This document shows positions 1-64,000 of a DNA stretch of 64,000 bases, piece after piece. The stretch is from assembly GCA_947627245.1 (NCBI GenBank), contig CANQVH010000007.1, forward strand, positions 1 through 64,000. The letters run 5' to 3'. Source of the stretch: an uncultured Lachnospiraceae bacterium. GTDB lineage: Bacteria; Bacillota; Clostridia; Lachnospirales; Lachnospiraceae. The notes beneath the pieces were generated by a model, which was not told where the DNA came from, searched no databases, and saw nothing but the letters and a program-made list of their open reading frames with translations. Position 1 is the first letter of the stretch, and each line of letters opens with the position of its first letter. A program made the position numbers and the translations under genes.

Positions 1-1547
1 AGGAATTTGCCGGGACCACCAGAGGCGTCTTTGCCTCCGTGGCAAACGAGATCGCTTCCGGGTCGTTGGTTGAGACGATCGTATCCGGTATCATATCCCT
101 GACAGGCGCGAACAGCATTTTGCTGATGCTCGTCATCCTGCTCGGCTTCGCAATTTTGCTGTTGGTGTGGTTTTATGTGTCGAATGTTTATCGGGCGATT
201 TCCGCGAGAATGTTCCTCGAAGGCCGCACTTACGAGGAGGTTCCGGTTCACCGGTTCCTGTTCTTCTACCGCATCCGCAAATGGACGAATGTGGCCTTCA
301 TAATGTTGCGCTGCACGATCTATCAGATGCTGTGGATGTTCACGATCGTGGGAGGGGTCATCAAGTCCTATTCCTACCGTCTGGTGCCTTACATCGCGGC
401 GGAGAATCCGAGCATCTCTTCGAAGGACGCAATCGCGCTCTCAAGAAAGATGATGGACGGACATAAATGGGAATGCTTTGTGCTGCATTTATCCTTTATC
501 GGATGGAATATACTGAACACGCTGACTCTGGGCATCACGGGCAAGCTTTATTCCGATCCTTTCCGGCAGGCGACGTTCGCGGAGTACTATGCGTATGTGC
601 GCGGACTGGCGAAGCAGAATTCTGTAGAGGGCATTGATATGCTGAACGATACCTACCTGTTTGAGAAGGCTGACCGGATGGATCTTCTGTACGCTTACGA
701 GAAGGAGATTGACGCGATCGGAGAGCCGAGGCCGCCGAAGAAGGTGCGCAAAGGGATCGCGGGCTTCATCGCGGATGTGTTCGGCGTGACCTTTGTAAAC
801 GACAAGACGGAACAGGAATACGACGAGTTCATGGCGAGACGGGAGACTTACATGTCCCTGCGCGGCGAGATGTCCGGAAAAGCTTATCCGGTCCGGCTCG
901 GCCCACATCAGCCGAAGCAGAAGCAGAAGAAGTTCCGCGGAATTTACTGCGAGCGTCATTATTCAATTTGGTCTATGATCATGCTGTTCTTTATCTTCGC
1001 ATTCATCGGATGGGTGTGGGAGGTAAGCCTGCATCTGGTCTCCGACGGAGAATTTGTCAACCGCGGCGTCCTGCACGGCCCGTGGCTGCCGATCTACGGG
1101 ACGGGCGGCGTGCTGATCCTCGTCGTGCTGAACAAGCTGCGCAGCAAGCCGATCGCGGAATTCTGCGCGACCATCGTGCTGTGCGGCTGTGTGGAATACT
1201 TTACCGCATGGTATCTCGAGGCGACCCACGGCGGACAGAAATGGTGGGATTACAGCGGATATTTCCTGAATCTGCACGGAAGGATCTGCGCGGAAGGACT
1301 GTTGGTATTCGGCCTTGGCGGGATGGCGATCGTCTATGTCGCGGCGCCGTTTTTGGATAATTTCCTGAGAAGGATAAAGATGCAGATCATCATTCCGCTC
1401 TGCGTAGTGCTGCTGGCGGTATACTGCGGCGACCAGATCTATTCCGGTAAGCATCCGAACACCGGAAAGGGAATCACGGATTATGGGGAAAGCTCGGCGA
1501 GCGCCGCGGTACTGCCGCGAACGGTGCAGGGGGACGCCCAATGGTGA
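1..1547 (+). CDS. DUF975-like / CmpB-type (putative ABC-transporter type IV) membrane protein, 5' end outside the window
   Basis: The reading frame is open from the first bases of the window; the first possible start, a GTG at 39, has no ribosome site, so the gene probably begins upstream. The visible part is about 514 residues. The first half has several membrane segments and the DUF975-like stretch around NVYRAISARMFLEGRTYE. After a charged cytoplasmic linker (about residues 210-310) comes a second membrane domain with GWVWEVSLHL, GPWLPIYGTGG and a WWDYSGYFLNLHGRICAEG-like segment, which is the hallmark of the CmpB family (PF06541). Substrate and role are not established for this family. 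The stop overlaps the next start (ATGGTGA), so the two genes are probably translationally coupled. The family call is fairly sure; function is unknown. Confidence 0.75.
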   Translation, partial: EFAGTTRGVFASVANEIASGSLVETIVSGIISLTGANSILLMLVILLGFAILLLVWFYVSNVYRAISARMFLEGRTYEEVPVHRFLFFYRIRKWTNVAFIMLRCTIYQMLWMFTIVGGVIKSYSYRLVPYIAAENPSISSKDAIALSRKMMDGHKWECFVLHLSFIGWNILNTLTLGITGKLYSDPFRQATFAEYYAYVRGLAKQNSVEGIDMLNDTYLFEKADRMDLLYAYEKEIDAIGEPRPPKKVRKGIAGFIADVFGVTFVNDKTEQEYDEFMARRETYMSLRGEMSGKAYPVRLGPHQPKQKQKKFRGIYCERHYSIWSMIMLFFIFAFIGWVWEVSLHLVSDGEFVNRGVLHGPWLPIYGTGGVLILVVLNKLRSKPIAEFCATIVLCGCVEYFTAWYLEATHGGQKWWDYSGYFLNLHGRICAEGLLVFGLGGMAIVYVAAPFLDNFLRRIKMQIIIPLCVVLLAVYCGDQIYSGKHPNTGKGITDYGESSASAAVLPRTVQGDAQW

Positions 1548-2407
1548 TCCGGACTCTGGCGGAGCGCTACCCGCAACTGTATCTGAGGCCGGGGATCGAT
1601 ACGGAGGATGCTTATCGGGCGGCGACCGGAAGGGGGACGAGGCCGGACGACACCTCTCTCTCCCTGTTTCTCGGAAGTGATCGGGACGCCCTGACGACGG
1701 AACAGACGCCGGTCGGTCCGGTGGATGTTCTGTATTTGTACCGCCGGGAGGACTTTGAGAACGCGCTCCGGCTTCTGGCATACCGCTGCCGGCCGGAGAC
1801 GATTCCGGCTACGACCGGGGCGATGACGCTCGACGGTCTGGCGAACTGGCAGAAGATCAATACGCATATGGCGGAGTATCTGGCTGCGGGTCATACGGAC
1901 GGGGCGGAGGAATGGAAACGCTTTACCGCCGATAAGCAAAACTATCGGGACGTCCTGATCGTGTTGAGCGACGGGCCATACAGCAACATTTCCGCCGAGC
2001 GGGCAGGCATGTCCGGGGAGGATTGGCCGGAGATTTCCCGGAAGATCCGGCTGTACCACGAGTGTACCCATGTGATCTGCAGAAGACTGTTCCTGCAGCA
2101 AAAGGAGGCTGTCTGGGATGAGGTCGTTGCGGATGCGATGGGGATACGAAAAGCGCTGGGGCATTACGACGCCGGGCTCGCCGGACTGTTTCTCGGCGTG
2201 TCGCCGGACGGATATACGGGCGGAAGGCTGGAAAACTACGTTCCGGAGGAGAAGGCGGATTCGCTTTCGGGCCTTGCGGCGAATGTTTATGAACTGCTTG
2301 GAAAAATTGAGCGGGAGTCGTGCAAAAAGCAGGAGACGGACGGCTGGGATTTCCTGATGTTTCTTCAGGAAAAACAGAAAACATGGGGACAGAGTCTGCT
2401 CCTGTGA
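1541..2407 (+). CDS. putative HExxH zinc-metalloprotein of unknown function
   Basis: A 288-residue soluble protein without a signal peptide or membrane segment. It starts inside the last codons of the upstream membrane-protein gene. Residues 173-177 read HECTH, a zincin-type HExxH motif, and a DEVVAD stretch at about 193-198 supplies an acidic residue (E194) 17 positions after the second histidine, which would suit the third zinc ligand. I do not recognise the family by name. Coupling to the CmpB-like gene suggests that the two proteins act together, but this is inference. If the motif is fortuitous the protein is simply hypothetical. Confidence 0.6.
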   Translation: MVIRTLAERYPQLYLRPGIDTEDAYRAATGRGTRPDDTSLSLFLGSDRDALTTEQTPVGPVDVLYLYRREDFENALRLLAYRCRPETIPATTGAMTLDGLANWQKINTHMAEYLAAGHTDGAEEWKRFTADKQNYRDVLIVLSDGPYSNISAERAGMSGEDWPEISRKIRLYHECTHVICRRLFLQQKEAVWDEVVADAMGIRKALGHYDAGLAGLFLGVSPDGYTGGRLENYVPEEKADSLSGLAANVYELLGKIERESCKKQETDGWDFLMFLQEKQKTWGQSLLL

Positions 2408-2437
2408 GAAAAAATGTGATATAGTAAACAGTGGCAA

Positions 2438-2466
2438 TGGAAAAATCCATAAAAGTGTGTTATACT
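2438..2466 (+). promoter_or_regulatory. possible sigma-A promoter for the LytTR/GHKL operon
   Basis: A TATACT -10 box lies at 2461-2466, preceded by a T, with a weak -35 (TGGAAA, 2438-2443) at 17 bases spacing. It sits in the 105-base gap before the response-regulator gene. Only the -10 box is convincing. Confidence 0.35.
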
Positions 2467-2512
2467 ATCGTGGAGCATTGCCCCTGTGCGTGATGCAGGG
2501 GAGGGGATTGCT

Positions 2513-3229
2513 ATGCGGATCGCAGTATGTGACGACGATCCGAGAGAACAGGAACAGATTGAAGAGGCGCTGCAGGGTTGGGATCCGACGCGGAGCGCAG
2601 AAAAATTTCTGGACGGCAGATCTCTGCTTGAGGCTGCGAAGAGGACACCCCACTTTGACGTTGTGTTTCTGGATATTTATATGCCCGGAGAGGACGGAGT
2701 CGAAGTGGCGAAAGCGCTGCAGGAGGAATCCCCCGGCACGGGGATCGCGTTTGTCACCACCAGTACGGAGCATGCGATAGAGGCGTTTTCCCTGCACGCG
2801 CTGCATTATCTGGTAAAGCCGGTGACGACGGAGGGCATTGTAGAGGTGTTCCGCAGGCTGACCGAGCTGCGCTCCAACCGCAGGGAAAGCATCGTATTTA
2901 CAGTGGGATCGGAGAGGTACACGGTCTTCTTGGATCAAATCTGCCTCCTCGAAAACGACAATCACGCGGTGAATGTTTCGCTGGCCGACGGAAGGCGGCT
3001 GAAGGTCTGGATGTCCTTCAACGTGCTTGAGCAGAAGCTGGACGGAAGCTTTCTTCGGATTAATCGGGGACTGATCGTCAACATGGATCATATCGTGCAG
3101 ATGGGACCGGATATCTGTACCCTGCGCGACGGAAGCCGGCTGCCGATCGCCGTGCGCCACAGCACCGCGATCCGGGCGGCCTATGACAACTATGTATTTG
3201 ACCGGCTCAGCCGGCGGAAAGGATTTTAA
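2513..3229 (+). CDS. LytTR-family response regulator
   Basis: A 238-residue response regulator. The receiver domain (about residues 1-120) shows the acidic pocket at the start (AVCDDD), the phospho-acceptor aspartate in VVFLDIYMPGEDG and the conserved lysine in YLVKPV. The C-terminal half is a LytTR DNA-binding domain (for example SFLRINRGLIVNMDHI and the final RHSTAIRAAYDN region). An ATG at 2486 is in frame, but the purine-rich GGGGAGGGG just ahead of the ATG at 2513 and the canonical MRIAVCDDD start favour the latter. It is followed by its GHKL kinase, the arrangement of AgrA-AgrC-like peptide-sensing systems. The target promoters are unknown; the peptide-export island downstream is an attractive candidate. 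Confidence 0.88.
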   Translation: MRIAVCDDDPREQEQIEEALQGWDPTRSAEKFLDGRSLLEAAKRTPHFDVVFLDIYMPGEDGVEVAKALQEESPGTGIAFVTTSTEHAIEAFSLHALHYLVKPVTTEGIVEVFRRLTELRSNRRESIVFTVGSERYTVFLDQICLLENDNHAVNVSLADGRRLKVWMSFNVLEQKLDGSFLRINRGLIVNMDHIVQMGPDICTLRDGSRLPIAVRHSTAIRAAYDNYVFDRLSRRKGF

Positions 3230-3240
3230 GGGGGGGGGGG
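3230..3240 (+). promoter_or_regulatory. 11-G homopolymer acting as ribosome-binding site of the GHKL kinase gene
   Basis: Eleven consecutive G residues, the first being the last base of the regulator's stop codon, end 10 bases before the ATG at 3251. No other Shine-Dalgarno sequence is present, so the G-run itself must pair with the 16S tail. Two further genes in this window (22330 and the minus-strand gene starting at 34740) have the same arrangement. Confidence 0.6.
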
Positions 3241-3250
3241 TGGAACGATC

Positions 3251-4615
3251 ATGGTGATTTTTCTGCAGCAGGTGTTAGGCTTTTGCATACAGCTCTATCC
3301 CTGCGCACTGCTGATCTTCCTGCCCTTTCCGCAAGAAGATTGCCGATTCATGCGCAAAAAGATCCTTGCATGGATGACGGTCGTTTCCGCGGCGCTGGCT
3401 GTGTTGTTTTCGGCGGTGATCTGTCTGCGCGATCTGGAGCGGTATCCGGTGCATATCGTGATCTCCAATTCGTTCATGTTCGCCGCGATGCTGCTTATTG
3501 TGGCGGCGTATATCTGGCTGGTGCGCGAAGCGCTGCTGAAGAAGATTTTGGTATGCTTCATCGTGCTGTTCTATGCGGTGACGGAGTTTGTGCTGGTCAA
3601 CATGCTGTACCAGATTCTCTTTCCGAGACAGGCGGACACTACGTTCTATCCTTACACGACGAGGTTCCTGCTGCTGTACGGCGTCTCGACGGCCGTGCTG
3701 CTGCCGGTGATGGTGCTGTGTGTGATCCGTCCGCTGAAGGAGTATATTCAGGAGATCGAGCCGAGGAATATGCGGCGGGAATTTTTTGTCGCAATTTTTT
3801 CTACAGTGCTCTATTTTGTCCTGACGTTCTACTGCGAGACGGTATACGGGAGGGCGAATATTCTCAACCTGTATCTGCCGTTGATGGTGTTCCTGACGCT
3901 GAATCAGATCCTGATCTACTGGCTGATTTTCCGGGAATCGGTTCGGCGCAGGCGGGATAATGAGCGCCAGAGGGTCATGGAGATTCAGCGGATGCAGTAT
4001 GAGAAGATCGTCGACGATATGGAAAACACCCGGCGTATGCGTCATGATCTGCGCCACCATTACAACACGCTGAACGACATGCTGAACCGGGGACAGACGG
4101 AGGAGATGAAGGGGTATCTGGCCGGGGTGATCGACATCACCGCCAAGCGTGACACAGAGATTTACTGCAAAAATATGACGGTCAACGGTCTGTTGCAGTA
4201 TTACGTCGGTCTCGCAAGAGACGAGGGGATCCGCTGCGAGGTTCATGCCGAGTGCGACGAGCTGAATGTCGAGCCCGCGGATCTGACCGTGCTGTTCGGC
4301 AACGCGATGGAGAACGCGATCAATGCATGCAGGAAATGCCAAGGGAATCGCTGGATCAATATCAAGGTCGGTACGGTGCAGGGATCGCTGGCGATCGAGA
4401 TTTCCAATTCCTGCAAGACTGTGCGGCTCAACCGCCATTTCCAGACGGAGGACGGATTCTCGCCCGCGGAGGCGTTCCAGAGCGACCACGGCGGCGGATA
4501 CGGCCTGCACAGTATAGCGCGCACCGCGCAGAAATACGGTGGCACCGCCGGTTTCCGTTTCAACGCGGAAAAAGGGAAATTCACGGCCCGCATTCGTCTG
4601 AATATATCCATGTAG
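3251..4615 (+). CDS. GHKL-domain sensor histidine kinase (AgrC-like)
   Basis: A 454-residue kinase. The first 230 residues form about six membrane helices, as in peptide-pheromone receptors. A short helical linker leads to the phospho-acceptor box around residue 265 (RRMRHDLRHHYN), typical of the AgrC/DUF4173-like class. The C-terminal ATPase domain has the N-box FGNAMENAINAC and a G-box GGGYGLHSI. It lies 21 bases after the LytTR regulator and should phosphorylate it. No AgrB/AgrD genes are nearby, so the ligand is not evident; the small leader peptides exported by the downstream ABC system are possible ligands, which is speculation. Translation starts behind an 11-G run that could be length-variable. 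Confidence 0.85.
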   Translation: MVIFLQQVLGFCIQLYPCALLIFLPFPQEDCRFMRKKILAWMTVVSAALAVLFSAVICLRDLERYPVHIVISNSFMFAAMLLIVAAYIWLVREALLKKILVCFIVLFYAVTEFVLVNMLYQILFPRQADTTFYPYTTRFLLLYGVSTAVLLPVMVLCVIRPLKEYIQEIEPRNMRREFFVAIFSTVLYFVLTFYCETVYGRANILNLYLPLMVFLTLNQILIYWLIFRESVRRRRDNERQRVMEIQRMQYEKIVDDMENTRRMRHDLRHHYNTLNDMLNRGQTEEMKGYLAGVIDITAKRDTEIYCKNMTVNGLLQYYVGLARDEGIRCEVHAECDELNVEPADLTVLFGNAMENAINACRKCQGNRWINIKVGTVQGSLAIEISNSCKTVRLNRHFQTEDGFSPAEAFQSDHGGGYGLHSIARTAQKYGGTAGFRFNAEKGKFTARIRLNISM

Positions 4616-4694
4616 ACGGACGCGTCGGGAAGATAAAAAAGATAACGACCCGCGGAAAGATTCGCGGTCGAAATAAAAAATGGAGGTTATGAAA

Positions 4695-4991
4695 ATGACA
4701 ATTAACAAAAATCAAAATGGAACAGAGCTTGAGATCGCACTTTCGGGACGTCTTGATACGACGACCGCACCCCAGCTTGAGACGGAGCTGAAGCACAGCA
4801 TCAGCGGCGTTACGGCGCTTACAATCGATATGAAGGAGCTGGAGTACATATCATCCGCTGGTCTTCGCGTATTGCTGTCCGCGCAGAAGGTGATGAACAA
4901 GCAAGGAACGATGGTGGTTCGGCATGTCAACGGGACCATTATGGAGGTGTTTGAAGTCACAGGGTTCATCGATATCCTGACGGTCGAATAA
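4695..4991 (+). CDS. STAS-domain anti-sigma factor antagonist (RsbV/SpoIIAA-like)
   Basis: A 98-residue single STAS domain. The phosphorylatable serine is in EYISSAGLRVLL, the classic site targeted by RsbW/SpoIIAB kinases. Two upstream in-frame ATGs (4680, 4689) exist, but GGAGGT at 4682-4687 lies between them and the ATG at 4695, which fixes the start there. Unphosphorylated, such proteins bind the anti-sigma kinase and free the sigma factor. The PP2C phosphatase gene begins 79 bases downstream, and a matching RsbW-like kinase gene is at 19635, so all three partner-switch parts are in the window. Confidence 0.9.
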   Translation: MTINKNQNGTELEIALSGRLDTTTAPQLETELKHSISGVTALTIDMKELEYISSAGLRVLLSAQKVMNKQGTMVVRHVNGTIMEVFEVTGFIDILTVE

Positions 4992-5070
4992 AAGAGAGAG
5001 GCCGCTGGGACGTATCGCGATCCGGAAAAGCATTTATGACAGAAATGGAACAGAGAAAGGAAGGAACCGC

Positions 5071-7230
5071 ATGAACGACGCGAAAAAACCGATGGTACCG
5101 CTGGAAAAAAAGGTATTCCGGGCGATACTGGGGGTTCTGGCATTGACACTGGTGGTGGTGATCACGGTTATCTCTTTCCAGCTCGGACAGTTGCGAAAGA
5201 ACATGATCTCCGCAAACAAAGCGACCGGCCAGGAAGTGGAGGGGCTTTCTTCACAGGCGGTAGGCGATATCATGGAAGACAGTCTTCTGCGCCTGACGAC
5301 GGAAAAAGCCGGGACGGCGGATGCCGTATTTTCAGACTTTGCGCGGACTGTTTCCGTTCTGGCCCAGAGCACGCAGTACCTGTATGAACACGAAGACGAG
5401 TATGGGGACGTCGCGGTTCACCTGCCGGACCAGAAAAACGGCACCGAGCTCGACGTATATGTCACCTACTCGGAAAATGCCGATCTGGATTCGCGGGACT
5501 TTACAGACGAGCAGAATCTTGTGGGAAATCTGCAGGGAGAGCTGCTGTCGGTGACGGCCCAGAACGAAGAGATCAATTCCGATTATTTCGCGTCTGAATC
5601 AGGGTTTATGCTTCAGGCGGACGACATCTACCAGGGGCAGTTCGACGAGCAGGGAAATCTGCTCAGCTTTGAGGCGAAGGAGCGGCCATGGTACCAGGAA
5701 GCGGTGGAAAAGGGAGGAATCCATTTTACCGATCCGACGCGCGACGCTTCCACAGGGGATTTTGCCATCATGTGCAGTACCCCGGTATACCGTCAGGATG
5801 AACTGGTGGGCGTGGTTGGCGCGGGTATGTACCTCTCCGGTCTGGAGGAGACGGTGGCGGATGCCGTGATCGGTGCATCCGGCTCGGCGTGTCTGATCGA
5901 CGGACACGGGGATATTATCTTTTCTACAAGGGAATCCGGAGAGCTGGCATCTGGCGGCGAAACGCTTGCCAACGCGCTGGAAAATACGCAAGGCGACCTG
6001 AACGGGTTTATTTCCGCGGCGATCGGCGGGGCGCAGGAGATATCCCTGCTCCCGGTGGATGGGGAGAACGTCTATGTTTCCTGCGCCTCCCTTGATACGG
6101 TGGGCTGGACGCTGCTCTCGGTGCTTCCGGAGGACACCGTAACGTCCGCGACGACGGAGCTGATCGAGGCGCTGGGAAGAAAGAACAGCGAGATGGTGCA
6201 GGAGGCGGACCGCCTGTTCCTCTCTGCGTTTGGCCTGCTGCTGATCGCTACAGTGCTGCTGGTGGTCATCACCTACATTATTTCCAGACGGCTGTCCTCG
6301 CGGCTTGTGCGCCCCATCGTGGACCTCACGGACAAGGTTAGTGCCATCAAGGGAGACGACTTGTCCTTTCGCTGGGATCAGCACACGAACGATGAGATTG
6401 ATGTGCTGGCGGATTCCTTCGGCACAATGACGAAGCGCATTGAGCAGTATATCGTAGACATCACGGCGATCACGGCGGAAAAGGAGCGCATCGGTGCGGA
6501 GCTCTCCGTGGCGAAGCAGATCCAGGCGGATATGCTGCCCTGTATCTTCCCGGCGTTCCCGGAGCGGGATGATTTCGACATCTATGCGAACATGTCACCT
6601 GCCAAGGAAGTGGGCGGAGACTTTTATGATTTCTTCCTGCTGGACGACGACCATCTTGTGATGGTGATGGCGGACGTGTCGGGCAAGGGCGTTCCGGCCG
6701 CGCTGTTCATGGTGATTTCCAAGACGATCATTAAGAACCAGACACAGTTTTCGGATTCGCCGAAACAGATTCTGGAGACGGCGAACAATTTGCTGCAGGA
6801 GAACAATGCGGAGGATATGTTCGTGACGGTCTGGCTGGGCATTCTGGAGATCTCCACCGGCAAGCTCAAGGCAGTGAACGCAGGGCATGAGTATCCGGTG
6901 ATCCGAGGGACGGACGGAAAGTTTGAGCTTCTGAAGGATAAGCACGGCATGGTGCTCGGGACGATGCCGGGCCTGAAATACAGGGAATACGACGCCGAGA
7001 TCGAGGAGGGCGGCTGCCTGTTCCTGTACACGGACGGCGTCGCGGAGGCGACCGACGCGAAGAACGAGCTGTACGGCACCGAGCGGATGCTGGAGGCGCT
7101 GAACCGGGATCCGATGGCGAAGCCGCAGCAACTGCTCGTCAACGTGAGGGCGGACATCGACGCGTTTGTGGGCGATGCCCCGCAGTTCGACGATATCACG
7201 ATGTTGGCGATGGAGAGAAAAAAACAGTGA
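5071..7230 (+). CDS. Cache-HAMP-SpoIIE-type PP2C serine phosphatase (RsbU/RsbP-like)
   Basis: A 719-residue membrane phosphatase. There is a membrane helix at about residues 16-38, a large extracytoplasmic domain to about 380 that looks like a double Cache sensor (the PWYQEAVEKGG and DPTRDASTGDF stretches are typical), a second helix near 382-405 and a HAMP linker to about 465. The C-terminal PP2C domain has the metal-binding aspartates in GGDFYDF and ADVSGKG near residue 510 and FDDITMLAM at the end. The expected role is to dephosphorylate the STAS antagonist encoded just upstream when an external small molecule is sensed. The start has a purine-rich GAAAGGAAGG site. The stop overlaps a possible GTG start of the next gene. 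Confidence 0.9.
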   Translation: MNDAKKPMVPLEKKVFRAILGVLALTLVVVITVISFQLGQLRKNMISANKATGQEVEGLSSQAVGDIMEDSLLRLTTEKAGTADAVFSDFARTVSVLAQSTQYLYEHEDEYGDVAVHLPDQKNGTELDVYVTYSENADLDSRDFTDEQNLVGNLQGELLSVTAQNEEINSDYFASESGFMLQADDIYQGQFDEQGNLLSFEAKERPWYQEAVEKGGIHFTDPTRDASTGDFAIMCSTPVYRQDELVGVVGAGMYLSGLEETVADAVIGASGSACLIDGHGDIIFSTRESGELASGGETLANALENTQGDLNGFISAAIGGAQEISLLPVDGENVYVSCASLDTVGWTLLSVLPEDTVTSATTELIEALGRKNSEMVQEADRLFLSAFGLLLIATVLLVVITYIISRRLSSRLVRPIVDLTDKVSAIKGDDLSFRWDQHTNDEIDVLADSFGTMTKRIEQYIVDITAITAEKERIGAELSVAKQIQADMLPCIFPAFPERDDFDIYANMSPAKEVGGDFYDFFLLDDDHLVMVMADVSGKGVPAALFMVISKTIIKNQTQFSDSPKQILETANNLLQENNAEDMFVTVWLGILEISTGKLKAVNAGHEYPVIRGTDGKFELLKDKHGMVLGTMPGLKYREYDAEIEEGGCLFLYTDGVAEATDAKNELYGTERMLEALNRDPMAKPQQLLVNVRADIDAFVGDAPQFDDITMLAMERKKQ

Positions 7231-7274
7231 GAGCTTTCATACATAAAGGATTTTCAGAACACAGGGCAGGAAAT

Positions 7275-8447
7275 ATGGGATCCCGGAAACGCGCCGGGTG
7301 TCTCGCCGTGTTCGCGGCGGCTGTCTTTCTGACTGCAGGCACGTTCACAGGCTATTGCTCGGCGGATGAGCCGGAGCGCGTAGCGCGGAAGGACGTGAAG
7401 ATCGGCTGTATCATCGCGGAGGAGTACGGATTTTTCTCCGAGCAGCTTTCGGCGGCGGCGGAGAGCCTAAGCCGGCAGGGTCTCATCGGGAAATACGATC
7501 CTCCCGAGGGCGTGCGCCCGGCGCAGGAGGTATGGGATGACATCTGCGAGCTACAGCAGATCGAGAACGCCGAGTTTGTGAAAGAGAGTTTCTACAACAC
7601 GGATCAGATGGAAGAGAGTGAGATGGAGGACGTCTTTTTCCACGCGAGCGACGTCGACCTGATGCTGGTCCTCGGGACGGCGGCGGGCGTCTGGCTCACT
7701 GAGAACGCCGGGGAGCTTCCGTTCGAGTACATGGTCTTCTCGAGCGCCGACCCGATCTCAGGCGGGATCGTGAAGAGCGAGACGGAGCGCTTCAACGACA
7801 TCTCGTTCGCCCATGTGGATCCGGGGCGGCTCGGCAGGCAGACCGAGCTGGCCTACGAGATCCTGCCGTTTGACTCGATCGGCGTGGTCTATGAGGATTC
7901 CGAGGCGGCATACAGCTATTCGGGGATTGCCCAGCTCGAAGCCCTGAGTGAAGAGAAGGGGTTTGAGATCCACAGACTGCATGTGGATGAGCCGAGTAAG
8001 GACAACGACTATGACCGCTACTACAATGAGCTGAAGGCCGCATATCATGAGCTGATCCCGGACATTGACGTTCTGTACATCACGACGGGGATGATCGAGG
8101 ACAAGATGCTGCCGTGGCTGCTCGAAGAGGTGCACGAGGCAGGGATCATCACGGTGGCGGAGACTGCGGAGAGTCAGGTGGAGCAGGGAGCTCTAATGCA
8201 CATCACGATGACGGACGCGCCGGAGGAGGGCGGTTTCCTTGCGCAGACGCTGATCGACTATCTGAATGGTACTCCGATCAACGAGCTGGATCAGGTATTC
8301 CTGATCACGCCGCATATCTCTCTGAATCTTGACACGATCGAGAAGGTAGGGGCGAAGATCCCGATGAGCATATACCTGATCGCGGATAAGATTTACGGAC
8401 AGAAGACAGACGCGCTGTCCGGGACGGAAAAAGAAAATGAATCGTAG
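7275..8447 (+). CDS. ABC-type substrate-binding protein (PF04392-like), orphan
   Basis: A roughly 390-residue exported binding protein. The ATG at 7275 gives a compact signal peptide (MGSRKRAG, then a hydrophobic core ending before SADE); a GTG at 7227 overlapping the phosphatase stop is an alternative start. Two periplasmic-binding lobes are apparent, with LMLVLGTAAGVWL, MVFSSADPISGGIV, DSIGVVYEDSEAA and VLYITTGMIEDKML matching the ABC_sub_bind family. No permease or ATPase gene accompanies it. Its position between the sensor phosphatase and a four-helix membrane protein suggests it serves as a ligand-presenting sensor rather than a transporter part; that is inference. Confidence 0.78.
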   Translation: MGSRKRAGCLAVFAAAVFLTAGTFTGYCSADEPERVARKDVKIGCIIAEEYGFFSEQLSAAAESLSRQGLIGKYDPPEGVRPAQEVWDDICELQQIENAEFVKESFYNTDQMEESEMEDVFFHASDVDLMLVLGTAAGVWLTENAGELPFEYMVFSSADPISGGIVKSETERFNDISFAHVDPGRLGRQTELAYEILPFDSIGVVYEDSEAAYSYSGIAQLEALSEEKGFEIHRLHVDEPSKDNDYDRYYNELKAAYHELIPDIDVLYITTGMIEDKMLPWLLEEVHEAGIITVAETAESQVEQGALMHITMTDAPEEGGFLAQTLIDYLNGTPINELDQVFLITPHISLNLDTIEKVGAKIPMSIYLIADKIYGQKTDALSGTEKENES

Positions 8448-8463
8448 GATTGGAAGAGGAAAT

Positions 8464-9426
8464 ATGCGCAACAGACAACGACTCATGATAGAGCTTCTGG
8501 CGCTGCTACTGACGGTGATCACGCTGGTTCTGGGCGGGCTGATGTATTTCAGCAACCTCAAGAATACCAGACAGAACCTGATCGGCGTAGAGCTGGCGGA
8601 TTTTATCTACAATACCGATTACAGTATGAAGTTTGGCAAGAGGATTGAGACGTTCTACGGGATGCAGGAAGACTTGCTCGAGCTGCGGGACTCGTTCGAC
8701 GACGTTGACCAACTGCACATTCTCTCTGAGGAGAATCGTCTGCTGTTCTCCACGGAACCGGCGATGATCCCGGAACGCGCGTATTCCATGCCTGTGGGGA
8801 ACAATATGAGCGACACGAGCCGTCTCTACTGCATGTACGCGGTGGGCGACGACGCGCGCATCCTGACGGTCAGCAGGATCTCAGACATGCAGCAGGAGAT
8901 GGGAGGTTATCTTCTGAAGCTCGTGGGGATCGCGGTGGTCGGCCTTATTCTTGTGCTGCTGCTGATCCATCTGGTCTGGCGGCTGGTCCCGGAAGGAAAG
9001 AGGGCGTACCGCATCGCGGCGGTCGTGCCTCTGGTCTGGATCGCTGTGTTCAGCGCGATGACAGGCGTGGACGCGTACCGTGATTACGCAGGGAGCTCCC
9101 GGGAGCTCTGTGAGTCCATCGGAAAATCGGTACAGACGGACATCGCGAAGGTAGAGGCGCTCGGCGTCGCGCGGGAGGACTTCTACGAGGTGGAGGCTTA
9201 TCTGCAGCGCTACACGGATATGATCCCGGAGGTGGAGGAGCTGTCCCTCGGGGAGAATGACGAGATTTCATACAAAATGTCGGCAGATCACCGCCGCAAA
9301 ATGGCGCTGGACTATATCCTGCAGGCGGTGCTGCTCCTGACATTTTCGATTTTGATCTTGGCGGAATATCAGATTTTTGTCACAAATACGGGAACACTGA
9401 CGGAGGGACAAAATGGAACAGTCTGA
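8464..9426 (+). CDS. four-helix membrane protein with two extracytoplasmic domains, unknown function
   Basis: About 320 residues. Hydrophobic segments lie near residues 7-29, 150-172, 185-200 and 290-310. They leave an extracytoplasmic domain of about 120 residues after the first helix and a second, acidic one of about 85 residues before the last. There is no recognisable catalytic domain. An ATG at 8437 overlaps the previous gene, but GGAAGAGG precedes the ATG at 8464, which is preferred. It sits between an orphan binding protein and an MFS gene and overlaps the latter by 14 bases, so it belongs to the same operon. It may be a sensor component that receives the binding protein; no family could be named. 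Confidence 0.6.
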   Translation: MRNRQRLMIELLALLLTVITLVLGGLMYFSNLKNTRQNLIGVELADFIYNTDYSMKFGKRIETFYGMQEDLLELRDSFDDVDQLHILSEENRLLFSTEPAMIPERAYSMPVGNNMSDTSRLYCMYAVGDDARILTVSRISDMQQEMGGYLLKLVGIAVVGLILVLLLIHLVWRLVPEGKRAYRIAAVVPLVWIAVFSAMTGVDAYRDYAGSSRELCESIGKSVQTDIAKVEALGVAREDFYEVEAYLQRYTDMIPEVEELSLGENDEISYKMSADHRRKMALDYILQAVLLLTFSILILAEYQIFVTNTGTLTEGQNGTV

Positions 9427-10579
9427 ATTCATGAAACAAAATGCGTTTGTCCGCCTGATCTTCGTGTTTGCGTTTTTCGCGTCGTCGATTGGCGATTCGT
9501 TCAACGTCGTCTATATCCGGCAGATGGCGATGGCGGTGTCGGACGGGAACATGAATCTGCTGGTGAGCCTTCCGATCACCTTTTTCTCGGCGATGACGGC
9601 GTTGGGCGTGTTTATTTCCGGCGGGATCTGCAGGCGGACGAAACGCTTTGGCTCTTTCTTAGGCATTGGAGTGGTTGCGTTGATGCTCGGGCTGATTGTA
9701 AGGGGAGCCGCGACAGATTACCGTATGCTGTTCCTCGGTTTCGGCATCTCCGGTCTCGGAAACGGCTGTCTCTTTATCGGCATACGCTACTACGCGTTCC
9801 TTTTTGCGGACGACAGGCAGAGGATGCGCGCGCTCGTGTATGTGAACGGCGGAGCGTTCGCCGGGCAGTGCATGGGTACGATTCTGGGCGGAATATTGGC
9901 GAACCAACTGGCGTATTCCCACATTTATCTGGGTTCCGCCGTGCTTTTGCTGGTGCCGCTCGCTATGTCGCTGAGGGTACGGATCGCGGGTAAGGTGGAG
10001 GCGGGAAGCTACGCGGATATCTTCCGGGTGCTGAAGAATGTGCGCGCTCTGAAGTTCCTGCTGTTTTTGCTGTTGCCGGTCTACACCTGCTCGGTTTTCG
10101 TCTCGTACATCGTGCCGCTCTATGTCAACGAATACGGGTATTCCGCGACGGTCACTTCGGTGCTGATGCTGGTGAATTACCTGCTCTGCGCGTACGTGGG
10201 GCCGTTCATGACCGACTTTGTCTCCGACTGGATGTCATCCCTTAAGGCCACATTCCTTTACATGGCGGCGAGCGCGGCGCTGATCGCGCTGTACGGCTGG
10301 TTCGCAGTGATGCCGCTGCTGGTGCTTGCCGTGGTGCTCTGCGGCGTGCTGGATTCGTTCGGCCTCTCGGTGATCATGGACGCCTTTACGAAGACGAAGA
10401 CCACGCAGAACTATTCCGACAACGATGCGCTGATTATCTTCATTCTGGTGTCCAGAGTAGGACAGATGATTGGGCCGACGCTGATTCTGGTGTCCGGCGG
10501 CGTGATGTCCCTTGGACTGTTTCTGCTGGTCGGACTCGGGGCGTATCTCGCGCTGGCGGGAATACCAAGGAAGTCCTGA
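9413..10579 (+). CDS. major facilitator superfamily transporter
   Basis: A 388-residue protein with about 12 hydrophobic segments throughout, matching the usual MFS length. The inter-helix sequence GGICRRTKRFGSFLG resembles the conserved loop between helices 2 and 3, and there is a repeated GxxxGxxxGG-rich helix (GGAFAGQCMGTILGG). It overlaps the preceding membrane-protein gene by 14 bases, implying translational coupling. The substrate cannot be told from sequence. Its position behind a ligand-sensing cassette suggests uptake or efflux of the same ligand. Confidence 0.82.
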   Translation: MEQSEFMKQNAFVRLIFVFAFFASSIGDSFNVVYIRQMAMAVSDGNMNLLVSLPITFFSAMTALGVFISGGICRRTKRFGSFLGIGVVALMLGLIVRGAATDYRMLFLGFGISGLGNGCLFIGIRYYAFLFADDRQRMRALVYVNGGAFAGQCMGTILGGILANQLAYSHIYLGSAVLLLVPLAMSLRVRIAGKVEAGSYADIFRVLKNVRALKFLLFLLLPVYTCSVFVSYIVPLYVNEYGYSATVTSVLMLVNYLLCAYVGPFMTDFVSDWMSSLKATFLYMAASAALIALYGWFAVMPLLVLAVVLCGVLDSFGLSVIMDAFTKTKTTQNYSDNDALIIFILVSRVGQMIGPTLILVSGGVMSLGLFLLVGLGAYLALAGIPRKS

Positions 10580-10633
10580 TGGCTACTGTTCAGACAGAAA
10601 ATTACAACGATAATCTACAGGAGGTAGCAAGAA

Positions 10634-11182
10634 ATGGATTATGTGAGGGAATCAGATATCCCGTTTCTGATGGAAATGTTTGATGAAAATTTCGGCGAGC
10701 GCTATATGTCGGAGGACGAGATGCGCTGGCATATCAATGATAAGAACGAATTTTTTTATGCGGCGAGACGGGAAGACGACCGTCTTGCGGGGATCGCGCT
10801 GTTCGGGGTGGAACCGGCGCAGACGCTGCATGAGGAGACGAAGATCCCGCTCGAGGAGCTGAAACGGCTGGCGCATGGGAAGCAGCTCGTCAAGTTTCGA
10901 AGCATGTGCATGGCCTCGGACTGTCAGGGGCAGGGGATCGGTTCAAAGCTTCTGGCTGACGCGATCGCGGATCTGAAGAGCCGCGGAAAATTCGGAGCCA
11001 TCACCTCGCTGATCTGGGCGTACGACGGCAAGGTTCCGGCGCGGGGAGCGCATCTGCGGAACGGTTTCCGCTATCTGCATAAGGTTTCCCGGCCTTGGTA
11101 CCATATGAAGGATTATTACTGTGTTTTCTGCAAGGGCCGCTGCAAATGCGACGGTGAGCAGTATGTTCTGGAGCTGGGATGA
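10634..11182 (+). CDS. GNAT-family N-acetyltransferase
   Basis: A 182-residue acetyltransferase. The central motif RSMCMASDCQGQGIGSKLL is the acetyl-CoA pyrophosphate-binding loop (Q-x-x-G-I-G type) near residue 100, followed by the helix and the GFRYLHKVSRPWY C-terminal strand region. A cysteine-rich tail (CVFCKGRCKC) at about residues 161-171 is unusual and may bind metal. There is a good AGGAGG site at 10619-10624. It lies between the MFS gene and the peptide-export genes; whether it modifies an exported peptide, a transport substrate or something unrelated cannot be told. Confidence 0.78.
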   Translation: MDYVRESDIPFLMEMFDENFGERYMSEDEMRWHINDKNEFFYAARREDDRLAGIALFGVEPAQTLHEETKIPLEELKRLAHGKQLVKFRSMCMASDCQGQGIGSKLLADAIADLKSRGKFGAITSLIWAYDGKVPARGAHLRNGFRYLHKVSRPWYHMKDYYCVFCKGRCKCDGEQYVLELG

Positions 11183-11254
11183 GCATATAAATGATATCCC
11201 GGACGGCGAGGGTTGGAAGAAAGAAACAGAAAACAGGAAGTGGAAGGAGAAAAC

Positions 11255-11728
11255 ATGGCAAATTCGATTTTCAGGGAAAAGAGCTTAGAGAGGGTGTCCT
11301 CACCCGAGCAGTTGAACGAGTACATTCGGGTGACGAATCCGGGGATCTGCCTCACGCTCCTGGCGGTCATCATACTGCTTGTGGGGTTTGTCGTCTGGGG
11401 CGTCGTCGGCTCTCTTGAGACGAAGACGGACGCGGTCGCCGTATCCGACGGCGGCACGACCGCCTGCTACATAAAGGAGGCGGAGATTGACGAGATCGCG
11501 CAGGGTGACGTTGTGCGTATCGACGGCGAGGAGTACACAACGGAGGAGATTTCTGCCGAGCCGATTGCCGTGGATAGCAGCTTTTCCGAGTACGCGCTGA
11601 GAGTCGGTGAGCTTTCCGAGGGCGAGTGGGTATATCCGGTGACCTTGAGCGCTTCGCTTCCGGACGGCGTCTATGAGGCGGAGATTGTCACGGAGCGGGT
11701 TTCTCCGATGTCATTCCTGTTTAACTGA
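11255..11728 (+). CDS. short HlyD-like secretion protein of an NHLP/NHLM-type exporter
   Basis: A 157-residue protein. The short N-terminal segment with IFREKSLERVSSPEQLNEYI, a single membrane helix near residues 32-55 and an extracytoplasmic beta-rich part match the start of the NHLM bacteriocin-system secretion protein (HlyD relative). Family members are normally much longer, with a coiled-coil hairpin and lipoyl-like lobes; here only about 100 residues follow the helix. The ATG at 11255 has a GGAAGGAG site and is preferred to an in-frame ATG at 11213. It is followed 8 bases later by the C39-ABC exporter gene, with which it should form the export complex. Confidence 0.75.
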   Translation: MANSIFREKSLERVSSPEQLNEYIRVTNPGICLTLLAVIILLVGFVVWGVVGSLETKTDAVAVSDGGTTACYIKEAEIDEIAQGDVVRIDGEEYTTEEISAEPIAVDSSFSEYALRVGELSEGEWVYPVTLSASLPDGVYEAEIVTERVSPMSFLFN

Positions 11729-11736
11729 GGTGAGCC

Positions 11737-13920
11737 ATGGTGAAGAAAAAACAGAACGAACCAATCACAAAAGGCGTGGCGAAGGTTCCCGTTGTGATGC
11801 AGTTGGAGGCGCTCGAGTGCGGCGCGGCGTCGCTGACGATGATCCTCGCCTATTACGGGAAGTGGATCCCGCTTGAGCAGGTTCGCGCGGATTGCGGCGT
11901 CTCCCGCGACGGCTCCAACGCGAAGAACGTCCTCATGGCTGCGCGAAGCTACGGGCTTGCGGCGAAAGGCTACCGCTACGAGCCGGAGACGCTGAAGGAA
12001 AAGGGGAAATTTCCCTGCATCATCCACTGGAATTTCAACCACTTTGTCGTCCTCTGCGGATTTAAGGGGGACAAGGTCGTCTTAAACGATCCCGCGAAGG
12101 GAAATTATACCGTCTCGATGGAGACCTTCGACCAGAGCTTCACGGGCATCTGCCTGATGTTCGAGCCGACGGAGAGCTTCGAGCCGGGCGGGAAGCCGAA
12201 GAGCATGCTGTCCTTTGCGAGAAAGCGTCTGGTCGGCGCGGGGGGCGCGATCGTCTTTGTTGTTCTCACGACGACAATCACATCGATCATCGGCATCATT
12301 CAGCCGGCGTTTTCAAGGATCTTCATGGATCGGCTGCTTACGCATCAGAACCCGGAATGGTTCTGGCCGTTCTTTGCCGCATTGGCGTTTATCTCCGTCA
12401 TGCAGCTTGTCGTGGCGTTTGTTCAGGCAAAGTCAAACTATCTGATTCAGGGCAAGCTTGCCGCGGTCGGGAACACCTCCTTCATGTGGAAGGTGCTGCG
12501 CATGCCGATAGAATTCTTCTCCCAGCGCATGGCGGGCGACATTCAGCAGCGGCAGGATGCGAGCGCGACCATCGCGGATACGCTCGTGAACACATTCGCC
12601 CCGCTTGTGCTGAACGCGGTGATGATGGTCTTTTATCTCATCGTCATGCTGCGGTACAGTCCGGTGCTGGCGTTGGTGGGCATCGTCTCGATTCTGCTCA
12701 ATGTGGTGATGTCACGCATTATTTCCGCGAAGCGCGTCAACATCACCCGCGTGCAGATGCGTGACGCCGGCAAGCTGGCGGGTTCGACGGTCGCTGGCAT
12801 CGAGATGATTGAGACGATCAAGGCGAGCGGCGCGGAGACCGGTTATTATGAGAAATGGGCCGGCTATCAGGCCAGCGTGAACACTCAGCAGGTGCGTTTC
12901 GAGAAGCTGAACGAATACCTTGGGATGGTCCCGACGGTGATCACGGAGCTCGCGAACACTCTGGTGCTGATCCTCGGCGTCCTGTTCGCGATTCAGGGAC
13001 ATTTCACCGTTGGTATGGTGATGGCGTTTCAGGGCTTCCTGACCGCGTTCACAGGACCGGCGATGACGCTGATCGAGGCGGGGCAGTCCCTTCAGGAGAT
13101 GCGCACCCAGATGGAGCGTGTGGAGGATGTCATGGAGTACCCCACCGACATCAATTACCACAATGAGGGCAGGGGCGATGAGAACACCGAGTTCGACAAG
13201 CTCACGGGCAGCGTGGAGATGAAGAATGTGACCTTCGGCTATTCCCGGCTCGCCGCTCCGCTGATCGAGAACTTCAACCTGACGCTCAAGACTGGTAGCC
13301 GCGTGGCCTTTGTCGGCGGCTCAGGTTGCGGCAAGTCGACGCTCTCCAAGCTGATCTCCGGGCTCTACCAGCCGTGGAGCGGAGAGATCCTTTTCGACGG
13401 CAAGCCGATGAAGGATATCGACCGCAGCGTGTTTACGGGCTCGCTCGCGGTTGTGGATCAGGATATCATTCTTTTCGAGGACACAATACGCAACAACATC
13501 AAGATGTGGGATGATTCGATCGAGGACTTTGAGGTGATTCTCGCGGCGAAGGACGCACAGCTCCATGAGGATATCATGCAGCGCGACGGCGGGTACGATT
13601 ACGTGCTCACCGAGGGCGGACAGGATTTCTCGGGCGGGCAGCGCCAGCGCATGGAGATCGCCCGCGTTCTGGCGCAGGATCCGACCATCATCATTCTGGA
13701 CGAGGCCACGAGCGCGCTCGACGCCAAGACCGAGTACGAGGTCGTGAAGTCTATCAAGGACAGGGGCATCACCTGCATCGTGGTGGCGCACCGGCTCTCG
13801 ACCATCAGGGACTGCGACGAGATCATTGTCATGGATCACGGCAAGGTTGTGGAGCGCGGGACGCACGAAGAGCTGTACGGAAAGAACGGCTACTATACGC
13901 AGCTCGTTTCGAACGAATAA
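11737..13920 (+). CDS. NHLP-type C39 peptidase-containing ABC exporter
   Basis: A 727-residue bifunctional exporter. Residues about 15-145 are a C39 cysteine-peptidase domain with catalytic Cys in LECGAASLTM, the oxyanion Gln shortly before it, His in HWNFNHFVVL and Asp in NDPAKG; this domain removes double-glycine leaders during export. A six-helix membrane domain follows (about 165-450). The ATPase has Walker A GGSGCGKST, signature FSGGQRQRMEIA and Walker B IIILDEATSALD. Together with the next gene it matches the paired NHLM exporters. Substrates are most likely the leader peptides at 16241, 17377 and 17664, all with a GG site after an acidic ELxDxxLxxVxGG motif. Confidence 0.93.
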   Translation: MVKKKQNEPITKGVAKVPVVMQLEALECGAASLTMILAYYGKWIPLEQVRADCGVSRDGSNAKNVLMAARSYGLAAKGYRYEPETLKEKGKFPCIIHWNFNHFVVLCGFKGDKVVLNDPAKGNYTVSMETFDQSFTGICLMFEPTESFEPGGKPKSMLSFARKRLVGAGGAIVFVVLTTTITSIIGIIQPAFSRIFMDRLLTHQNPEWFWPFFAALAFISVMQLVVAFVQAKSNYLIQGKLAAVGNTSFMWKVLRMPIEFFSQRMAGDIQQRQDASATIADTLVNTFAPLVLNAVMMVFYLIVMLRYSPVLALVGIVSILLNVVMSRIISAKRVNITRVQMRDAGKLAGSTVAGIEMIETIKASGAETGYYEKWAGYQASVNTQQVRFEKLNEYLGMVPTVITELANTLVLILGVLFAIQGHFTVGMVMAFQGFLTAFTGPAMTLIEAGQSLQEMRTQMERVEDVMEYPTDINYHNEGRGDENTEFDKLTGSVEMKNVTFGYSRLAAPLIENFNLTLKTGSRVAFVGGSGCGKSTLSKLISGLYQPWSGEILFDGKPMKDIDRSVFTGSLAVVDQDIILFEDTIRNNIKMWDDSIEDFEVILAAKDAQLHEDIMQRDGGYDYVLTEGGQDFSGGQRQRMEIARVLAQDPTIIILDEATSALDAKTEYEVVKSIKDRGITCIVVAHRLSTIRDCDEIIVMDHGKVVERGTHEELYGKNGYYTQLVSNE

Positions 13921-13932
13921 GGAGGTGTGATC

Positions 13933-16143
13933 ATGGGCTGGTTTGACGAACAGATAAGAGAGAGAAAGAAGCATGATCAGAGCACCTTCGAGGAAGCTTT
14001 CGCAGAGATTTCGGACGCCGTCACGGGCGCGCGCGTGTCCGCGGCGTTCGCGGACAACAAGAGTCGCACGAAGGACGCAATCGACGCGATCCTCAGGTTT
14101 TACCATGTGAAATCGCAGGAAGTGCCGGAGATCATCACGGACATCAATGAGCAGCTCGAATTCCTCATGCGTCCCTACGGCATCATGCGCAGGACGGTCC
14201 GGCTGGAGAAGGGCTGGTATAAGGACGCCATCGGGGCGATGCTCGGCGTGCGCAAGTCGGACGGCTCCATCGTCGCGCTCATTCCCGGGGCCTTGAGCGG
14301 GTATACCTTTTTTGACACGGAGACGGGAAAGACTGTGAAGGTCTCAAAAAAGACCGAGGCGCTCTTCGAGGAAGAGGCGATCGCCTTCTACAAGCCGTTT
14401 CCGCTCAGGAAAATCGGCTTTGCCGATTTACTGAAGTATATTGCCTCGATCCTTGCGCCTTCCGATTACATTCTGGCGACGGCTTCCACGTTTGCGGTCA
14501 CCCTCGTCGGCATGCTCGGCCCGAAGCTGAACCAGTTGCTTTTCGGGCTTGTCGCGGAGAATAAGAATCTCGCGCTGCTTGCGTCCCTCGGGGTATTTAT
14601 GGTCTGTATGACCATCTCCCGGCTGATGATTGAGGCGGTGAAGAATCTCTTTATGGCGAGGATACGGACGAAGATGAACGTCACAGTGGAGGCGGCGACG
14701 ATGGCGCGCGTCATGTCGCTTCCGGCCGCGTTTTTCAAGAATTACAGTTCAGGTGAGCTTTTCTCGCGGACGCAGAACATGAACGCGTTGTGCACTATGT
14801 TGGTGGAGGCCGTGTTCACGACGGGACTTACCTCGCTGTTTTCGCTGATCTACATCACGCAGATCTTTTCCTACGCGCCTGCGCTGGTGGTGCCCGCGCT
14901 GTTGATTATTTTGGCGACGCTGGTCGTCACTGTGGTCACCACGCTGGCGCAGATGCGGCTGTCGCGCAGGCAGATGGAGCTGGGCGCCAAGGTCAGCGGC
15001 ATGAGCTACGCGCTGATCACGGGCGTGCAGAAGATCAAGCTCTCCGGCGCGGAGAAGCGTGCGTTCGCCCGCTGGGGCAATCTCTACGCGAAGCAGGCGA
15101 AGCTGCTCTACAATCCGCCCGCGATTATCCGCTACAACGCAGTGGTCACCACGCTGATCACGCTGACGGGCACCTTCGTCATGTACTATATGGCAATCGT
15201 AAGCAACGTCGCCGTGGCGGACTACTACGCGTTCAATGCGGCGTACGGTATGGTGAGCGGGGCATTTTTGGCTCTCGCGGGACTCGCGCTCAGCGCGGCG
15301 AATATCAAGCCGATCCTCGATATGGCGAAGCCGATCATGGAAACCGTGCCCGAGGTATCCGAGGGCAAGCAGGTGATCACGCGGCTGTCCGGAGGAATAG
15401 AGCTCAACAATATTTCGTTCCGCTACAACGACAACATGCCGAACGTGGTGGATGACCTTTCCCTGAAGATCCGTCCCGGCCAGTACGTGGCGATCGTCGG
15501 CGCGACGGGCTGCGGCAAGTCCACGCTTATGCGCATCATGCTGGGCTTTGAGACGCCGCAGAAGGGCGCGGTCTACTACGACGGCAAAGATCTCTCCGGC
15601 ATCGACCTGAAATCGCTGCGCCGCAGGATCGGCACCGTGATGCAGGCGGGCAAGCTGTTTCAGGGCGACATTTTCTCCAATATCACGATCTCCGCGCCGT
15701 GGCTGACGCTCGACGACGCATGGGAGGCGGCGGAGCTGGCCGACATCGCGGACGACATCCGCAGGATGCCGATGGGGATGAACACGATGATCTCCGAGGG
15801 CAGCGGCGGCGTGTCCGGCGGACAGCGCCAGCGGCTGATGATCGCGCGGGCCATCGCGCCGAAGCCGAAGATCCTGATGTTCGACGAGGCCACGAGTGCG
15901 CTCGACAACCTCACGCAGAAGAAGGTGTCCGAGTCCTTAGACAGATTGAAGTGCACGAGGATCGTCATCGCGCACCGCCTCTCCACGATCCGGCACTGTG
16001 ACCGCATCGTTTACCTCGAGAAAGGCAGGATCGTCGAGGACGGCACCTACGAGGAGCTGATCGCGAAGAACGGGAAATTCGCCGAGCTCGTGGCGCGTCA
16101 GAGGCTGGACTCCCCGGACGGGGAGGAACGGACGACAGCGTAA
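13933..16143 (+). CDS. second NHLP-type ABC exporter (ATP-binding/permease)
   Basis: A 736-residue half-transporter. About 150 N-terminal residues form a non-peptidase domain (no catalytic Cys or His), as in the second NHLM exporter family. They are followed by the membrane domain and an ATPase with Walker A GATGCGKST, signature VSGGQRQRLMIARA and Walker B ILMFDEATSALD. AAGGAGGTG directly before 13927 fits the ATG at 13933 better than an in-frame GTG at 13927. It starts 12 bases after the C39 exporter and probably heterodimerises with it. The downstream gap of about 100 bases leads to the first leader-peptide gene. Confidence 0.92.
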   Translation: MGWFDEQIRERKKHDQSTFEEAFAEISDAVTGARVSAAFADNKSRTKDAIDAILRFYHVKSQEVPEIITDINEQLEFLMRPYGIMRRTVRLEKGWYKDAIGAMLGVRKSDGSIVALIPGALSGYTFFDTETGKTVKVSKKTEALFEEEAIAFYKPFPLRKIGFADLLKYIASILAPSDYILATASTFAVTLVGMLGPKLNQLLFGLVAENKNLALLASLGVFMVCMTISRLMIEAVKNLFMARIRTKMNVTVEAATMARVMSLPAAFFKNYSSGELFSRTQNMNALCTMLVEAVFTTGLTSLFSLIYITQIFSYAPALVVPALLIILATLVVTVVTTLAQMRLSRRQMELGAKVSGMSYALITGVQKIKLSGAEKRAFARWGNLYAKQAKLLYNPPAIIRYNAVVTTLITLTGTFVMYYMAIVSNVAVADYYAFNAAYGMVSGAFLALAGLALSAANIKPILDMAKPIMETVPEVSEGKQVITRLSGGIELNNISFRYNDNMPNVVDDLSLKIRPGQYVAIVGATGCGKSTLMRIMLGFETPQKGAVYYDGKDLSGIDLKSLRRRIGTVMQAGKLFQGDIFSNITISAPWLTLDDAWEAAELADIADDIRRMPMGMNTMISEGSGGVSGGQRQRLMIARAIAPKPKILMFDEATSALDNLTQKKVSESLDRLKCTRIVIAHRLSTIRHCDRIVYLEKGRIVEDGTYEELIAKNGKFAELVARQRLDSPDGEERTTA

Positions 16144-16162
16144 AATTTTTTCAGAGATTTTC

Positions 16163-16191
16163 CTAACACAGAGCCGCGTCTGACGTATAAA
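16163..16191 (+). promoter_or_regulatory. possible promoter for the first leader peptide gene
   Basis: CTAACA (16163-16168) and TATAAA (16186-16191) are 17 bases apart in the 97-base gap before the peptide gene at 16241. The -35 box is only a 4 of 6 match, so this is tentative. Confidence 0.3.
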
Positions 16192-16240
16192 GAGATGCAG
16201 GCAGTAAAAAACATATTTTAAAGAACAAGGAGGTTACAGT

Positions 16241-16567
16241 ATGAATCAGAAAGAACTTTTGGAAAAGGCAAAGGCGGCAAAGTCCGCGGAGGAGATCACA
16301 GAAATCTTTCAGGCTCAGGGGCAGAAGCTCACGCAGGAAGAGGCAAAGAATCTTTATGAGGCGGCGCATGCCGCCGGAGAGCTCGCGGATGAGGAGCTGG
16401 GCGCGGTCGCGGGCGGCGGCAAGTATACCGACGACGGTTATCTGATCGTGTCGCCGTTTTACGGCTGCAACAAATGCACCAACGCCCTGAACTGGTGTAC
16501 GCTCTGCGGTTACTCGCATACGCACCACGATGGTTGGATGTACTGTGAAGTAAACAAACAAAAGTGA
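16241..16567 (+). CDS. nif11/NHLP-type leader peptide with Cys/His-rich core
   Basis: A 108-residue precursor. The first 60 residues are a helical, acidic leader (KAAKSAEEITEIFQAQG and LTQEEAKNLYEAAHAAGE) ending in ELADEELGAVAGGG, the double-glycine site used by C39 exporters. The core of about 48 residues has five cysteines spaced C-x2-C-x6-C-x2-C-x12-C and three clustered histidines (SHTHHD). AAGGAGG precedes the ATG. It follows the two exporters and should be their substrate. The core could bind zinc, form disulfides or be a substrate for a modification enzyme encoded elsewhere; no such enzyme is nearby. Confidence 0.85.
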   Translation: MNQKELLEKAKAAKSAEEITEIFQAQGQKLTQEEAKNLYEAAHAAGELADEELGAVAGGGKYTDDGYLIVSPFYGCNKCTNALNWCTLCGYSHTHHDGWMYCEVNKQK

Positions 16568-16617
16568 TGTTTTTCCTGACAAAAGCGATGTTTCTTGGTA
16601 CAGGAGGAGCCGTTTCT

Positions 16618-16815
16618 ATGGACAGGACGGAACGGGTATTACAAAAATTATTTGATTTTCAGCGTTTCACCGGGAACAAACGGCTGGATCGTCTGATTCG
16701 GGATGCCGAGGAATCGGAAGTCGGCGTGTTGCTGGACGATAGTGAGCTGGAGCTTAACGCCGCGGGTGATGCGGACGCGTGGCAGCTTCGGAAGGAAGAC
16801 GAGGAGAAGCCATGA
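16618..16815 (+). CDS. small protein coupled to the ECF-type sigma factor, possible sigma regulator
   Basis: A 65-residue acidic, soluble protein without cysteines or a membrane segment. The sequence starts MDRTERVLQKLFDFQRFTGNKRL and is predicted largely helical. A strong AGGAGG at about 16602-16607 and the family-like start fix the ATG at 16618; an upstream in-frame ATG at 16564 is not needed. Its stop overlaps the sigma-factor start (ATGA at 16812). I recall similar small FQRF-containing proteins beside sigma factors in related bacteria, but I cannot name the family. A regulatory partner of the sigma factor is the simplest guess. Confidence 0.65.
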   Translation: MDRTERVLQKLFDFQRFTGNKRLDRLIRDAEESEVGVLLDDSELELNAAGDADAWQLRKEDEEKP

Positions 16816-17318
16816 GTACAGCGATTACACCCGAGGAACTCTACCGGGACTACCATGAGAAGGTAGCGCGGTACATAAGCTCCCATGTGCCGAACGCGCA
16901 CGACAGGGCGGATCTGCAGCAACAGGTCTTCCTGAATGCGATCGCGGCGATGGACGGCTACGACCCTGCGCGCAGCGCGCCGGGGACGTGGCTTTACGCC
17001 ATTACCCGCAATGCGGTGACCGATTATTACCGCAGAAGGGGCCGCGAGCCGGTCCGGGTGGAACTGGACGAGACCATTCCGTTTGCCGGGGAGACGGACG
17101 ACGCTCTGTTGACGGAAGAGACGCTGGAGGCGCTGGCCGACGCGCTGGAGCGGCTTCCCGAGCGGGAGCGGGACATCGTGATTTTTCGATTTTACCACGG
17201 GCTTTCCGCGCAGGAGACTGCAGTGCGGATCGGCGTCAGTTACGCCAACGTCCGAGTTCTGCAGCACAATGCGCTGAGGAAAATGCGGAGTTATCTGAGT
17301 GAGGCGGGATATGCCTGA
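16812..17318 (+). CDS. ECF-type RNA polymerase sigma factor
   Basis: A 168-residue sigma-70-family protein with only regions 2 and 4. Region 2 is at about residues 8-75 (YRDYHEKVARYISSHV, then PGTWLYAITRNAVTDYYRRR). Region 4 is at about 110-165 (LERLPERERDIVIFRFYHGLSAQETA, then a helix-turn-helix). The start codon overlaps the stop of the 65-residue protein. No transmembrane anti-sigma gene follows. Its location among three leader-peptide genes suggests that it controls production of these peptides or of the exporter; no promoter repeat that would prove this could be identified by eye. Confidence 0.88.
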   Translation: MSTAITPEELYRDYHEKVARYISSHVPNAHDRADLQQQVFLNAIAAMDGYDPARSAPGTWLYAITRNAVTDYYRRRGREPVRVELDETIPFAGETDDALLTEETLEALADALERLPERERDIVIFRFYHGLSAQETAVRIGVSYANVRVLQHNALRKMRSYLSEAGYA

Positions 17319-17376
17319 GAAAACTCTGAGGAGTATTGAGACAAAAAAATTTTATCAATAAAAAGGAGGAATCATT

Positions 17377-17541
17377 ATGAGCGAAGAGAAGATTAAAAAG
17401 GCGGCAGAGGCAAAGGCAGAGGAGAGGGAGCAGGAGAACGGATTTTCGGGCGAGCTTTCCGAGGATGATCTGGATGCGGTGTCAGGCGGGCTTTCGTTTA
17501 CCGCCGGACAGAATCTCACCGTGCCGAAAAACGACAGGTAA
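17377..17541 (+). CDS. 54-residue double-glycine peptide with a minimal leader
   Basis: A small gene with AAAAGGAGG and a 6-base gap before the ATG. The product begins with a highly charged Lys/Glu/Ala helix, then FSGELSEDDLDAVSGG, which matches the leader ends of its neighbours at 16241 and 17664, and finishes with a 16-residue polar core (LSFTAGQNLTVPKNDR). It lacks the roughly 40-residue helical domain the other two leaders carry. A hairpin follows directly. The shared GG motif makes export by the C39 transporter likely. Confidence 0.75.
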   Translation: MSEEKIKKAAEAKAEEREQENGFSGELSEDDLDAVSGGLSFTAGQNLTVPKNDR

Positions 17542-17545
17542 GAAA

Positions 17546-17569
17546 GAGCAGGCGATTGTTCGCCTGCTC
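17546..17569 (+). terminator. stem-loop after the 54-residue peptide gene
   Basis: GAGCAGGCG and CGCCTGCTC form a perfect 9-bp stem with a 6-base loop, 4 bases after the stop. It lacks a downstream T-run, so it may be an mRNA-stabilising or processing hairpin rather than an intrinsic terminator. Confidence 0.5.
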
Positions 17570-17663
17570 GATTGAATGAAATTCATTTCGTAAAAGTCAT
17601 GTTTGATTACAGGAACGTCAAAGCCGCTCCGATCGATTTGTGATAAAATTAGGAGGAATTGTT

Positions 17664-17930
17664 ATGGATAAAGCGAAACTGAGCGAAATAGCAGAAAAGT
17701 TAAAAGAGGTAAAATCGGCGGAGGAGCTGCTCGCCCTTTACCGTGAGTACGGCGTAGAAATGACTGAGAAGAAGGCAAGGGAGCTGTTTAACGGTACGAA
17801 CACGGATGGAGAGCTCGGCGATGACGACTTGGAAGGCGTTGCAGGAGGAATAAGCTGGGGAGATATCGCAGACTTGGCAAAGCGGTATGGACCTGATATT
17901 CTGAGAACGCTGATTCCGTTCGGGCTGTAA
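17664..17930 (+). CDS. nif11/NHLP-type leader peptide with a helical hydrophobic core
   Basis: An 88-residue precursor. The leader of 62 residues (KSAEELLALYREYGVEM, then ARELF, then GELGDDDLEGVAGG) is clearly homologous to that of the gene at 16241 and ends in a GG site. The core of 26 residues (ISWGDIADLAKRYG followed by PDILRTLIPFGL) has no cysteine. It looks like an amphipathic helix with a hydrophobic end, in the style of unmodified helical bacteriocins. The AGGAGG at 17651-17656 selects the ATG at 17664 rather than an in-frame start at 17640. Activity and target are unknown. Confidence 0.82.
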   Translation: MDKAKLSEIAEKLKEVKSAEELLALYREYGVEMTEKKARELFNGTNTDGELGDDDLEGVAGGISWGDIADLAKRYGPDILRTLIPFGL

Positions 17931-18045
17931 TAGAACCGGCCATGTCAGGGACAGAACCGGGACGTACATAAAAATGCAGGGTTTGGGAAGCGACGCTTGC
18001 GCGTTTCAAATAAATAGGAATGGAAATGAAAAGGAGAGAAAAAAC

Positions 18046-19284
18046 ATGCTGCAATCAAAGAAGAGAAACCACCTAGGGAAGAGACTGCTTGCTGTGCTGT
18101 TGGGCGCAGCTATGACGGTAGGAAGCTGCACCTGCGCTTTCGCGGAGGAGACTGATACTGCTGCCGCGGTCAAAACAGAAAGTATCCAGTTGTCTAATCT
18201 GCGCATCGTGAGCGGCGAGCAGGTGATCGACCTCAAGGGTCTCAGCTTGGATGTGGACGTCACCGGCACGGATGAGCCGGAGGCTTTCAGTCTGCATATG
18301 GATATGGATGGCGAGAAGTTAGTCGAGATCGGTTTTACCGGTACGGATAAGCTTGCGGTTCTGCATCTTGAGAGCCCGACCTTGGGTGTCAAGGATTATG
18401 TGATCGATGCGTCGGTTGTTCTGTCCCGTTATATGGATGAAGGGATCCAGTCGCTCGTTGGGATGCTTCAGAGCATTGATACGAAGGCGGTTGCGGACGG
18501 CATCATAGAAGGCATGAATGCGATCGGCGAAATGCCGGATATGCCGGAGACGGAGCTGGTTGCGGAAGCACCGGAGACGGAGCTGGTAGTCGCGGAGGAG
18601 ATGCCGGAGGTTACCGTAGAGGGCGACATCGCCGCTGTGATTGAGGAGTGCATCACCGGACCGGAGACCGTTGAGCTGGGCGGAACGCAGACCGGCATAA
18701 ACGGCGAGGAGATCAGCGTTGCAGACGGCACTTATAACAAGACAGAGTTCAGCTTCGGTCTGGATACGCTTTGCAAGATTCTGGATATGATTTATGTAGA
18801 CGGCGAGCCGGCAGGCATGAGCGATGAAGTGCGTGCAGAGATTGCAGACCTTCAGATTTCCGGAAGCGTTACGAAAGGCGCGACGGACGATCTGAACAGA
18901 CTGGCTGACGTCAATGTGAAATTCGACGACGGCAAGGGAGAGGCCGGTGACGTGCGTATTGCTGCGAACAAGGGCCTTGGCGAGAACGGCCAGACCGTTG
19001 ATGTTGCTCTCGTCGTGAACGACAAGGGCCAGTCGTTTGGCTTTAGCGTGAGCGCAGCAGAGGGCATGCACACGGGTGAAGCATTTACGATTGATTCCGT
19101 TGACATGGATAGCGCGATCACGTTGACCGATATGGAGGATGACGCGGTGGCCGAAGAGCTTTCCAATGCATTCAGCACATGGGGAATCGATGTGGTGAGC
19201 ACGGTGCTTGCGCCGATGATGTCTGAGATGATGGCAGATGCTGATATGGCTGAGGCTGCTACGGAGGCTGTAGCTGCGGAGTAA
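18046..19284 (+). CDS. secreted acidic protein of unknown function
   Basis: A 412-residue protein with a signal peptide (KKRNHLGKRLLAVLLGAAMTV, then a cleavage site near AFAEE). The mature part is acidic and low in aromatic residues, rich in Asp, Glu, Thr and Val, with a PETEL-containing repeat-like stretch near residues 165-190. No catalytic motif, anchor or sorting signal was recognised. AAGGAGAG lies before the ATG at 18046; the open frame extends upstream but without a ribosome site. It closes the peptide-export island, and whether it belongs functionally (for example as immunity or carrier protein) is unknown. Confidence 0.65.
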   Translation: MLQSKKRNHLGKRLLAVLLGAAMTVGSCTCAFAEETDTAAAVKTESIQLSNLRIVSGEQVIDLKGLSLDVDVTGTDEPEAFSLHMDMDGEKLVEIGFTGTDKLAVLHLESPTLGVKDYVIDASVVLSRYMDEGIQSLVGMLQSIDTKAVADGIIEGMNAIGEMPDMPETELVAEAPETELVVAEEMPEVTVEGDIAAVIEECITGPETVELGGTQTGINGEEISVADGTYNKTEFSFGLDTLCKILDMIYVDGEPAGMSDEVRAEIADLQISGSVTKGATDDLNRLADVNVKFDDGKGEAGDVRIAANKGLGENGQTVDVALVVNDKGQSFGFSVSAAEGMHTGEAFTIDSVDMDSAITLTDMEDDAVAEELSNAFSTWGIDVVSTVLAPMMSEMMADADMAEAATEAVAAE

Positions 19285-19634
19285 GTTCTATCTCTTTGAG
19301 TTTCGGGATGGTTCCGAGGCTTTCTGAAAGAACAGCAATAATGAAATAAAAGACAGGCGCGGACCGCATGCAGGAAGGACGTTTGATAGAAGCATTATTT
19401 TGCCGATATCAAATGGCGAAGTATGGCTGCGGTCCGGTTTTGTTATTCCGGCGGACTTCGAACGAGTAGCGATAATTTTTTTTTAAAGTTTTGGAATATA
19501 GTGTGGGAAATCACAGGAAAATGCGATATAATAGAAATAAGTTCGATGGACGGGGAGCATGAAGGCAGGACTCGATGACGATTATGCGGCGCGGGTTGCT
19601 GCGAAAGGCGTGGAAAGATGAAGGAGGAGAGAAG
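19285..19634 (+). other. gap of 350 bases with a long-loop inverted repeat and a possible promoter
   Basis: GGACCGCA (19361-19368) can pair with TGCGGTCC (19428-19435), followed by GGTTTTGTTATT. The 59-base loop makes it a weak terminator candidate for the secreted-protein gene. A TATAAT box at 19527-19532 could drive the RsbW-like gene but has no convincing -35. No gene was seen here. Confidence 0.4.
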
Positions 19635-20042
19635 ATGAAGGAGCTTACGATCGAGGCGAAAATCGAGAGCATACCGGGGGTGATAGAGTTCGTGGACAAA
19701 GAACTAGAAGCCCACGACTGTCCCTTGAAGACGCAGATGCAGATTGACATTGCGATCGACGAGGTGCTTGCCAATATTGCGAATTACGCCTATTATCCGG
19801 GCTCGGGTTCGGCGACGGTGCGCGTGGAGATAGAGGAAGATCCGCTGGCCGTAGTCCTCACATTCATTGATCATGGGATCCCCTACGATCCGCTCAAGAA
19901 AAAGGATCCGGATATCACGCTCTCCGCAGATGAGCGCCCCATCGGAGGTCTGGGCATCTATATGGTGAAGAAGAGCATGGACGATATTTCCTATGAGTAT
20001 AAGGACGGGCAGAATATCCTGACGATCCGGAAAAAGATGTAG
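19635..20042 (+). CDS. anti-sigma factor serine kinase (RsbW/SpoIIAB-like)
   Basis: A 135-residue HATPase protein. It has the N-box IDIAIDEVLANIANYAYY, a DHGIPYDPL box and the glycine-rich GGLGIYMVKKSMD lid, the standard arrangement of partner-switching kinases. AAGGAGG at 19621-19627 chooses the ATG at 19635; upstream in-frame codons are not needed. It is separated from the antagonist (4695) and phosphatase (5071) by the whole export island. It may phosphorylate that antagonist and hold a sigma factor, or act on another target. It is monocistronic, before the SOS-controlled uvrB. Confidence 0.85.
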   Translation: MKELTIEAKIESIPGVIEFVDKELEAHDCPLKTQMQIDIAIDEVLANIANYAYYPGSGSATVRVEIEEDPLAVVLTFIDHGIPYDPLKKKDPDITLSADERPIGGLGIYMVKKSMDDISYEYKDGQNILTIRKKM

Positions 20043-20097
20043 GATTGAAGTCCTGAGCTGCTTTGTTTTGCATGCGTATAGTGGAAGAAAACAGTAT

Positions 20098-20152
20098 AAA
20101 AAGTATAGACAAACGAAAAAGAACAAATGTTCTGGAAAGGTCTATACTTTTT
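20098..20152 (+). promoter_or_regulatory. uvrB control region: 13-bp inverted repeat enclosing a LexA (SOS) box
   Basis: AAAAAGTATAGAC (20098-20110) and GTCTATACTTTTT (20140-20152) are perfect inverted repeats. Between them, 20120-20133 reads AGAACAAATGTTCT, matching the Gram-positive LexA/DinR box core GAAC-N4-GTTC. TATACT elements at 20143-20148 and 20166-20171 are candidate -10 boxes. The position ahead of uvrB agrees with the SOS control of uvrBA known in Firmicutes. Confidence 0.75.
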
Positions 20153-20242
20153 ATTTTTTTTATGTTATACTCTGTGGGAAAGAAGTAAATGGATACTTTT
20201 TGAAGCGAAACATCCATAGTTCTCATGAAAGAGGATATTGTT

Positions 20243-22225
20243 ATGGAATTCAAACTACACAGCGAATACGCTCCCACCGGTGACCAGCCGCAGGCCATCG
20301 AAAAGCTGGTTCAGGGTTTCAAAGAAGGCAATCAATGCCAGACCTTGCTGGGCGTGACGGGCTCCGGCAAGACGTTCACGATGGCGAATGTGATTCAGGC
20401 GCTGAACAAACCGACTTTGGTACTTGCGCACAATAAGACGCTCGCGGCGCAGCTCTACGGGGAGTTCAAGGAGTTCTTCCCGGAGAACGCGGTGGAGTAT
20501 TTTGTGAGCTACTATGATTATTATCAGCCGGAGGCGTATGTGCCGTCTTCAGATACCTATATTGCGAAGGATTCCTCGATCAATGACGAGATCGACAAGC
20601 TGCGGCTCTCGGCGACGGCGTCTCTTGTGGAGCGAAAAGATGTCATCATCGTGTCGAGTGTGTCCTGTATCTACGGCATCGGCAGTCCGGAGGATTATAA
20701 GGATCTTGTGCTGTATCTGCGGCAGGGACAGGAGCGCGACCGGGACGAGGTGCTGCGGAAGCTGATCGATATTCAGTATGACCGGAATGAGATGGATTTC
20801 CACCGCGGCACGTTCCGGGTGCATGGGGATGTGTTGGAGATCTTTCCGGCGGATTCGGATGACTATGCGTACCGGATCGAGTTTTTTGGAGACGAGATCG
20901 ACCGCATCACCGAGATTGATGTGTTGACCGGAGAAATCCGCAGAGGACTTGATTTTATCGCGGTGTTCCCGGCGTCGCATTATGTCGTGCCGATGGAGAA
21001 GATTCTTGCGGCGGCGAAGGCGATCGAGGAGGAGCTGGCGGAGCGCGTCGCGTATTTTAAGAGCGAGGACAAGCTGTTGGAGGCGCAGAGGATCGCAGAG
21101 CGGACGAATTTCGACATCGAGATGCTGAGGGAGACCGGTTTCTGTTCCGGTATCGAGAATTACTCGCGGCATCTGGCGGGGCTTCCGGCCGGAGCGACGC
21201 CGCACACGCTGATTGATTATTTCGGGGACGATTTTCTGCTGATCATTGACGAATCGCACAAGACGATTCCGCAGGTGCGAGGCATGTTCGCAGGCGATCA
21301 GTCGCGCAAGACGACGCTGGTGGATTACGGCTTCCGGTTGCCGTCTGCGAAGGACAACCGGCCGCTGAATTTTGAGGAGTTTGAGAGCAAGATCGATCAG
21401 GTGATGTTCGTCTCGGCGACGCCGGGCGAGTATGAGGAGGAGCACGAGCTGCTGCGGGCGGAGCAGATCATCCGTCCGACGGGATTGCTGGACCCGTATG
21501 TCGAGGTGCGTCCGGTCGAGGGGCAGATCGATGATCTGATTGGGGAGATCAATAAGGAAACCGCCGAGGGGAACAAGGTACTTGTGACGACGCTGACGAA
21601 GCGCATGGCGGAGGATCTGACGGATTATATGAAGGAGGTCGGCATCCGCGTGCGCTACCTGCATTCAGATATTGACGCGCTGGAGCGCACGGAGATCATC
21701 CGTGATATGCGTCTGGACGTGTTCGACGTGCTGGTCGGCATCAACCTTCTGCGCGAGGGTCTGGACATTCCGGAGATTTCGCTGGTGGCAATCCTCGACG
21801 CGGACAAGGAAGGTTTTCTTCGTTCGTCCGTCTCACTGATTCAGACGATCGGGCGCGCGGCCAGAAACGCGCAGGGTCATGTCATTATGTACGCGGATGT
21901 GGTCACGGATTCGATGCAGATCGCCTTGGATGAGACGCAGCGTCGCCGCGAGATGCAGGAGCAGTACAACAAGGAGCACGGCATCACGCCGCAGACGATC
22001 AAAAAGGCGGTGCGCGATCTCATCAGCATCTCGAAGTCGATCGCGAAGGAAGAGCTGCAGATGGAGAAGGATCCGGAGTCGATGAGCCGCGAGGAGCTGG
22101 AGAAGCTGATTGCCGACGTGCAGAAGCAGATGAAGAAGGCGGCGGCTGAGCTGAACTTTGAGGCGGCGGCCGAGCTGCGTGACCGGATGATTGAGCTTAA
22201 AAAGCACCTGAACAGTATCGAGTAA
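20243..22225 (+). CDS. uvrB: excinuclease ABC subunit B
   Basis: A 660-residue UvrB of normal length, the damage-verifying helicase of nucleotide excision repair. Visible parts are Walker [15 protein letters not shown] near residue 40, the beta-hairpin region with [12 protein letters not shown], the [13 protein letters not shown] stretch, helicase motifs including RxGRAARN ([11 protein letters not shown]), and a C-terminal UVR motif ([17 protein letters not shown]) that contacts UvrC or UvrA. An ATG at 20225 is in frame, but the GAGGAT site and the conserved [15 protein letters not shown] start fix 20243. The LexA box upstream predicts DNA-damage induction. Confidence 0.98.
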
Positions 22226-22312
22226 GTCGAAGTGTCTGTGTGTTTGTTCGTTGTGACGGGTAAGGAACGAAAAGCATTTGCCGTATAGGGCAGCGGGGTG
22301 AAAACTGCATGA

Positions 22313-22320
22313 GGGGGGGG
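22313..22320 (+). promoter_or_regulatory. 8-G homopolymer as ribosome-binding site
   Basis: Eight consecutive G residues end 9 bases before the ATG at 22330, with no other Shine-Dalgarno sequence. It has the same design as the runs before 3251 and the minus-strand start at 34740. Confidence 0.5.
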
Positions 22321-22329
22321 ACATAAAAC

Positions 22330-22722
22330 ATGGATAATAGGGTCGCCTTTCTTATATGGACGCTGGCAGGATGTCTGGAAATCGGAGACGGGATACGCTG
22401 TTTTTTCAGCAAGGAACCAATCGGATACTTCGCGAACAGGAAGCGGCAGATCTTCCACATGTTTGAAGTGACGGATGTCCGGAGCTACAACCGTGCGACG
22501 GGGAAGCTGTGGTGCGTGTTTGGGATTCTCTTTATTCTGCTGGGGATTCCATGGCTGGTCGGGAAGGGTTCTGCGCGTATTCTCATTCCTATATGCGGCG
22601 TCCTTCCCTTGGAGATTCTGTCGTTTGTCATATACGAGCTGGGGATCAGCAGAAAGTACCGAAAAAAGCAGCAGGAAGGTACCGGAAAAAGCAGTGACTG
22701 CGGAACAGCCGAAAATAGATAA
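22330..22722 (+). CDS. small DUF3784-like membrane protein
   Basis: A 130-residue protein with three membrane helices (about residues 5-25, 60-80 and 84-105) and a basic, Lys-rich tail. The pattern FFSKEPIGYFAN followed by VTDVRSYNRATGKLWCVFGI is characteristic of small DUF3784/SdpI-like membrane proteins seen in Clostridia. Function is unknown. It lies between uvrB and uvrA. It starts behind an 8-G run, and the A-rich repeat tract before uvrA begins right after its stop. Confidence 0.62.
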   Translation: MDNRVAFLIWTLAGCLEIGDGIRCFFSKEPIGYFANRKRQIFHMFEVTDVRSYNRATGKLWCVFGILFILLGIPWLVGKGSARILIPICGVLPLEILSFVIYELGISRKYRKKQQEGTGKSSDCGTAENR

Positions 22723-22872
22723 AAAGCAAGCGATCAAAAAGGAAGACACAAAAAGCAAAACAATAAAGATAAAACAATAAAGACAAAGCAATAAAACAGG
22801 ACAATAAAGATAAAGCAATAAAACAATAAAACAGAACGACAAACTAAAATAATAAAACAGAAGAAAGAATGG
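22723..22872 (+). repeat. degenerate A-rich short repeats before uvrA
   Basis: About 110 bases within this gap are built from irregular copies of an ACAATAAAG / GCAATAAAAC-type unit of 8 to 10 bases. The composition is very unlike the surrounding GC-rich genes. No hairpin or promoter stands out. Confidence 0.6.
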
Positions 22873-22879
22873 GAAGCAT

Positions 22880-25720
22880 ATGGACACTTATGTTGACAAG
22901 AAGCAATACATCCGCATCCGCGGGGCGAATGAACACAATCTGAAAAATATCAGTCTGGATATTCCGAGAAATAAATTCGTAGTGCTGACGGGGCTTTCCG
23001 GCTCCGGCAAGTCGTCGCTTGCGTTTGATACGATCTATGCCGAAGGACAGCGCCGGTATATGGAGTCTTTGTCCTCCTATGCGCGGCAGTTCCTCGGGCA
23101 GATGGAGAAGCCGGACGTGGAGAGCATCGAAGGATTGCCGCCCGCGATCTCGATCGACCAGAAATCGACGAACCGCAACCCGCGCTCGACGGTCGGCACA
23201 GTGACGGAGATTTATGACTATTTCCGTCTGCTTTATGCGCGCATCGGCGTTCCGCACTGCCCGAAGTGCGGCAGAGAGATTAAGCGGCAGAGCATCGATC
23301 AGATGGTGGATCAGATCATGGAGCTGCCGGAGCGCACGAGAATTCAAGTGCTTGCGCCTGTGGTGCGCGGACGAAAGGGCGAGCATGCGAAGCTGCTCGA
23401 GCAGGCGAGGCGCAGCGGTTATGTGCGCGTGCGCATCGACGGCAACATGTACGAGCTCTCCGAGGAGATTAAGCTGGAAAAAAATATCAAGCACAACATT
23501 GAGATCGTCGTGGACCGTCTTGTCGTCAAAGCGGGGATCGAGAAACGTCTGACAGATTCGCTGGAGAATGTGATGCAGCTCGCGGACGGGCTGGCGCTTG
23601 TTGATATTCAGGACGGGGAGACTCTGAGCTTCAGCCAGAGTTTTTCCTGCCCGGATTGCGGAATCAGCATTGACGAGATCGAGCCGAGGAGCTTCTCGTT
23701 CAACAATCCGTTCGGGGCTTGCCCGGACTGCTTCGGTCTGGGGTATAAGATGGAGTTTGACATCGACCTGATGATCCCGGACAGATCTTTAAGCATCCTC
23801 GATGGGGCGATCGTCGTGACGGGCTGGCAGTCCTGCACAGACAAGGGGAGCTTCACACGAGCCGTGTTGGACGCGCTTGCGAAAGAATACGAGTTTGATT
23901 TGGGGACTCCGTTCGAGCAACTGCCGCAGGAGATTCAGGATATGCTGGTATACGGGACGAACGGCCGCGAGGTCAAGGTTCATTACCGGGGACAACGCGG
24001 CGTCGGCGTCTACGATGTGGCGTTCGAGGGACTGATTAAAAATGTGGAGCGCAGGTATCGCGAGACCGCGTCCGAGATCATGAAGCAGGAATACGAGAGC
24101 TTCATGCAGATCACGCCGTGCAAGACCTGCAAGGGCCAGAGGCTGAAAGCGTCCGCGCTTGCGGTGACGGTAAACGAGAAAAATATTCACGAGATCACGT
24201 CGATGTCGGTCGGCGATTTGCAGGTGTTTTTGGAACATATGAAGCTGACGAAACAGCAGGAGCTGATCGGACATCAGATTCTGAAGGAGATCCGCGCACG
24301 CATCCGTTTCCTTGTGGACGTCGGGCTGGAGTATCTGAGTCTGGCGCGCGCGACCGGGACGCTCTCGGGCGGGGAAGCGCAGCGGATCCGTCTCGCGACG
24401 CAGATCGGTTCCGGTCTTGTCGGAGTCGCATATATTCTTGACGAGCCGAGCATCGGTCTGCATCAGAGGGACAACGACAAGCTGCTCGCTACCTTGAATA
24501 ATCTGCGTGATTTGGGAAATACTCTCATCGTAGTAGAGCACGATGAGGACACCATGTATGCGGCGGATTATATCGTGGATATCGGTCCGGGCGCCGGAGA
24601 GCACGGCGGAGAGGTGGTCGCGATCGGTACGGCGCAGGACCTCATCAACTGTGAGGAATCGATCACGGGAGCCTATCTCGGGAAACGACTTTCGATCCCA
24701 GTGCCGAAGGTTCGCAGGAAGCCGAGCGGCTGGCTGGAAGTGCGCGGGGCGCAGGAAAACAATCTCAAGAAGATCAGCGTTCGTTTTCCGTTGGGCGTCA
24801 TGACCTGCGTGACCGGCGTGTCCGGCTCCGGCAAGAGCTCTCTCGTGAACGAGATCATCTACAAGCGTCTGGCGCGGGATCTGAATCGCGCGAGGACGAT
24901 CCCGGGCAAACACACGGATATGATCGGGAAAGAGCAGCTTGACAAGGTTATCAACATCGATCAGTCGCCGATCGGACGGACGCCGCGTTCGAATCCGGCC
25001 ACATACACGGGTGTGTTCGACCAGATCCGCGATCTCTTTGCGGCCACGGCGGATGCGAAGGCGCGCGGTTACAAGAAAGGACGCTTCAGCTTCAATGTCA
25101 AGGGCGGCCGCTGTGAGGCGTGCTCCGGCGACGGCATCCTGAAGATCGAGATGCATTTCCTGCCGGATGTGTACGTGCCGTGCGAGGTCTGCCACGGCAA
25201 GCGTTACAACCGCGAGACGTTGGATGTGAAATACAAGGGCAAGAGCATTTATGACGTCCTTGATATGACGGTCGAGGAGGCGCTGAAATTTTTCGAGCAT
25301 ATTCCGTCGATCTATCGAAAGATCGAGACGCTGAACGACGTCGGGCTTTCCTATATCAAGCTCGGACAGCCGTCCACGACGCTCTCGGGCGGAGAGGCGC
25401 AGCGGATCAAGCTCGCGACCGAGCTGAGCCGGCGCAGCACCGGGCGGACGATCTACATTCTGGACGAGCCGACGACCGGACTGCATTTTGCGGATGTACA
25501 CAAGCTGGTCGACATTCTGCACAGGCTGGCCGAGGGCGGCAACACTGTGATCGTGATCGAGCACAATCTCGACGTGATCAAGACGGCAGATTACATCGTC
25601 GACATGGGACCGGAGGGCGGAGACCGCGGCGGCACCGTGATCGCCGAGGGTACGCCGGAGGAGGTCGCGAAGAACCCGAAGTCCTACACGGGCCAGTATG
25701 TAAAGAAATATCTGCAGTGA
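22880..25720 (+). CDS. uvrA: excinuclease ABC subunit A
   Basis: A 946-residue UvrA of full length, the damage-sensing ATPase that loads UvrB. It has two ABC modules: Walker [15 protein letters not shown] near residue 33 with signature [14 protein letters not shown], and Walker [15 protein letters not shown] near 650 with signature [14 protein letters not shown] and [11 protein letters not shown]. Zinc modules are seen as CPDCGISID, then ACPDCFGLG, and as [10 protein letters not shown], then [10 protein letters not shown]. It lies 157 bases after the small membrane gene and downstream of SOS-controlled uvrB; the tandem suggests co-induction, unless the A-rich gap has its own promoter. Confidence 0.98.
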
Positions 25721-25788
25721 GCGCGAAGCAGGAAACAGTTCATGCGCTTTGTAATTGCAGCAGAGTGAAATTGAAACACAAGGAAAAA

Positions 25789-25810
25789 GTCTGACCGAAG
25801 TCAGACCTTT
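25789..25810 (+). terminator. probable terminator after uvrA
   Basis: GTCTGAC (25789-25795), loop CGAA, GTCAGAC (25800-25806), then CTTTCC. A preceding A-run can extend the stem. The T-tract is short, so efficiency is uncertain. Confidence 0.6.
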
Positions 25811-25852
25811 CCCGGAAAGAGAAAAATTTGGGTTGAAAATGTTTGAGGGAGT

Positions 25853-25914
25853 ACTTGGCAGCGTGTGGGAGCTGCCAAGTGTGAGTTATGAAATATATCA
25901 ACTCCTCGTTGATA
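25853..25914. repeat. two adjacent perfect inverted repeats
   Basis: ACTTGGCAGC (25853-25862) pairs with GCTGCCAAGT (25871-25880) around an 8-base loop. TATCAAC (25896-25902) pairs with GTTGATA (25908-25914) around a 5-base loop. Neither is followed by a T-run. Confidence 0.6.
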
Positions 25915-26009
25915 CGTGTATAGTGTAAAAAATAAATGTGTTCAAATTATGTCCACTTTATAAAAAAAGAGGAAAATTAATTAAGAAATCCTTGCGAATG
26001 AAAAAAGAA

Positions 26010-26038
26010 TTTCCATTTCCGGAAATTTGTATTATACT
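26010..26038 (+). promoter_or_regulatory. promoter with palindromic operator candidate before the mreB homologue
   Basis: TTTCCA (26010-26015) and TATACT (26033-26038) are 17 bases apart. The spacer contains the perfect 12-base palindrome ATTTCCGGAAAT at 26015-26026, placed where a bound repressor would block RNA polymerase. Confidence 0.55.
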
Positions 26039-26074
26039 ACTATAAATTGAAGAAATCGAAAGGGGCAGGGAACG

Positions 26075-27073
26075 ATGCCAGCTACGGATGTCGGAATTGA
26101 TCTGGGTACAGCCAGTATTTTAGTATATGTCAGAGGAAAAGGAGTCGTGCTGAAGGAGCCGTCGGTGGTCGCGTACGACAGAGACACGAATAAGATCAAG
26201 GCGATCGGCGAGGAGGCACGTCTGATGCTCGGCCGGACGCCCGGAAATATCGTGGCCGTTCGTCCAATGCGCAAGGGCGTGATCTCAGACTACACGGTGA
26301 CGGAGCAGATGCTGAAGCATTTTATCCAGAAGGCGATCGGCAGAATGTCGTTCCGCAAGCCGCGGGTCAGCATCTGTGTACCGAGCAGCGTCACCGAGGT
26401 GGAGAAGAAGGCCGTGGAGGATGCGACCTATCAGGCGGGCGCCCGAGAGGTGCATATCATCGAGGAGCCGATCGCGGCGGCGATTGGGGCAGGGATTGAT
26501 ATTTCACGTCCCTGCGGAAACATGATCGTCGACATCGGCGGCGGCACCTGCGATGTGGCGGTGATTTCGCTGGACGGCATCGTAGTCAGCGCATCCCTCA
26601 AGGTTGCGGGCGACGATTTTGATGACGCGATCGTGAAATATGTCCGCAAGAAATACGGGCTGATGATCGGTGAGCAGACGGCCGAGGAGATCAAGATCTC
26701 GATCGGGACCGCGTTCGAAAAGCCGGAGCCTAAGGTGATGGAGGTCAAGGGCCGCGATATCGTGACCGGACTGCCGAAGACGATTCGCGTCACCTCGGAG
26801 GACACGCGGGACGCGCTCAAGGAAGTGACGGGCCAGATTGTCGACGCGGTACACAGTGTGCTGGAGCGCACGCCGCCGGAGCTGGCGGCGGATGTGGTTG
26901 ACCGCGGGATTGTTCTGACGGGTGGCGGGGCGCTGCTCTCCGGACTCGAGGAGCTGATCGAGGCGCGGACCGGCATCAATACGATGACGGCGGAGGATCC
27001 GATGACGGTCGTAGCGGTCGGGACCGGGCGTTTTGTGGAGCTGACGGCGTCGGACGGCAAAGTCGTGGAATAA
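26075..27073 (+). CDS. mreB: MreB/Mbl-type actin-like cell-shape protein
   Basis: A 332-residue bacterial actin of typical length. The phosphate-1 motif VGIDLGTASILVYV, the connect/phosphate-2 segment NMIVDIGGGTCDVAVI and the adenosine motif IVLTGGGALLSGLEEL are all present. It should form membrane-bound filaments that guide wall synthesis. There are no mreC, mreD or rodA genes beside it, so it may be an Mbl or MreBH-type paralogue rather than the mreBCD copy. The ATG is preceded by AAAGGGGCAGGG. It has its own promoter region with a palindrome. Confidence 0.92.
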   Translation: MPATDVGIDLGTASILVYVRGKGVVLKEPSVVAYDRDTNKIKAIGEEARLMLGRTPGNIVAVRPMRKGVISDYTVTEQMLKHFIQKAIGRMSFRKPRVSICVPSSVTEVEKKAVEDATYQAGAREVHIIEEPIAAAIGAGIDISRPCGNMIVDIGGGTCDVAVISLDGIVVSASLKVAGDDFDDAIVKYVRKKYGLMIGEQTAEEIKISIGTAFEKPEPKVMEVKGRDIVTGLPKTIRVTSEDTRDALKEVTGQIVDAVHSVLERTPPELAADVVDRGIVLTGGGALLSGLEELIEARTGINTMTAEDPMTVVAVGTGRFVELTASDGKVVE

Positions 27074-27239
27074 CTGCAAGAGAGATATACAGAAAGCGAA
27101 AGGGGCGAGGCCCGGCGGGCAGCGTCCCTTAACTGTCATTACCGAACATTTTGTCCGGATATACAGACCGCGGACAGGCTTCCCTGATCCGTTGCGCTCA
27201 TCACAGGACATTTATCCGGACATACATAAATGGAGAGAC

Positions 27240-29453
27240 ATGGAGAAGCTGGAAGGATACATTGAACACATCATTTTCCGCAATGAAGACAACGGCTACA
27301 CGGTCATGGATCTGTCCGTCGACGGCGAAGAGATCACCTGTACCGGCGTGCTCCCTTACGCCGGGGAGGGGGAGAAGGTCGAGCTGACCGGGCAGTACAT
27401 ATCGCATCAGTCGTACGGAAGACAATTTAAGATCGAAGCCTGCGAGATCAAACCGCCGGAGGATGAGGAATCGGTAGAGCGTTATCTGGGTTCCGGCGCG
27501 ATCAAAGGCGTCGGGGCGGCTCTTGCGGCGAGGATCGTGCGCCATTTCTGTGGGGACACGTTTCGGATCATCGAAGAGGAACCGGAGCGTCTGGCAGAGA
27601 TCAAGGGCATCAGCGACAAAAAGGCGCGCGAGATCGCGCAGCAGGTGTATGAGAAACGCGACATGCGCAAAGCGATGATCTTCCTGCAGCAGTACGGGAT
27701 CACGATGAATCTGGCGGTCAAGATCTATCGGCAGTACGGACAAAATCTGTATCAGGTGATGCAGGAGAATCCGTATCGTCTTGCGGAGGACATAGAGGGC
27801 GTGGGCTTCCGCATCGCGGACGGAATCGCGATGCGCGGAGGAGTCCGGGCGGATTCCGAGTACCGCGTGAAGTGCGCGATCTTTTACATTCTGCAGCAGG
27901 CGGGCGGGGAAGGACATTGTTTTCTGCCGAAGGAACAGCTCACGGAGAGAGCTGTGGAGCTCCTTGGCATACCGATCGCGGACATCGACCAATACCTGCT
28001 GGATCTGTCGATCGAGCGGAGGATTGTCATAAAGCGCGAGGCGCAGGAGCGCGTGTACAGTGCGTCCATGTATTTCACGGAATTGAACACGGCGCGCATG
28101 CTGTGCGACCTCAATATCGCCGGGGAGATCGATGAACCGACGATTTTGCGGAAAATAGCGGCGATCGAGGAGGAGACAGGCACATATCTGGACGAGATGC
28201 AGAAAAAAGCGGTGTCGGAGGCCGTGCGCTGCGGTCTGCTCGTGATCACGGGAGGTCCCGGGACGGGAAAAACGACGACGATCAATACGCTGATCTCTTA
28301 TTTTGAGTCGGAGGGCATGCAGATCCTTCTGGCCGCCCCGACGGGACGCGCCGCGAAGCGCATGACGGAGGCGACCGGATATGAAGCGAGAACGATCCAC
28401 CGTATGCTGGAGGTCTCGGGCGCGCAGGAGGGGAGCGCAGACGACTTTTCAAAAAATGCGCAGAACCCGCTGGATGCGGATGTCGTGATCATCGACGAGA
28501 TGTCAATGGTGGATATATACCTGATGCATGCGCTGCTGGATGCGATCACGGTCGGAACGCGGCTGATCATGGTCGGCGACCGGAACCAACTGCCGTCCGT
28601 GGGACCCGGAAGCGTGCTGAAGGATATCATCGATTCGGGAAAGGTGCCGGTGGTACGCCTGACAAAGATTTTCCGTCAGGCGTCCGAGAGCGACATTGTT
28701 GTGAACGCGCACAGGATCAACCGGGGAGAACAGGTAACGCTCGACAACAAGAGTCGGGACTTCTTTTTTCTGAAACGGTACGACGCCGACATCATTCTGA
28801 GCGTCGTGATCCAACTGGTTCGGGAGAGACTGCCGCGCTATGTGAACGCGGAGCCGTTTGATATTCAGGTGCTGACGCCGATGCGGAAAGGACTGCTCGG
28901 GGTGGAACGGCTGAACCGTATCCTGCAGCAGTATCTGAACCCTCGGGATCAAAGCAAGCGCGAGTATGAGCAGGGCGATCGGCTCTTCCGCGAGGGCGAC
29001 AAGGTCATGCAGGTGAAAAACAATTATAAGATCGGTTGGGAGATTCGCGGTCGTTACGGGATACCGGTCGAGACGGGCGAGGGAATCTTCAACGGGGATA
29101 TGGGCGTCATTCGCGAGATCAATCGGCATACGGAGCGTGTGACCGTTGAGTTCGACGAGCAGCGCATGGTGGAATATCCGTATTCCGGTCTGGAGGAGCT
29201 TGAGCTTGCCTACGCGGTGACGATCCATAAGTCGCAGGGAAGCGAATATCCGGCGGTCGTGATGCCGCTTCTTGGCGGTCCGCGCATGCTGATGAACCGC
29301 AATCTTCTGTACACGGCCGTGACGAGGGCGCGCAAGTGCGTGACGATCGTGGGAGATCCGGAGACGTTTGCGCAGATGATCGACAACGCGATGGAACAGA
29401 AGCGCTACACCTCGCTTGCAGAACGGATTTGCGAGCTGACAGAAAAGGAATAA
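27240..29453 (+). CDS. recD2: RecD2-type ATP-dependent DNA helicase
   Basis: A 737-residue SF1B helicase of the RecD2 (YrrC) class found in bacteria with AddAB. The N-terminal part carries OB-like and helix-hairpin-helix segments (GVGAALAARIV, then IKGISDKKAREIAQ). Walker A VITGGPGTGKTTTIN is near residue 338, Walker B is DVVIIDEMSMVD, and the late motif is AVTIHKSQGSEYPAVV. The ATG at 27240 has a GGAGA site; the open frame extends 48 bases upstream without support. It starts a group of tightly spaced genes leading into a comF-like gene. Confidence 0.93.
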   Translation: MEKLEGYIEHIIFRNEDNGYTVMDLSVDGEEITCTGVLPYAGEGEKVELTGQYISHQSYGRQFKIEACEIKPPEDEESVERYLGSGAIKGVGAALAARIVRHFCGDTFRIIEEEPERLAEIKGISDKKAREIAQQVYEKRDMRKAMIFLQQYGITMNLAVKIYRQYGQNLYQVMQENPYRLAEDIEGVGFRIADGIAMRGGVRADSEYRVKCAIFYILQQAGGEGHCFLPKEQLTERAVELLGIPIADIDQYLLDLSIERRIVIKREAQERVYSASMYFTELNTARMLCDLNIAGEIDEPTILRKIAAIEEETGTYLDEMQKKAVSEAVRCGLLVITGGPGTGKTTTINTLISYFESEGMQILLAAPTGRAAKRMTEATGYEARTIHRMLEVSGAQEGSADDFSKNAQNPLDADVVIIDEMSMVDIYLMHALLDAITVGTRLIMVGDRNQLPSVGPGSVLKDIIDSGKVPVVRLTKIFRQASESDIVVNAHRINRGEQVTLDNKSRDFFFLKRYDADIILSVVIQLVRERLPRYVNAEPFDIQVLTPMRKGLLGVERLNRILQQYLNPRDQSKREYEQGDRLFREGDKVMQVKNNYKIGWEIRGRYGIPVETGEGIFNGDMGVIREINRHTERVTVEFDEQRMVEYPYSGLEELELAYAVTIHKSQGSEYPAVVMPLLGGPRMLMNRNLLYTAVTRARKCVTIVGDPETFAQMIDNAMEQKRYTSLAERICELTEKE

Positions 29454-29503
29454 GGATCAAATGATAAAATCGGGAGCCGTGGGGGAGAGAACAGGGAAAC
29501 CGA

Positions 29504-30292
29504 TTGCATAGGAAGATTGAGCAATATAAAAAGAACATCGAGCACAAGAAAATCAATTTTCTTTCGAATCTTCTGTACCCGCCGCGCTGTCCGATCTGCG
29601 ACAGGATCCTGCGGCTTTCGGACTCCGCGGAGAGGGGATGCTGCCCCGCGTGCATGGAGACGCTTCCGTGGGTCCGAGAACCGGCATGTATGAAATGCGG
29701 CAAGCCGGTCGGAGAAGAGGGGCAGGAGTACTGTGAGGACTGCAGGAAGCAGGCGCATGCCTTCGACCGCGGGACGGCGGCGTTCACATACACAGGAGCG
29801 CTGAGGCATTCCGTATACCGGATGAAATCCGAAAACCGTCGGGATTACGTGCCGTTTTTCGCGAAAACGATGACGACGGCGCTTGCGCGATATCTTCCGC
29901 GCTGGGAGCCGGAGGTGATCCTTCCCGTTCCGATGCACCCCGGAAAAAAGCGCAGACGCGGATACAACCAGTCGGAGCTTCTTGCGCAGGAGATCGGCAG
30001 ACGGACCGGCCTTCCGGTAGAAAAAGAGCTTTTGTACTGTACGCGCGCGGTGCCTTCCCAGAAGACGCTTGGCAGGAGAGAGCGGCTGCTCAACCTGCGC
30101 GGAAGCTTTGCCGTGCGCAGGGGCGCGCCGGCGTTTCAACGAGTGCTTCTGGTAGACGATGTGTACACGACGGGGAGCACGATGGATGAAATCAGCCGCG
30201 TCCTGAGAGAAACGGGCGTGGAATCCGTATTTTTTGTCGTTTTATGTACAGGAAAAGGAAAAAAGGCGGTATGCACGGCAAAAAAAGTGTGA
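29504..30292 (+). CDS. ComF-family phosphoribosyltransferase-like protein
   Basis: A 262-residue protein. The N-terminal zinc-finger region has cysteine pairs CPICDR, CCPAC, CMKCGKP and CEDCRKQ. The C-terminal phosphoribosyltransferase fold has VLLVDDVYTTGSTMDEI, the PRPP loop, and the family motif KRRRGYNQSELLA. ComF proteins help take up single-stranded DNA during transformation, and the RecD2-like helicase upstream fits DNA metabolism. The apparent start is a TTG at 29504 behind GGGGGAGAG; no ATG fits the conserved N-terminus as well. The last bases approach the cdaA start. Confidence 0.88.
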   Translation: MHRKIEQYKKNIEHKKINFLSNLLYPPRCPICDRILRLSDSAERGCCPACMETLPWVREPACMKCGKPVGEEGQEYCEDCRKQAHAFDRGTAAFTYTGALRHSVYRMKSENRRDYVPFFAKTMTTALARYLPRWEPEVILPVPMHPGKKRRRGYNQSELLAQEIGRRTGLPVEKELLYCTRAVPSQKTLGRRERLLNLRGSFAVRRGAPAFQRVLLVDDVYTTGSTMDEISRVLRETGVESVFFVVLCTGKGKKAVCTAKKV

Positions 30293-30338
30293 TATACTGA
30301 TTATACTGATTGCAGGAATGAAGAAAGGAGGAGCCGGG

Positions 30339-31214
30339 ATGAGTACGATCAGAATGTGGTTCCGAAATTATCTGACATGGTTCACAGATCCGATCTCGAC
30401 CATCACGTTTACAAACGTGCTGGAGATCATCATTCTGGCTTTTCTTGTGTACAGTATTCTGCTCTGGATCAAGAATACAAAGGCGTGGACCTTGCTCAAG
30501 GGCATTATGGTTCTTGTCGTCTGCGTTTCCATTGTATATCTGTTCCAGATGGACACCTTGATCTACATCGTCAACAGGGCGATCGACATTGCGATCATCG
30601 CTGCCGTGGTTATCTTTCAGCCGGAGCTGCGCCGGGCGCTGGAGCGGATTGGCGAGCAGCAGATCTTTACCTCACTGTTTCCGATGCTGGACACGAAGGA
30701 AACCTCGGAGCGCTTCAGCGACAAGACGGTAAACGAGATTGTCAAGGCGTCGTTTGAGATGGCGAAGGCCAAGACCGGCGCGCTGATGGTAATCGAGCAG
30801 AATATCCGTCTGGATGAATACGAGCGGACCGGGATCGTTCTGGATTCCGTTGTGACAAGCCAGCTTTTGATCAATATTTTCGAGCACAACACGCCGCTGC
30901 ATGACGGGGCGGTTATCGTCAAGGGCAATCGCATCACGGCGGCGACATGCTATCTGCCGCTTTCGGACAACATGATGCTCAGCAAGGAGCTTGGGACAAG
31001 ACACAGAGCGGGCGTCGGCATCAGCGAGGTGACGGATTCCCTGACCGTGATCGTTTCCGAGGAGACCGGCTGGGTGTCTGTCGCATACAAGGGCGCCCTC
31101 ACCAGAAATGTTTCTCAGGAGACGTTGAAGGAGCGGCTGGTCGTCCTTCAGAACAAGACGGTGGCGCCTAAGAAATTCAAATTCTGGAAAGGCTGGAGCA
31201 AAAATGAAGCATAA
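30339..31214 (+). CDS. cdaA: diadenylate cyclase CdaA
   Basis: A 291-residue c-di-AMP synthase. Three membrane helices in the first 90 residues precede a DisA_N domain with the DGA motif (LHDGAVIVKGNRITAA) near residue 193 and the RHR motif (GTRHRAGVGISE). It makes the essential second messenger controlling potassium and wall homeostasis. AAAGGAGG just before the ATG at 30339 sets the start; an in-frame codon at 30234 lies inside comF. It overlaps the cdaR start by 11 bases, the usual cdaA-cdaR coupling. No glmM follows; an HPr-like gene takes that place. Confidence 0.96.
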   Translation: MSTIRMWFRNYLTWFTDPISTITFTNVLEIIILAFLVYSILLWIKNTKAWTLLKGIMVLVVCVSIVYLFQMDTLIYIVNRAIDIAIIAAVVIFQPELRRALERIGEQQIFTSLFPMLDTKETSERFSDKTVNEIVKASFEMAKAKTGALMVIEQNIRLDEYERTGIVLDSVVTSQLLINIFEHNTPLHDGAVIVKGNRITAATCYLPLSDNMMLSKELGTRHRAGVGISEVTDSLTVIVSEETGWVSVAYKGALTRNVSQETLKERLVVLQNKTVAPKKFKFWKGWSKNEA

Positions 31215-32511
31215 ATGGACGCGTAACCTGAGCCTCAAGCTGTTGTCGCTCGTCGTGGCTTTCCTGATCTGGATTTTGATCGACAATATAGACAATCCGA
31301 CGCGGTCAAGGCTGTTTCGGGAGGTACCGATCCAAGTCATCAACGGAGAGAGCGTGACGGAGATCGACAAGGTGTATGACATCATCTCGGATGAGTCGGT
31401 CATCCTCAAGGTGACGGAGCGCAGCAGTGTTCTGGACCGGCTCACGCAGAACGACTTTACCGTGACGGCGGATCTGGAGAACCTGAATGAGATGAATACC
31501 GTGCCGCTCTCGGTGACCTGCGCCAATCCGTCGGTGAGCTGGGACGAGATAGAGGTCGTTCCCTCGTCGATGAAGGTGCAGCTTGAGCAGAGGAAGCAGA
31601 GTGAGTTCGTCGTCAACATCTCGGTGACGGGACAGCCGGAGAAGGGCTATGAAGTAGGCCGGACCGAGATCGTGCAGGGCAAGACCGTGCAGATCGCAGG
31701 GCCGGAGAGCATGCTCAACCGGATCGGGCAGGTGGTGGCGTCAGTCAATGTGACGCGCATCAGCAACGATCAGAGACTCAGCGCGACGCTCAACGTCTAC
31801 GACAAAAACGGCGACGCGATGCAGATGAATCGCCTTCAGGTAAAGGATTCGACCGGCGTGCTGCTGGCGGAGAATACGGTCATGGTCGACGTGACGCTGT
31901 GGGAGGTTCGAAACGACATCGATCTGGATGTCGAGGTCACCGGGACTCCGGTGGAAGGATATCGGCTGACCGGCGTGTCGGTGATGCCCGAGACCGTGAG
32001 CCTTGTCGGCACGAAGGAGGCGCTTGACGCGCTCGGCGGAAAGCTCGTTCTGAAGGACAAGATTTCGGTAGACAATGTTTCGGAGAGCTTCATCCGGGAT
32101 ATGGACATCACGGAGACGCTTGCGGACTACGATGAGCTTCGTCTCGTGTCGGAGGCGGATCCTGCCGTGACCGTGTCGATTCAGATCGAGCAGAGCGGAG
32201 ATCACACGCTGACGATTCCGCTGTCGAACTTGGAGGTACGGAATCGTCCGGAGGAAATGAATCTCACGTTTTCACCGGCGGATGAGATCTCCGTGCAGGT
32301 ACACTCGGATGACAAGGAAAGCGCCATTACGGTGCGGGACATCAAGGCAAGCATCGATCTGGATGCGTGTACGGAGCCGGGCAATTACGAGATACCGGTG
32401 CAGATCGAGCTTCCGGAGGGCTATACGCTGACCTCCGAGGTGAAGCTTGTGGTGAACGCGGAAGAGCAGGAACGGCTTCCGGACGACGACGGACAGAATG
32501 TGGAGGGATGA
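31204..32511 (+). CDS. cdaR: YbbR-domain regulator of diadenylate cyclase
   Basis: A 435-residue protein with an N-terminal membrane anchor (NLSLKLLSLVVAFLIWILI) and an extracytoplasmic region made of about four YbbR repeats. Repeat junctions are seen at VVNISVTGQPEKGYEVG and DVEVTGTPVEGYRLTG. CdaR binds CdaA at the membrane and tunes its activity. It overlaps cdaA and is itself overlapped by the HPr gene (ATGA at 32508), giving a three-gene coupled operon. Confidence 0.92.
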   Translation: MKHKWTRNLSLKLLSLVVAFLIWILIDNIDNPTRSRLFREVPIQVINGESVTEIDKVYDIISDESVILKVTERSSVLDRLTQNDFTVTADLENLNEMNTVPLSVTCANPSVSWDEIEVVPSSMKVQLEQRKQSEFVVNISVTGQPEKGYEVGRTEIVQGKTVQIAGPESMLNRIGQVVASVNVTRISNDQRLSATLNVYDKNGDAMQMNRLQVKDSTGVLLAENTVMVDVTLWEVRNDIDLDVEVTGTPVEGYRLTGVSVMPETVSLVGTKEALDALGGKLVLKDKISVDNVSESFIRDMDITETLADYDELRLVSEADPAVTVSIQIEQSGDHTLTIPLSNLEVRNRPEEMNLTFSPADEISVQVHSDDKESAITVRDIKASIDLDACTEPGNYEIPVQIELPEGYTLTSEVKLVVNAEEQERLPDDDGQNVEG

Positions 32512-32771
32512 CAGTGATCGAGAGAAGACTGACGGTAAGGAATCGGCTTGGCCTCCATCTCAGGCCGGCCGGAGAGCTGTGCAGGATGGCGACGGAATAC
32601 AAGTCGGAAATAAAGATCTGTTTCCGCAATAAGGAATTCAGCGCAAAGAGTATTCTGGGCATCCTGAGCGCCTGCGTACAGCAGGACGACGAGATTACGC
32701 TTGTCTGCAGCGGGGAGGACGAGAAAGAAGCGTGTGAGACGCTTGCGGCTTTTATCGAGAGCCAGACATGA
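32508..32771 (+). CDS. HPr-family phosphocarrier protein
   Basis: An 87-residue HPr fold. The PTS phosphorylation site is intact (RLGLHLRPAGEL, active His), and the HPr-kinase serine is present in SAKSILGILSA. Both sites suggest either a true HPr or a regulatory homologue. The ATG at 32508 overlaps the cdaR stop, but GGAGGG directly abuts it, so the in-frame GTG at 32514 (85 residues) is an alternative start with better spacing. Being in the c-di-AMP operon rather than with ptsI is notable. A bidirectional terminator follows. Confidence 0.85.
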   Translation: MTVIERRLTVRNRLGLHLRPAGELCRMATEYKSEIKICFRNKEFSAKSILGILSACVQQDDEITLVCSGEDEKEACETLAAFIESQT

Positions 32772-32798
32772 GCTTAGGATACGGTCGAAACGCATAGC

Positions 32799-32842
32799 AA
32801 AGGGCCGATATGGAGTTGCCTCCATGTCAGCCCTTATCTTTT
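32799..32842. terminator. bidirectional terminator between the HPr gene and the converging transpeptidase gene
   Basis: AAGGGCCGATATGGAG and CTCCATGTCAGCCCTT form a long, slightly imperfect stem with a tiny loop, followed by ATCTTTTG on the plus strand and preceded by CATAGCAAA, giving U-rich tails in both directions. Confidence 0.7.
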
Positions 32843-32904
32843 GCTTATAAGCACACTGAAAATATACGGAAGGATCCTCGCGCAGAGCGCTGATCCATGC
32901 TCCG

Positions 32905-34740
32905 TCAGGCGTACGGGTCCGTCGGATCGTAATTCTGCGTCAACGGGATCTTCGGCGCTGTCTCGATCACGATGCCGGTCGGCCGCGCAACGGAATCGCT
33001 GATGGTGACCGGTGTGCCGATCGGACAGTTGTCGTACAGGTATTTTGCGTGCTTCACGGTGAGCCGGATACAGCCTGCCGATGCCGGAGAGCCGAGCTTG
33101 TTGTACTGAGCGGTCTCAAGCGTGTGGTTGTCCTGCTGATAGTTCGGCACGGAATGGAACAGGATATCCGGGGTGAGGTGCGAGCAGAACTGTCCCCACG
33201 AAGGACCCTGCAGCTCGTGCCAGCGCAGCTTATCCATGATATAGAAGGTACCGGTCGGTGTGCTGACCCCGTCTGCGGCGGTGGAGCAGACGAACGCTCT
33301 CACCGGCGTGTTGCCGCGGTAAACGACGATGAAGCAGCCTCTGCGGTTGACCTCAATGCGCCACGGACCGACAGGCGTCGAAGAGGCGCAGGCGCCGTTT
33401 TTGCCGAAGTCGTACTCCTGTCCGCCGATCGTGTGCTTTCCGGTAAACATCCGTCCGTTGGCGGGATTGAAATAGTAGCGGCTGCCGTTCATGGAGAGCC
33501 ATCCGGTGTACATGGAACCGTCATTGTTGAAGTAGTACCAGAATTTCTTCTTGCCGTTCTTGGTGAGGATGTTTACAAAGCCCGTTGTGGCGGCTCCGTA
33601 GTAGCTTGCCGTCGGGTTCGGATTCAGGTAGTATGTCTTGCTTTTGTACGTGAACCAGCCTGTCTTCACGATGTAGGTCGTCGGATCTATGTAGTATTTC
33701 CTGCCATTGATCTTTTTCCAGCCGCTCTTGCGGACGCCGTTTGCGTTGGCAAAGTAGCGATTGCCGTCGACGGTGAAGAAACCGGTCTGAAGAACACCGG
33801 AGGCATTGAAATAGTAGGTCTTTCCGTTGATCACCTTCCAGCAGTTCTCCACGCGCGTGTCGTCATTCTGAGGATCGAGGTAGTATTTTCTGCCCTTGAC
33901 CGTGCACCATCCCGAGACGCGGCGTCCTAAGCTGTCGTAGTAATATCTTGTGCCGCCCTGCTTTTTGACCCAGCCGGTCCGGATAGCGCCGTTCTTGCGG
34001 AAATAGTAGGTATCGTCTCCAATCTTTGTGACGCCCGACGCGCGCTTTCCGGTCACGGGATCGAAATAGTACCGTAGTCCGCCGATCGTCTGGAAGCCGG
34101 TCTTCAGAACGCCGTTCTTTCCGGCGTAATAATAGCTGTTGTCGTAGGTAGACTTTCCGTAGAAGGTCATGCGGCCGTTCTGCGTGATGTGGTAGTACTT
34201 TTTCTTGACCCGGATCGTGCCGAGCTTGATCTGGCCCTTTTTGTTGGAGTAATAATATCCGTCCTCATTTTTTATCCATTTGCCGGTCGTGAGGCTCCCG
34301 TCCACGGCGGAGGTAAGATAATAAAGGACGTCCGGAGCGCTCCCGAAGCTGACAAGCCCGGATGCGCCGGTGTACAGAGCGCCCGGATATTCCGTCTCCG
34401 TCTCGGGACGGAACAGATAGTAGGTCCCGTCGACCCGATAGCTTCCGGAGACCCGATAGCCGGATGCGTCGAAGTAGTAGCGATTACCGCCGAGATCCTG
34501 CCAGCCCGTGACCTTCGCGCCGTTCTGCAGGTAGAACCAGCCGGTGGCATCCTGCTGCCATCCGGAAACGGCCGGAGCCTCGGTGGACGGAGTCGCCGCC
34601 TCTGTTGCCGGAGTTTCTGTGGAAGGAGTCGTCTCAGCGGCCGATACGACGGCGCCGCCTGCTCCCCAAAAAGCCGTGGCAGCCGGAGATGCGAGCGCGA
34701 GCCCGGCAGCCAGACAACATGATAAAAACAGTCTCTTCAT
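32905..34740 (-). CDS. secreted cell-wall-binding repeat protein with L,D-transpeptidase (YkuD) domain
   Basis: A 611-residue exported protein. It has a signal peptide (KRLFLSCCLAAGLALAS), a Thr/Pro/Glu-rich linker, then about 13 copies of a roughly 20-residue aromatic repeat (pattern W, YYF/YYY, G, tG as in GWKKINGRKYYIDP) of the glucan/choline-binding type. The C-terminal YkuD domain at about 480-600 has the catalytic SAGCIRL cysteine and an upstream conserved His in DNHTLETAQYN. Such enzymes cross-link peptidoglycan by 3-3 bonds. The start at 34740 gives the signal peptide at the very N-terminus; a 10-G run (minus strand) is its ribosome site. Divergent from the sugar transferase. Confidence 0.93.
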   Translation of the reverse strand: MKRLFLSCCLAAGLALASPAATAFWGAGGAVVSAAETTPSTETPATEAATPSTEAPAVSGWQQDATGWFYLQNGAKVTGWQDLGGNRYYFDASGYRVSGSYRVDGTYYLFRPETETEYPGALYTGASGLVSFGSAPDVLYYLTSAVDGSLTTGKWIKNEDGYYYSNKKGQIKLGTIRVKKKYYHITQNGRMTFYGKSTYDNSYYYAGKNGVLKTGFQTIGGLRYYFDPVTGKRASGVTKIGDDTYYFRKNGAIRTGWVKKQGGTRYYYDSLGRRVSGWCTVKGRKYYLDPQNDDTRVENCWKVINGKTYYFNASGVLQTGFFTVDGNRYFANANGVRKSGWKKINGRKYYIDPTTYIVKTGWFTYKSKTYYLNPNPTASYYGAATTGFVNILTKNGKKKFWYYFNNDGSMYTGWLSMNGSRYYFNPANGRMFTGKHTIGGQEYDFGKNGACASSTPVGPWRIEVNRRGCFIVVYRGNTPVRAFVCSTAADGVSTPTGTFYIMDKLRWHELQGPSWGQFCSHLTPDILFHSVPNYQQDNHTLETAQYNKLGSPASAGCIRLTVKHAKYLYDNCPIGTPVTISDSVARPTGIVIETAPKIPLTQNYDPTDPYA

Positions 34741-34749
34741 AGTAAGAAT

Positions 34750-34759
34750 CCCCCCCCCC
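34750..34759 (-). promoter_or_regulatory. 10-G homopolymer (minus strand) as ribosome-binding site of the transpeptidase gene
   Basis: Ten consecutive C residues on the plus strand give ten G residues ending 9 bases before the minus-strand ATG. No other ribosome site is visible. Confidence 0.6.
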
Positions 34760-34771
34760 TGATAATAATCT

Positions 34772-34800
34772 ATTATATAAAGGGAAAGATGGGAATGCAA
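34772..34800 (-). promoter_or_regulatory. sigma-A promoter for the transpeptidase gene
   Basis: On the minus strand TTGCAT (34800-34795) and a perfect TATAAT (34777-34772) are separated by exactly 17 bases. The G-run ribosome site lies about 13 bases downstream of the -10 box, so the 5' leader is very short. Confidence 0.75.
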
Positions 34801-34854
34801 GGGAAGGAACGGGTAAAATTCTTAATATTTTTTTAACAGCTATTTCCTTTTAGG

Positions 34855-34883
34855 TTGTCAATCGGGCGGAATTGTTCTATAAT
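34855..34883 (+). promoter_or_regulatory. sigma-A promoter for the sugar transferase gene
   Basis: TTGTCA (34855-34860) and TATAAT (34878-34883) with 17 bases between them, 27 bases before the GTG start at 34911. Confidence 0.78.
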
Positions 34884-34910
34884 AATTGAAATCAACGAGG
34901 AGTGGGAAAG

Positions 34911-36302
34911 GTGAGAAAGCGAGAACAATACAAACGTCTGATTATGTTTTTGGCATCCGTTCTGATCGTCGCGATCCAGACAGGCGTGTTTGCGTACGCA
35001 TGGTTCAAGGAATATCATGTGAGCGCGGTCATAGGAAGAAGATACGGTTACTGGGGACATTGGGCCCTGATCGCACTGTACGCGATGATGGTGGTTCTGG
35101 TGTCCAGGCTTTTCTCTGCCTTCAAGGTGGGCTATCAGAGGGTGCTGGACGTCATCCTCTCGCAGATCTTTTCCGTTCTTCTGGTAAACGCGGTCGCGTA
35201 TCTGCAGCTTGCCCTGATCGGACGCTGGCGTTTCCTGCAATTTATCGGGCCGATGCTGCGCGTGACGGCGGTCAATCTGGTGGCGGTAATCCTGTGGGTG
35301 CTGTTCATGCGCGTGGTATACACGACGATCTATCCCCCGCACGAGGTTCTGCTGATCTACGGAAAGGTCAATCCCAAGGCTCTGATGAAAAAGATGGAGG
35401 GCCGCAGGGATAAGTATATCATAAGCGGGACGGTATCTTTGGACAAGGGGATTGATTATATCAGGCAGCAGATCCCGAACTATCAGGCCGTCGTGATCGG
35501 GGACATCCCGTCCCACGAGCGGAATCTGATCCTGAAGTTTTGTTTTGAGAACAACATGCGCTGCTATTGCCAGCCGAAGATTTCGGATATCATGATCATG
35601 AGCTCCGAGAAGATCCACCTGTTCGACACGCCGCTTCTGCTGTTCCGCAATCGCGGACTGACCGTGGAGCAGCAGGTGATTAAGCGCATATTTGACATTG
35701 TGAGCGCCAGCCTGATGCTGATCGTTTTCTCGCCGATCCTTTTGGTGATCGCTATTCTCGTGAAGTGCTATGACGGCGGCCCGATTTTGTACAAGCAGCC
35801 GCGGCTGACGAAGGACGGGAAGGTGTTTCAAGTATACAAGTTCCGTAGTATGAGCGTGGACTCGGAGAAGAACGGCGCCCGCCTTGCGATGAAGGGCGAC
35901 AGCCGTGTCACGCCGATCGGGAAGGTGCTCCGCAACATCCATTTTGACGAGCTTCCGCAGTTGTTCAACATCATCATAGGCGATATGTCTCTGGTCGGGC
36001 CGCGTCCGGAGCGCCCTGAGATCGCCGCGCAGTACAGGAAGGATCTGCCGGAATTTGATTATCGGCTGAAGGTGAAGGCTGGGCTTACGGGCTACGCGCA
36101 GGTATACGGAAAGTACAATACCACGCCGTACGACAAGCTGAAGCTGGATCTGACCTATATCGAGAATTATTCGTTTGTGCTTGACCTGCAGTTGATCGCC
36201 ACGACGATCAAGATCCTCTTCCAGAAGGAGAATACGGAGGGCGTCGAGCAGTGGCAGGTGACGGCGGCGGCAGGGCAGGAGAAGTCATGGAAAAAAAAGT
36301 GA
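34911..36302 (+). CDS. polyprenyl-phosphate sugar-1-phosphate transferase (initiating glycosyltransferase)
   Basis: A 463-residue membrane enzyme. Four to five helices fill the first 150 residues, followed by a CoA-binding-like region. A membrane re-entrant helix and the catalytic domain start at KRIFDIVSASLMLI, with KQPRLTKDGKVF, YKFRSMSVDSE and SLVGPRPERPEIA. It transfers a sugar phosphate to undecaprenyl phosphate, starting exopolysaccharide or surface glycan assembly. CGAGGAG at 34896-34902 and an 8-base gap favour the GTG at 34911. The next glycosyltransferase gene overlaps its end by 16 bases, so the two probably act in one pathway. Confidence 0.9.
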   Translation: MRKREQYKRLIMFLASVLIVAIQTGVFAYAWFKEYHVSAVIGRRYGYWGHWALIALYAMMVVLVSRLFSAFKVGYQRVLDVILSQIFSVLLVNAVAYLQLALIGRWRFLQFIGPMLRVTAVNLVAVILWVLFMRVVYTTIYPPHEVLLIYGKVNPKALMKKMEGRRDKYIISGTVSLDKGIDYIRQQIPNYQAVVIGDIPSHERNLILKFCFENNMRCYCQPKISDIMIMSSEKIHLFDTPLLLFRNRGLTVEQQVIKRIFDIVSASLMLIVFSPILLVIAILVKCYDGGPILYKQPRLTKDGKVFQVYKFRSMSVDSEKNGARLAMKGDSRVTPIGKVLRNIHFDELPQLFNIIIGDMSLVGPRPERPEIAAQYRKDLPEFDYRLKVKAGLTGYAQVYGKYNTTPYDKLKLDLTYIENYSFVLDLQLIATTIKILFQKENTEGVEQWQVTAAAGQEKSWKKK

Positions 36303-37072
36303 CGGTATCGGTGATCATGCCGGCGTACCGGTGTGAAAGGACAATCGGACAGGCGGTCGACTCGGCGCTGGCGCAGGAAGTGCCGCTTGAAGTGATCGTA
36401 CTGAACGACCAATCGCCGGATGCGCTGGACGCCGTGATGGAACGCTACGCGGACGACGCGCGGGTGCGCTATGTCAGGAACCCGGAAAATCTCGGCGCGG
36501 CGGCTTCCCGGAACCGCGGCGTAAGTCTTGCGCGCGGCAGATACGTCGCGTTTCTGGACGCGGATGACTGGTGGGCGGAGGGAAAGCTTGCGAGGCAACT
36601 GGCGCTGCTGGAGCGAACCGGCGCAGTGCTGTGCTCCACGGGGAGAGAGCTGGTGACGCCGGACGGACAACTCACCGGCCGCGTGATCGGCGTGCGGGAG
36701 CGGATCACGTATCGGTCCCTGCTTCTTCACAACTGTATCAACTGTTCGTCGGTCCTTCTGCGCACGGAGGTCGCGCGCGAGTTTCCGATGCAGCACGAGG
36801 ACAGCCATGAGGATTATATTGCGTGGCTCGGTATTTTGAAAAAGTACGGGCAGGCGGCGGCGATCGACGAACCCCTTTTGAAGTATCGTCTGAGCTTCGA
36901 GGGGAAGTCCGGGAACAAGCTCAAGTCTGCGCGGATGACGTACCGGGCATACCGCTATGCCGGATTCGGCGCGTTGCCTGCGGTCGGACTGTTTTGCGCG
37001 TATGCGGTAAACGGAGTGTTTAAGTACGCGCGGGCCTATCTGGGCGGGAAGCATGAGAGGCAGAGGGCATAA
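36287..37072 (+). CDS. family 2 glycosyltransferase
   Basis: A 261-residue GT-A enzyme. The nucleotide-binding start VTVSVIMPAYRCERTIGQAV, the metal-binding FLDADDWWAEGKL (DxD-type) near residue 90 and the acceptor-side HEDSHEDYIAWL are typical of GT2 enzymes. It begins inside the end of the sugar transferase gene with a GGCAGGAGA site and probably adds the second sugar of the same lipid-linked glycan. Only two glycan genes are present, without a flippase or polymerase, so the full locus may be elsewhere. Confidence 0.88.
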   Translation: MEKKVTVSVIMPAYRCERTIGQAVDSALAQEVPLEVIVLNDQSPDALDAVMERYADDARVRYVRNPENLGAAASRNRGVSLARGRYVAFLDADDWWAEGKLARQLALLERTGAVLCSTGRELVTPDGQLTGRVIGVRERITYRSLLLHNCINCSSVLLRTEVAREFPMQHEDSHEDYIAWLGILKKYGQAAAIDEPLLKYRLSFEGKSGNKLKSARMTYRAYRYAGFGALPAVGLFCAYAVNGVFKYARAYLGGKHERQRA

Positions 37073-37190
37073 AATTTGAAAAGCGTAAGATTCAGGAAGT
37101 ATAAAATTCGGAAAGCAGAAAGCTGAAAAAGCATAAAATTCAAAAAAACAGAATTCGAATTCATACAAGTAGAATACGGAGGACACCTCA
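37073..37190 (+). repeat. A-rich degenerate repeats before pyrF
   Basis: Irregular copies of a GCATAAAATTC / GTATAAAATTCGG-like unit (about 10 to 14 bases) fill roughly 37072-37140, followed by a GAATTCGAATTC palindrome-like stretch and then the GGAGGACAC ribosome site. The composition is unlike the flanking genes, as in the tract before uvrA. Confidence 0.5.
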
Positions 37191-38117
37191 ATGATCAACA
37201 GACTGATTGACAATATTAAGAAGACAAACGCGCCGATCGTGGTCGGGCTGGACCCGATGCTGAGTTATATCCCGGAGCAGATCACAAAAAAAGCGTTTGC
37301 ACAGCTCGGGGAGACATTGGAGGGCGCCGCGGAGGCGGTCTGGCAGTACAACAAGGCGATCGTGGATGCGACGTGCGACCTGATCCCGGCGGTGAAGCCG
37401 CAGATCGCGATGTATGAGCAGTTTGGGATCCCCGGACTTCAGGCGTTTGCGCGGACCGTCGAATACTGCAGGAGCAAAGGATTGGTCGTGATCGGGGATG
37501 TGAAGCGCGGCGATATCGGGTCAACGTCGGCGGCATACGCGACGGCGCATCTCGGAAGGATCGGGGTCGGACAGAAGACCTTCACGCCGTTCGGCGAGGA
37601 TTTTGCGACGGTCAACCCGTATTTCGGAATCGACGGCATCAAGCCCTTCCTCGACGTATGCCGGGAAGAGAAAAAGGGCATTTTCATTCTGGTGAAGACG
37701 TCCAATCCGTCGAGCGGAGAGTTTCAGGACAGAGCGGTCGACGGAAGACCGCTGTACGAGCTGGTGGGCGAGAAGGTGGCCGAGTGGGCGGACTCCTGCA
37801 TGGGAGACGGCTACAGCTATGTCGGCGCGGTCGTGGGCGCGACCTACCCGGAGATGGGGAAGGTGCTGCGCAGGATCATGCCGAAGTCATATATCTTGGT
37901 GCCGGGCTACGGCGCGCAGGGCGGCAAGGCGGCGGATCTGGTGCATTACTTCAACGAGGACGGACTCGGAGCGATCGTGAATTCCTCACGCGGTATCATT
38001 GCGGCCTACAGGCAGGAGAAGTACGCCGCGTTCGGCGCGGAGCATTTCGCGGACGCGAGCCGGCAGGCGGTTCTGGACATGATCTCGGATATCAATGGGG
38101 CGCTCGCAGCACGATAA
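37191..38117 (+). CDS. pyrF: orotidine 5'-phosphate decarboxylase, type 2
   Basis: A 308-residue enzyme of the longer (type 2) OMP decarboxylase class. It converts OMP to UMP, the last step of pyrimidine synthesis. PIVVGLDPML starts the barrel; the catalytic lysine region is VIGDVKRGDIGSTSAAYA near residue 105, and ILVPGYGAQGGKAAD and VNSSRGIIAAYR form the phosphate site. GGAGGACAC precedes the ATG. It heads a pyrF-pyrK-pyrD-pyrE group; pyrB, pyrC and carAB are not in the window. No PyrR-binding attenuator could be recognised ahead of it. Confidence 0.95.
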   Translation: MINRLIDNIKKTNAPIVVGLDPMLSYIPEQITKKAFAQLGETLEGAAEAVWQYNKAIVDATCDLIPAVKPQIAMYEQFGIPGLQAFARTVEYCRSKGLVVIGDVKRGDIGSTSAAYATAHLGRIGVGQKTFTPFGEDFATVNPYFGIDGIKPFLDVCREEKKGIFILVKTSNPSSGEFQDRAVDGRPLYELVGEKVAEWADSCMGDGYSYVGAVVGATYPEMGKVLRRIMPKSYILVPGYGAQGGKAADLVHYFNEDGLGAIVNSSRGIIAAYRQEKYAAFGAEHFADASRQAVLDMISDINGALAAR

Positions 38118-38181
38118 CCCGGACGCGCTATCGCAATTCCCTGTTCGGGCTGTACTGAATGAATCATGAAATTGAAGAAAT

Positions 38182-38982
38182 ATGAATGATATAGGTGAGA
38201 AGATGACGGAGAAATACAGGGGACAGGCGGTCGTGCGCTCGCAGGAACAGATTGCTTCCGGGATTTTCAGCATGTGGCTGGAGGCCGGAGCGATTGCGCG
38301 TTCGGCGCGGCCGGGACAGTTTATTTCTATATACAGCAATGATTCGGGTCGGATGCTTCCGAGGCCGATCAGCATCTGTGACGTTGATCCCGAAGGACAG
38401 GCGGTGCGCATCGTGTACCGTGTGGCCGGAAAAGGCACGGAAGAGTTCAGCCGTGCGTGTCCGGGAGACGCGTTTGACGTTTTGGGACCGCTCGGAAACG
38501 GCTTTCCGACGGAGCGCTGTCCGCAGGGCAAAAAGGCGTTCCTGATCGGCGGCGGCATCGGAATCCCGCCGATGGTCCGGCTCGCGCGGTCGCTTGAGGG
38601 AGAGGTGCAGGTGATCGCAGGATACCGGGACGAGCTTTTTCTGACGGACGAGCTTTCCGCGAACGGGAAGCTGTATGTGGCGACCGAGGACGGAAGCGCG
38701 GGGACGAAAGGAAATGTGCTCGACTGCATTCGCGAAAACGATCTGGATGCGGATGTGATCTATGCCTGTGGGCCGACGCCGATGCTGCGCGCGGTCAAGG
38801 CATATGCGCAGGAGCAGGGAATCGAGTGCTGGATTTCTCTGGAAGAGCGGATGGCGTGCGGGATCGGCGCGTGCCTTGCCTGCGTGTGCCGGTCGAAGGA
38901 GATTGACGAGCATTCGCAGGTACACAACAAGCGTATCTGCAAGGAGGGGCCGGTGTTTCGGGCCGAGGAAGTGGAGCTTTAA
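38182..38982 (+). CDS. pyrK: dihydroorotate dehydrogenase electron-transfer subunit
   Basis: A 266-residue flavin and iron-sulfur protein that passes electrons from PyrD to NAD. The FAD-binding motif RPISICDVD lies in the N-terminal barrel. The NAD site is FLIGGGIGIPPM, and the C-terminal [2Fe-2S] cysteines are in ERMACGIGACLACVC with a final cysteine in RICKEG. The ATG at 38203 (before MTEKYRG) has a GGTGAGAAG site and is an equally good start, giving 259 residues. It lies between pyrF and pyrD as in many Clostridia. Confidence 0.94.
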   Translation: MNDIGEKMTEKYRGQAVVRSQEQIASGIFSMWLEAGAIARSARPGQFISIYSNDSGRMLPRPISICDVDPEGQAVRIVYRVAGKGTEEFSRACPGDAFDVLGPLGNGFPTERCPQGKKAFLIGGGIGIPPMVRLARSLEGEVQVIAGYRDELFLTDELSANGKLYVATEDGSAGTKGNVLDCIRENDLDADVIYACGPTPMLRAVKAYAQEQGIECWISLEERMACGIGACLACVCRSKEIDEHSQVHNKRICKEGPVFRAEEVEL

Positions 38983-39107
38983 GAGGCATGACCCTGTGAG
39001 ACGTCAGATAGAGAAAACTATGTGCAGTGCTTGTTGCGTGAACTCAGGTGAGGAAAGTTTTGGATGAGGGGAATAGCCACGAGATATCATGTGGAGAGGA
39101 ATCGATT

Positions 39108-40016
39108 ATGCATAATATGACAGTAAATATCGCCGGTGTCGAGCTGAAGAATCCGGTCATGACGGCGTCCGGAACATTCGGCTCCGGTATGGAATACAGT
39201 GAATTTGTTGACCTCTCGCGGTTGGGCGCCGTGGTGACGAAGGGCGTTGCGAATGTGCCGTGGCCCGGTAATCCGACGCCGCGCGTCGCGGAGATACGCG
39301 GCGGCATGATGAATGCGATCGGGCTGCAGAATCCGGGGATCGATACGTTCTGCGCGCGGGATCTGCCGTTTCTGGCACAGTATGATACGGTCGTGATCGC
39401 AAACGTCTGCGGTCGGACGACGGAGGATTATTGTGAGGTAGTCGAGCGGCTTGGACAGGAGCCGACGATCGGACTTCTGGAGATCAACATCTCCTGTCCG
39501 AACGTCAAGTGCGGCGGTATTTCGTTCGGGCAGGACCCGAAAGCGGTGGAGAGCATTACGCGCGAGATCAAGCGCCGCGCGAAGCAGCCCGTGATCATGA
39601 AGCTTAGCCCGAACGTCACGGATATCACGGAGATCGCACGGGCGGCGGAGGCAGGCGGAGCGGACGCGGTCTCTATGATCAACACACTGACCGGGATGAA
39701 GATCGACGTGAACAGGCGCACGTTCGCGCTCGCCAACAGGACCGGAGGCGTATCCGGCCCGGCCATTCATCCGATCGCAGTGAGAATGGTATATCAGACC
39801 GCGCAGGCAGTGTCGGTGCCGATCATCGGGATGGGCGGGATCGCGACGGCGGAGGATGCTCTGGAATTCATTCTTGCGGGGGCGACGGCGGTCGCGGTCG
39901 GCACGGCAAACTTCCGCAGTCCGACGGCCACGCTTGAAGTCATCGACGGTATTGCCGATTACATGGAACGGCAGAAGGTGGACGACATCCGTGAGCTGAT
40001 CGGGGCGGTGTCATAA
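39108..40016 (+). CDS. pyrD: dihydroorotate dehydrogenase B, catalytic subunit
   Basis: A 302-residue class 1B enzyme. It has the FMN barrel start VNIAGVELKNPVMTASGTFGSG, the catalytic-base cysteine region ISCPNVKCGG near residue 130, and the phosphate-binding GMGGIATAEDALEFI. It oxidises dihydroorotate to orotate and works as a heterotetramer with PyrK. The GGAGAGG site fixes the ATG at 39108; the open frame upstream to 39048 has no ribosome site. The gap of 125 bases from pyrK shows no clear terminator. Confidence 0.96.
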   Translation: MHNMTVNIAGVELKNPVMTASGTFGSGMEYSEFVDLSRLGAVVTKGVANVPWPGNPTPRVAEIRGGMMNAIGLQNPGIDTFCARDLPFLAQYDTVVIANVCGRTTEDYCEVVERLGQEPTIGLLEINISCPNVKCGGISFGQDPKAVESITREIKRRAKQPVIMKLSPNVTDITEIARAAEAGGADAVSMINTLTGMKIDVNRRTFALANRTGGVSGPAIHPIAVRMVYQTAQAVSVPIIGMGGIATAEDALEFILAGATAVAVGTANFRSPTATLEVIDGIADYMERQKVDDIRELIGAVS

Positions 40017-40131
40017 GAAAAGCAAGGCCGCTTGAAAGGAAACGGGTTTGATGGTATACTGAACCGGTATTGCCTGAAAAGCGGAGCGATAAAAACAAAA
40101 AATCTGCACATAATAAGGAGATACACGGCAT

Positions 40132-40803
40132 ATGGAACAGTACAAGCAAGAATTTATCGAGTTTATGGTGGATTGCGGTGTCCTGAAATTCGGGGATTTC
40201 GTGACAAAGAGCGGGCGGAAGACGCCGTTTTTCGTGAACACGGGCTTTTACCGCACGGGGGCGCAGCTTCACAGGCTCGGCGGATACTATGCGCGGGCGA
40301 TCAAGGAGAAGTTCGGTCTGGATTTTGACGTGCTGTTCGGCCCGGCGTACAAGGGAATTCCGCTGACGGTCGCGGCGACGACGGCGATCAGCGAGCTCTA
40401 CGATAAGGACATCCGCTATTGTTCGAACCGCAAGGAGGTCAAGGATCACGGCGATAAAGGCATTCTGCTGGGAAGTCCGATCACGGACGGAGACAGGGTC
40501 GTCATCATCGAGGACGTCACGACGGCGGGGACTTCCATCGCGGAGACGCTTCCGATCATCAAGGCGCAGGGCGACGTCGAGGTGATTGGTCTGGCGGTGT
40601 CGGTAGACCGCATGGAGCGCGGACAGGGCGCGAAGAGCGCGCTTATGGAGATCGAAGAGAAATACGGGATGAAGACGACGGCGATCGTCACGATGGCCGA
40701 GGTCGTGGAGCATCTGTATGGAAGAGAATACAAGGGAAAAATCGTGATCGACGATGCAATAAAAACGGCAATCGACGCATACTATGAGCAATACGGCGCA
40801 TAA
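40132..40803 (+). CDS. pyrE: orotate phosphoribosyltransferase
   Basis: A 223-residue enzyme that joins orotate to PRPP. The PRPP-binding signature VVIIEDVTTAGTSIAETL is near residue 122, and the family features GDFVTKSGRKTPFFVNTG and FGPAYKGIPLTVAA are present. AAGGAGATACACGGCAT lies directly before the ATG. It completes the pyr group. Three small membrane-protein genes begin 23 bases after its stop, perhaps on the same transcript. Confidence 0.96.
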   Translation: MEQYKQEFIEFMVDCGVLKFGDFVTKSGRKTPFFVNTGFYRTGAQLHRLGGYYARAIKEKFGLDFDVLFGPAYKGIPLTVAATTAISELYDKDIRYCSNRKEVKDHGDKGILLGSPITDGDRVVIIEDVTTAGTSIAETLPIIKAQGDVEVIGLAVSVDRMERGQGAKSALMEIEEKYGMKTTAIVTMAEVVEHLYGREYKGKIVIDDAIKTAIDAYYEQYGA

Positions 40804-40826
40804 CATTTCAGGAGGATATCATCATT

Positions 40827-40979
40827 ATGGAAGAAAAAATGTTCAAGGCAGCATCCTTTACAGGCGTTCTGAATCTGGTACTCGGGGTTACGATCCTCGT
40901 GTCGGCGGTCGCGTGGGGCATTCTCCTGCTCGTCAGCGGCGGTAAGCTTCTGAAGAGCAAAAAGGACGTTATCATTTGA
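40827..40979 (+). CDS. 50-residue single-span membrane peptide
   Basis: A small gene with a strong AGGAGG and ATG. The product has a short charged N-terminus, one hydrophobic segment (about residues 10-40, with VLNLVLGVTILVSAVAWGIL) and a Lys-rich end. Its TGA overlaps the ATG of the VanZ-like gene (TGATG), arguing that it is translated. Function is unknown. Confidence 0.65.
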   Translation: MEEKMFKAASFTGVLNLVLGVTILVSAVAWGILLLVSGGKLLKSKKDVII

Positions 40980-41452
40980 TGGAGACGGCGATCCGCAGAG
41001 GTGTCCGGGTGTCGGGGCTGTGTCTGTTTTTGGTGTACCTGACGGGGCTGATCTATTTTCTGTTTTTCGCCGAGAGCTACGGCAGAGGGATGGCGGACGC
41101 GCTCTATGATTACAATCTGCTTCCGTTTCGCGAGATCGGGCGCTATCTGCGCTACCGGGAGCTGCTGGGCATGCGCCCGGTCGTGCTGAATCTCGTCGGA
41201 AACGTGGTGGGCTTCCTGCCGTTCGGCGCGCTTGTCCCGCTCTTGGCGAGAAGCGTGCGCAGGGCATGGAAGATCGGACTGCTGAGCATGGAGGTCAGCG
41301 TGCTGATCGAGGTGTCGCAGCTTTTGTTTTGCGTGGGCTGCTGCGACGTGGACGACGTGATATTGAACACGCTCGGCGGACTGCTCGGCTATGCGGCGTA
41401 CCACGCGGCGGACAGGCTGTATCTGCGCTGGCGCAAAGACAAAGGAGAATAA
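40979..41452 (+). CDS. VanZ-family membrane protein
   Basis: A 157-residue protein with four membrane helices. The family features NLLPFREIGRYL, NLVGNVVGFLPFGALVP and CDVDDVILNTLGGLLGY are clear. VanZ relatives raise resistance to glycopeptides or lipoglycopeptides by an unknown mechanism; most genomic copies have no shown role. The start overlaps the stop of the 50-residue gene, and the next small membrane gene begins 5 bases after its stop. Confidence 0.88.
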   Translation: METAIRRGVRVSGLCLFLVYLTGLIYFLFFAESYGRGMADALYDYNLLPFREIGRYLRYRELLGMRPVVLNLVGNVVGFLPFGALVPLLARSVRRAWKIGLLSMEVSVLIEVSQLLFCVGCCDVDDVILNTLGGLLGYAAYHAADRLYLRWRKDKGE

Positions 41453-41456
41453 TACG

Positions 41457-41774
41457 ATGGCAAAAAAGCAGGTCTATTCATTTGCGGAGAAAAAGTATTC
41501 GGTGAACGGGATCGCGTCGGCGGCGCTCAGCCTCATATCGATCGTCCTGCTGGTCGGGCTGCTGCTTATCTCCTTTCTGATGAAAGGAAGGGCGAACGCA
41601 TGGATCGGCGCGCTCGGCTTTACCGGGATTGTGACGGCGTGCTGCGGCCTGCGGTACGGATTTGCCGGATTTAAGGATGAATGCAGGTCGTATTTCTGCA
41701 GCAAGCTGGGGACGGTCACGGGCATGGTCTCGCTCGTCGGATGGTTCTTCATCGTCTGTCTCGGGCTGGCATGA
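41457..41774 (+). CDS. small membrane protein of unknown function
   Basis: A 105-residue protein with a short basic N-terminus (MAKKQVYSFAEKKYSVNGI) and three hydrophobic segments near residues 18-42, 48-68 and 82-104. It resembles small Lachnospiraceae membrane proteins of uncharacterised families (DUF6142-like), but that match is from memory only. AAAGGAG precedes the ATG at 41457. It ends the pyr-linked run of small membrane genes. Confidence 0.6.
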   Translation: MAKKQVYSFAEKKYSVNGIASAALSLISIVLLVGLLLISFLMKGRANAWIGALGFTGIVTACCGLRYGFAGFKDECRSYFCSKLGTVTGMVSLVGWFFIVCLGLA

Positions 41775-41842
41775 GAAGAGCGCGTCTGCGCGAAAGGGAT
41801 CCGATAGAAAAATAGAGAGAAAAGAAGACAGAGAGGCACAGT

Positions 41843-43909
41843 ATGGAACAGGATAATTTGAACGAAATGAATTTGCAGGAGCGGTACAGTCTTGCGACGG
41901 GGAGGATCCATGAGATTTGCTCGGAGGGGACGGTTCCCGCTCCTTTTTGTGATTTTTTCCAGAAGACGGCGCGGTTCCTCGTGCAGATGGAGGATCTGAA
42001 GAACTGTCTGGACTCCGGCGCGGCGCAGGACTACACGCTGCGGCAGTGGGAGCAGTTGAACAATGCGCTGTACTACGACATTCTGCCGGAGCAGTACGGC
42101 ATGAGCTACGCGAATCCGGCATACGCGGTCGGAACGCTCGGCGAGACGCACGGGCGGCTTCTGAGCTTCCTCTACACGGAGCTGCGAGGGATCATTGTGT
42201 ACGCGTTCGAGCATCGGATGGAAGAGACGGTAGTGCTTTGCGAGCTGTTCATCGAGATCTACAACAGCTTCGAACAGGAGGAGCTGCCGTCCGGCGAGGA
42301 TATCCGGCAGATCATATACTGGTTCGTCAGCGATTACAGCGAGCTGTTTGCGGCGTACCGGACGCGTTCCGCGATCGACCCGAGCTTCGATTTCGCGACG
42401 CGGATCATCATGGATTCTGATCTGAGCGATCCGCGGTATCTGTACCGCTACGGAGAGTACGTGTCGGAGAATGAGCGGAAGACCGCAGAGTATCTGAATC
42501 GCCTCTCCGAGCAGGAGATCGAGGCGATGGCGAGCACGTTCACCGAAGGGTACCGGATCGGTTTTGCCGTGGCGGGAAAGGATCTCTCGATCAAAAAGAC
42601 GGTCAACATTCACTATCACCTCGGATTTGAGCGCATGATCCGCGCGGCGATAAAGAACTTCGAAAAGATGGGGCTCAGTCCGGTCATCTACCGGGCGGCG
42701 GTCAGCACGATCAACAAATCCGGACACCGCCGCATCGGCTATACCGGAGCCGCGGCCAATTTGCAGTACGATTATGACCACCGGGCGGACAACGCGATCT
42801 ATCTGGACAAACGCTTCCTTGAGCGGAAGCTCAGTGCGCTGCGCGGGATTTATGAGGCGAACCGGACGCTTGCGAAGGAACACGCGGGCCCGGCGGTGCT
42901 CGAGGTGTTTGGCGAGACGCCCTTCGTCCCGGAGACAAAGCCGGAGGCGTACCAGCTCTCGGAAAAACAGCAGAAGCTCATGGCGTGGATGCAGAATGAG
43001 CTGGCGCAGCTCTCCAACCAATACATTCCGGAAACGGAGCGCAGCTTTACGATCATCGCGTTCCCGCTGCCGGAGATCGGCCCGAATTATGAGGAGATTT
43101 TCCGCGAGACCGTGCGGATCAATACGCTGGACTACAAGCTCTATCAGGAGATCCAGCAGACGCTGATCGACGCGCTGGATCAGGGCGAGGCGGTTCACAT
43201 CAAGGGACGGGACGGCAATCGCACCGATCTCATGGTGGCTCTGACGACGCTGTCCGATCCGAAGCGGGAGTCTCTGTTCGAGAACTGCGTGGCCGATGTG
43301 AACATTCCGGTCGGGGAAGTCTTCACATCTCCGAGACTGGCGGGGACGAACGGAACGCTGCATGTGAAGCAGGTCTATCTGAACGAGCTGAAATACGTGG
43401 ATCTCGAAGTGAAATTCAAAGACGGCATGGTGAAGGACTACAGTTGCGCTAACTTCCCGACCGAGGAGGAGAATCGCAGTTACTTCAAGGAGAACGTCCT
43501 GTTCCACCATGAGACGCTTCCGATCGGCGAGTTTGCGATCGGCACGAACACGACGGCCTACATGATGGCGGAGAAATATCAGATCGCGGACAAACTGCCG
43601 ATCCTGATTGCAGAGAAGATGGGGCCGCACTTCGCGCTCGGAGATACCTGCTACGGCCGGGAGGAGGACACGCCGACGTACAATCCGGACGGAAAGCGGA
43701 TCATCGCCCACGACAACGAGGTCTCGCTTCTTCGGAAAGAGGACCCGTCGAAAGCGTATTTCAACTGTCACACCGATATCACGATCCCGTATGAGGAGAT
43801 CGGATATATCGAGGTGGTCTGCGCGGACGGCCGCAGGATCACGCTTTTGCGGGACGGACGCTTCGTGCTGCCGGGGACCGAAAAACTGAACGAGCCGTTT
43901 GCCTCGTAA
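41843..43909 (+). CDS. M29-family aminopeptidase with a long N-terminal extension
   Basis: A 688-residue protein. The C-terminal 400 or so residues carry the M29 (AmpS/AmpT-type) metal-site landmarks in order: glutamate in VNIPVGEVFTSP near residue 492, glutamate in LPIGEFAIGTN, His and Tyr in GPHFALGDTCYG, and the HxD pair in FNCHTDITIPYEE. Family members are usually about 410 residues; here some 270 residues precede, with no recognised domain. It should be a cytoplasmic, metal-dependent aminopeptidase. It is probably monocistronic, ending just before the purE promoter. Confidence 0.85.
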   Translation: MEQDNLNEMNLQERYSLATGRIHEICSEGTVPAPFCDFFQKTARFLVQMEDLKNCLDSGAAQDYTLRQWEQLNNALYYDILPEQYGMSYANPAYAVGTLGETHGRLLSFLYTELRGIIVYAFEHRMEETVVLCELFIEIYNSFEQEELPSGEDIRQIIYWFVSDYSELFAAYRTRSAIDPSFDFATRIIMDSDLSDPRYLYRYGEYVSENERKTAEYLNRLSEQEIEAMASTFTEGYRIGFAVAGKDLSIKKTVNIHYHLGFERMIRAAIKNFEKMGLSPVIYRAAVSTINKSGHRRIGYTGAAANLQYDYDHRADNAIYLDKRFLERKLSALRGIYEANRTLAKEHAGPAVLEVFGETPFVPETKPEAYQLSEKQQKLMAWMQNELAQLSNQYIPETERSFTIIAFPLPEIGPNYEEIFRETVRINTLDYKLYQEIQQTLIDALDQGEAVHIKGRDGNRTDLMVALTTLSDPKRESLFENCVADVNIPVGEVFTSPRLAGTNGTLHVKQVYLNELKYVDLEVKFKDGMVKDYSCANFPTEEENRSYFKENVLFHHETLPIGEFAIGTNTTAYMMAEKYQIADKLPILIAEKMGPHFALGDTCYGREEDTPTYNPDGKRIIAHDNEVSLLRKEDPSKAYFNCHTDITIPYEEIGYIEVVCADGRRITLLRDGRFVLPGTEKLNEPFAS

Positions 43910-43935
43910 TGTTTCCATAAAAAACAAAAGGAGCA

Positions 43936-43964
43936 TTGACAAGGCGCGGCAGAATGGGTTAAAT
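43936..43964 (+). promoter_or_regulatory. promoter for the pur operon
   Basis: A perfect TTGACA (43936-43941) is followed after 17 bases by TTAAAT (43959-43964), 44 bases before the purE ATG. The leader is too short for a purine riboswitch. Confidence 0.65.
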
Positions 43965-44007
43965 TTATATGCGTGATACTATAACTATAAGAAGAGGAGC
44001 AGATACG

Positions 44008-44517
44008 ATGGCGAAGGTAGGCATTGTGATGGGCAGTGATTCCGATATGCCCGTGATGAGCAAGGCGGCGGATATACTGGAGGAGCTCGGAATAGAATAT
44101 GAGATGCGGATCATCTCGGCGCACCGGGAGCCGGACGTGTTCTTCGAGTACGCGAAGACCGCGGAGGAGAAGGGTTTCAAGGTGATCATCGCGGGGGCGG
44201 GTATGGCTGCGCATCTGCCGGGCATGTGCGCGGCGATCTTTCCGATGCCGGTCATCGGGATTCCGATGCACACGACGTCGCTCGGCGGCAGGGATTCTCT
44301 GTACTCGATCGTGCAGATGCCGAGCGGTATTCCGGTCGCTACGGTAGCGATCAATGGCGGAGCGAACGCCGGTCTCCTTGCGGCGAAGATCCTCGCCACC
44401 TCGGACCCGGAGCTTCTTGCGAAGGTGAAGGCATACGCGGCCAAGCTGAAGGCACAGGTCGAGGCGAAGGACGAAAAGCTGCAGCAGGCCGGGTACAAGA
44501 ACTATTCGCAAAGCTAA
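44008..44517 (+). CDS. purE: N5-carboxyaminoimidazole ribonucleotide mutase
   Basis: A 169-residue class I Pur[15 protein letters not shown] starts the fold. The catalytic region has [12 protein letters not shown] and [15 protein letters not shown], and the substrate loop has [15 protein letters not shown]. It moves the carboxyl group to make CAIR in purine synthesis. AGAGGAG precedes the ATG at 44008. It heads purE-purM-purN-purD; purK is not seen, so the carboxylation step may be encoded elsewhere. Confidence 0.96.
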
Positions 44518-44653
44518 TAGACTGTATAGAGATATCAGAAGGCGGCTTTTTCGAGTTTAGTGCCATACTCGAAGTGAGAAAACCGCAGGTTTTCTGAGGG
44601 TGGACAAGGCTCAGGAGTAGAGAAGACAATAACATGCAGATCGGGAGGAACGT
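44518..44653 (+). other. purE-purM gap with two stem-loops
   Basis: TTCGAGT (44550-44556) pairs with ACTCGAA (44567-44573) around a 10-base loop. AGAAAACC (44577-44584) pairs with GGTTTTCT (44588-44595) around 3 bases. No T-run follows, so an intrinsic terminator is unlikely; this may be a processing or attenuation element. Confidence 0.5.
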
Positions 44654-45679
44654 ATGGACTACAAGAAGGCAGGAGTAGATATTGAGGCAGGTTACAAGTC
44701 CGTGGAGCTCATGAAGGAGCATGTGAAGCGGACGATGCGCCCGGAGATGCTTACAGGTATCGGCGGATTTTCCGGGGCATTCTCGATGGAAGCGTTCAAA
44801 AATATGGAGAAGCCGACGCTCGTGTCCGGGACGGACGGCGTCGGGACGAAGTTGAAGCTCGCGTTTCTGCTGGACAAGCATGATACAATCGGCATCGACT
44901 GTGTGGCGATGTGCGTGAACGACATCGCGTGCGCGGGCGGCGAACCGCTGTTTTTCCTCGACTATATTGCCTGCGGGAAGAACTATCCGGAGAAGATCGC
45001 GTCGATCGTCGGCGGCGTAGCGGAGGGCTGCGTACAGGCGGGAGCGGCGCTGATCGGCGGCGAGACGGCGGAGCATCCGGGTATGATGCCGGAGGACGAG
45101 TACGATCTGGCCGGATTTGCGGTCGGGGTCGTGGACGAGAAGGATCTGATCACAGGCAAGGATCTGAAGCCGGGCGATGTGCTTCTGGGGATCGCGTCCA
45201 CGGGCGTGCACAGCAACGGTTTTTCCCTCATCCGCAAGGTGTTCCCGATGGAGCGGGAAGCCTTGAACGAATACTATGAGGAGCTTGGGGCGACGCTCGG
45301 CGAGGCGCTTCTGACTCCGACAAGAATCTATGTGAAGGCGCTTCGCAGCGTCAGGGAGGCGGGCGTGCGTGTCAAGGCGTGCAGCCACATCACAGGCGGC
45401 GGTTTCTATGAGAATGTGCCGCGGATGCTCCCGGACGGCGTGCGCGCCGTGATTAAGAAGGACAGCTATCCGGTACCGGCGATCTTCCGTATGCTCGCGC
45501 AGCGCGGAGACATCGCCGAGGAGATGATGTACAATACCTACAATATGGGCATCGGCATGGTAGTCGCGGTCGCACCCGAGGACGTCACGGCAGCGGTCGC
45601 GGCAATCGAATCGGCGGGCGATACGGTGTACCAGATCGGCGGCATCGAGGCCGGGAAAAAGGGAGTGGTGCTATGCTGA
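44654..45679 (+). CDS. purM: phosphoribosylformylglycinamidine cyclo-ligase (AIR synthetase)
   Basis: A 341-residue AIR synthetase. It starts [20 protein letters not shown] and has the ATP/substrate motifs [52 protein letters not shown] and [14 protein letters not shown]. It closes the imidazole ring of AIR. The ATG lies behind GGGAGGAACG. purN starts 7 bases before its stop codon ends, giving translational coupling. Confidence 0.97.
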
Positions 45680-46296
45680 AGCTCGTGGTGATGGTGTCGG
45701 GCGGCGGCACGAACCTTCAGGCGATCATCGACGCGATTGCGGATGGGAGCGTTACGAACGCGCAGATTGTCCGCGTTGTCAGCAACAGCAGCAAAGCCTA
45801 CGCGCTCGAACGCGCGAAGAAGGCAGGGATCGGGACGGTGTGCGTGATGCGCAAGGCTTATCCGGATCCGGAAGAGTTCGACCGCGCGCTGCTTGCGGCG
45901 CTTCAGGAGTCCGGGGCGGATCTCGTCGTTCTGGCAGGCTGTCTGGTCGTGCTTCCGCAGATCGTCATCGACGCATTCCCGAATCGCATCATCAACATTC
46001 ATCCGGCGCTGATCCCGGCATTCTGCGGAAAAGGATATTACGGACTGGCGGTCCATGAGGCGGCGCTCGCGCGCGGCGTGAAGCTGACCGGGGCGACGGT
46101 GCATTTCGCGGACGGCGGCACGGACACAGGGCCGATCATTCTGCAGAAGGCGGTCGAGGTCTGTGAGGGCGATACCCCGGAGATCCTGCAACGCAGGGTC
46201 ATGGAGCGGGCCGAGTGGGTGATCCTGCCGAGGGCGATTGACCTGATCGCGAACGGACATGTGAAGGTTGTAGATGGGAAAGTACACATATCGTAA
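45673..46296 (+). CDS. purN: phosphoribosylglycinamide formyltransferase
   Basis: A 207-residue folate-dependent GAR transformylase. It starts [16 protein letters not shown]; the catalytic Asn/His/Asp set is in [13 protein letters not shown] and [14 protein letters not shown]. It adds the formyl group of formyl-tetrahydrofolate to GAR. It overlaps purM, and purD follows after 20 bases with an AATACGGAGGA site. Confidence 0.96.
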
Positions 46297-46316
46297 TAAA
46301 TACGGAGGAAATATTT

Positions 46317-47591
46317 ATGAAGGTGTTGATCGTAGGCAGCGGCGGGCGCGAGCACGCGATCGCGTGGAAGGTGGCGCAGAGTCCAAAGGTGGACAAGATC
46401 TACTGCGCGCCGGGCAACGCGGGGATCGCGGAGTACGCCGAGTGCGTGGATATCAAGGCGATGGAGTTTGATAAGCTTGCCGCGTTCGCAAAGGAGCAGG
46501 CGATTGATCTCACGGTCGTCGGTATGGACGATCCGCTTGTGGGCGGCATTGTCGACGTATTTGAGGAGCAGGGACTGCGGGTGTTCGGCCCGCGGAAGAA
46601 TGCGGCGATCCTCGAGGGCTCGAAGGCGTTCTCGAAGGATTTGATGAAGAAATATCACATTCCGACCGCCGCGTACGAGAATTTCACGGACGCGCAGGCG
46701 GCGCTGGATTATCTGAAGACCGCGAAGTTTCCGATCGTGCTCAAGGCAGATGGGCTGGCGCTCGGCAAGGGCGTGCTGATCTGCAATACGCCCGAGGAGG
46801 CGGAGGCCGGAGTCCGCGAGATCATGACGGACAAGAAGTTCGGAGACGCCGGGAACTGCATGGTGATCGAGGAATTCATGACGGGCAGAGAGGTGTCCGT
46901 GCTGAGCTATGTGGACGGAAAAACGATCAAGCCGATGACCTCCGCGCAGGACCACAAACGTGCCGGCGACGGGGATACCGGGCTGAACACGGGCGGTATG
47001 GGAACTTTTTCGCCGAGCCCGTTCTACACCGAAGAGATAGACGCCTACTGCAGAAAATACATCTATCAGCCGACCGTCGACGCGATGGCTGCCGAGGGAC
47101 GGCCATTTAAGGGGATCATCTTCTTCGGTCTGATGCTGACGGCGGACGGACCGAAGGTGCTCGAATACAACGCGCGCTTCGGAGATCCGGAGGCGCAGGT
47201 CGTGCTTCCGCGGATGAAGACGGATATCATAGACGTGTTCGAGGCCTGTATTGACGGCACTCTGGATCGGATCGATCTGCAGTTTGAGGATAACGCGGCG
47301 GTCTGCGTCGTGCTCGCTTCAAAGGGTTATCCGGTGAGCTATCAGAAGGGCTACCCAATCAAAGGGCTGGATACGTTTAAGGATAAGGAAGGCTATTACG
47401 TGTTCCACGCGGGGACCGCGAGATCCGGCGGCGAGATCGTGACGAACGGCGGGCGCGTGCTCGGCGTGACGGCGACAGGGGCAGACCTGAAGGAAGCCCG
47501 GAAGAATGCGTACGAGGCGACAGGCTGGATCTCGTTTGAAAATAAATACTGCCGAAGCGATATCGGTAAGGCGATCGACGAGGCGGAATGA
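46317..47591 (+). CDS. purD: phosphoribosylamine-glycine ligase
   Basis: A 424-residue ATP-grasp ligase that makes GAR. It starts MKVLIVGSGGREHAIAWK. The ATP-grasp features are FPIVLKADGLALGKGV, MVIEEFMTGREVSVL, the metal-ligand stretch VLEYNARFGDPEAQVVLPRM and the C-terminal FHAGT region. It is the last pur gene; purF, purH and purL are not in the window. The following gene starts at or just after its stop. Confidence 0.97.
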   Translation: MKVLIVGSGGREHAIAWKVAQSPKVDKIYCAPGNAGIAEYAECVDIKAMEFDKLAAFAKEQAIDLTVVGMDDPLVGGIVDVFEEQGLRVFGPRKNAAILEGSKAFSKDLMKKYHIPTAAYENFTDAQAALDYLKTAKFPIVLKADGLALGKGVLICNTPEEAEAGVREIMTDKKFGDAGNCMVIEEFMTGREVSVLSYVDGKTIKPMTSAQDHKRAGDGDTGLNTGGMGTFSPSPFYTEEIDAYCRKYIYQPTVDAMAAEGRPFKGIIFFGLMLTADGPKVLEYNARFGDPEAQVVLPRMKTDIIDVFEACIDGTLDRIDLQFEDNAAVCVVLASKGYPVSYQKGYPIKGLDTFKDKEGYYVFHAGTARSGGEIVTNGGRVLGVTATGADLKEARKNAYEATGWISFENKYCRSDIGKAIDEAE

Positions 47592-47623
47592 CAGAGAAGG
47601 TTTCAGTGAGGAGTGTAATTGCG

Positions 47624-48664
47624 ATGAGGAAGAGAAGCAGCAAATGGAAGATACTGTTCATGCTGGCGATGGCGCTGTCATGGATATGCGCGCTCAGTGC
47701 GGCGGCGGGAGAAGGGTCGAACGACAATTCGCTTGCCGATCTGGGAATTCTGACCGAGGGAGCGGAGATCTTTCCGGAATTCGGGTACGGAGTGACCGAG
47801 TACGAGGTGCGGGTTCCCGCGGGGACGCAGAAGCTCGAGCTTGATCCGATCCCGACAAACGGAAACGCTTGGATCGTGGATATCACGGGGACGGAGCTGG
47901 TAGACGGAGAGACGACGGTCGAGATCACCGTGGAGGCACAGAACGGAGAGCGTTATCCGTATCACCTGCATGTGACGGAGGCCGGCGCAGGAGCCGCAGC
48001 GGAGACAGAGCCGGCGCCCGAGACGGAACCGGAGACGGAGCCTGAACCAGAGACCGAGGATCCGCGGTACGTCAAGGTAGACCGGACGACACTTCAGGAG
48101 GCGGAGAACACGATCAACGCGCTGAAGGATGAGACGAGGAGCTACCGCGACAGATCGACCATGCTGATGCGGATCCTGTACGGAATGATCGCGTTCAGCG
48201 TGGTGCTTCTTTTCATTGTGATCAATCTGCTCCTGAAGAAAAAGGATCTGAAGGAAGAGCTTCAGGGATACCGGGGATACGATATGAGCCGCATGCCGGA
48301 GCAATATATGGACGACGGCGCGCAGGGACGCAGACAGCAGCGATATATGGATGACGGCGCGCAGGAGCGCAGGCCGCAGCGATACATGGACGATGGCGCG
48401 CAGGAGCGCAGGCCGCAGCAGTACACGGGTACCGGCTCGCAGGAGAGGGAGCCTCAGTTGCAGGTGTATCGGCCGGAGCCGCCGATCGAGCGGGATGATC
48501 CGGCTACGGTTCCGAAGCCGCAGAAGGCGAAAAAACGCCCGAAGAAGATGCCGGAATATCAGCAGCCTCAGCAGCAACCGGCGCAGAGCCGCAAGGAGAA
48601 CGGACAGGACCCGCAGAGAAAAGGGAAATCAGATAAGGTGGAGATTACCATGATCGATCTGTAA
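47624..48664 (+). CDS. membrane-anchored cadherin-like beta-sandwich protein with C-terminal 13-residue repeats
   Basis: About 346 residues. A signal peptide (MRKRSSKWKILFMLAMALSW) is followed by a domain with LADLGILTEGAEIFPEFGYGVTEYEVRVP-like sequence, typical of the cadherin-like beta-sandwich (PF12733). Then come a Glu/Pro/Thr linker, a membrane helix near residues 180-205 and a cytoplasmic, Arg/Gln/Pro-rich tail. The tail has four tandem copies of a 13-residue unit (YMDDGAQERRPQR). GAGGAG supports the ATG at 47624, though an ATG at 47588 overlapping the purD stop would add 12 residues. Role unknown. Confidence 0.7.
   Translation: MRKRSSKWKILFMLAMALSWICALSAAAGEGSNDNSLADLGILTEGAEIFPEFGYGVTEYEVRVPAGTQKLELDPIPTNGNAWIVDITGTELVDGETTVEITVEAQNGERYPYHLHVTEAGAGAAAETEPAPETEPETEPEPETEDPRYVKVDRTTLQEAENTINALKDETRSYRDRSTMLMRILYGMIAFSVVLLFIVINLLLKKKDLKEELQGYRGYDMSRMPEQYMDDGAQGRRQQRYMDDGAQERRPQRYMDDGAQERRPQQYTGTGSQEREPQLQVYRPEPPIERDDPATVPKPQKAKKRPKKMPEYQQPQQQPAQSRKENGQDPQRKGKSDKVEITMIDL
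48303..48458 (+). repeat. four tandem 39-bp in-frame repeats
   Basis: Four head-to-tail copies of a 39-base unit encode QYMDDGAQGRRQQ, two near-identical RYMDDGAQERRPQ copies and a diverged QYTGTGSQEREPQ. The middle two differ at few bases, so copy number could vary by slippage without breaking the frame. Confidence 0.75.
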
Positions 48665-48692
48665 GGCGCGAATTCGCGTCGGCAGTCGCCAA

Positions 48693-48760
48693 GGGGCAGG
48701 GCGTCTCCGGGGAGGATTCGCAGAGGCGTCCGTCCGGAGCTGTCCCTGCCCGCCCTGTTT
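48693..48760 (+). terminator. terminator-like hairpin after the repeat protein gene
   Basis: GGGGCAGGG (48693-48701) pairs with CCCTGCCC (48744-48751), with an inner CTCCGG/CCGGAG stem, followed by GCCCTGTTTTC. The T-tract is short but well placed before the gntR gene. Confidence 0.55.
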
Positions 48761-48791
48761 TCAGTACATATTACAAAGGAGGAAAAACCAG

Positions 48792-49175
48792 ATGTTGATA
48801 CAGATAGACTTTCAGAGCGAAGAGGCGCTTTACATGCAGCTTAGAAACCAGATCATACTTGGGATCGCCACGTCAATGCTCCGGGAGGGAGACCCGCTGC
48901 CGTCGGTGAGGCAGCTCGCGGGCGACATTGGGATTAATATGCACACGGTGAACAAGGCTTACTCCGTGCTGCGGCAGGAGGGCTTCGTGACGATCGACCG
49001 GAGAAAGGGCGCGGTCGTCGCGGTGGACGTCAACAAGCTGCAGGCGTCGGAGGAGATGAAGAAGGAGCTTCGCGTGATCCTTGCGAAAGGATTCTGTAAA
49101 AACATCACGCGCGAAGAAGTGTACGGGATGATCGATGAGATATATGACGAGTATGGGAAACAGGAGGACGATTGA
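48792..49175 (+). CDS. GntR-family regulator, YtrA type
   Basis: A 127-residue protein: a GntR winged helix (EALYMQLRNQIILGIA, then LPSVRQLAGDIGINMHTVNKAYSVLRQEGFVTIDRRKG) with only a short helical tail and no ligand domain, as in the YtrA subgroup. These usually repress a neighbouring ABC transporter operon. Here the coupled downstream gene is clpC (TGATG overlap), an unusual partner. AAAGGAGG precedes the ATG. The effector is unknown. Confidence 0.88.
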   Translation: MLIQIDFQSEEALYMQLRNQIILGIATSMLREGDPLPSVRQLAGDIGINMHTVNKAYSVLRQEGFVTIDRRKGAVVAVDVNKLQASEEMKKELRVILAKGFCKNITREEVYGMIDEIYDEYGKQEDD

Positions 49176-51616
49176 TGCAGGGTAATTTCACAAAGAGCGC
49201 CGTACAGGTGCAGAGCCTCGCGGTGAAAGCGGCAAAGAGCTGCGGACACAGCTATATCGGTTCTGAGCACCTTCTGATCGGTCTTATACAGGAGACGAAG
49301 GGTGCGGCAGGAGCGGTTCTGCGGGCGCACCATGTGGAGGAGGAGAAGCTCAGGGAGCTGATCGACCGGCTGATCGCGCCGGAGAGCAGCGTGCTCTCGG
49401 CGCAGGAGGAGGGCTGGAGCCCGCGCGCGCAGGAGATCCTGCAGGCGAGCGTCGAGACGGCTCAGTTCCTCGGCAGCGAGCAGACCGGGACGGAGCATAT
49501 TCTGTTGGCGATCCTTCAGGACGTCGAGTGCGTGGCGGCAAGGCTGCTTCACACGCTCGGGGTGAATCTTCAGAAGCTTTATCTCGACCTTGCGACTGTG
49601 ATGGGAATCCCGGAGGAAAAATACAAGGATCTTCTGAGGGAAGCCCGCGCGGACGGAGGCACGACGAATACGCCGATGCTCGACCAGTACAGCCGGGATC
49701 TGACGGAGCTGGCGGCCGCGCACAAGCTGGACGTGACGGTCGGCAGGCAGCAGGAGACGGAGCGCATCATCCAGATCCTGAGCAGAAGGACAAAGAACAA
49801 TCCCTGCCTGATCGGAGAGCCCGGGGTCGGTAAGACCGCGATCGTGGAAGGGCTCGCCCAGCGTGTCGCCGCGGATCAGGTGCCGGAGCCGATGCGGGGC
49901 AAGCGTGTTGTGACGCTTGATATGGCCGGAATGGTGGCGGGTTCGAAATACCGCGGCGAGTTTGAGGAGCGGATCAAGCGGATCATCCGCGAGGTGATAG
50001 ACAGCGGCGACGTGCTGCTCTTCGTGGACGAGCTGCATACGATCATCGGCGCGGGCGGCGCGGAAGGCGCGCTCGACGCATCCAATATCCTGAAGCCGTC
50101 GTTGTCCCGCGGCGAGCTGCAGTTGATCGGCGCGACGACGATCGAGGAATACCGCAAATACATCGAGAAAGATCCGGCGCTTGAGCGCAGGTTCCAGCCG
50201 GTGCATGTGGAGGAGCCGTCCGAGGAGGAGACGCAGGAGATCCTGAAGGGCCTGCGCCCGGTCTACGAGAAGCACCACGGCGTGCAGATCACGGACGAGG
50301 CCATTGAAGCTGCCGTGAAGCTGTCCAGACGCTACATCAACGACCGCTTCCTGCCGGACAAGGCGATTGACCTCATCGATGAGGCGTCCGCGCGCAGACA
50401 GCTCGGCTATTACAATGTTTCCGAGCGTCTGACAAAGCTGCAGGAGCAGTACGACGCGACGCTGGACGACCGGGAGACGGCTCTGCGGGAGGGTCGGATC
50501 GAGGACGCAAAAAAATACAACGAAGAGAAGGAAGAGCTTCAGACGAAGCTTGAGCGCGAAAAGAAGCGGATCCGCAGGAAACAGCAGGGACACAAGTCCG
50601 CCGTGACCGCTGAGGACATTGAGCAGATCGTCTCAATCTGGACGAAGGTTCCGGTGCAGAAGCTGGCGGATCGCGAGGGGAAGAGGCTCCTGAAGCTGGA
50701 TCAGCTCCTGCATCACCGCGTGATCGGGCAGGAGGAAGCGGTGCAGGCGGTCGCGAAGGCGATCCGCAGGAGCCGCGCCGGGCTGAAGAGCCCGAACCGT
50801 CCGATCGGGTCATTCCTGTTCTTGGGGCCGACCGGCGTCGGTAAGACGGAGCTCTCCAAGGCGCTTGCGGACGTGGTGTTCGGCAGCGAGCAGTCGATGA
50901 TCCGCGTGGATATGTCAGAATATATGGAGAAGCACAGCGTGTCCCGGCTGGTCGGTTCGCCGCCCGGATATGTAGGGTACGACGAGGGCGGACAGCTCAG
51001 CGAGAAGGTGCGCAGGAATCCGTACTCGGTCGTTCTGTTCGACGAGATTGAGAAAGCGCATCCGGACGTGTTCAACATTCTGCTTCAGGTGCTCGACGAG
51101 GGACACATCACGGATGGACAGGGGCGCAAGATTGATTTCAAGAATACGATCCTGATCCTGACGTCAAACGCGGGCGCGCAGTCGATCGTGGCGCCGAAGC
51201 ATCTCGGGTTCGGAGCGGGGAGCGACGAGAAGAAGAATTACGAGTCGATGAAAGCAAGCGTGCTTGAGGAGGTGCGCAGGATCTTCCGGCCGGAGTTTCT
51301 GAACCGCATCGATGAGACGATCGTCTTCCATCAGCTCACGGAGGAAAACATCCGCGACATCGCAGGGCTGCTGCTCGACGAGCTTGCGAAGCGCTGCAGG
51401 GAGCAGATGAACCTCACGCTGAAATTCAGCGCGGCGCTGCGGCAGTACATCGCGAAAGAGGGCTTCGACCCGAAATACGGGGCGCGTCCCCTGCGGCGCG
51501 CGGTCCAGAGCAAGGTCGAGGATCTGCTGGCGGAGGAAATCCTGAGTGGAAAGGTGCATGCGGGAGATACGGTGCATGTTTCGTGCAGGAACGGAAAGGT
51601 TTCATTTTCTGTCTGA
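49175..51616 (+). CDS. clpC: ClpC-type AAA+ unfoldase
   Basis: An 813-residue Hsp100 protein. The N-terminal Clp repeat domain (about 1-145) is followed by AAA-1 with Walker [14 protein letters not shown] and Walker [16 protein letters not shown], a middle domain with the coiled segment [13 protein letters not shown], and AAA-2 with Walker [14 protein letters not shown] and Walker [13 protein letters not shown]. It unfolds proteins for ClpP. The ATG at 49175 overlaps the gntR stop and lies behind CAGGAGG. The common ctsR-mcsA-mcsB genes are missing here, so heat-shock control by CtsR is not evident. Confidence 0.94.
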
Positions 51617-51701
51617 AAGGATGGAATTTCCGATACGGTTATGATAAAATACAAGGGATCGGAGAAAAAGATACGATAGAAGAAATCAGGAGGGCATTAC
51701 A

Positions 51702-52115
51702 ATGTCAGGAATCAAAGAGCTTATACGCACAGAAACGGACGGGACACTGAGCTTCGGGGACTACGAGCTTTCAGAGAAGCAGAAGCGCTCGGACTACGAG
51801 CATGCCGGAGATCTGTACAAGGTGAAGACCTACGCGGATATCACGAAGCTGGAGCGCAACGGCATGTTTGTCTACGAGTCTGTTCCGGGAACGGCCGTAC
51901 ACAATTTCCGTGAGACGGAGAACGGCATTTCGTTTCAGGTAGAGGGCACAAAGGACACGCAGATCATTCTCGGGCTTGAGGAGGACGCGGAGTATAAGAT
52001 CTATATCGACGACACGAACATTGGCACGATGAAGACAAATATGGGCGGAAAGCTGGTGCTCAGCGTGGAGGCAGGCGCGGCGGAAAGCATTCCGGTAAAG
52101 GTAGTGAAGCTGTAA
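51702..52115 (+). CDS. conserved hypothetical protein upstream of radA
   Basis: A 137-residue acidic, soluble protein without a signal peptide. The second half (FRETENGISFQVEGTKDTQIIL, then EYKIYIDDTNIGTM and KLVLSVEAG) looks beta-rich. Similar proteins in related genomes have been labelled endosialidase, but no enzymatic motif is visible and I would not use that name. AGGAGG precedes the ATG; an extended -10 (TGATAAAAT, 51642-51650) may be its promoter. Its TAA directly abuts the radA ATG. Confidence 0.65.
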   Translation: MSGIKELIRTETDGTLSFGDYELSEKQKRSDYEHAGDLYKVKTYADITKLERNGMFVYESVPGTAVHNFRETENGISFQVEGTKDTQIILGLEEDAEYKIYIDDTNIGTMKTNMGGKLVLSVEAGAAESIPVKVVKL

Positions 52116-53477
52116 ATGGCAAAGGCGAAATCGGTGTTCTTCTGCCAGAACTGCGGATTCGAATCTTCGAAGTGGATGGGGCAGTGTCCCGGCTGCAAAG
52201 AGTGGAATACGTTCGCGGAGGAGCCGAAATTAATTCCAAAAAAGACAAATATGGGAGCTGCGCGGCGTGAGGCTGCGCAGCCTCTTGCGCTGTCGCAGAT
52301 CGAGATGGGGCGAACCACGCGGATGACGACTGGGATCGGGGAGCTGGATCGGGTGCTGGGCGGCGGCATCGTGCAGGGTTCGCTTGTGCTGGTAGGCGGC
52401 GATCCCGGCATCGGCAAATCTACGCTGCTTTTGCAGGTGTGCCGCAATCTCTCGCAGGCGGGAAAGCGCGTTCTCTACATATCCGGGGAGGAATCCCTGC
52501 AGCAGATCCGGATGCGGGCAGAGCGTATGGGAGAGTTTACGGAGCAGTTGATGATCCTGTGCGAGACGGATCTGGAGAACATCCGCGAGGCGATCACGAA
52601 GACGGCTCCGGAGGTCGTCATCATCGACTCGATCCAGACTATGTACAACGAGAACGTCACCTCAGCTCCGGGCAGCGTCTCGCAGGTGAGGGAGTCCACG
52701 GGCGTTCTTTTGCAGATCGCGAAGGGAATGGATATCTCGATCTTTATCGTCGGACATGTGACGAAGGAGGGCGTCGTAGCGGGGCCGCGCGTGCTCGAGC
52801 ACATGGTGGATACGGTGCTCTACTTCGAGGGAGACCGCCATGCGGCGTACCGCGTGCTGCGCGGGGTGAAGAATCGTTTCGGCTCGACCAACGAGATCGG
52901 CGTGTTTGAGATGCGCGAGATCGGACTTGTCGAGGTGCCGAATCCCTCAGAATATATGCTGGAGGGTAAGCCGGAGGGAGCTTCCGGATCGATCGTGGCC
53001 TGTACGATGGAAGGGACGCGGCCGGTGCTTCTGGAGGTGCAGGCGCTCGTTTGCAAGACAAATCTGGCGTTTCCGCGCAGGACCGCCGCCGGGACGGACC
53101 TGAACCGTGTCAACCTTCTGATGGCGGTGCTCGAGAAGCGCGCGGGACTCGGCCTTTCCTCCTGCGACGCTTATGTGAACATCGCCGGAGGCATCCGCAT
53201 GAACGAACCGGCGCTGGATCTCGGCATTATTCTTGCCATCGCGTCGAGCATGAAGGATCAGCCGATCGACGAGAAAACGATCGCATTTGGAGAGGTGGGA
53301 CTAAGCGGCGAGGTGCGCTCCGTCAGTATGGCGGAGCAGCGCGTGCGCGAGGCGAAGCGGCTCGGCTTCGATACGGTTATCCTGCCGGAAGCCTGCCGCA
53401 GACAGGCGTCGAAGGTCGAGGGGATACAACTGACCGGAGTGAAAAACGTGCGCGAGGCGATCCGGGCGATTTCATAA
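52116..53477 (+). CDS. radA: DNA repair protein RadA
   Basis: A 453-residue RecA-like branch-migration helicase of full length. The N-terminal zinc finger is FFCQNCGF, then GQCPGCKEW. Walker A is GGDPGIGKSTLLLQ near residue 95, the RadA signature KNRFGSTNEIG is present, and the C-terminal domain is Lon-like (DAYVNIAGGIRMNEPALDLGI). It helps homologous recombination and natural transformation. It starts directly after the stop of the upstream gene without a gap, so it depends on coupling. A strong terminator follows. Confidence 0.97.
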   Translation: MAKAKSVFFCQNCGFESSKWMGQCPGCKEWNTFAEEPKLIPKKTNMGAARREAAQPLALSQIEMGRTTRMTTGIGELDRVLGGGIVQGSLVLVGGDPGIGKSTLLLQVCRNLSQAGKRVLYISGEESLQQIRMRAERMGEFTEQLMILCETDLENIREAITKTAPEVVIIDSIQTMYNENVTSAPGSVSQVRESTGVLLQIAKGMDISIFIVGHVTKEGVVAGPRVLEHMVDTVLYFEGDRHAAYRVLRGVKNRFGSTNEIGVFEMREIGLVEVPNPSEYMLEGKPEGASGSIVACTMEGTRPVLLEVQALVCKTNLAFPRRTAAGTDLNRVNLLMAVLEKRAGLGLSSCDAYVNIAGGIRMNEPALDLGIILAIASSMKDQPIDEKTIAFGEVGLSGEVRSVSMAEQRVREAKRLGFDTVILPEACRRQASKVEGIQLTGVKNVREAIRAIS

Positions 53478-53483
53478 AAACAG

Positions 53484-53529
53484 ACGGGCTTTTCCGCGGT
53501 TTGTTTTCGCGGAGGCCCGTTGTTTTTTT
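53484..53529 (+). terminator. rho-independent terminator after radA
   Basis: ACGGGC (53484-53489) pairs with GCCCGT (53515-53520), with an inner CCGCGG-type stem, followed by TGTTTTTTT. Confidence 0.85.
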
Positions 53530-53536
53530 AAGAAAA

Positions 53537-53565
53537 TTGTCAGATTTCCATAAAGAAAATATAGC
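53537..53565 (+). promoter_or_regulatory. probable promoter of the two-component operon
   Basis: TTGTCA (53537-53542) and TATAGC (53560-53565) at 17 bases spacing; a second -10-like TATACT lies at 53576-53581. Confidence 0.45.
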
Positions 53566-53698
53566 CGCCGTCTGTTATACTGTTTTCAGAAACGCCGGGT
53601 ACGCAGGGCAGGTGTGATCCGACACATGTGCAGGGCAGGATTCGGACGGCGGCATGTCGGCGCGATCGCGGTTTATCGGACGGGGAGGCAATTTACAG

Positions 53699-54406
53699 AT
53701 GGACAATTACAATATACTGGTGGTGGATGACGACAGGGAGATCGTGTGCTCGCTCTCGCGGCTTCTGGAGCTGGAGGGCTACCGGGTCTACAAGGCGTAT
53801 CAGGGGATCGAGGCGCTGGACGTCCTGTCGCAGCATCCGATCCACCTGATCATTCTGGACGTGATGATGCCGCAGCTCAACGGCCTGTCGGCGCTGATGA
53901 AGATCCGGGAGAAGAATAATATCCCGATCATCATGCTGTCGGCGAAGACCGAAGAGAGCGACAAGGTGCTGGGACTTTCGATGGGCGCGGACGACTATGT
54001 GACGAAGCCGTACAACACAGCAGAGCTGATGGCCCGTGTGAAGTCGCAGTTGCGCCGGTATTTTTCGCTCGGGGCGGTGGCGGATCAGGAGAGCGGGGAG
54101 GATCTGCTGAAGAACGGCGGCCTCGTGCTGAACCGCAATACAAAGGAGCTGACGGTCGATTCGGCGCCGGTTCGCCTGACCGCGACGGAGTACAAGATCG
54201 TCGAGCTTTTGATGAGCCATCCGGGCTACGTGTTTTCCGCGGAGGAAATCTACAGCCGGATCTGGCAGGAGGAAGCCTACGGCGTGGAGAATACGGTGAT
54301 GGTCCATATCCGGCGCATCCGTGAGAAAATCGAGATCACGCCGAAGAATCCGAAATATCTGAAGGTGGTGTGGGGCATTGGTTACAAGATTGAAAAAATT
54401 GATTGA
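53699..54406 (+). CDS. OmpR/PhoB-family response regulator
   Basis: A 235-residue regulator. The receiver has the acidic pocket NILVVDDDREIV, phospho-Asp in LIILDVMMPQLNG and Lys in DYVTKPYNTAEL. A winged-helix C-terminal domain begins near residue 140 (RLTATEYKIVELLMSHPGYVFSAEEIY, then VENTVMVHIRRIREKIE). GGGGAGG supports the ATG at 53699 rather than an in-frame codon at 53654. The kinase gene overlaps its last 29 bases. The architecture resembles VanR-type regulators of the cell envelope; the stimulus is unknown. Confidence 0.92.
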   Translation: MDNYNILVVDDDREIVCSLSRLLELEGYRVYKAYQGIEALDVLSQHPIHLIILDVMMPQLNGLSALMKIREKNNIPIIMLSAKTEESDKVLGLSMGADDYVTKPYNTAELMARVKSQLRRYFSLGAVADQESGEDLLKNGGLVLNRNTKELTVDSAPVRLTATEYKIVELLMSHPGYVFSAEEIYSRIWQEEAYGVENTVMVHIRRIREKIEITPKNPKYLKVVWGIGYKIEKID

Positions 54407-56012
54407 CTTTGAGCAAAAGCCGATGAAAAAGCAGGCGGCTATCTTGGCGATTCTCCTCCTGCTGGAGTCCGTTTTCTTAACGCTGGCCCTAATCTTTTTC
54501 CGCTACTATCGCAGCTATTACTCGAGCTGGAGTCGGGCGACATACGCGAAGCCGTATCAGATCAGGTTCGCTGTCTTTTTGCCTGTGACGGTTCTGCTGG
54601 GTCTCTACTCTGCGCGCTGTCTGTCGGGATTTCTGAAAAGACATCCTCTCAGGGAGAGCATCCGGCCGCTTCGGATCGATCGGATCAAGACGGAGCTCAT
54701 TGCGCTGGTGCTGCTGTGGAGCGGGCTGGTTTGGGCGGATGTGTTGTTTAACCTTGACATAGGGATCGGGGACTTTATCTTCATAGAGGATGTCAGGATA
54801 TCCGAGGTGTCAAAACGCACGCTGCTCGGTCTGTGGGACTGGTTTTCCCTTGCGGTGGCGCTTTTGCCTGTGCTTGTGGTGTTCTATGGAAGCGCTGCGC
54901 TTTTTCTTCGCCAGTGGGCGCTGGGAATTCTGCCGGAGACCTCTCTGATCCGGGTGTGGACGCGGCGCTACAAGGAGCGGACGACACTCGAGAAGCGTCT
55001 GCAGAATCGTCACAGGATCGGCATTTGGCTTGCCGTCTTTTTCATGGTGGTCGGCTGTATTGCGTCGATGTGGACGATGGACTACATCGGAGAGGCGGGA
55101 GCCGCGACCGGATTGTGTGTCGTTGCTCTTTTTGTCCTGTTTCTGAGGGTAGGCTTTTTCGGAAAGCTGCCGCAGGAGACCGGGCGGCTGGCGGAGCAGA
55201 TTCGCTGTATGTCGGAGGGAAAGCCGCTTCCCGAGCAATATGCGCTGTCGGAGAAAGCGCTGCTGTATCAGCCGTCGCTTCAACTGAAAAACATCGACAG
55301 CGCGATGCATGACAGCGTGGAGAAGCAGGTGCAGGCGGAACGGCTGAAGATCGACCTGATCACAAACGTCTCGCACGATCTGAAGACGCCGCTGACCTCG
55401 ATGGTCGGCTACACCGACCTGCTCAAGAAAGAAGATCTGGGCGCGGAGGCACGGGACTACGTAGAGATCATCTCGACAAAGCAGGAACAACTGAAGAACA
55501 TGATTCAGGATCTGTTCGATCTCTCGAAGGCGACAAGCGGGGCGGATCAGATGACGATCGAGATTCTTGACATGCGCAGGCTCTTGGAGCAGACGCTGGG
55601 AGATATGGAGGATGTGATCCAAGCAAGCGGCAGGGAAATCCGCACAAATTTCGCGGAGGACGCGCTGCTGTTCTGCGGGGACAACAACAAGGTATACCGG
55701 GTCGTGCAGAACCTGCTGGAAAACGCACTCAAGTACTCGCTGCGCGGCACGCGCATCTACATCGAGACGGCGCGCGCGGACGGACAGGTCGAGATGCAGA
55801 TGAAGAACATCGCCTGCTACGAGATGGATTTCTCCCCGGAAGAGATCACGGAGCGCTTCGTGCGCGGCGACAAAGCGAGGACGACCGAAGGACACGGGCT
55901 CGGGCTGGCGATTTCCACGAGCTTTGTGCACAACATGGGCGGGACGCTCGAAGTCGCGACCGATGGCGATCTGTTCAAGGTGACGGTGCGCTTCCCCAGC
56001 GTGCCCGGGTAA
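54378..56012 (+). CDS. membrane sensor histidine kinase
   Basis: About 544 residues from a TTG at 54378; an ATG at 54423 (MKKQAAILAILLL) would give 529 and is almost as likely. Four or five membrane helices occupy the first 270 residues, without a large extracellular domain. The dimerisation box NVSHDLKTPLTSMVGYTDLL is near residue 335; the ATPase has NLLENALKYS and a GHGLGLAIS lid, while the usual DxGxG box is reduced. It pairs with the overlapping OmpR-type regulator. Confidence 0.9.
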   Translation: MVTRLKKLIDFEQKPMKKQAAILAILLLLESVFLTLALIFFRYYRSYYSSWSRATYAKPYQIRFAVFLPVTVLLGLYSARCLSGFLKRHPLRESIRPLRIDRIKTELIALVLLWSGLVWADVLFNLDIGIGDFIFIEDVRISEVSKRTLLGLWDWFSLAVALLPVLVVFYGSAALFLRQWALGILPETSLIRVWTRRYKERTTLEKRLQNRHRIGIWLAVFFMVVGCIASMWTMDYIGEAGAATGLCVVALFVLFLRVGFFGKLPQETGRLAEQIRCMSEGKPLPEQYALSEKALLYQPSLQLKNIDSAMHDSVEKQVQAERLKIDLITNVSHDLKTPLTSMVGYTDLLKKEDLGAEARDYVEIISTKQEQLKNMIQDLFDLSKATSGADQMTIEILDMRRLLEQTLGDMEDVIQASGREIRTNFAEDALLFCGDNNKVYRVVQNLLENALKYSLRGTRIYIETARADGQVEMQMKNIACYEMDFSPEEITERFVRGDKARTTEGHGLGLAISTSFVHNMGGTLEVATDGDLFKVTVRFPSVPG

Positions 56013-56020
56013 AAATTCAT

Positions 56021-56049
56021 TTGACAACTTGCCTGTTGTATGCTATAAA
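56021..56049 (+). promoter_or_regulatory. consensus promoter of the tRNA-Trp gene
   Basis: A perfect TTGACA (56021-56026), 17 bases, then TATAAA (56044-56049) with an upstream TG (extended -10). The tRNA begins 21 bases after the -10 box. Confidence 0.85.
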
Positions 56050-56069
56050 TATTTGGTGAGTTGTCACAT

Positions 56070-56140
56070 AGGGGTTTGGTCAAGTGGTATGACAGGAGTC
56101 TCCAAAACTCTTAGTGGGAGTTCGATTCTCTCAACCCCTG
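56070..56140 (+). tRNA. tRNA-Trp (anticodon CCA)
   Basis: The acceptor arms AGGGGTT and AACCCCT pair. The D stem is GTC/GAC, the anticodon stem GGAGT/ACTCT encloses the loop CTCCAAA with anticodon CCA, and the T arm is GGGAG-TTCGATT-CTCTC. Discriminator G; the CCA end is not encoded. It is 71 bases long and stands alone between its own promoter and terminator. Confidence 0.93.
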
Positions 56141-56144
56141 CGCG

Positions 56145-56173
56145 AAAAAGTCCGGTGTTTGCCGGACTTTTTC
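56145..56173. terminator. bidirectional terminator between tRNA-Trp and coaX
   Basis: AAAAAGTCCGG (56145-56155) and CCGGACTTTTT (56162-56172) form an 11-bp perfect stem with A- and T-runs on both sides, serving the tRNA and the converging coaX gene. Confidence 0.88.
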
Positions 56174-56206
56174 TTTGCACTGCATATGATTTCCAAAGAA
56201 TGACAG

Positions 56207-56977
56207 TCAGTCTTTCCTGTTTTTATTGTAGATGATCATGAGCCCCTTCAGCAGCAGAAGATCGTCGATGATGATCTCGCGTTTGCAGAAGGGAATGATT
56301 GTTTTTGCCATGCCGCCTGTGGAGACGACGGTACATTTCTCTCCGAGCTCCTCCTCGATGCGCGCGATGGAGCCGTCGATGCTTGCCGCGGTGCTGTAGA
56401 TGATGCCGCTGCGCATGCAGTCGACCGTGTTTGAGCCGATGACCTTCTTCGGAGGATCCAGACTGATCTTCGGGAGCTGCGAGGTCCGCATCGTAAGCGA
56501 GTCGAGCGAGACCCTGAGTCCGGGAATGATCATGCCGCCGAGGAAATTTTTCTCCCGGTCAATGACGGAGATCGTCGTGGCCGTCCCCATGTCGACGATG
56601 ATGAGCGGACACGGATACTCGTGGATCGCCGCGATCGCGTCCGCCACCCGGTCGCTGCCGAGCTGCGCCGGATTGTCCAGCATGATTTTCAGACCGGTGC
56701 GGATGCCCGGTCCCACGACCATGACGGGAGCCTGTGTCAGACGGATCATCGCGTCCTTGATCGTTTGCGTCACCGAGGGTACCACCGACGAGATGATACC
56801 GCCCTGAAACGAAAGATTACTCAGGTGGTTGAGCTCAAGGATGGTCTTGATGAGGACCGTGTATTCGAGCGACGTCGAGTCCTGATTCGTCGAGAGACGT
56901 TCGATGAAATGAATCTTCTCGTCCTCGAAGCACCCCAGCACGATATTTGAATTTCCGATGTCAACGGCCAGAACCAT
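56207..56977 (-). CDS. coaX: type III pantothenate kinase
   Basis: A 256-residue CoaX. It starts MVLAVDIGNSNIVLG (phosphate loop), with the middle motifs RVADAIAAIHEYPCP and IIVDMGTATTISVID and the end motif VVSTGGMAKTII. It makes 4'-phosphopantothenate, the first step to coenzyme A, and is not feedback-inhibited by CoA as CoaA is. On the minus strand it lies downstream of an ECF S-component gene likely to bring in pantothenate, and coaBC is encoded about 3 kb away. Confidence 0.95.
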   Translation of the reverse strand: MVLAVDIGNSNIVLGCFEDEKIHFIERLSTNQDSTSLEYTVLIKTILELNHLSNLSFQGGIISSVVPSVTQTIKDAMIRLTQAPVMVVGPGIRTGLKIMLDNPAQLGSDRVADAIAAIHEYPCPLIIVDMGTATTISVIDREKNFLGGMIIPGLRVSLDSLTMRTSQLPKISLDPPKKVIGSNTVDCMRSGIIYSTAASIDGSIARIEEELGEKCTVVSTGGMAKTIIPFCKREIIIDDLLLLKGLMIIYNKNRKD

Positions 56978-57109
56978 GGCAAACTTCTCCTCTTTCTGAA
57001 TTTTTTGTTATGCAGGCAATATTAGTTGGATGAGTTAATTAGCCTGCAGGCATCGCAATCGTACAGGATGAACCGCCTGACAAACAGGATGATTCATAGT
57101 CCTTTTGGC

Positions 57110-57739
57110 TCAGGCGACCGCATCCATGGTTGTCGCACCGGGCACAAAACGAGCCTTGTACAAGGCAAGTCCGACCGCGCCTGTGATGATCGTCGACGCG
57201 AGCATTTCAAACACCGCGTTGATGCCGACGAAGCCGCAGACAAACAGGATCACATTCTTTCCCCCGATCAATCCTTGCATATACTCCGTATTTCCGAAAA
57301 GAAGAACGAGCGCGCTCATGAAGAACACCGTGTTTAAAAACGCCGAGCAGAAGCCGGTCACAAGGCAGGCGACGGACACGTTCGTGAGCTTTCTTGCGCC
57401 GCGGAAAATGAAGCCGAGCAGGAAGCCGTCGAGCACGCGCGGAACAAAACGCTGGATGAACGCGAGAATCGGGTTGATGCCGAACAGGACGGCGCCCATC
57501 GCGCTCGTGCCGCCTACGCCGATGCACTGCAGAAAGCTGGTGAGACCGAACACGCCGCCTGCGATCGCGCCGCCGACCGGGCCGAGCGTAATCGCGGAGA
57601 TCGCCACCGGAATCACGTTGAACGTGATGGCAAGCGGTCCGATATTCAGATAACCGAGCGGGGTGTACGCCATGAGAAGAAGGATGGCGGTCATGAGACC
57701 CAGAATGACGAGCTGCGAAACTGTGAATTTTGTTTTCAT
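57110..57739 (-). CDS. ECF-transporter S component, probably for pantothenate
   Basis: A 209-residue, six-helix protein. NIGPLAITFNVIPVAISAITLGP and GGAIAGGVFGLTSFLQC are the hallmarks of the PF12822 family of ECF S components (PanT, FolT and relatives). It needs the shared EcfA-A'-T energy module, encoded elsewhere. The gene next to it is coaX, which argues for pantothenate, but folate or another vitamin cannot be excluded from sequence. CAAGGAGG on the minus strand fixes the start at 57739. It has its own promoter and a leader of about 165 bases. Confidence 0.82.
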   Translation of the reverse strand: MKTKFTVSQLVILGLMTAILLLMAYTPLGYLNIGPLAITFNVIPVAISAITLGPVGGAIAGGVFGLTSFLQCIGVGGTSAMGAVLFGINPILAFIQRFVPRVLDGFLLGFIFRGARKLTNVSVACLVTGFCSAFLNTVFFMSALVLLFGNTEYMQGLIGGKNVILFVCGFVGINAVFEMLASTIITGAVGLALYKARFVPGATTMDAVA

Positions 57740-57911
57740 AATGAAATTCCTCCTTGTTATTATTCCCCGGGCGACGGATGCAAAGGCCGGACGCGGGCGG
57801 CGCGGACGGTTACTGCCCTGAAAAGGTGCAGTGCCGTGGGCGCGGGAAAAAGCCCTTATGTACAGCGAATCTGCCTGTCCCCGATACGGGATACAATACA
57901 ATTACAGGAGC

Positions 57912-57940
57912 ACTATATCACATTTTTTTGATTTGTACAA
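57912..57940 (-). promoter_or_regulatory. promoter of the ECF S-component gene
   Basis: On the minus strand TTGTAC (57940-57935), 17 bases, TATAGT (57917-57912). It places the RNA start about 165 bases before the start codon. Confidence 0.68.
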
Positions 57941-57967
57941 CAAAAGAATCCGGCTGAAAAAGATTTA

Positions 57968-57996
57968 TTGAGCAAAAAGGCGTTCTATGATAAAAT
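57968..57996 (+). promoter_or_regulatory. promoter of the adenosine deaminase gene
   Basis: TTGAGC (57968-57973), 17 bases, TAAAAT (57991-57996), about 50 bases before the start codon. Confidence 0.55.
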
Positions 57997-58046
57997 CTAA
58001 GAAACAAAAGCGTCTGTGACGCGGATGCGCGTAAGGGGTGAACGGT

Positions 58047-59030
58047 ATGGAGCATAGTACGTCGGCACATAGGAACAAAATACCAAGGCTGGATCTGCAC
58101 TGCCATCTGGACGGATCGCTTTCCCGCAGGTTTGTCGAGGATACGCTGGGCCGCGCGGTGACGATGGAGGAGCTGCAGGTGGAGCCGGATTGCCGGAATC
58201 TCGCCGAATATCTGGCGAAATTTGCGCTGCCGTTCGAGTGCATCCAGTCGGCGAAGCATCTGAAATACGCCGGTTATGATTTTATGAGGAGCGCGTATGA
58301 CGACGCGCTGGACTACGTGGAGGTTCGTTTTGCCCCGGTGTCGAGCTGCATGGAAGGGCTGGACGTCCGGACGGTGATCGAGTCGGTGCTGGAAGGGATC
58401 CGGCGCGGGGAGGAAGAGTTTGGGATTGCCTGCGGTGTAATCGTCTGCGCGATGCGCAATCACAGCGAGGAGCAGAATCTTGACATGCTGCGTGCGGCGC
58501 GGGAGTTTCTGGGCGAGGGCGTCTGTGCGGCGGATCTGGCGGGCGACGAAGCCTCTTATCCGATGAGTCAGTTCCGGGAGCTTTTCCGCGAGGTGAAACG
58601 GATGGACATGCCGTTTACTTTGCACGCCGGAGAGTGCGGAAGCGCGGAGAATATCGTAGAAGCCGTGGAATGCGGGGCGAGCCGCATCGGACACGGAGTC
58701 GCGATGAGTGGCCGCGCGGATGTGATGCAGTTGTGCCGCGACCGTCATATCGGGATCGAGCTGTGTCCGACGAGCAACATCCAGACGAGAGCGGTGGCGG
58801 ATTATTCCGCATATCCGATGCGCGAGTTTCTTGACAACGGCCTGCTCGCGACGATCAACACGGACAATCGCACGATCAGCGGGACGACGCTCGAAAACGA
58901 GATCCGGACAGTCCGGGAGCATTGCAGGATCACGGACGAGGACGTGACGCGCATGATGCGAAACGCCGTCGAGGTCTCGTTCGCGCCCGACGAGGTAAAA
59001 CAGGCGTTGCTTGCGCGATTTGGCGAATAG
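58047..59030 (+). CDS. add: adenosine deaminase
   Basis: A 327-residue amidohydrolase that turns adenosine into inosine. LDLHCHLDGSLS gives two zinc ligands, LHAGECGSAENIVEAVE a third His and the catalytic Glu, RIGHGV the next His, and INTDNRTISGTTL the aspartate ligand. In the last motif the second Asp seen in many adenosine deaminases (TDDP) is Asn-Arg (TDNR), which I believe occurs in other clostridial members too. GTAAGGGGTG precedes the ATG at 58047; a GTG at 58038 is an alternative. It is probably salvage-related and unlinked to the pur operon. Confidence 0.92.
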   Translation: MEHSTSAHRNKIPRLDLHCHLDGSLSRRFVEDTLGRAVTMEELQVEPDCRNLAEYLAKFALPFECIQSAKHLKYAGYDFMRSAYDDALDYVEVRFAPVSSCMEGLDVRTVIESVLEGIRRGEEEFGIACGVIVCAMRNHSEEQNLDMLRAAREFLGEGVCAADLAGDEASYPMSQFRELFREVKRMDMPFTLHAGECGSAENIVEAVECGASRIGHGVAMSGRADVMQLCRDRHIGIELCPTSNIQTRAVADYSAYPMREFLDNGLLATINTDNRTISGTTLENEIRTVREHCRITDEDVTRMMRNAVEVSFAPDEVKQALLARFGE

Positions 59031-59073
59031 ACGGATAGCGACAGAATAAAGGGAAAAGGACAGGTGAATATCT

Positions 59074-59952
59074 ATGTATGAATTGGAACAGGTAGGGCAG
59101 CACAGCTACTATATTCAGAGCCCGGCAAAAATCGGGCTGTTTCGGCTGAACGAGACGGACGTGTGCCTGGTCGACAGCGGAAGCGACAAGGAGGCAGGAC
59201 GGAAGGTTCGGCAGATTCTGGATAAGAATAACTGGAAGCTGAAAGCGATCTTTAATACGCATTCGAACGCGGACCACATCGGCGGGAACAAGTACCTGCA
59301 GGGGCAGACGGGCTGTGAGATTTATGCGCCGGGAATCGACTGCGATTTCACGAATCACCCGATTCTCGAACCCGCGTTTCTGTACGGAGGATTTCCGCCG
59401 AAAGATCTGCGGCACAAGTTTTTATTGGCACAGGAGAGTCAGGCAAAGCCGCTTACGCAGGATGTTCTTCCGGAGGGACTGGAGCTGATCGCGCTGCCGG
59501 GACACTTTTTTGACATGGTCGGATTCCGCACGAGGGACGACGTCGTCTATCTGGCGGACTGCCTGTCCAGTCAGGCAACGCTTGAAAAATATCAGATCGG
59601 GTTTGTGTACGACGTGGCGGCATATCTGGCGACGCTGGAGCAGGTGAAGGAGATGCAGGCGGCCCGGTTTGTTCCGGCGCATGCGGAGCCGACGGAGGAC
59701 ATCGCGCCGCTCGCGCAGTACAACATCGACAAAGTACATGAGATCGCGGACAAGATTGTGGAGCTTGGCCGGGAGCCGATCGGGTCTGAGGCGGTGCTGC
59801 GGCGTCTGTTTTTGGACTACGGGCTCGTAATGAATTTTGAGCAGTATGCGCTGGTCGGGAGCACGGTGCGTTCCTATCTGGCGTGGCTGAAGGATGCAGG
59901 ACGTCTGGAGGCGGTGTTTGAGGACGGACAGCTTTTGTGGAGGGCTGTGTGA
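59074..59952 (+). CDS. metallo-beta-lactamase-fold hydrolase
   Basis: A 292-residue MBL-fold protein. The metal motif reads HSNADHIGG near residue 68, so the usual second His of HxHxDH is Asn. The later GHFFDMVGF and VYLADCLSS (metal-bridging Asp) are typical of the fold. A C-terminal domain of about 90 residues includes a helix-turn-helix-like tail. The substrate cannot be predicted. It begins 43 bases after add, and coaBC starts 31 bases after its stop. Confidence 0.82.
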   Translation: MYELEQVGQHSYYIQSPAKIGLFRLNETDVCLVDSGSDKEAGRKVRQILDKNNWKLKAIFNTHSNADHIGGNKYLQGQTGCEIYAPGIDCDFTNHPILEPAFLYGGFPPKDLRHKFLLAQESQAKPLTQDVLPEGLELIALPGHFFDMVGFRTRDDVVYLADCLSSQATLEKYQIGFVYDVAAYLATLEQVKEMQAARFVPAHAEPTEDIAPLAQYNIDKVHEIADKIVELGREPIGSEAVLRRLFLDYGLVMNFEQYALVGSTVRSYLAWLKDAGRLEAVFEDGQLLWRAV

Positions 59953-59983
59953 GGTAAAGTTACAGAAAGCAGAGGGCGACAGG

Positions 59984-61192
59984 ATGTTACAGGGAAAGAC
60001 CATAATCCTCGGAGTGACCGGGAGCATTGCCGCATACAAGGCGGCGAATCTGGCAAGTCTTTTGAAAAAGCAGCATGCGGACGTGCATGTGATCCTGACA
60101 AAAAATGCGATGCAGTTCATCGGACCGGTGACGTTCGAGACTCTGACCGGGAATAAGTGCCTGACGGACACGTTTGACCGAAGCCATCCATTTGAGGTAG
60201 AGCATGTAGAACTCGCAAAACGCGCGGATCTGGCGCTTGTGGCTCCGGCGACGGCCAATGTGATGGCGAAGCTGGCGCACGGGCTGGCGGACGATATGCT
60301 GACGACGACGATGCTGGCGTGCGACTGCCCGCGGCTGATCGCCCCGGCGATGAACACGCGCATGTATGAGAATCCGGCGACGCGGGACAACGAGCTGATC
60401 CTGAAAAAATACGGCTGGAAGGTCATCCAGCCTGCGGTCGGGCATCTGGCCTGCGGCGATACCGGGAAAGGAAAATTCCCGGAAGAAAGCCTGATCGTCG
60501 GGCATGTGCTCAATGAGATCGCGTTTGCGAAGGATATGGCGGGTCTGCGCGTGCTCGTGACGGCGGGGCCGACGATTGAGCCGATTGATCCGGTGCGTTT
60601 CCTGTCCAACCATTCGAGCGGGAAGATGGGCTACGCGATCGCGCATGTCTGCCGGATGCGCGGGGCTGAGGTGACGCTCGTGAGCGGGCGGACGAGCCTT
60701 GACGCCCCGGTCGGAGTGACGGTTGTTCCCGTGGATTCGGCGCAGGAGATGTTTGAGGCCGTGACCGGGCGCGCCGGGCAGCAGGACATGATTATCAAGG
60801 CGGCCGCTGTGGCGGATTACCGGCCTGCGGTCGTGGCGGATGAGAAGGTGAAGAAGTCCGACGACGAGCTGAATATTGAGCTTGAGCGGACGCAGGATAT
60901 TCTGGCGTGGCTCGGAGCGCACAAGGGTGAGCGGCAGATTCTCTGCGGCTTCGCAATGGAGACCGAGCATATGGTCGAGCACGCGCAGGAGAAGCTGGAG
61001 CGCAAGAATCTGGATCTGATCGCCGCGAACAACGTCAAGGTGGCGGGCGCGGGCTTCGGAACCGACACGAACGTGGTGACGCTGATAGGTGCGCAGGGCG
61101 TGCAGGAGCTTGCGCTGATGAGCAAGGAGGACGTCGCCGTGAAGCTGACGGACGAGCTGCTGAAAATTCGCGCGGAAAGAATATCGAAGTAA
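59984..61192 (+). CDS. coaBC: bifunctional phosphopantothenoylcysteine decarboxylase / phosphopantothenate-cysteine ligase
   Basis: A 402-residue CoaBC of normal length. The N-terminal flavin decarboxylase has GVTGSIAAYKAANLAS, the active His in VEHVELAKRADLAL, APATANVMAKLAHG and the PAVGHLACGDTGKGKFP loop with its catalytic Cys. The C-terminal ligase starts near residue 185 with RVLVTAGPTIEPIDPVRF and ends in NLDLIAANNV. It carries out the two CoA steps after CoaX. AGAGGGCGACAGG precedes the ATG at 59984; the open frame extends upstream into the MBL gene without support. Confidence 0.96.
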   Translation: MLQGKTIILGVTGSIAAYKAANLASLLKKQHADVHVILTKNAMQFIGPVTFETLTGNKCLTDTFDRSHPFEVEHVELAKRADLALVAPATANVMAKLAHGLADDMLTTTMLACDCPRLIAPAMNTRMYENPATRDNELILKKYGWKVIQPAVGHLACGDTGKGKFPEESLIVGHVLNEIAFAKDMAGLRVLVTAGPTIEPIDPVRFLSNHSSGKMGYAIAHVCRMRGAEVTLVSGRTSLDAPVGVTVVPVDSAQEMFEAVTGRAGQQDMIIKAAAVADYRPAVVADEKVKKSDDELNIELERTQDILAWLGAHKGERQILCGFAMETEHMVEHAQEKLERKNLDLIAANNVKVAGAGFGTDTNVVTLIGAQGVQELALMSKEDVAVKLTDELLKIRAERISK

Positions 61193-61246
61193 AAAAAGAT
61201 TGCGGAGTGCACAGAAGTTTGAGTAAAGAGAGGAGTGCCGAAACGT

Positions 61247-61474
61247 ATGAAGTGTTATGAGACCGTATGGGAAATTTTTAATAAATGTGCGAACAATCAG
61301 ATGCGCGACGTGTTTATCGAGGAGCTTGAGATAGAGGACATCGACGCGTTTTTGCAGGAAAAATTCAAGGGAAAAGAAGTCACGTTCGACAAAACCGTCC
61401 AGCCGGACGGAACGATCGTGTATGATATCATCGCTTCGGGGATCAAAGAGCGGTATTCGTTCACAGGGATTTGA
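61247..61474 (+). CDS. small conserved hypothetical protein
   Basis: A 75-residue acidic protein without membrane segment or signal. It starts MKCYETVWEIFNKCANNQMR and ends in IKERYSFTGI, with two cysteines in the first 14 residues. AGAGGAG precedes it; an in-frame GTG at 61235 is an alternative start. I recall close relatives in Lachnospiraceae but no function. It precedes the MoxR-VWA pair by about 130 bases. Confidence 0.65.
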   Translation: MKCYETVWEIFNKCANNQMRDVFIEELEIEDIDAFLQEKFKGKEVTFDKTVQPDGTIVYDIIASGIKERYSFTGI

Positions 61475-61601
61475 AGTCCGCGGAAACGGCTTTCGACAGT
61501 CCCATTGCGGGACAAGTCGGGCAGCAGGTTATAAGAGCGGACAGATTTATATGGGTTCAGAAAAACGGACAGACATAGAGAAAGACAGGAGAGGTAATCG
61601 C

Positions 61602-62528
61602 ATGGATTATACCATTCAATCACTGGAAGAGCAGCAGGTGAGCAAGGAGCTTCTGCGCTCGATTGCGGAATTTCGTGAGAAATACCCGGTGGAGGAGAAG
61701 CTGCGTCCGAGGATCATCCGGCCAATGTTGCCGTATTACGGACGGGAGACGTTTGAGATGGCCGCGGCCGCGCTGCTGCAGGGCGAGAATATCCTTCTGA
61801 CCGGGACGAAAGCGACCGGGAAAAACATCCTTGCGGAGAATCTTGCCTACGTGTTCGGCAGGCCGTCGTGGAACATTTCGTTTCATGTCAACATGGACAG
61901 CGGTGCGCTGATCGGTACAGACACGTTCCGCGCGGGCGAGGTGCAACTGCGCACGGGCCCGGTCTACGACTGCGCGGTCGGTGGGGGTTTCGGAATCTTC
62001 GACGAGGTAAATATGGCGAAGAACGACGCGGTCTCCGTGCTTCATGCGACGCTCGACTATCGCCGGATTCTGGACATTCCGGGTTATGAGAAGGTGAACC
62101 TGCACGATGCGGCCCGCTTTATCGGTACGATGAACTACGGCTATGCGGGCACGCGCGAGCTCAACGAGGCGCTGGTGTCCCGTTTTCTAGTGATCGAGAT
62201 GCCGATGGCGACGGAGGACACGCTGCATTATATTCTGAAGCAGATCTTCCCGGATTTCCGCAAAGAAGGGTTGGAGCAGATCTGCGGGCTGTTCCTTGAT
62301 TTGCAGACGAAGGCGAACAATAATGAGATCTCGACAAAGCCGCTCGACCTGCGTGGCTTGATCGGCGCATTGAAAACGGTGCGGGCCGGGCTTGCCCCGA
62401 GGCTCGCGATCCGCATGGGAATCGTCAATAAGAGCTTTGATCTGTTCGAGCGTGAAATCGTGGAGGATATCGTGATGACGCGCATTCCGGAGAGCTGGAC
62501 AGCGGCGGAAATTTTCGGAGCGGATTGA
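61602..62528 (+). CDS. MoxR-type AAA+ ATPase
   Basis: A 308-residue AAA+ protein. Walker A reads GTKATGKNILAEN near residue 70; the residue after GK is Asn instead of the usual Thr or Ser. Walker B is GFGIFDEVNMAKND, followed by sensor 1 FIGTMNYGYAGTRELNEALVSRF and a C-terminal lid. MoxR ATPases act as metal-insertion or folding chaperones with VWA partners, and the VWA gene follows after 16 bases. AGGAGAGG supports the ATG at 61602; the open frame extends 180 bases upstream without a ribosome site. Confidence 0.86.
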   Translation: MDYTIQSLEEQQVSKELLRSIAEFREKYPVEEKLRPRIIRPMLPYYGRETFEMAAAALLQGENILLTGTKATGKNILAENLAYVFGRPSWNISFHVNMDSGALIGTDTFRAGEVQLRTGPVYDCAVGGGFGIFDEVNMAKNDAVSVLHATLDYRRILDIPGYEKVNLHDAARFIGTMNYGYAGTRELNEALVSRFLVIEMPMATEDTLHYILKQIFPDFRKEGLEQICGLFLDLQTKANNNEISTKPLDLRGLIGALKTVRAGLAPRLAIRMGIVNKSFDLFEREIVEDIVMTRIPESWTAAEIFGAD

Positions 62529-62544
62529 GAAGGAAATAAGCGGC

Positions 62545-64000
62545 ATGGAGAGGAAAATGACAGATCTGTACGAGTTCGACGACCTCATGACGGAGGCGGA
62601 GAATAGAATAAAGAATCTGATGTGGACGGTCAGCGGAGACTACAGGCAGGACACGAAGATCGACATAGAGTCATGGCGTCGCTCAAAGTACATTTCCATG
62701 TACGACGCGGTGAAGCAGGGGGCCTTTGCGCGTTTTTTTGACCGGGACGAGCTGGGACTTTATCTCGTGAAAAAGGTGTACTACGGGGCGCAGGAGCAGC
62801 CGCTGACGGAGCTTGCGCAGCTCTGCGTGGACGCGGCGGTATATCGGAAGATTGCGGCGGAGCGGCCCGGCGTGCCGGAACTGCGTCAGAGGGCGTTTGC
62901 GGATCTGTTGGAGCTGTCGTTAGGGAAGATGAGCGCATCACTGCCGGGCAGGGTCAAGATCGCACTGCTCCGCGGATACCTGAGAGATGACTGGCATTGC
63001 GAAAAGCAGATCGGGGATGCGGTGCGCATCGTCCAGTCTTTGGAGGACGCGCGCGATACGATGGACCTGATCCGCGCGGCGGATGAGTTGTATAATACCT
63101 TGATCGACAAGAGCTTTGTGCGCAAACACGGAGACTTGGCGCATGTACTCGCCGTGACGCCGGAGGATCTGCAGGAGTTTGACTGGAGCGATTTTCTGGA
63201 GGAGGAGATGGGCGAGGATCTTCTCGAACGCTACATGAATAAGATCAATAGTCAGGTGACGACGCTGCAGGAAGAGCAGGATGAGAAAGAGGACGCGCCG
63301 AGAGATTCGGGTAAGCGCAAGGTGACGCTGATCTCTCCGGAGGCCGCGGCAAAGATGCACTCGTACATTGAGCTGAATTACGGGCGATCATATCTTTCGG
63401 AATTGGAGCAGAAACGGCTGAACCAGCGGTTGTGCCGCGGAGCGCATGCGGACTGCAGCCTCTATTTCACGGACGGCGTCCTCAGGAATCCTGTGCTTGC
63501 GAACGCGCAGTTCGTGAACGCAAGACGTCATGCGGAGAAGAATCGGACGCTGTTTCGAAACAGCAAAAATATGCTTGCACGCAACATCGAGCAGCTTACC
63601 GATGAGTTGAAGCGTTCCCTGCATCGTCGCAGCGAGCCGGAGGAGAGCGTAGCGTGGTCGGGGCAGATCGTTCCGCGGCTTCTCTGGAAGGTGGGCAGGA
63701 TGGAGGATCCGGGCCGCCTCTTTGTAAAGACGATGAAACGAAACGTGTCTGAGTTCGCGGTCGATATCCTGATCGACGCGAGCGGTTCCCAGCGTGACCG
63801 GCAGGGACAGGTGGCATTGCAGGCGTATATTATCGGCGAGGCGCTGTCAAACAATCATGTGCCGCACCGGATCATGAGCTTTTGCAGTTTTTGGGATTAT
63901 ACGATCCTGCAGCGCTTCCGCGAATATGACGCGCCGCGCGAGGAAAATCGGCGCGTGCTGGAGTATGTGACCTCCTCGAACAACCGGGACGGGCTGGCAA
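62545..64000 (+). CDS. VWA-domain protein partner of the MoxR ATPase, 3' end outside the window
   Basis: The frame stays open from 62545 to the window end (485 codons). An alternative ATG is at 62557. The N-terminal 370 residues are helical and charged without a known motif. Near residue 405 DILIDASGSQRDRQG starts a VWA domain with the metal-ion-dependent adhesion motif DxSxS, as in CoxE/NorD-like proteins. It lies 16 bases after the MoxR gene, the classic MoxR-VWA arrangement. The client protein is not visible in this window. Confidence 0.85.
   Translation, partial: MERKMTDLYEFDDLMTEAENRIKNLMWTVSGDYRQDTKIDIESWRRSKYISMYDAVKQGAFARFFDRDELGLYLVKKVYYGAQEQPLTELAQLCVDAAVYRKIAAERPGVPELRQRAFADLLELSLGKMSASLPGRVKIALLRGYLRDDWHCEKQIGDAVRIVQSLEDARDTMDLIRAADELYNTLIDKSFVRKHGDLAHVLAVTPEDLQEFDWSDFLEEEMGEDLLERYMNKINSQVTTLQEEQDEKEDAPRDSGKRKVTLISPEAAAKMHSYIELNYGRSYLSELEQKRLNQRLCRGAHADCSLYFTDGVLRNPVLANAQFVNARRHAEKNRTLFRNSKNMLARNIEQLTDELKRSLHRRSEPEESVAWSGQIVPRLLWKVGRMEDPGRLFVKTMKRNVSEFAVDILIDASGSQRDRQGQVALQAYIIGEALSNNHVPHRIMSFCSFWDYTILQRFREYDAPREENRRVLEYVTSSNNRDGLA

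Follow-up and report, generated by a model that had tools for sequence, protein, structure and literature searches.

The window, which is the whole stretch of DNA analysed here, comprises 64,000 nt of contig CANQVH010000007.1 (C7) of assembly GCA_947627245.1, a 3.84-Mb draft genome of an uncultured Lachnospiraceae bacterium in 151 contigs (completeness 97%, contamination 7%). Close to its beginning lie two adjacent genes in which Pfam recognizes receiver and LytTR domains and a GHKL ATPase domain, respectively, as in a GHKL/LytTR two-component system (Table 1). They are followed, 3' of the kinase, by a STAS-domain gene and by a gene with dCache, HAMP and SpoIIE phosphatase domains. As far as we found, the kinase has its closest named relatives in three uncultured Lachnospiraceae assemblies with isolate names starting with 'Lapin'. 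The order at the kinase start is remarkably compact: the TAA stop codon of the response regulator (3227-3229), a run of eleven Gs, the 10-nt sequence TGGAACGATC and the ATG (3251), the last being kept in seven close relatives. The original prediction named this G11 as the only Shine-Dalgarno sequence (SD) of the kinase, and the sequence bears this out: the run ends 10 nt before the ATG and no second SD-like sequence is present within 4-14 nt 5' of the start codon.

Table 1. Features of the window that are discussed in the text.
Feature	Position	Strand	Basis
SD of the response regulator, GGGGAGGGG, G9 but for one A	2498..2506	+	sequence; relatives compared
LytTR response regulator, directly 5' of the kinase tract	2513..3229	+	PF00072, PF04397
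G11 tract, probable core of the kinase SD	3230..3240	+	sequence; anti-SD pairing predicted
TGG finishing a predicted extended SD (GGGGGTG)	3241..3243	+	sequence; predicted duplex
GHKL sensor histidine kinase, 454 aa, ATG at 3251	3251..4615	+	PF14501, E 1.4e-16; orthologues
G8 tract at the SD of the 130-aa protein, 9 nt 5' of ATG	22313..22320	+	sequence
130-aa protein, no Pfam match	22330..22722	+	Pfam
Choline-binding-repeat L,D-transpeptidase, 611 aa	32905..34740	-	Pfam
G10 tract at the SD of the L,D-transpeptidase, 9 nt 5' of ATG	34750..34759	-	
Promoter-like TTGCAT-N17-TATAAT upstream of the G10 tract	34772..34800	-	read from sequence

Together with the TG that follows it, the end of the run reads GGGGGTG and is separated from GGAGGTG by a single A-to-G change. 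The anti-SD of the host 16S rRNA is taken by us to be the standard CACCUCC; with this sequence, which may not be that of the host, GGGGGTG is predicted to pair fully through one G-U pair. At eleven nucleotides the homopolymer is long enough to slip, and its placement at the SD position before a conserved ATG would allow it to affect expression, as in a contingency locus. The possibility that the run is a promoter spacer was ruled out, as the best -35/-10 combination scores only 7 of 12, compared with 10-12 for clear promoter-spacer tracts elsewhere, and no promoter boxes flank the run. The tract is thus real and probably constitutes a functional SD made of Gs.

The comparison with relatives indicates how such an SD might have arisen. 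In seven close relatives with a kinase identity of 65-72% (L056, L057, G033, G036, G038, G040 and G042), the kinase SD is of the GGAGG type and contains no run of four or more Gs. The leaders of G033 (TTTTAGAGGAGGACTCGATC) and G040 (TTTTAAGGGAGGTGTGCCGGA) align by eye with TTTTAA-G11-TGGAACGATC of the window, so that, judged from this alignment, G11 occupies the ancestral SD site. Among the close relatives, the kinase tract itself is confined to the window genome. At the other start of the operon, five of the seven carry G runs in the response-regulator SD, namely G7 in G033, G8 in G036 and G040, and G9 in G038 and G042, and the spacing between run and ATG is 8 nt in four of them and 6 nt in G040 despite the varying run length. 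The corresponding site reads GAGGGGG in L056 and GGAGG in L057. Twelve more distant kinase homologues (35-56% identity) were compared using their likely start codons. G8 was found 9 nt before the likely ATG in G022, G7 at 6 nt in G007, and G8 only 2 nt before the likely start in G015, while no run of six or more Gs was present in the other 9 of 12 over the upstream sequence covered, which extended to 950 nt at most. Most likely, judging from these comparisons, the GHKL/LytTR operon has repeatedly gained G tracts at one or the other of its two SDs, and this gene pair may be set on easily mutated start signals.

The two other long tracts of the window also stand at SD positions. The G10 tract of the L,D-transpeptidase gene has a promoter-like element upstream and would thus fall in the transcribed leader; four relatives show GGGAGGGGG, GGAGGGGG, GAGGGGG and G6 at this SD. 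The SD of the 130-aa gene is G8 in the window, G4 in G036 (92% identity) and G5 in G040 (85%), with nearly identical flanks, and four relatives at 45-55% identity have a GGAG- or GGAGG-type sequence there. Outside the window, the SD of an HD-GYP gene is G9 in the host and G036 and GGCGGAGG in five others. The permease genes of G038 and G042, 96.4% identical over 2088 aligned columns, differ by two single-base gaps, one of them G8 versus G9 in the SD tract and the other in a T run. The expectation that tract length is variable therefore holds between species at homologous SDs (7/8/8/9/9 at the response regulator, G8/G4/G5 at the 130-aa gene, G8/G9 at the permease), although not at the kinase, where, among the close relatives, the tract is seen in the window genome alone. 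Not every tract fits a history of SD conversion: a host kinase of the His_kinase family (L035) has G12 at the SD position, 13 nt from its ATG, and eight relatives lack any G run of at least five at this site.

The number of long runs proves nothing on its own, as there is no genome-wide excess over a first-order Markov model. The window contains 220 G/C runs of length 4, 15 of length 5, one of length 6, none of length 7, and one each of lengths 8, 10 and 11. The model predicts about 101 runs of length 5-7 for the window (16 seen), 2.06 of at least 8 (3 seen), 0.16 of at least 10 (2 seen) and 0.044 of at least 11 (1 seen), so that a G11 in 64 kb is roughly a 1-in-23 event. Scaled to 3.84 Mb with the composition of the window, the model gives 124 runs of at least 8 (44 seen), 34 of at least 9 (31 seen), 9.5 of at least 10 (9 seen) and 2.7 of at least 11 (2 seen). 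Two things depart from chance: mid-length runs are depleted in the window, and the long runs are not randomly placed. Upstream of 56 window gene starts, called with a simple script that missed the kinase, the longest G run is at most 5 in 54 cases and 8 or 10 in two, with none of 6-7; the three window tracts are outliers relative to ordinary SDs.

These figures bear on the reading that the kinase SD is simply a G-rich SD that has drifted, the run being tolerated and its length inconsequential. Such drift is suggested by the agreement of genome-wide runs of at least 9 with the model, by the occurrence of G-rich SDs such as GGGGAGGGG and GGAGGGGG, in which one substitution joins shorter runs, and by the tolerance of the predicted pairing to tract length described below. 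The scarcity of runs of 5-7 in the window, the leap of the maximum run at gene starts from 5 to 8 and 10, and the repeated gain of tracts by the same operon argue against it, and as a full account we consider it improbable. Since long runs are not in excess genome-wide, plain drift may nevertheless account for part of what is observed.

In the host genome, 44 tracts of at least eight Gs are present (13 of length 8, 22 of 9, seven of 10, one of 11 and one of 12). A tract was assigned to the SD position if an ATG followed at a distance of 4-14 nt and opened an ORF of 100 aa or more. By this rule 6 of the 44 qualify, and five remain once C65:17459 is discounted as internal, the 291 nt upstream of it being open in frame: the kinase G11, the L,D-transpeptidase G10, the G8 of the 130-aa protein, the G12 of the His_kinase-family sensor (13 nt) and the G9 of an HD-GYP/GGDEF protein that has a 7TM sensor region. 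The idea that the tracts of this genome are mostly ribosome-binding sites was accordingly rejected, and the earlier observation that all three tracts in 64 kb occupy ribosome-site positions is correct for the window (3 of 3) but does not extend to the genome. Two of the 44 are flanked by a perfect TTGACA on one side and a -10-like box on the other. By our own reading, ten fall in frames open for at least 60 codons on both sides (C65:17459 included), and seven at a switch between frames open for at least 60 codons. Among 13 genes tested by Pfam whose tracts are of neither the SD nor the promoter type, eight match glycan families (three GT2, GT8, GT4/GT1, Wzy_C, MBOAT and FkbM); the remaining five comprise SDR, MptE-like, FrhB/FdhB and Asn_synthase matches and one gene without a Pfam match. 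The host lineage is rich in poly-G tracts of a type that elsewhere serves to switch genes.

The enrichment of long runs before start codons was assessed in six genomes, the host and the close relatives G033, G036, G038, G040 and G042 (151 tracts, about 18.6 Mb). Under the ATG and 100-aa rule, 22 of the 151 tracts are at the SD position, compared with one if they are treated as C runs (Fisher 2.7e-6, some orthologues being counted more than once), and the distances to the ATG peak at 6-11 nt. The enrichment proposed in the original prediction is thereby found. The contrast weakens when all three start codons are allowed (25 versus 3 for 100 aa, 28 versus 10 for 60 aa). Discounting C65:17459 and G036:C4:107785, the latter being a promoter tract too, leaves 20 of 151 versus one. 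These 20 represent about 14 gene families; four are response-regulator orthologues, the HD-GYP gene, the permease and a sugar transferase each occur in pairs, and the GHKL/LytTR operon as a whole supplies five. A promoter-spacer score of at least 10 of 12 is reached by 11 of the 151 tracts, compared with 0.44 expected from shuffled flanks; at a score of 9 there is little contrast (5 versus 3.0). Chance from base composition alone was set aside, for the number of long runs does not go beyond it genome-wide but their placement at SDs does. Likewise, the earlier argument that the tracts speak against chance stands with respect to their non-random placement and falls with respect to their number, 44 being well below the 124 expected.

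Little weight is put on simple pattern counts, because these include overlapping registers and -10 boxes ending in ATG. The pattern G8-N4..13-ATG occurs 183 times in 47 genomes of the genus, compared with 82 for the reversed pattern, and 13 versus 7 times in the host; G8-N5..11-ATG occurs 343 versus 137 times in 200 genomes of the family and 279 versus 112 times without G192, G000 and G005. The highest of the 200 counts, 54 versus 22, belongs to G192, which comes from another genus of the family (1.6 Mb, 68% complete).

That the run length at the kinase is an artefact of assembly or sequencing appears very improbable. The draft state of the genome, presumably a metagenome assembly, would allow for it, and contig ends in the six genomes come within 100 nt of 13 of the 151 tracts, where 1.49 are expected. 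The kinase tract, however, lies 3.2 kb inside a contig of 79.7 kb, and G runs occur at the homologous positions of other assemblies.

Several other patterns were recorded at the G tracts of these genomes. The accumulation near contig ends may stem from repeats, from mixtures of lengths or from G runs being poorly sequenced. In G036, three contigs end in an identical 68 nt (C20:56334, C27:46468 and C64:18134; L202, L204 and L212), which abut G9, G9 and G8; the three sequences beyond differ, one being a gene start and the other two apparently the middle of genes, and a search of the six genomes (E up to 0.01) placed the 68 nt at these three sites only. They mark either a repeated or mobile element that ends at poly-G tracts or recombination at them, and since 68 + 9 makes 77, a common k-mer size, a branch of the assembly graph is likely involved. 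Similarly, G038 C57:18368 and C79:65 (L224, L225) have 64 nt in common upstream and different sequences downstream of G8 and G9, respectively, and G036 C4:109554 and C5:78 (L145, L194) share 95-105 nt upstream and differ downstream of G9 and G10. The neighbouring glycosyltransferase genes at G000:C39:8039 and 9157 (L044:2040 and 3158) are 94% identical for 390 nt after G9, with no similarity detected before it, so the boundary of homology falls on the tract. Among the length-9 tracts of neither SD nor promoter type in the six genomes, TA or CA comes next in 40 of 55 and C or T precedes in 49 of 55. Poly-G promoter spacers, in the form of TTGACA-N-G8..G10 and a TATAAT-like box, are found before Big_2-domain genes at L048:2004 (G000:C46:23203), L140 (G036:C4:107785) and L139 (G033:C98:526), the domain having a Pfam basis for L048 and L140 only; the spacer has G10 in the host and G8 in G033, whose copy is 91% identical.

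The effect of tract length was modelled with the standard anti-SD. For 5 to 14 Gs, the kinase leader is predicted to pair at -14.8 to -15.2 kcal/mol, always 7 nt from the AUG; the energy is -10.8 kcal/mol at 4 Gs and about -9.5 at 2-3. For comparison, predicted values are -12.8 (G033) and -11.9 kcal/mol (G042) for the relatives' kinase leaders, -10.4 (G033, G7), -11.4 (G036, G8) and -11.7 (G042, G9) for their response-regulator leaders, and -14.5 for the response-regulator leader of the window. Local folding of the leader is predicted at -26.0 for 8 Gs, -27.4 for 9 and -27.2 for 10-13, and the predicted fold pairs part of the G run with sequence inside the gene. As pairing energy and spacing stay flat over 5-14 Gs, slippage would be nearly silent in this duplex model, which ignores kinetics, leader structure and coupling to the upstream stop codon. 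The proposal that length changes alter spacing or mRNA pairing enough to turn the kinase on and off is thus not supported by the prediction. Switching of the kinase by the tract is possible, while the simplest model predicts little effect; a weaker, graded influence on its expression may exist.

We lean, with limited confidence, towards the explanation that G11 is a working kinase SD that grew from a canonical one by slippage, and that changes in its length are silent or only weakly tuning. A canonical AAGGAGGTG would have undergone an A-to-G change fusing short G runs, after which slippage would have extended the tract. The last Gs with the following TG would make the contact with CACCUCC, and since further Gs are gained or lost on the far side of this pairing register, a length difference of one to a few Gs would, by prediction, have no effect or tune translation weakly; only shrinkage below about five Gs would lower translation. 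In the many glycan-type genes and some promoter spacers of the lineage that hold poly-G tracts, slippage should act as a switch. Under pure neutrality a single operon would hardly gain tracts so often, which argues for selection and perhaps for an effect larger than modelled.

A true contingency locus, in which slippage shifts translation of the kinase (in relatives, of the response regulator) stepwise or gradually and creates sub-populations with different regulator levels, seems to us rather unlikely. In its favour, the lineage carries tracts at which slippage should matter, in open frames (10 of 44), at frame changes (7 of 44), in glycan genes (8 of 13) and in promoter spacers, the GHKL/LytTR operon is a hot spot for tracts, and lengths vary between species. 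The nearly constant predicted pairing and spacing, and the GGAGG-type kinase SDs kept in seven close relatives, count against it. A further reading is a movable poly-G rheostat in the GHKL/LytTR operon of this genus: hypermutable G-only SDs would appear time after time at either of the two genes, and their slippage would set the ratio of kinase to regulator individually in each cell, with the poly-G switches of glycan genes and of promoter spacers as a layer beneath; this we consider doubtful.

Slippage switches are best known from pathogens, where they act in coding frames or promoters; Neisseria porA, for example, has a poly-G promoter spacer. In the open literature, as represented by titles and abstract openings (sometimes of the best few matches) and with most subscription papers outside its scope, neither a poly-G SD that works as a switch nor poly-G contingency loci in Lachnospiraceae were seen. 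The closest parallels are drawn here from parts of the respective reports. In Treponema pallidum, poly-G tracts upstream of the tpr genes and TP0126 differ in length between isolates; they lie upstream of the transcription start and act on transcription, whereas the kinase tract is in the ribosome-binding site (PMC10118025). Mycobacterium tuberculosis espR resembles the kinase gene in that it is a regulator gene with a G tract in its 5' UTR, and an inserted G was reported to raise translation of the regulator; however, that tract belongs to the 5' end of the leader, 144 bp upstream, with RNA structure as its proposed mode of action, whereas the kinase tract is the SD itself (PMC11898584). The G-tract switch of a Bifidobacterium breve pilus likewise involves slippage in a commensal of the gut, and tract lengths vary within the population, but the tract is intragenic rather than at an SD (PMC9187656). 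In Neisseria fetA a poly-C homopolymer sits between -35 and -10, an arrangement like that of 11 of the 151 tracts of the host genus and unlike that of the kinase tract, which lacks flanking promoter boxes (PMC5320596). In the uncultured Lachnospiraceae lineage analysed here, G tracts occupy the ribosome-binding sites of regulators, and further tracts are present in glycan genes as well as in promoter spacers. If length tunes translation at these sites, the cells of a gut commensal would differ at random in a regulator; if it does not, G-only SDs would be a simple hypermutable element that buffers its own mutations.
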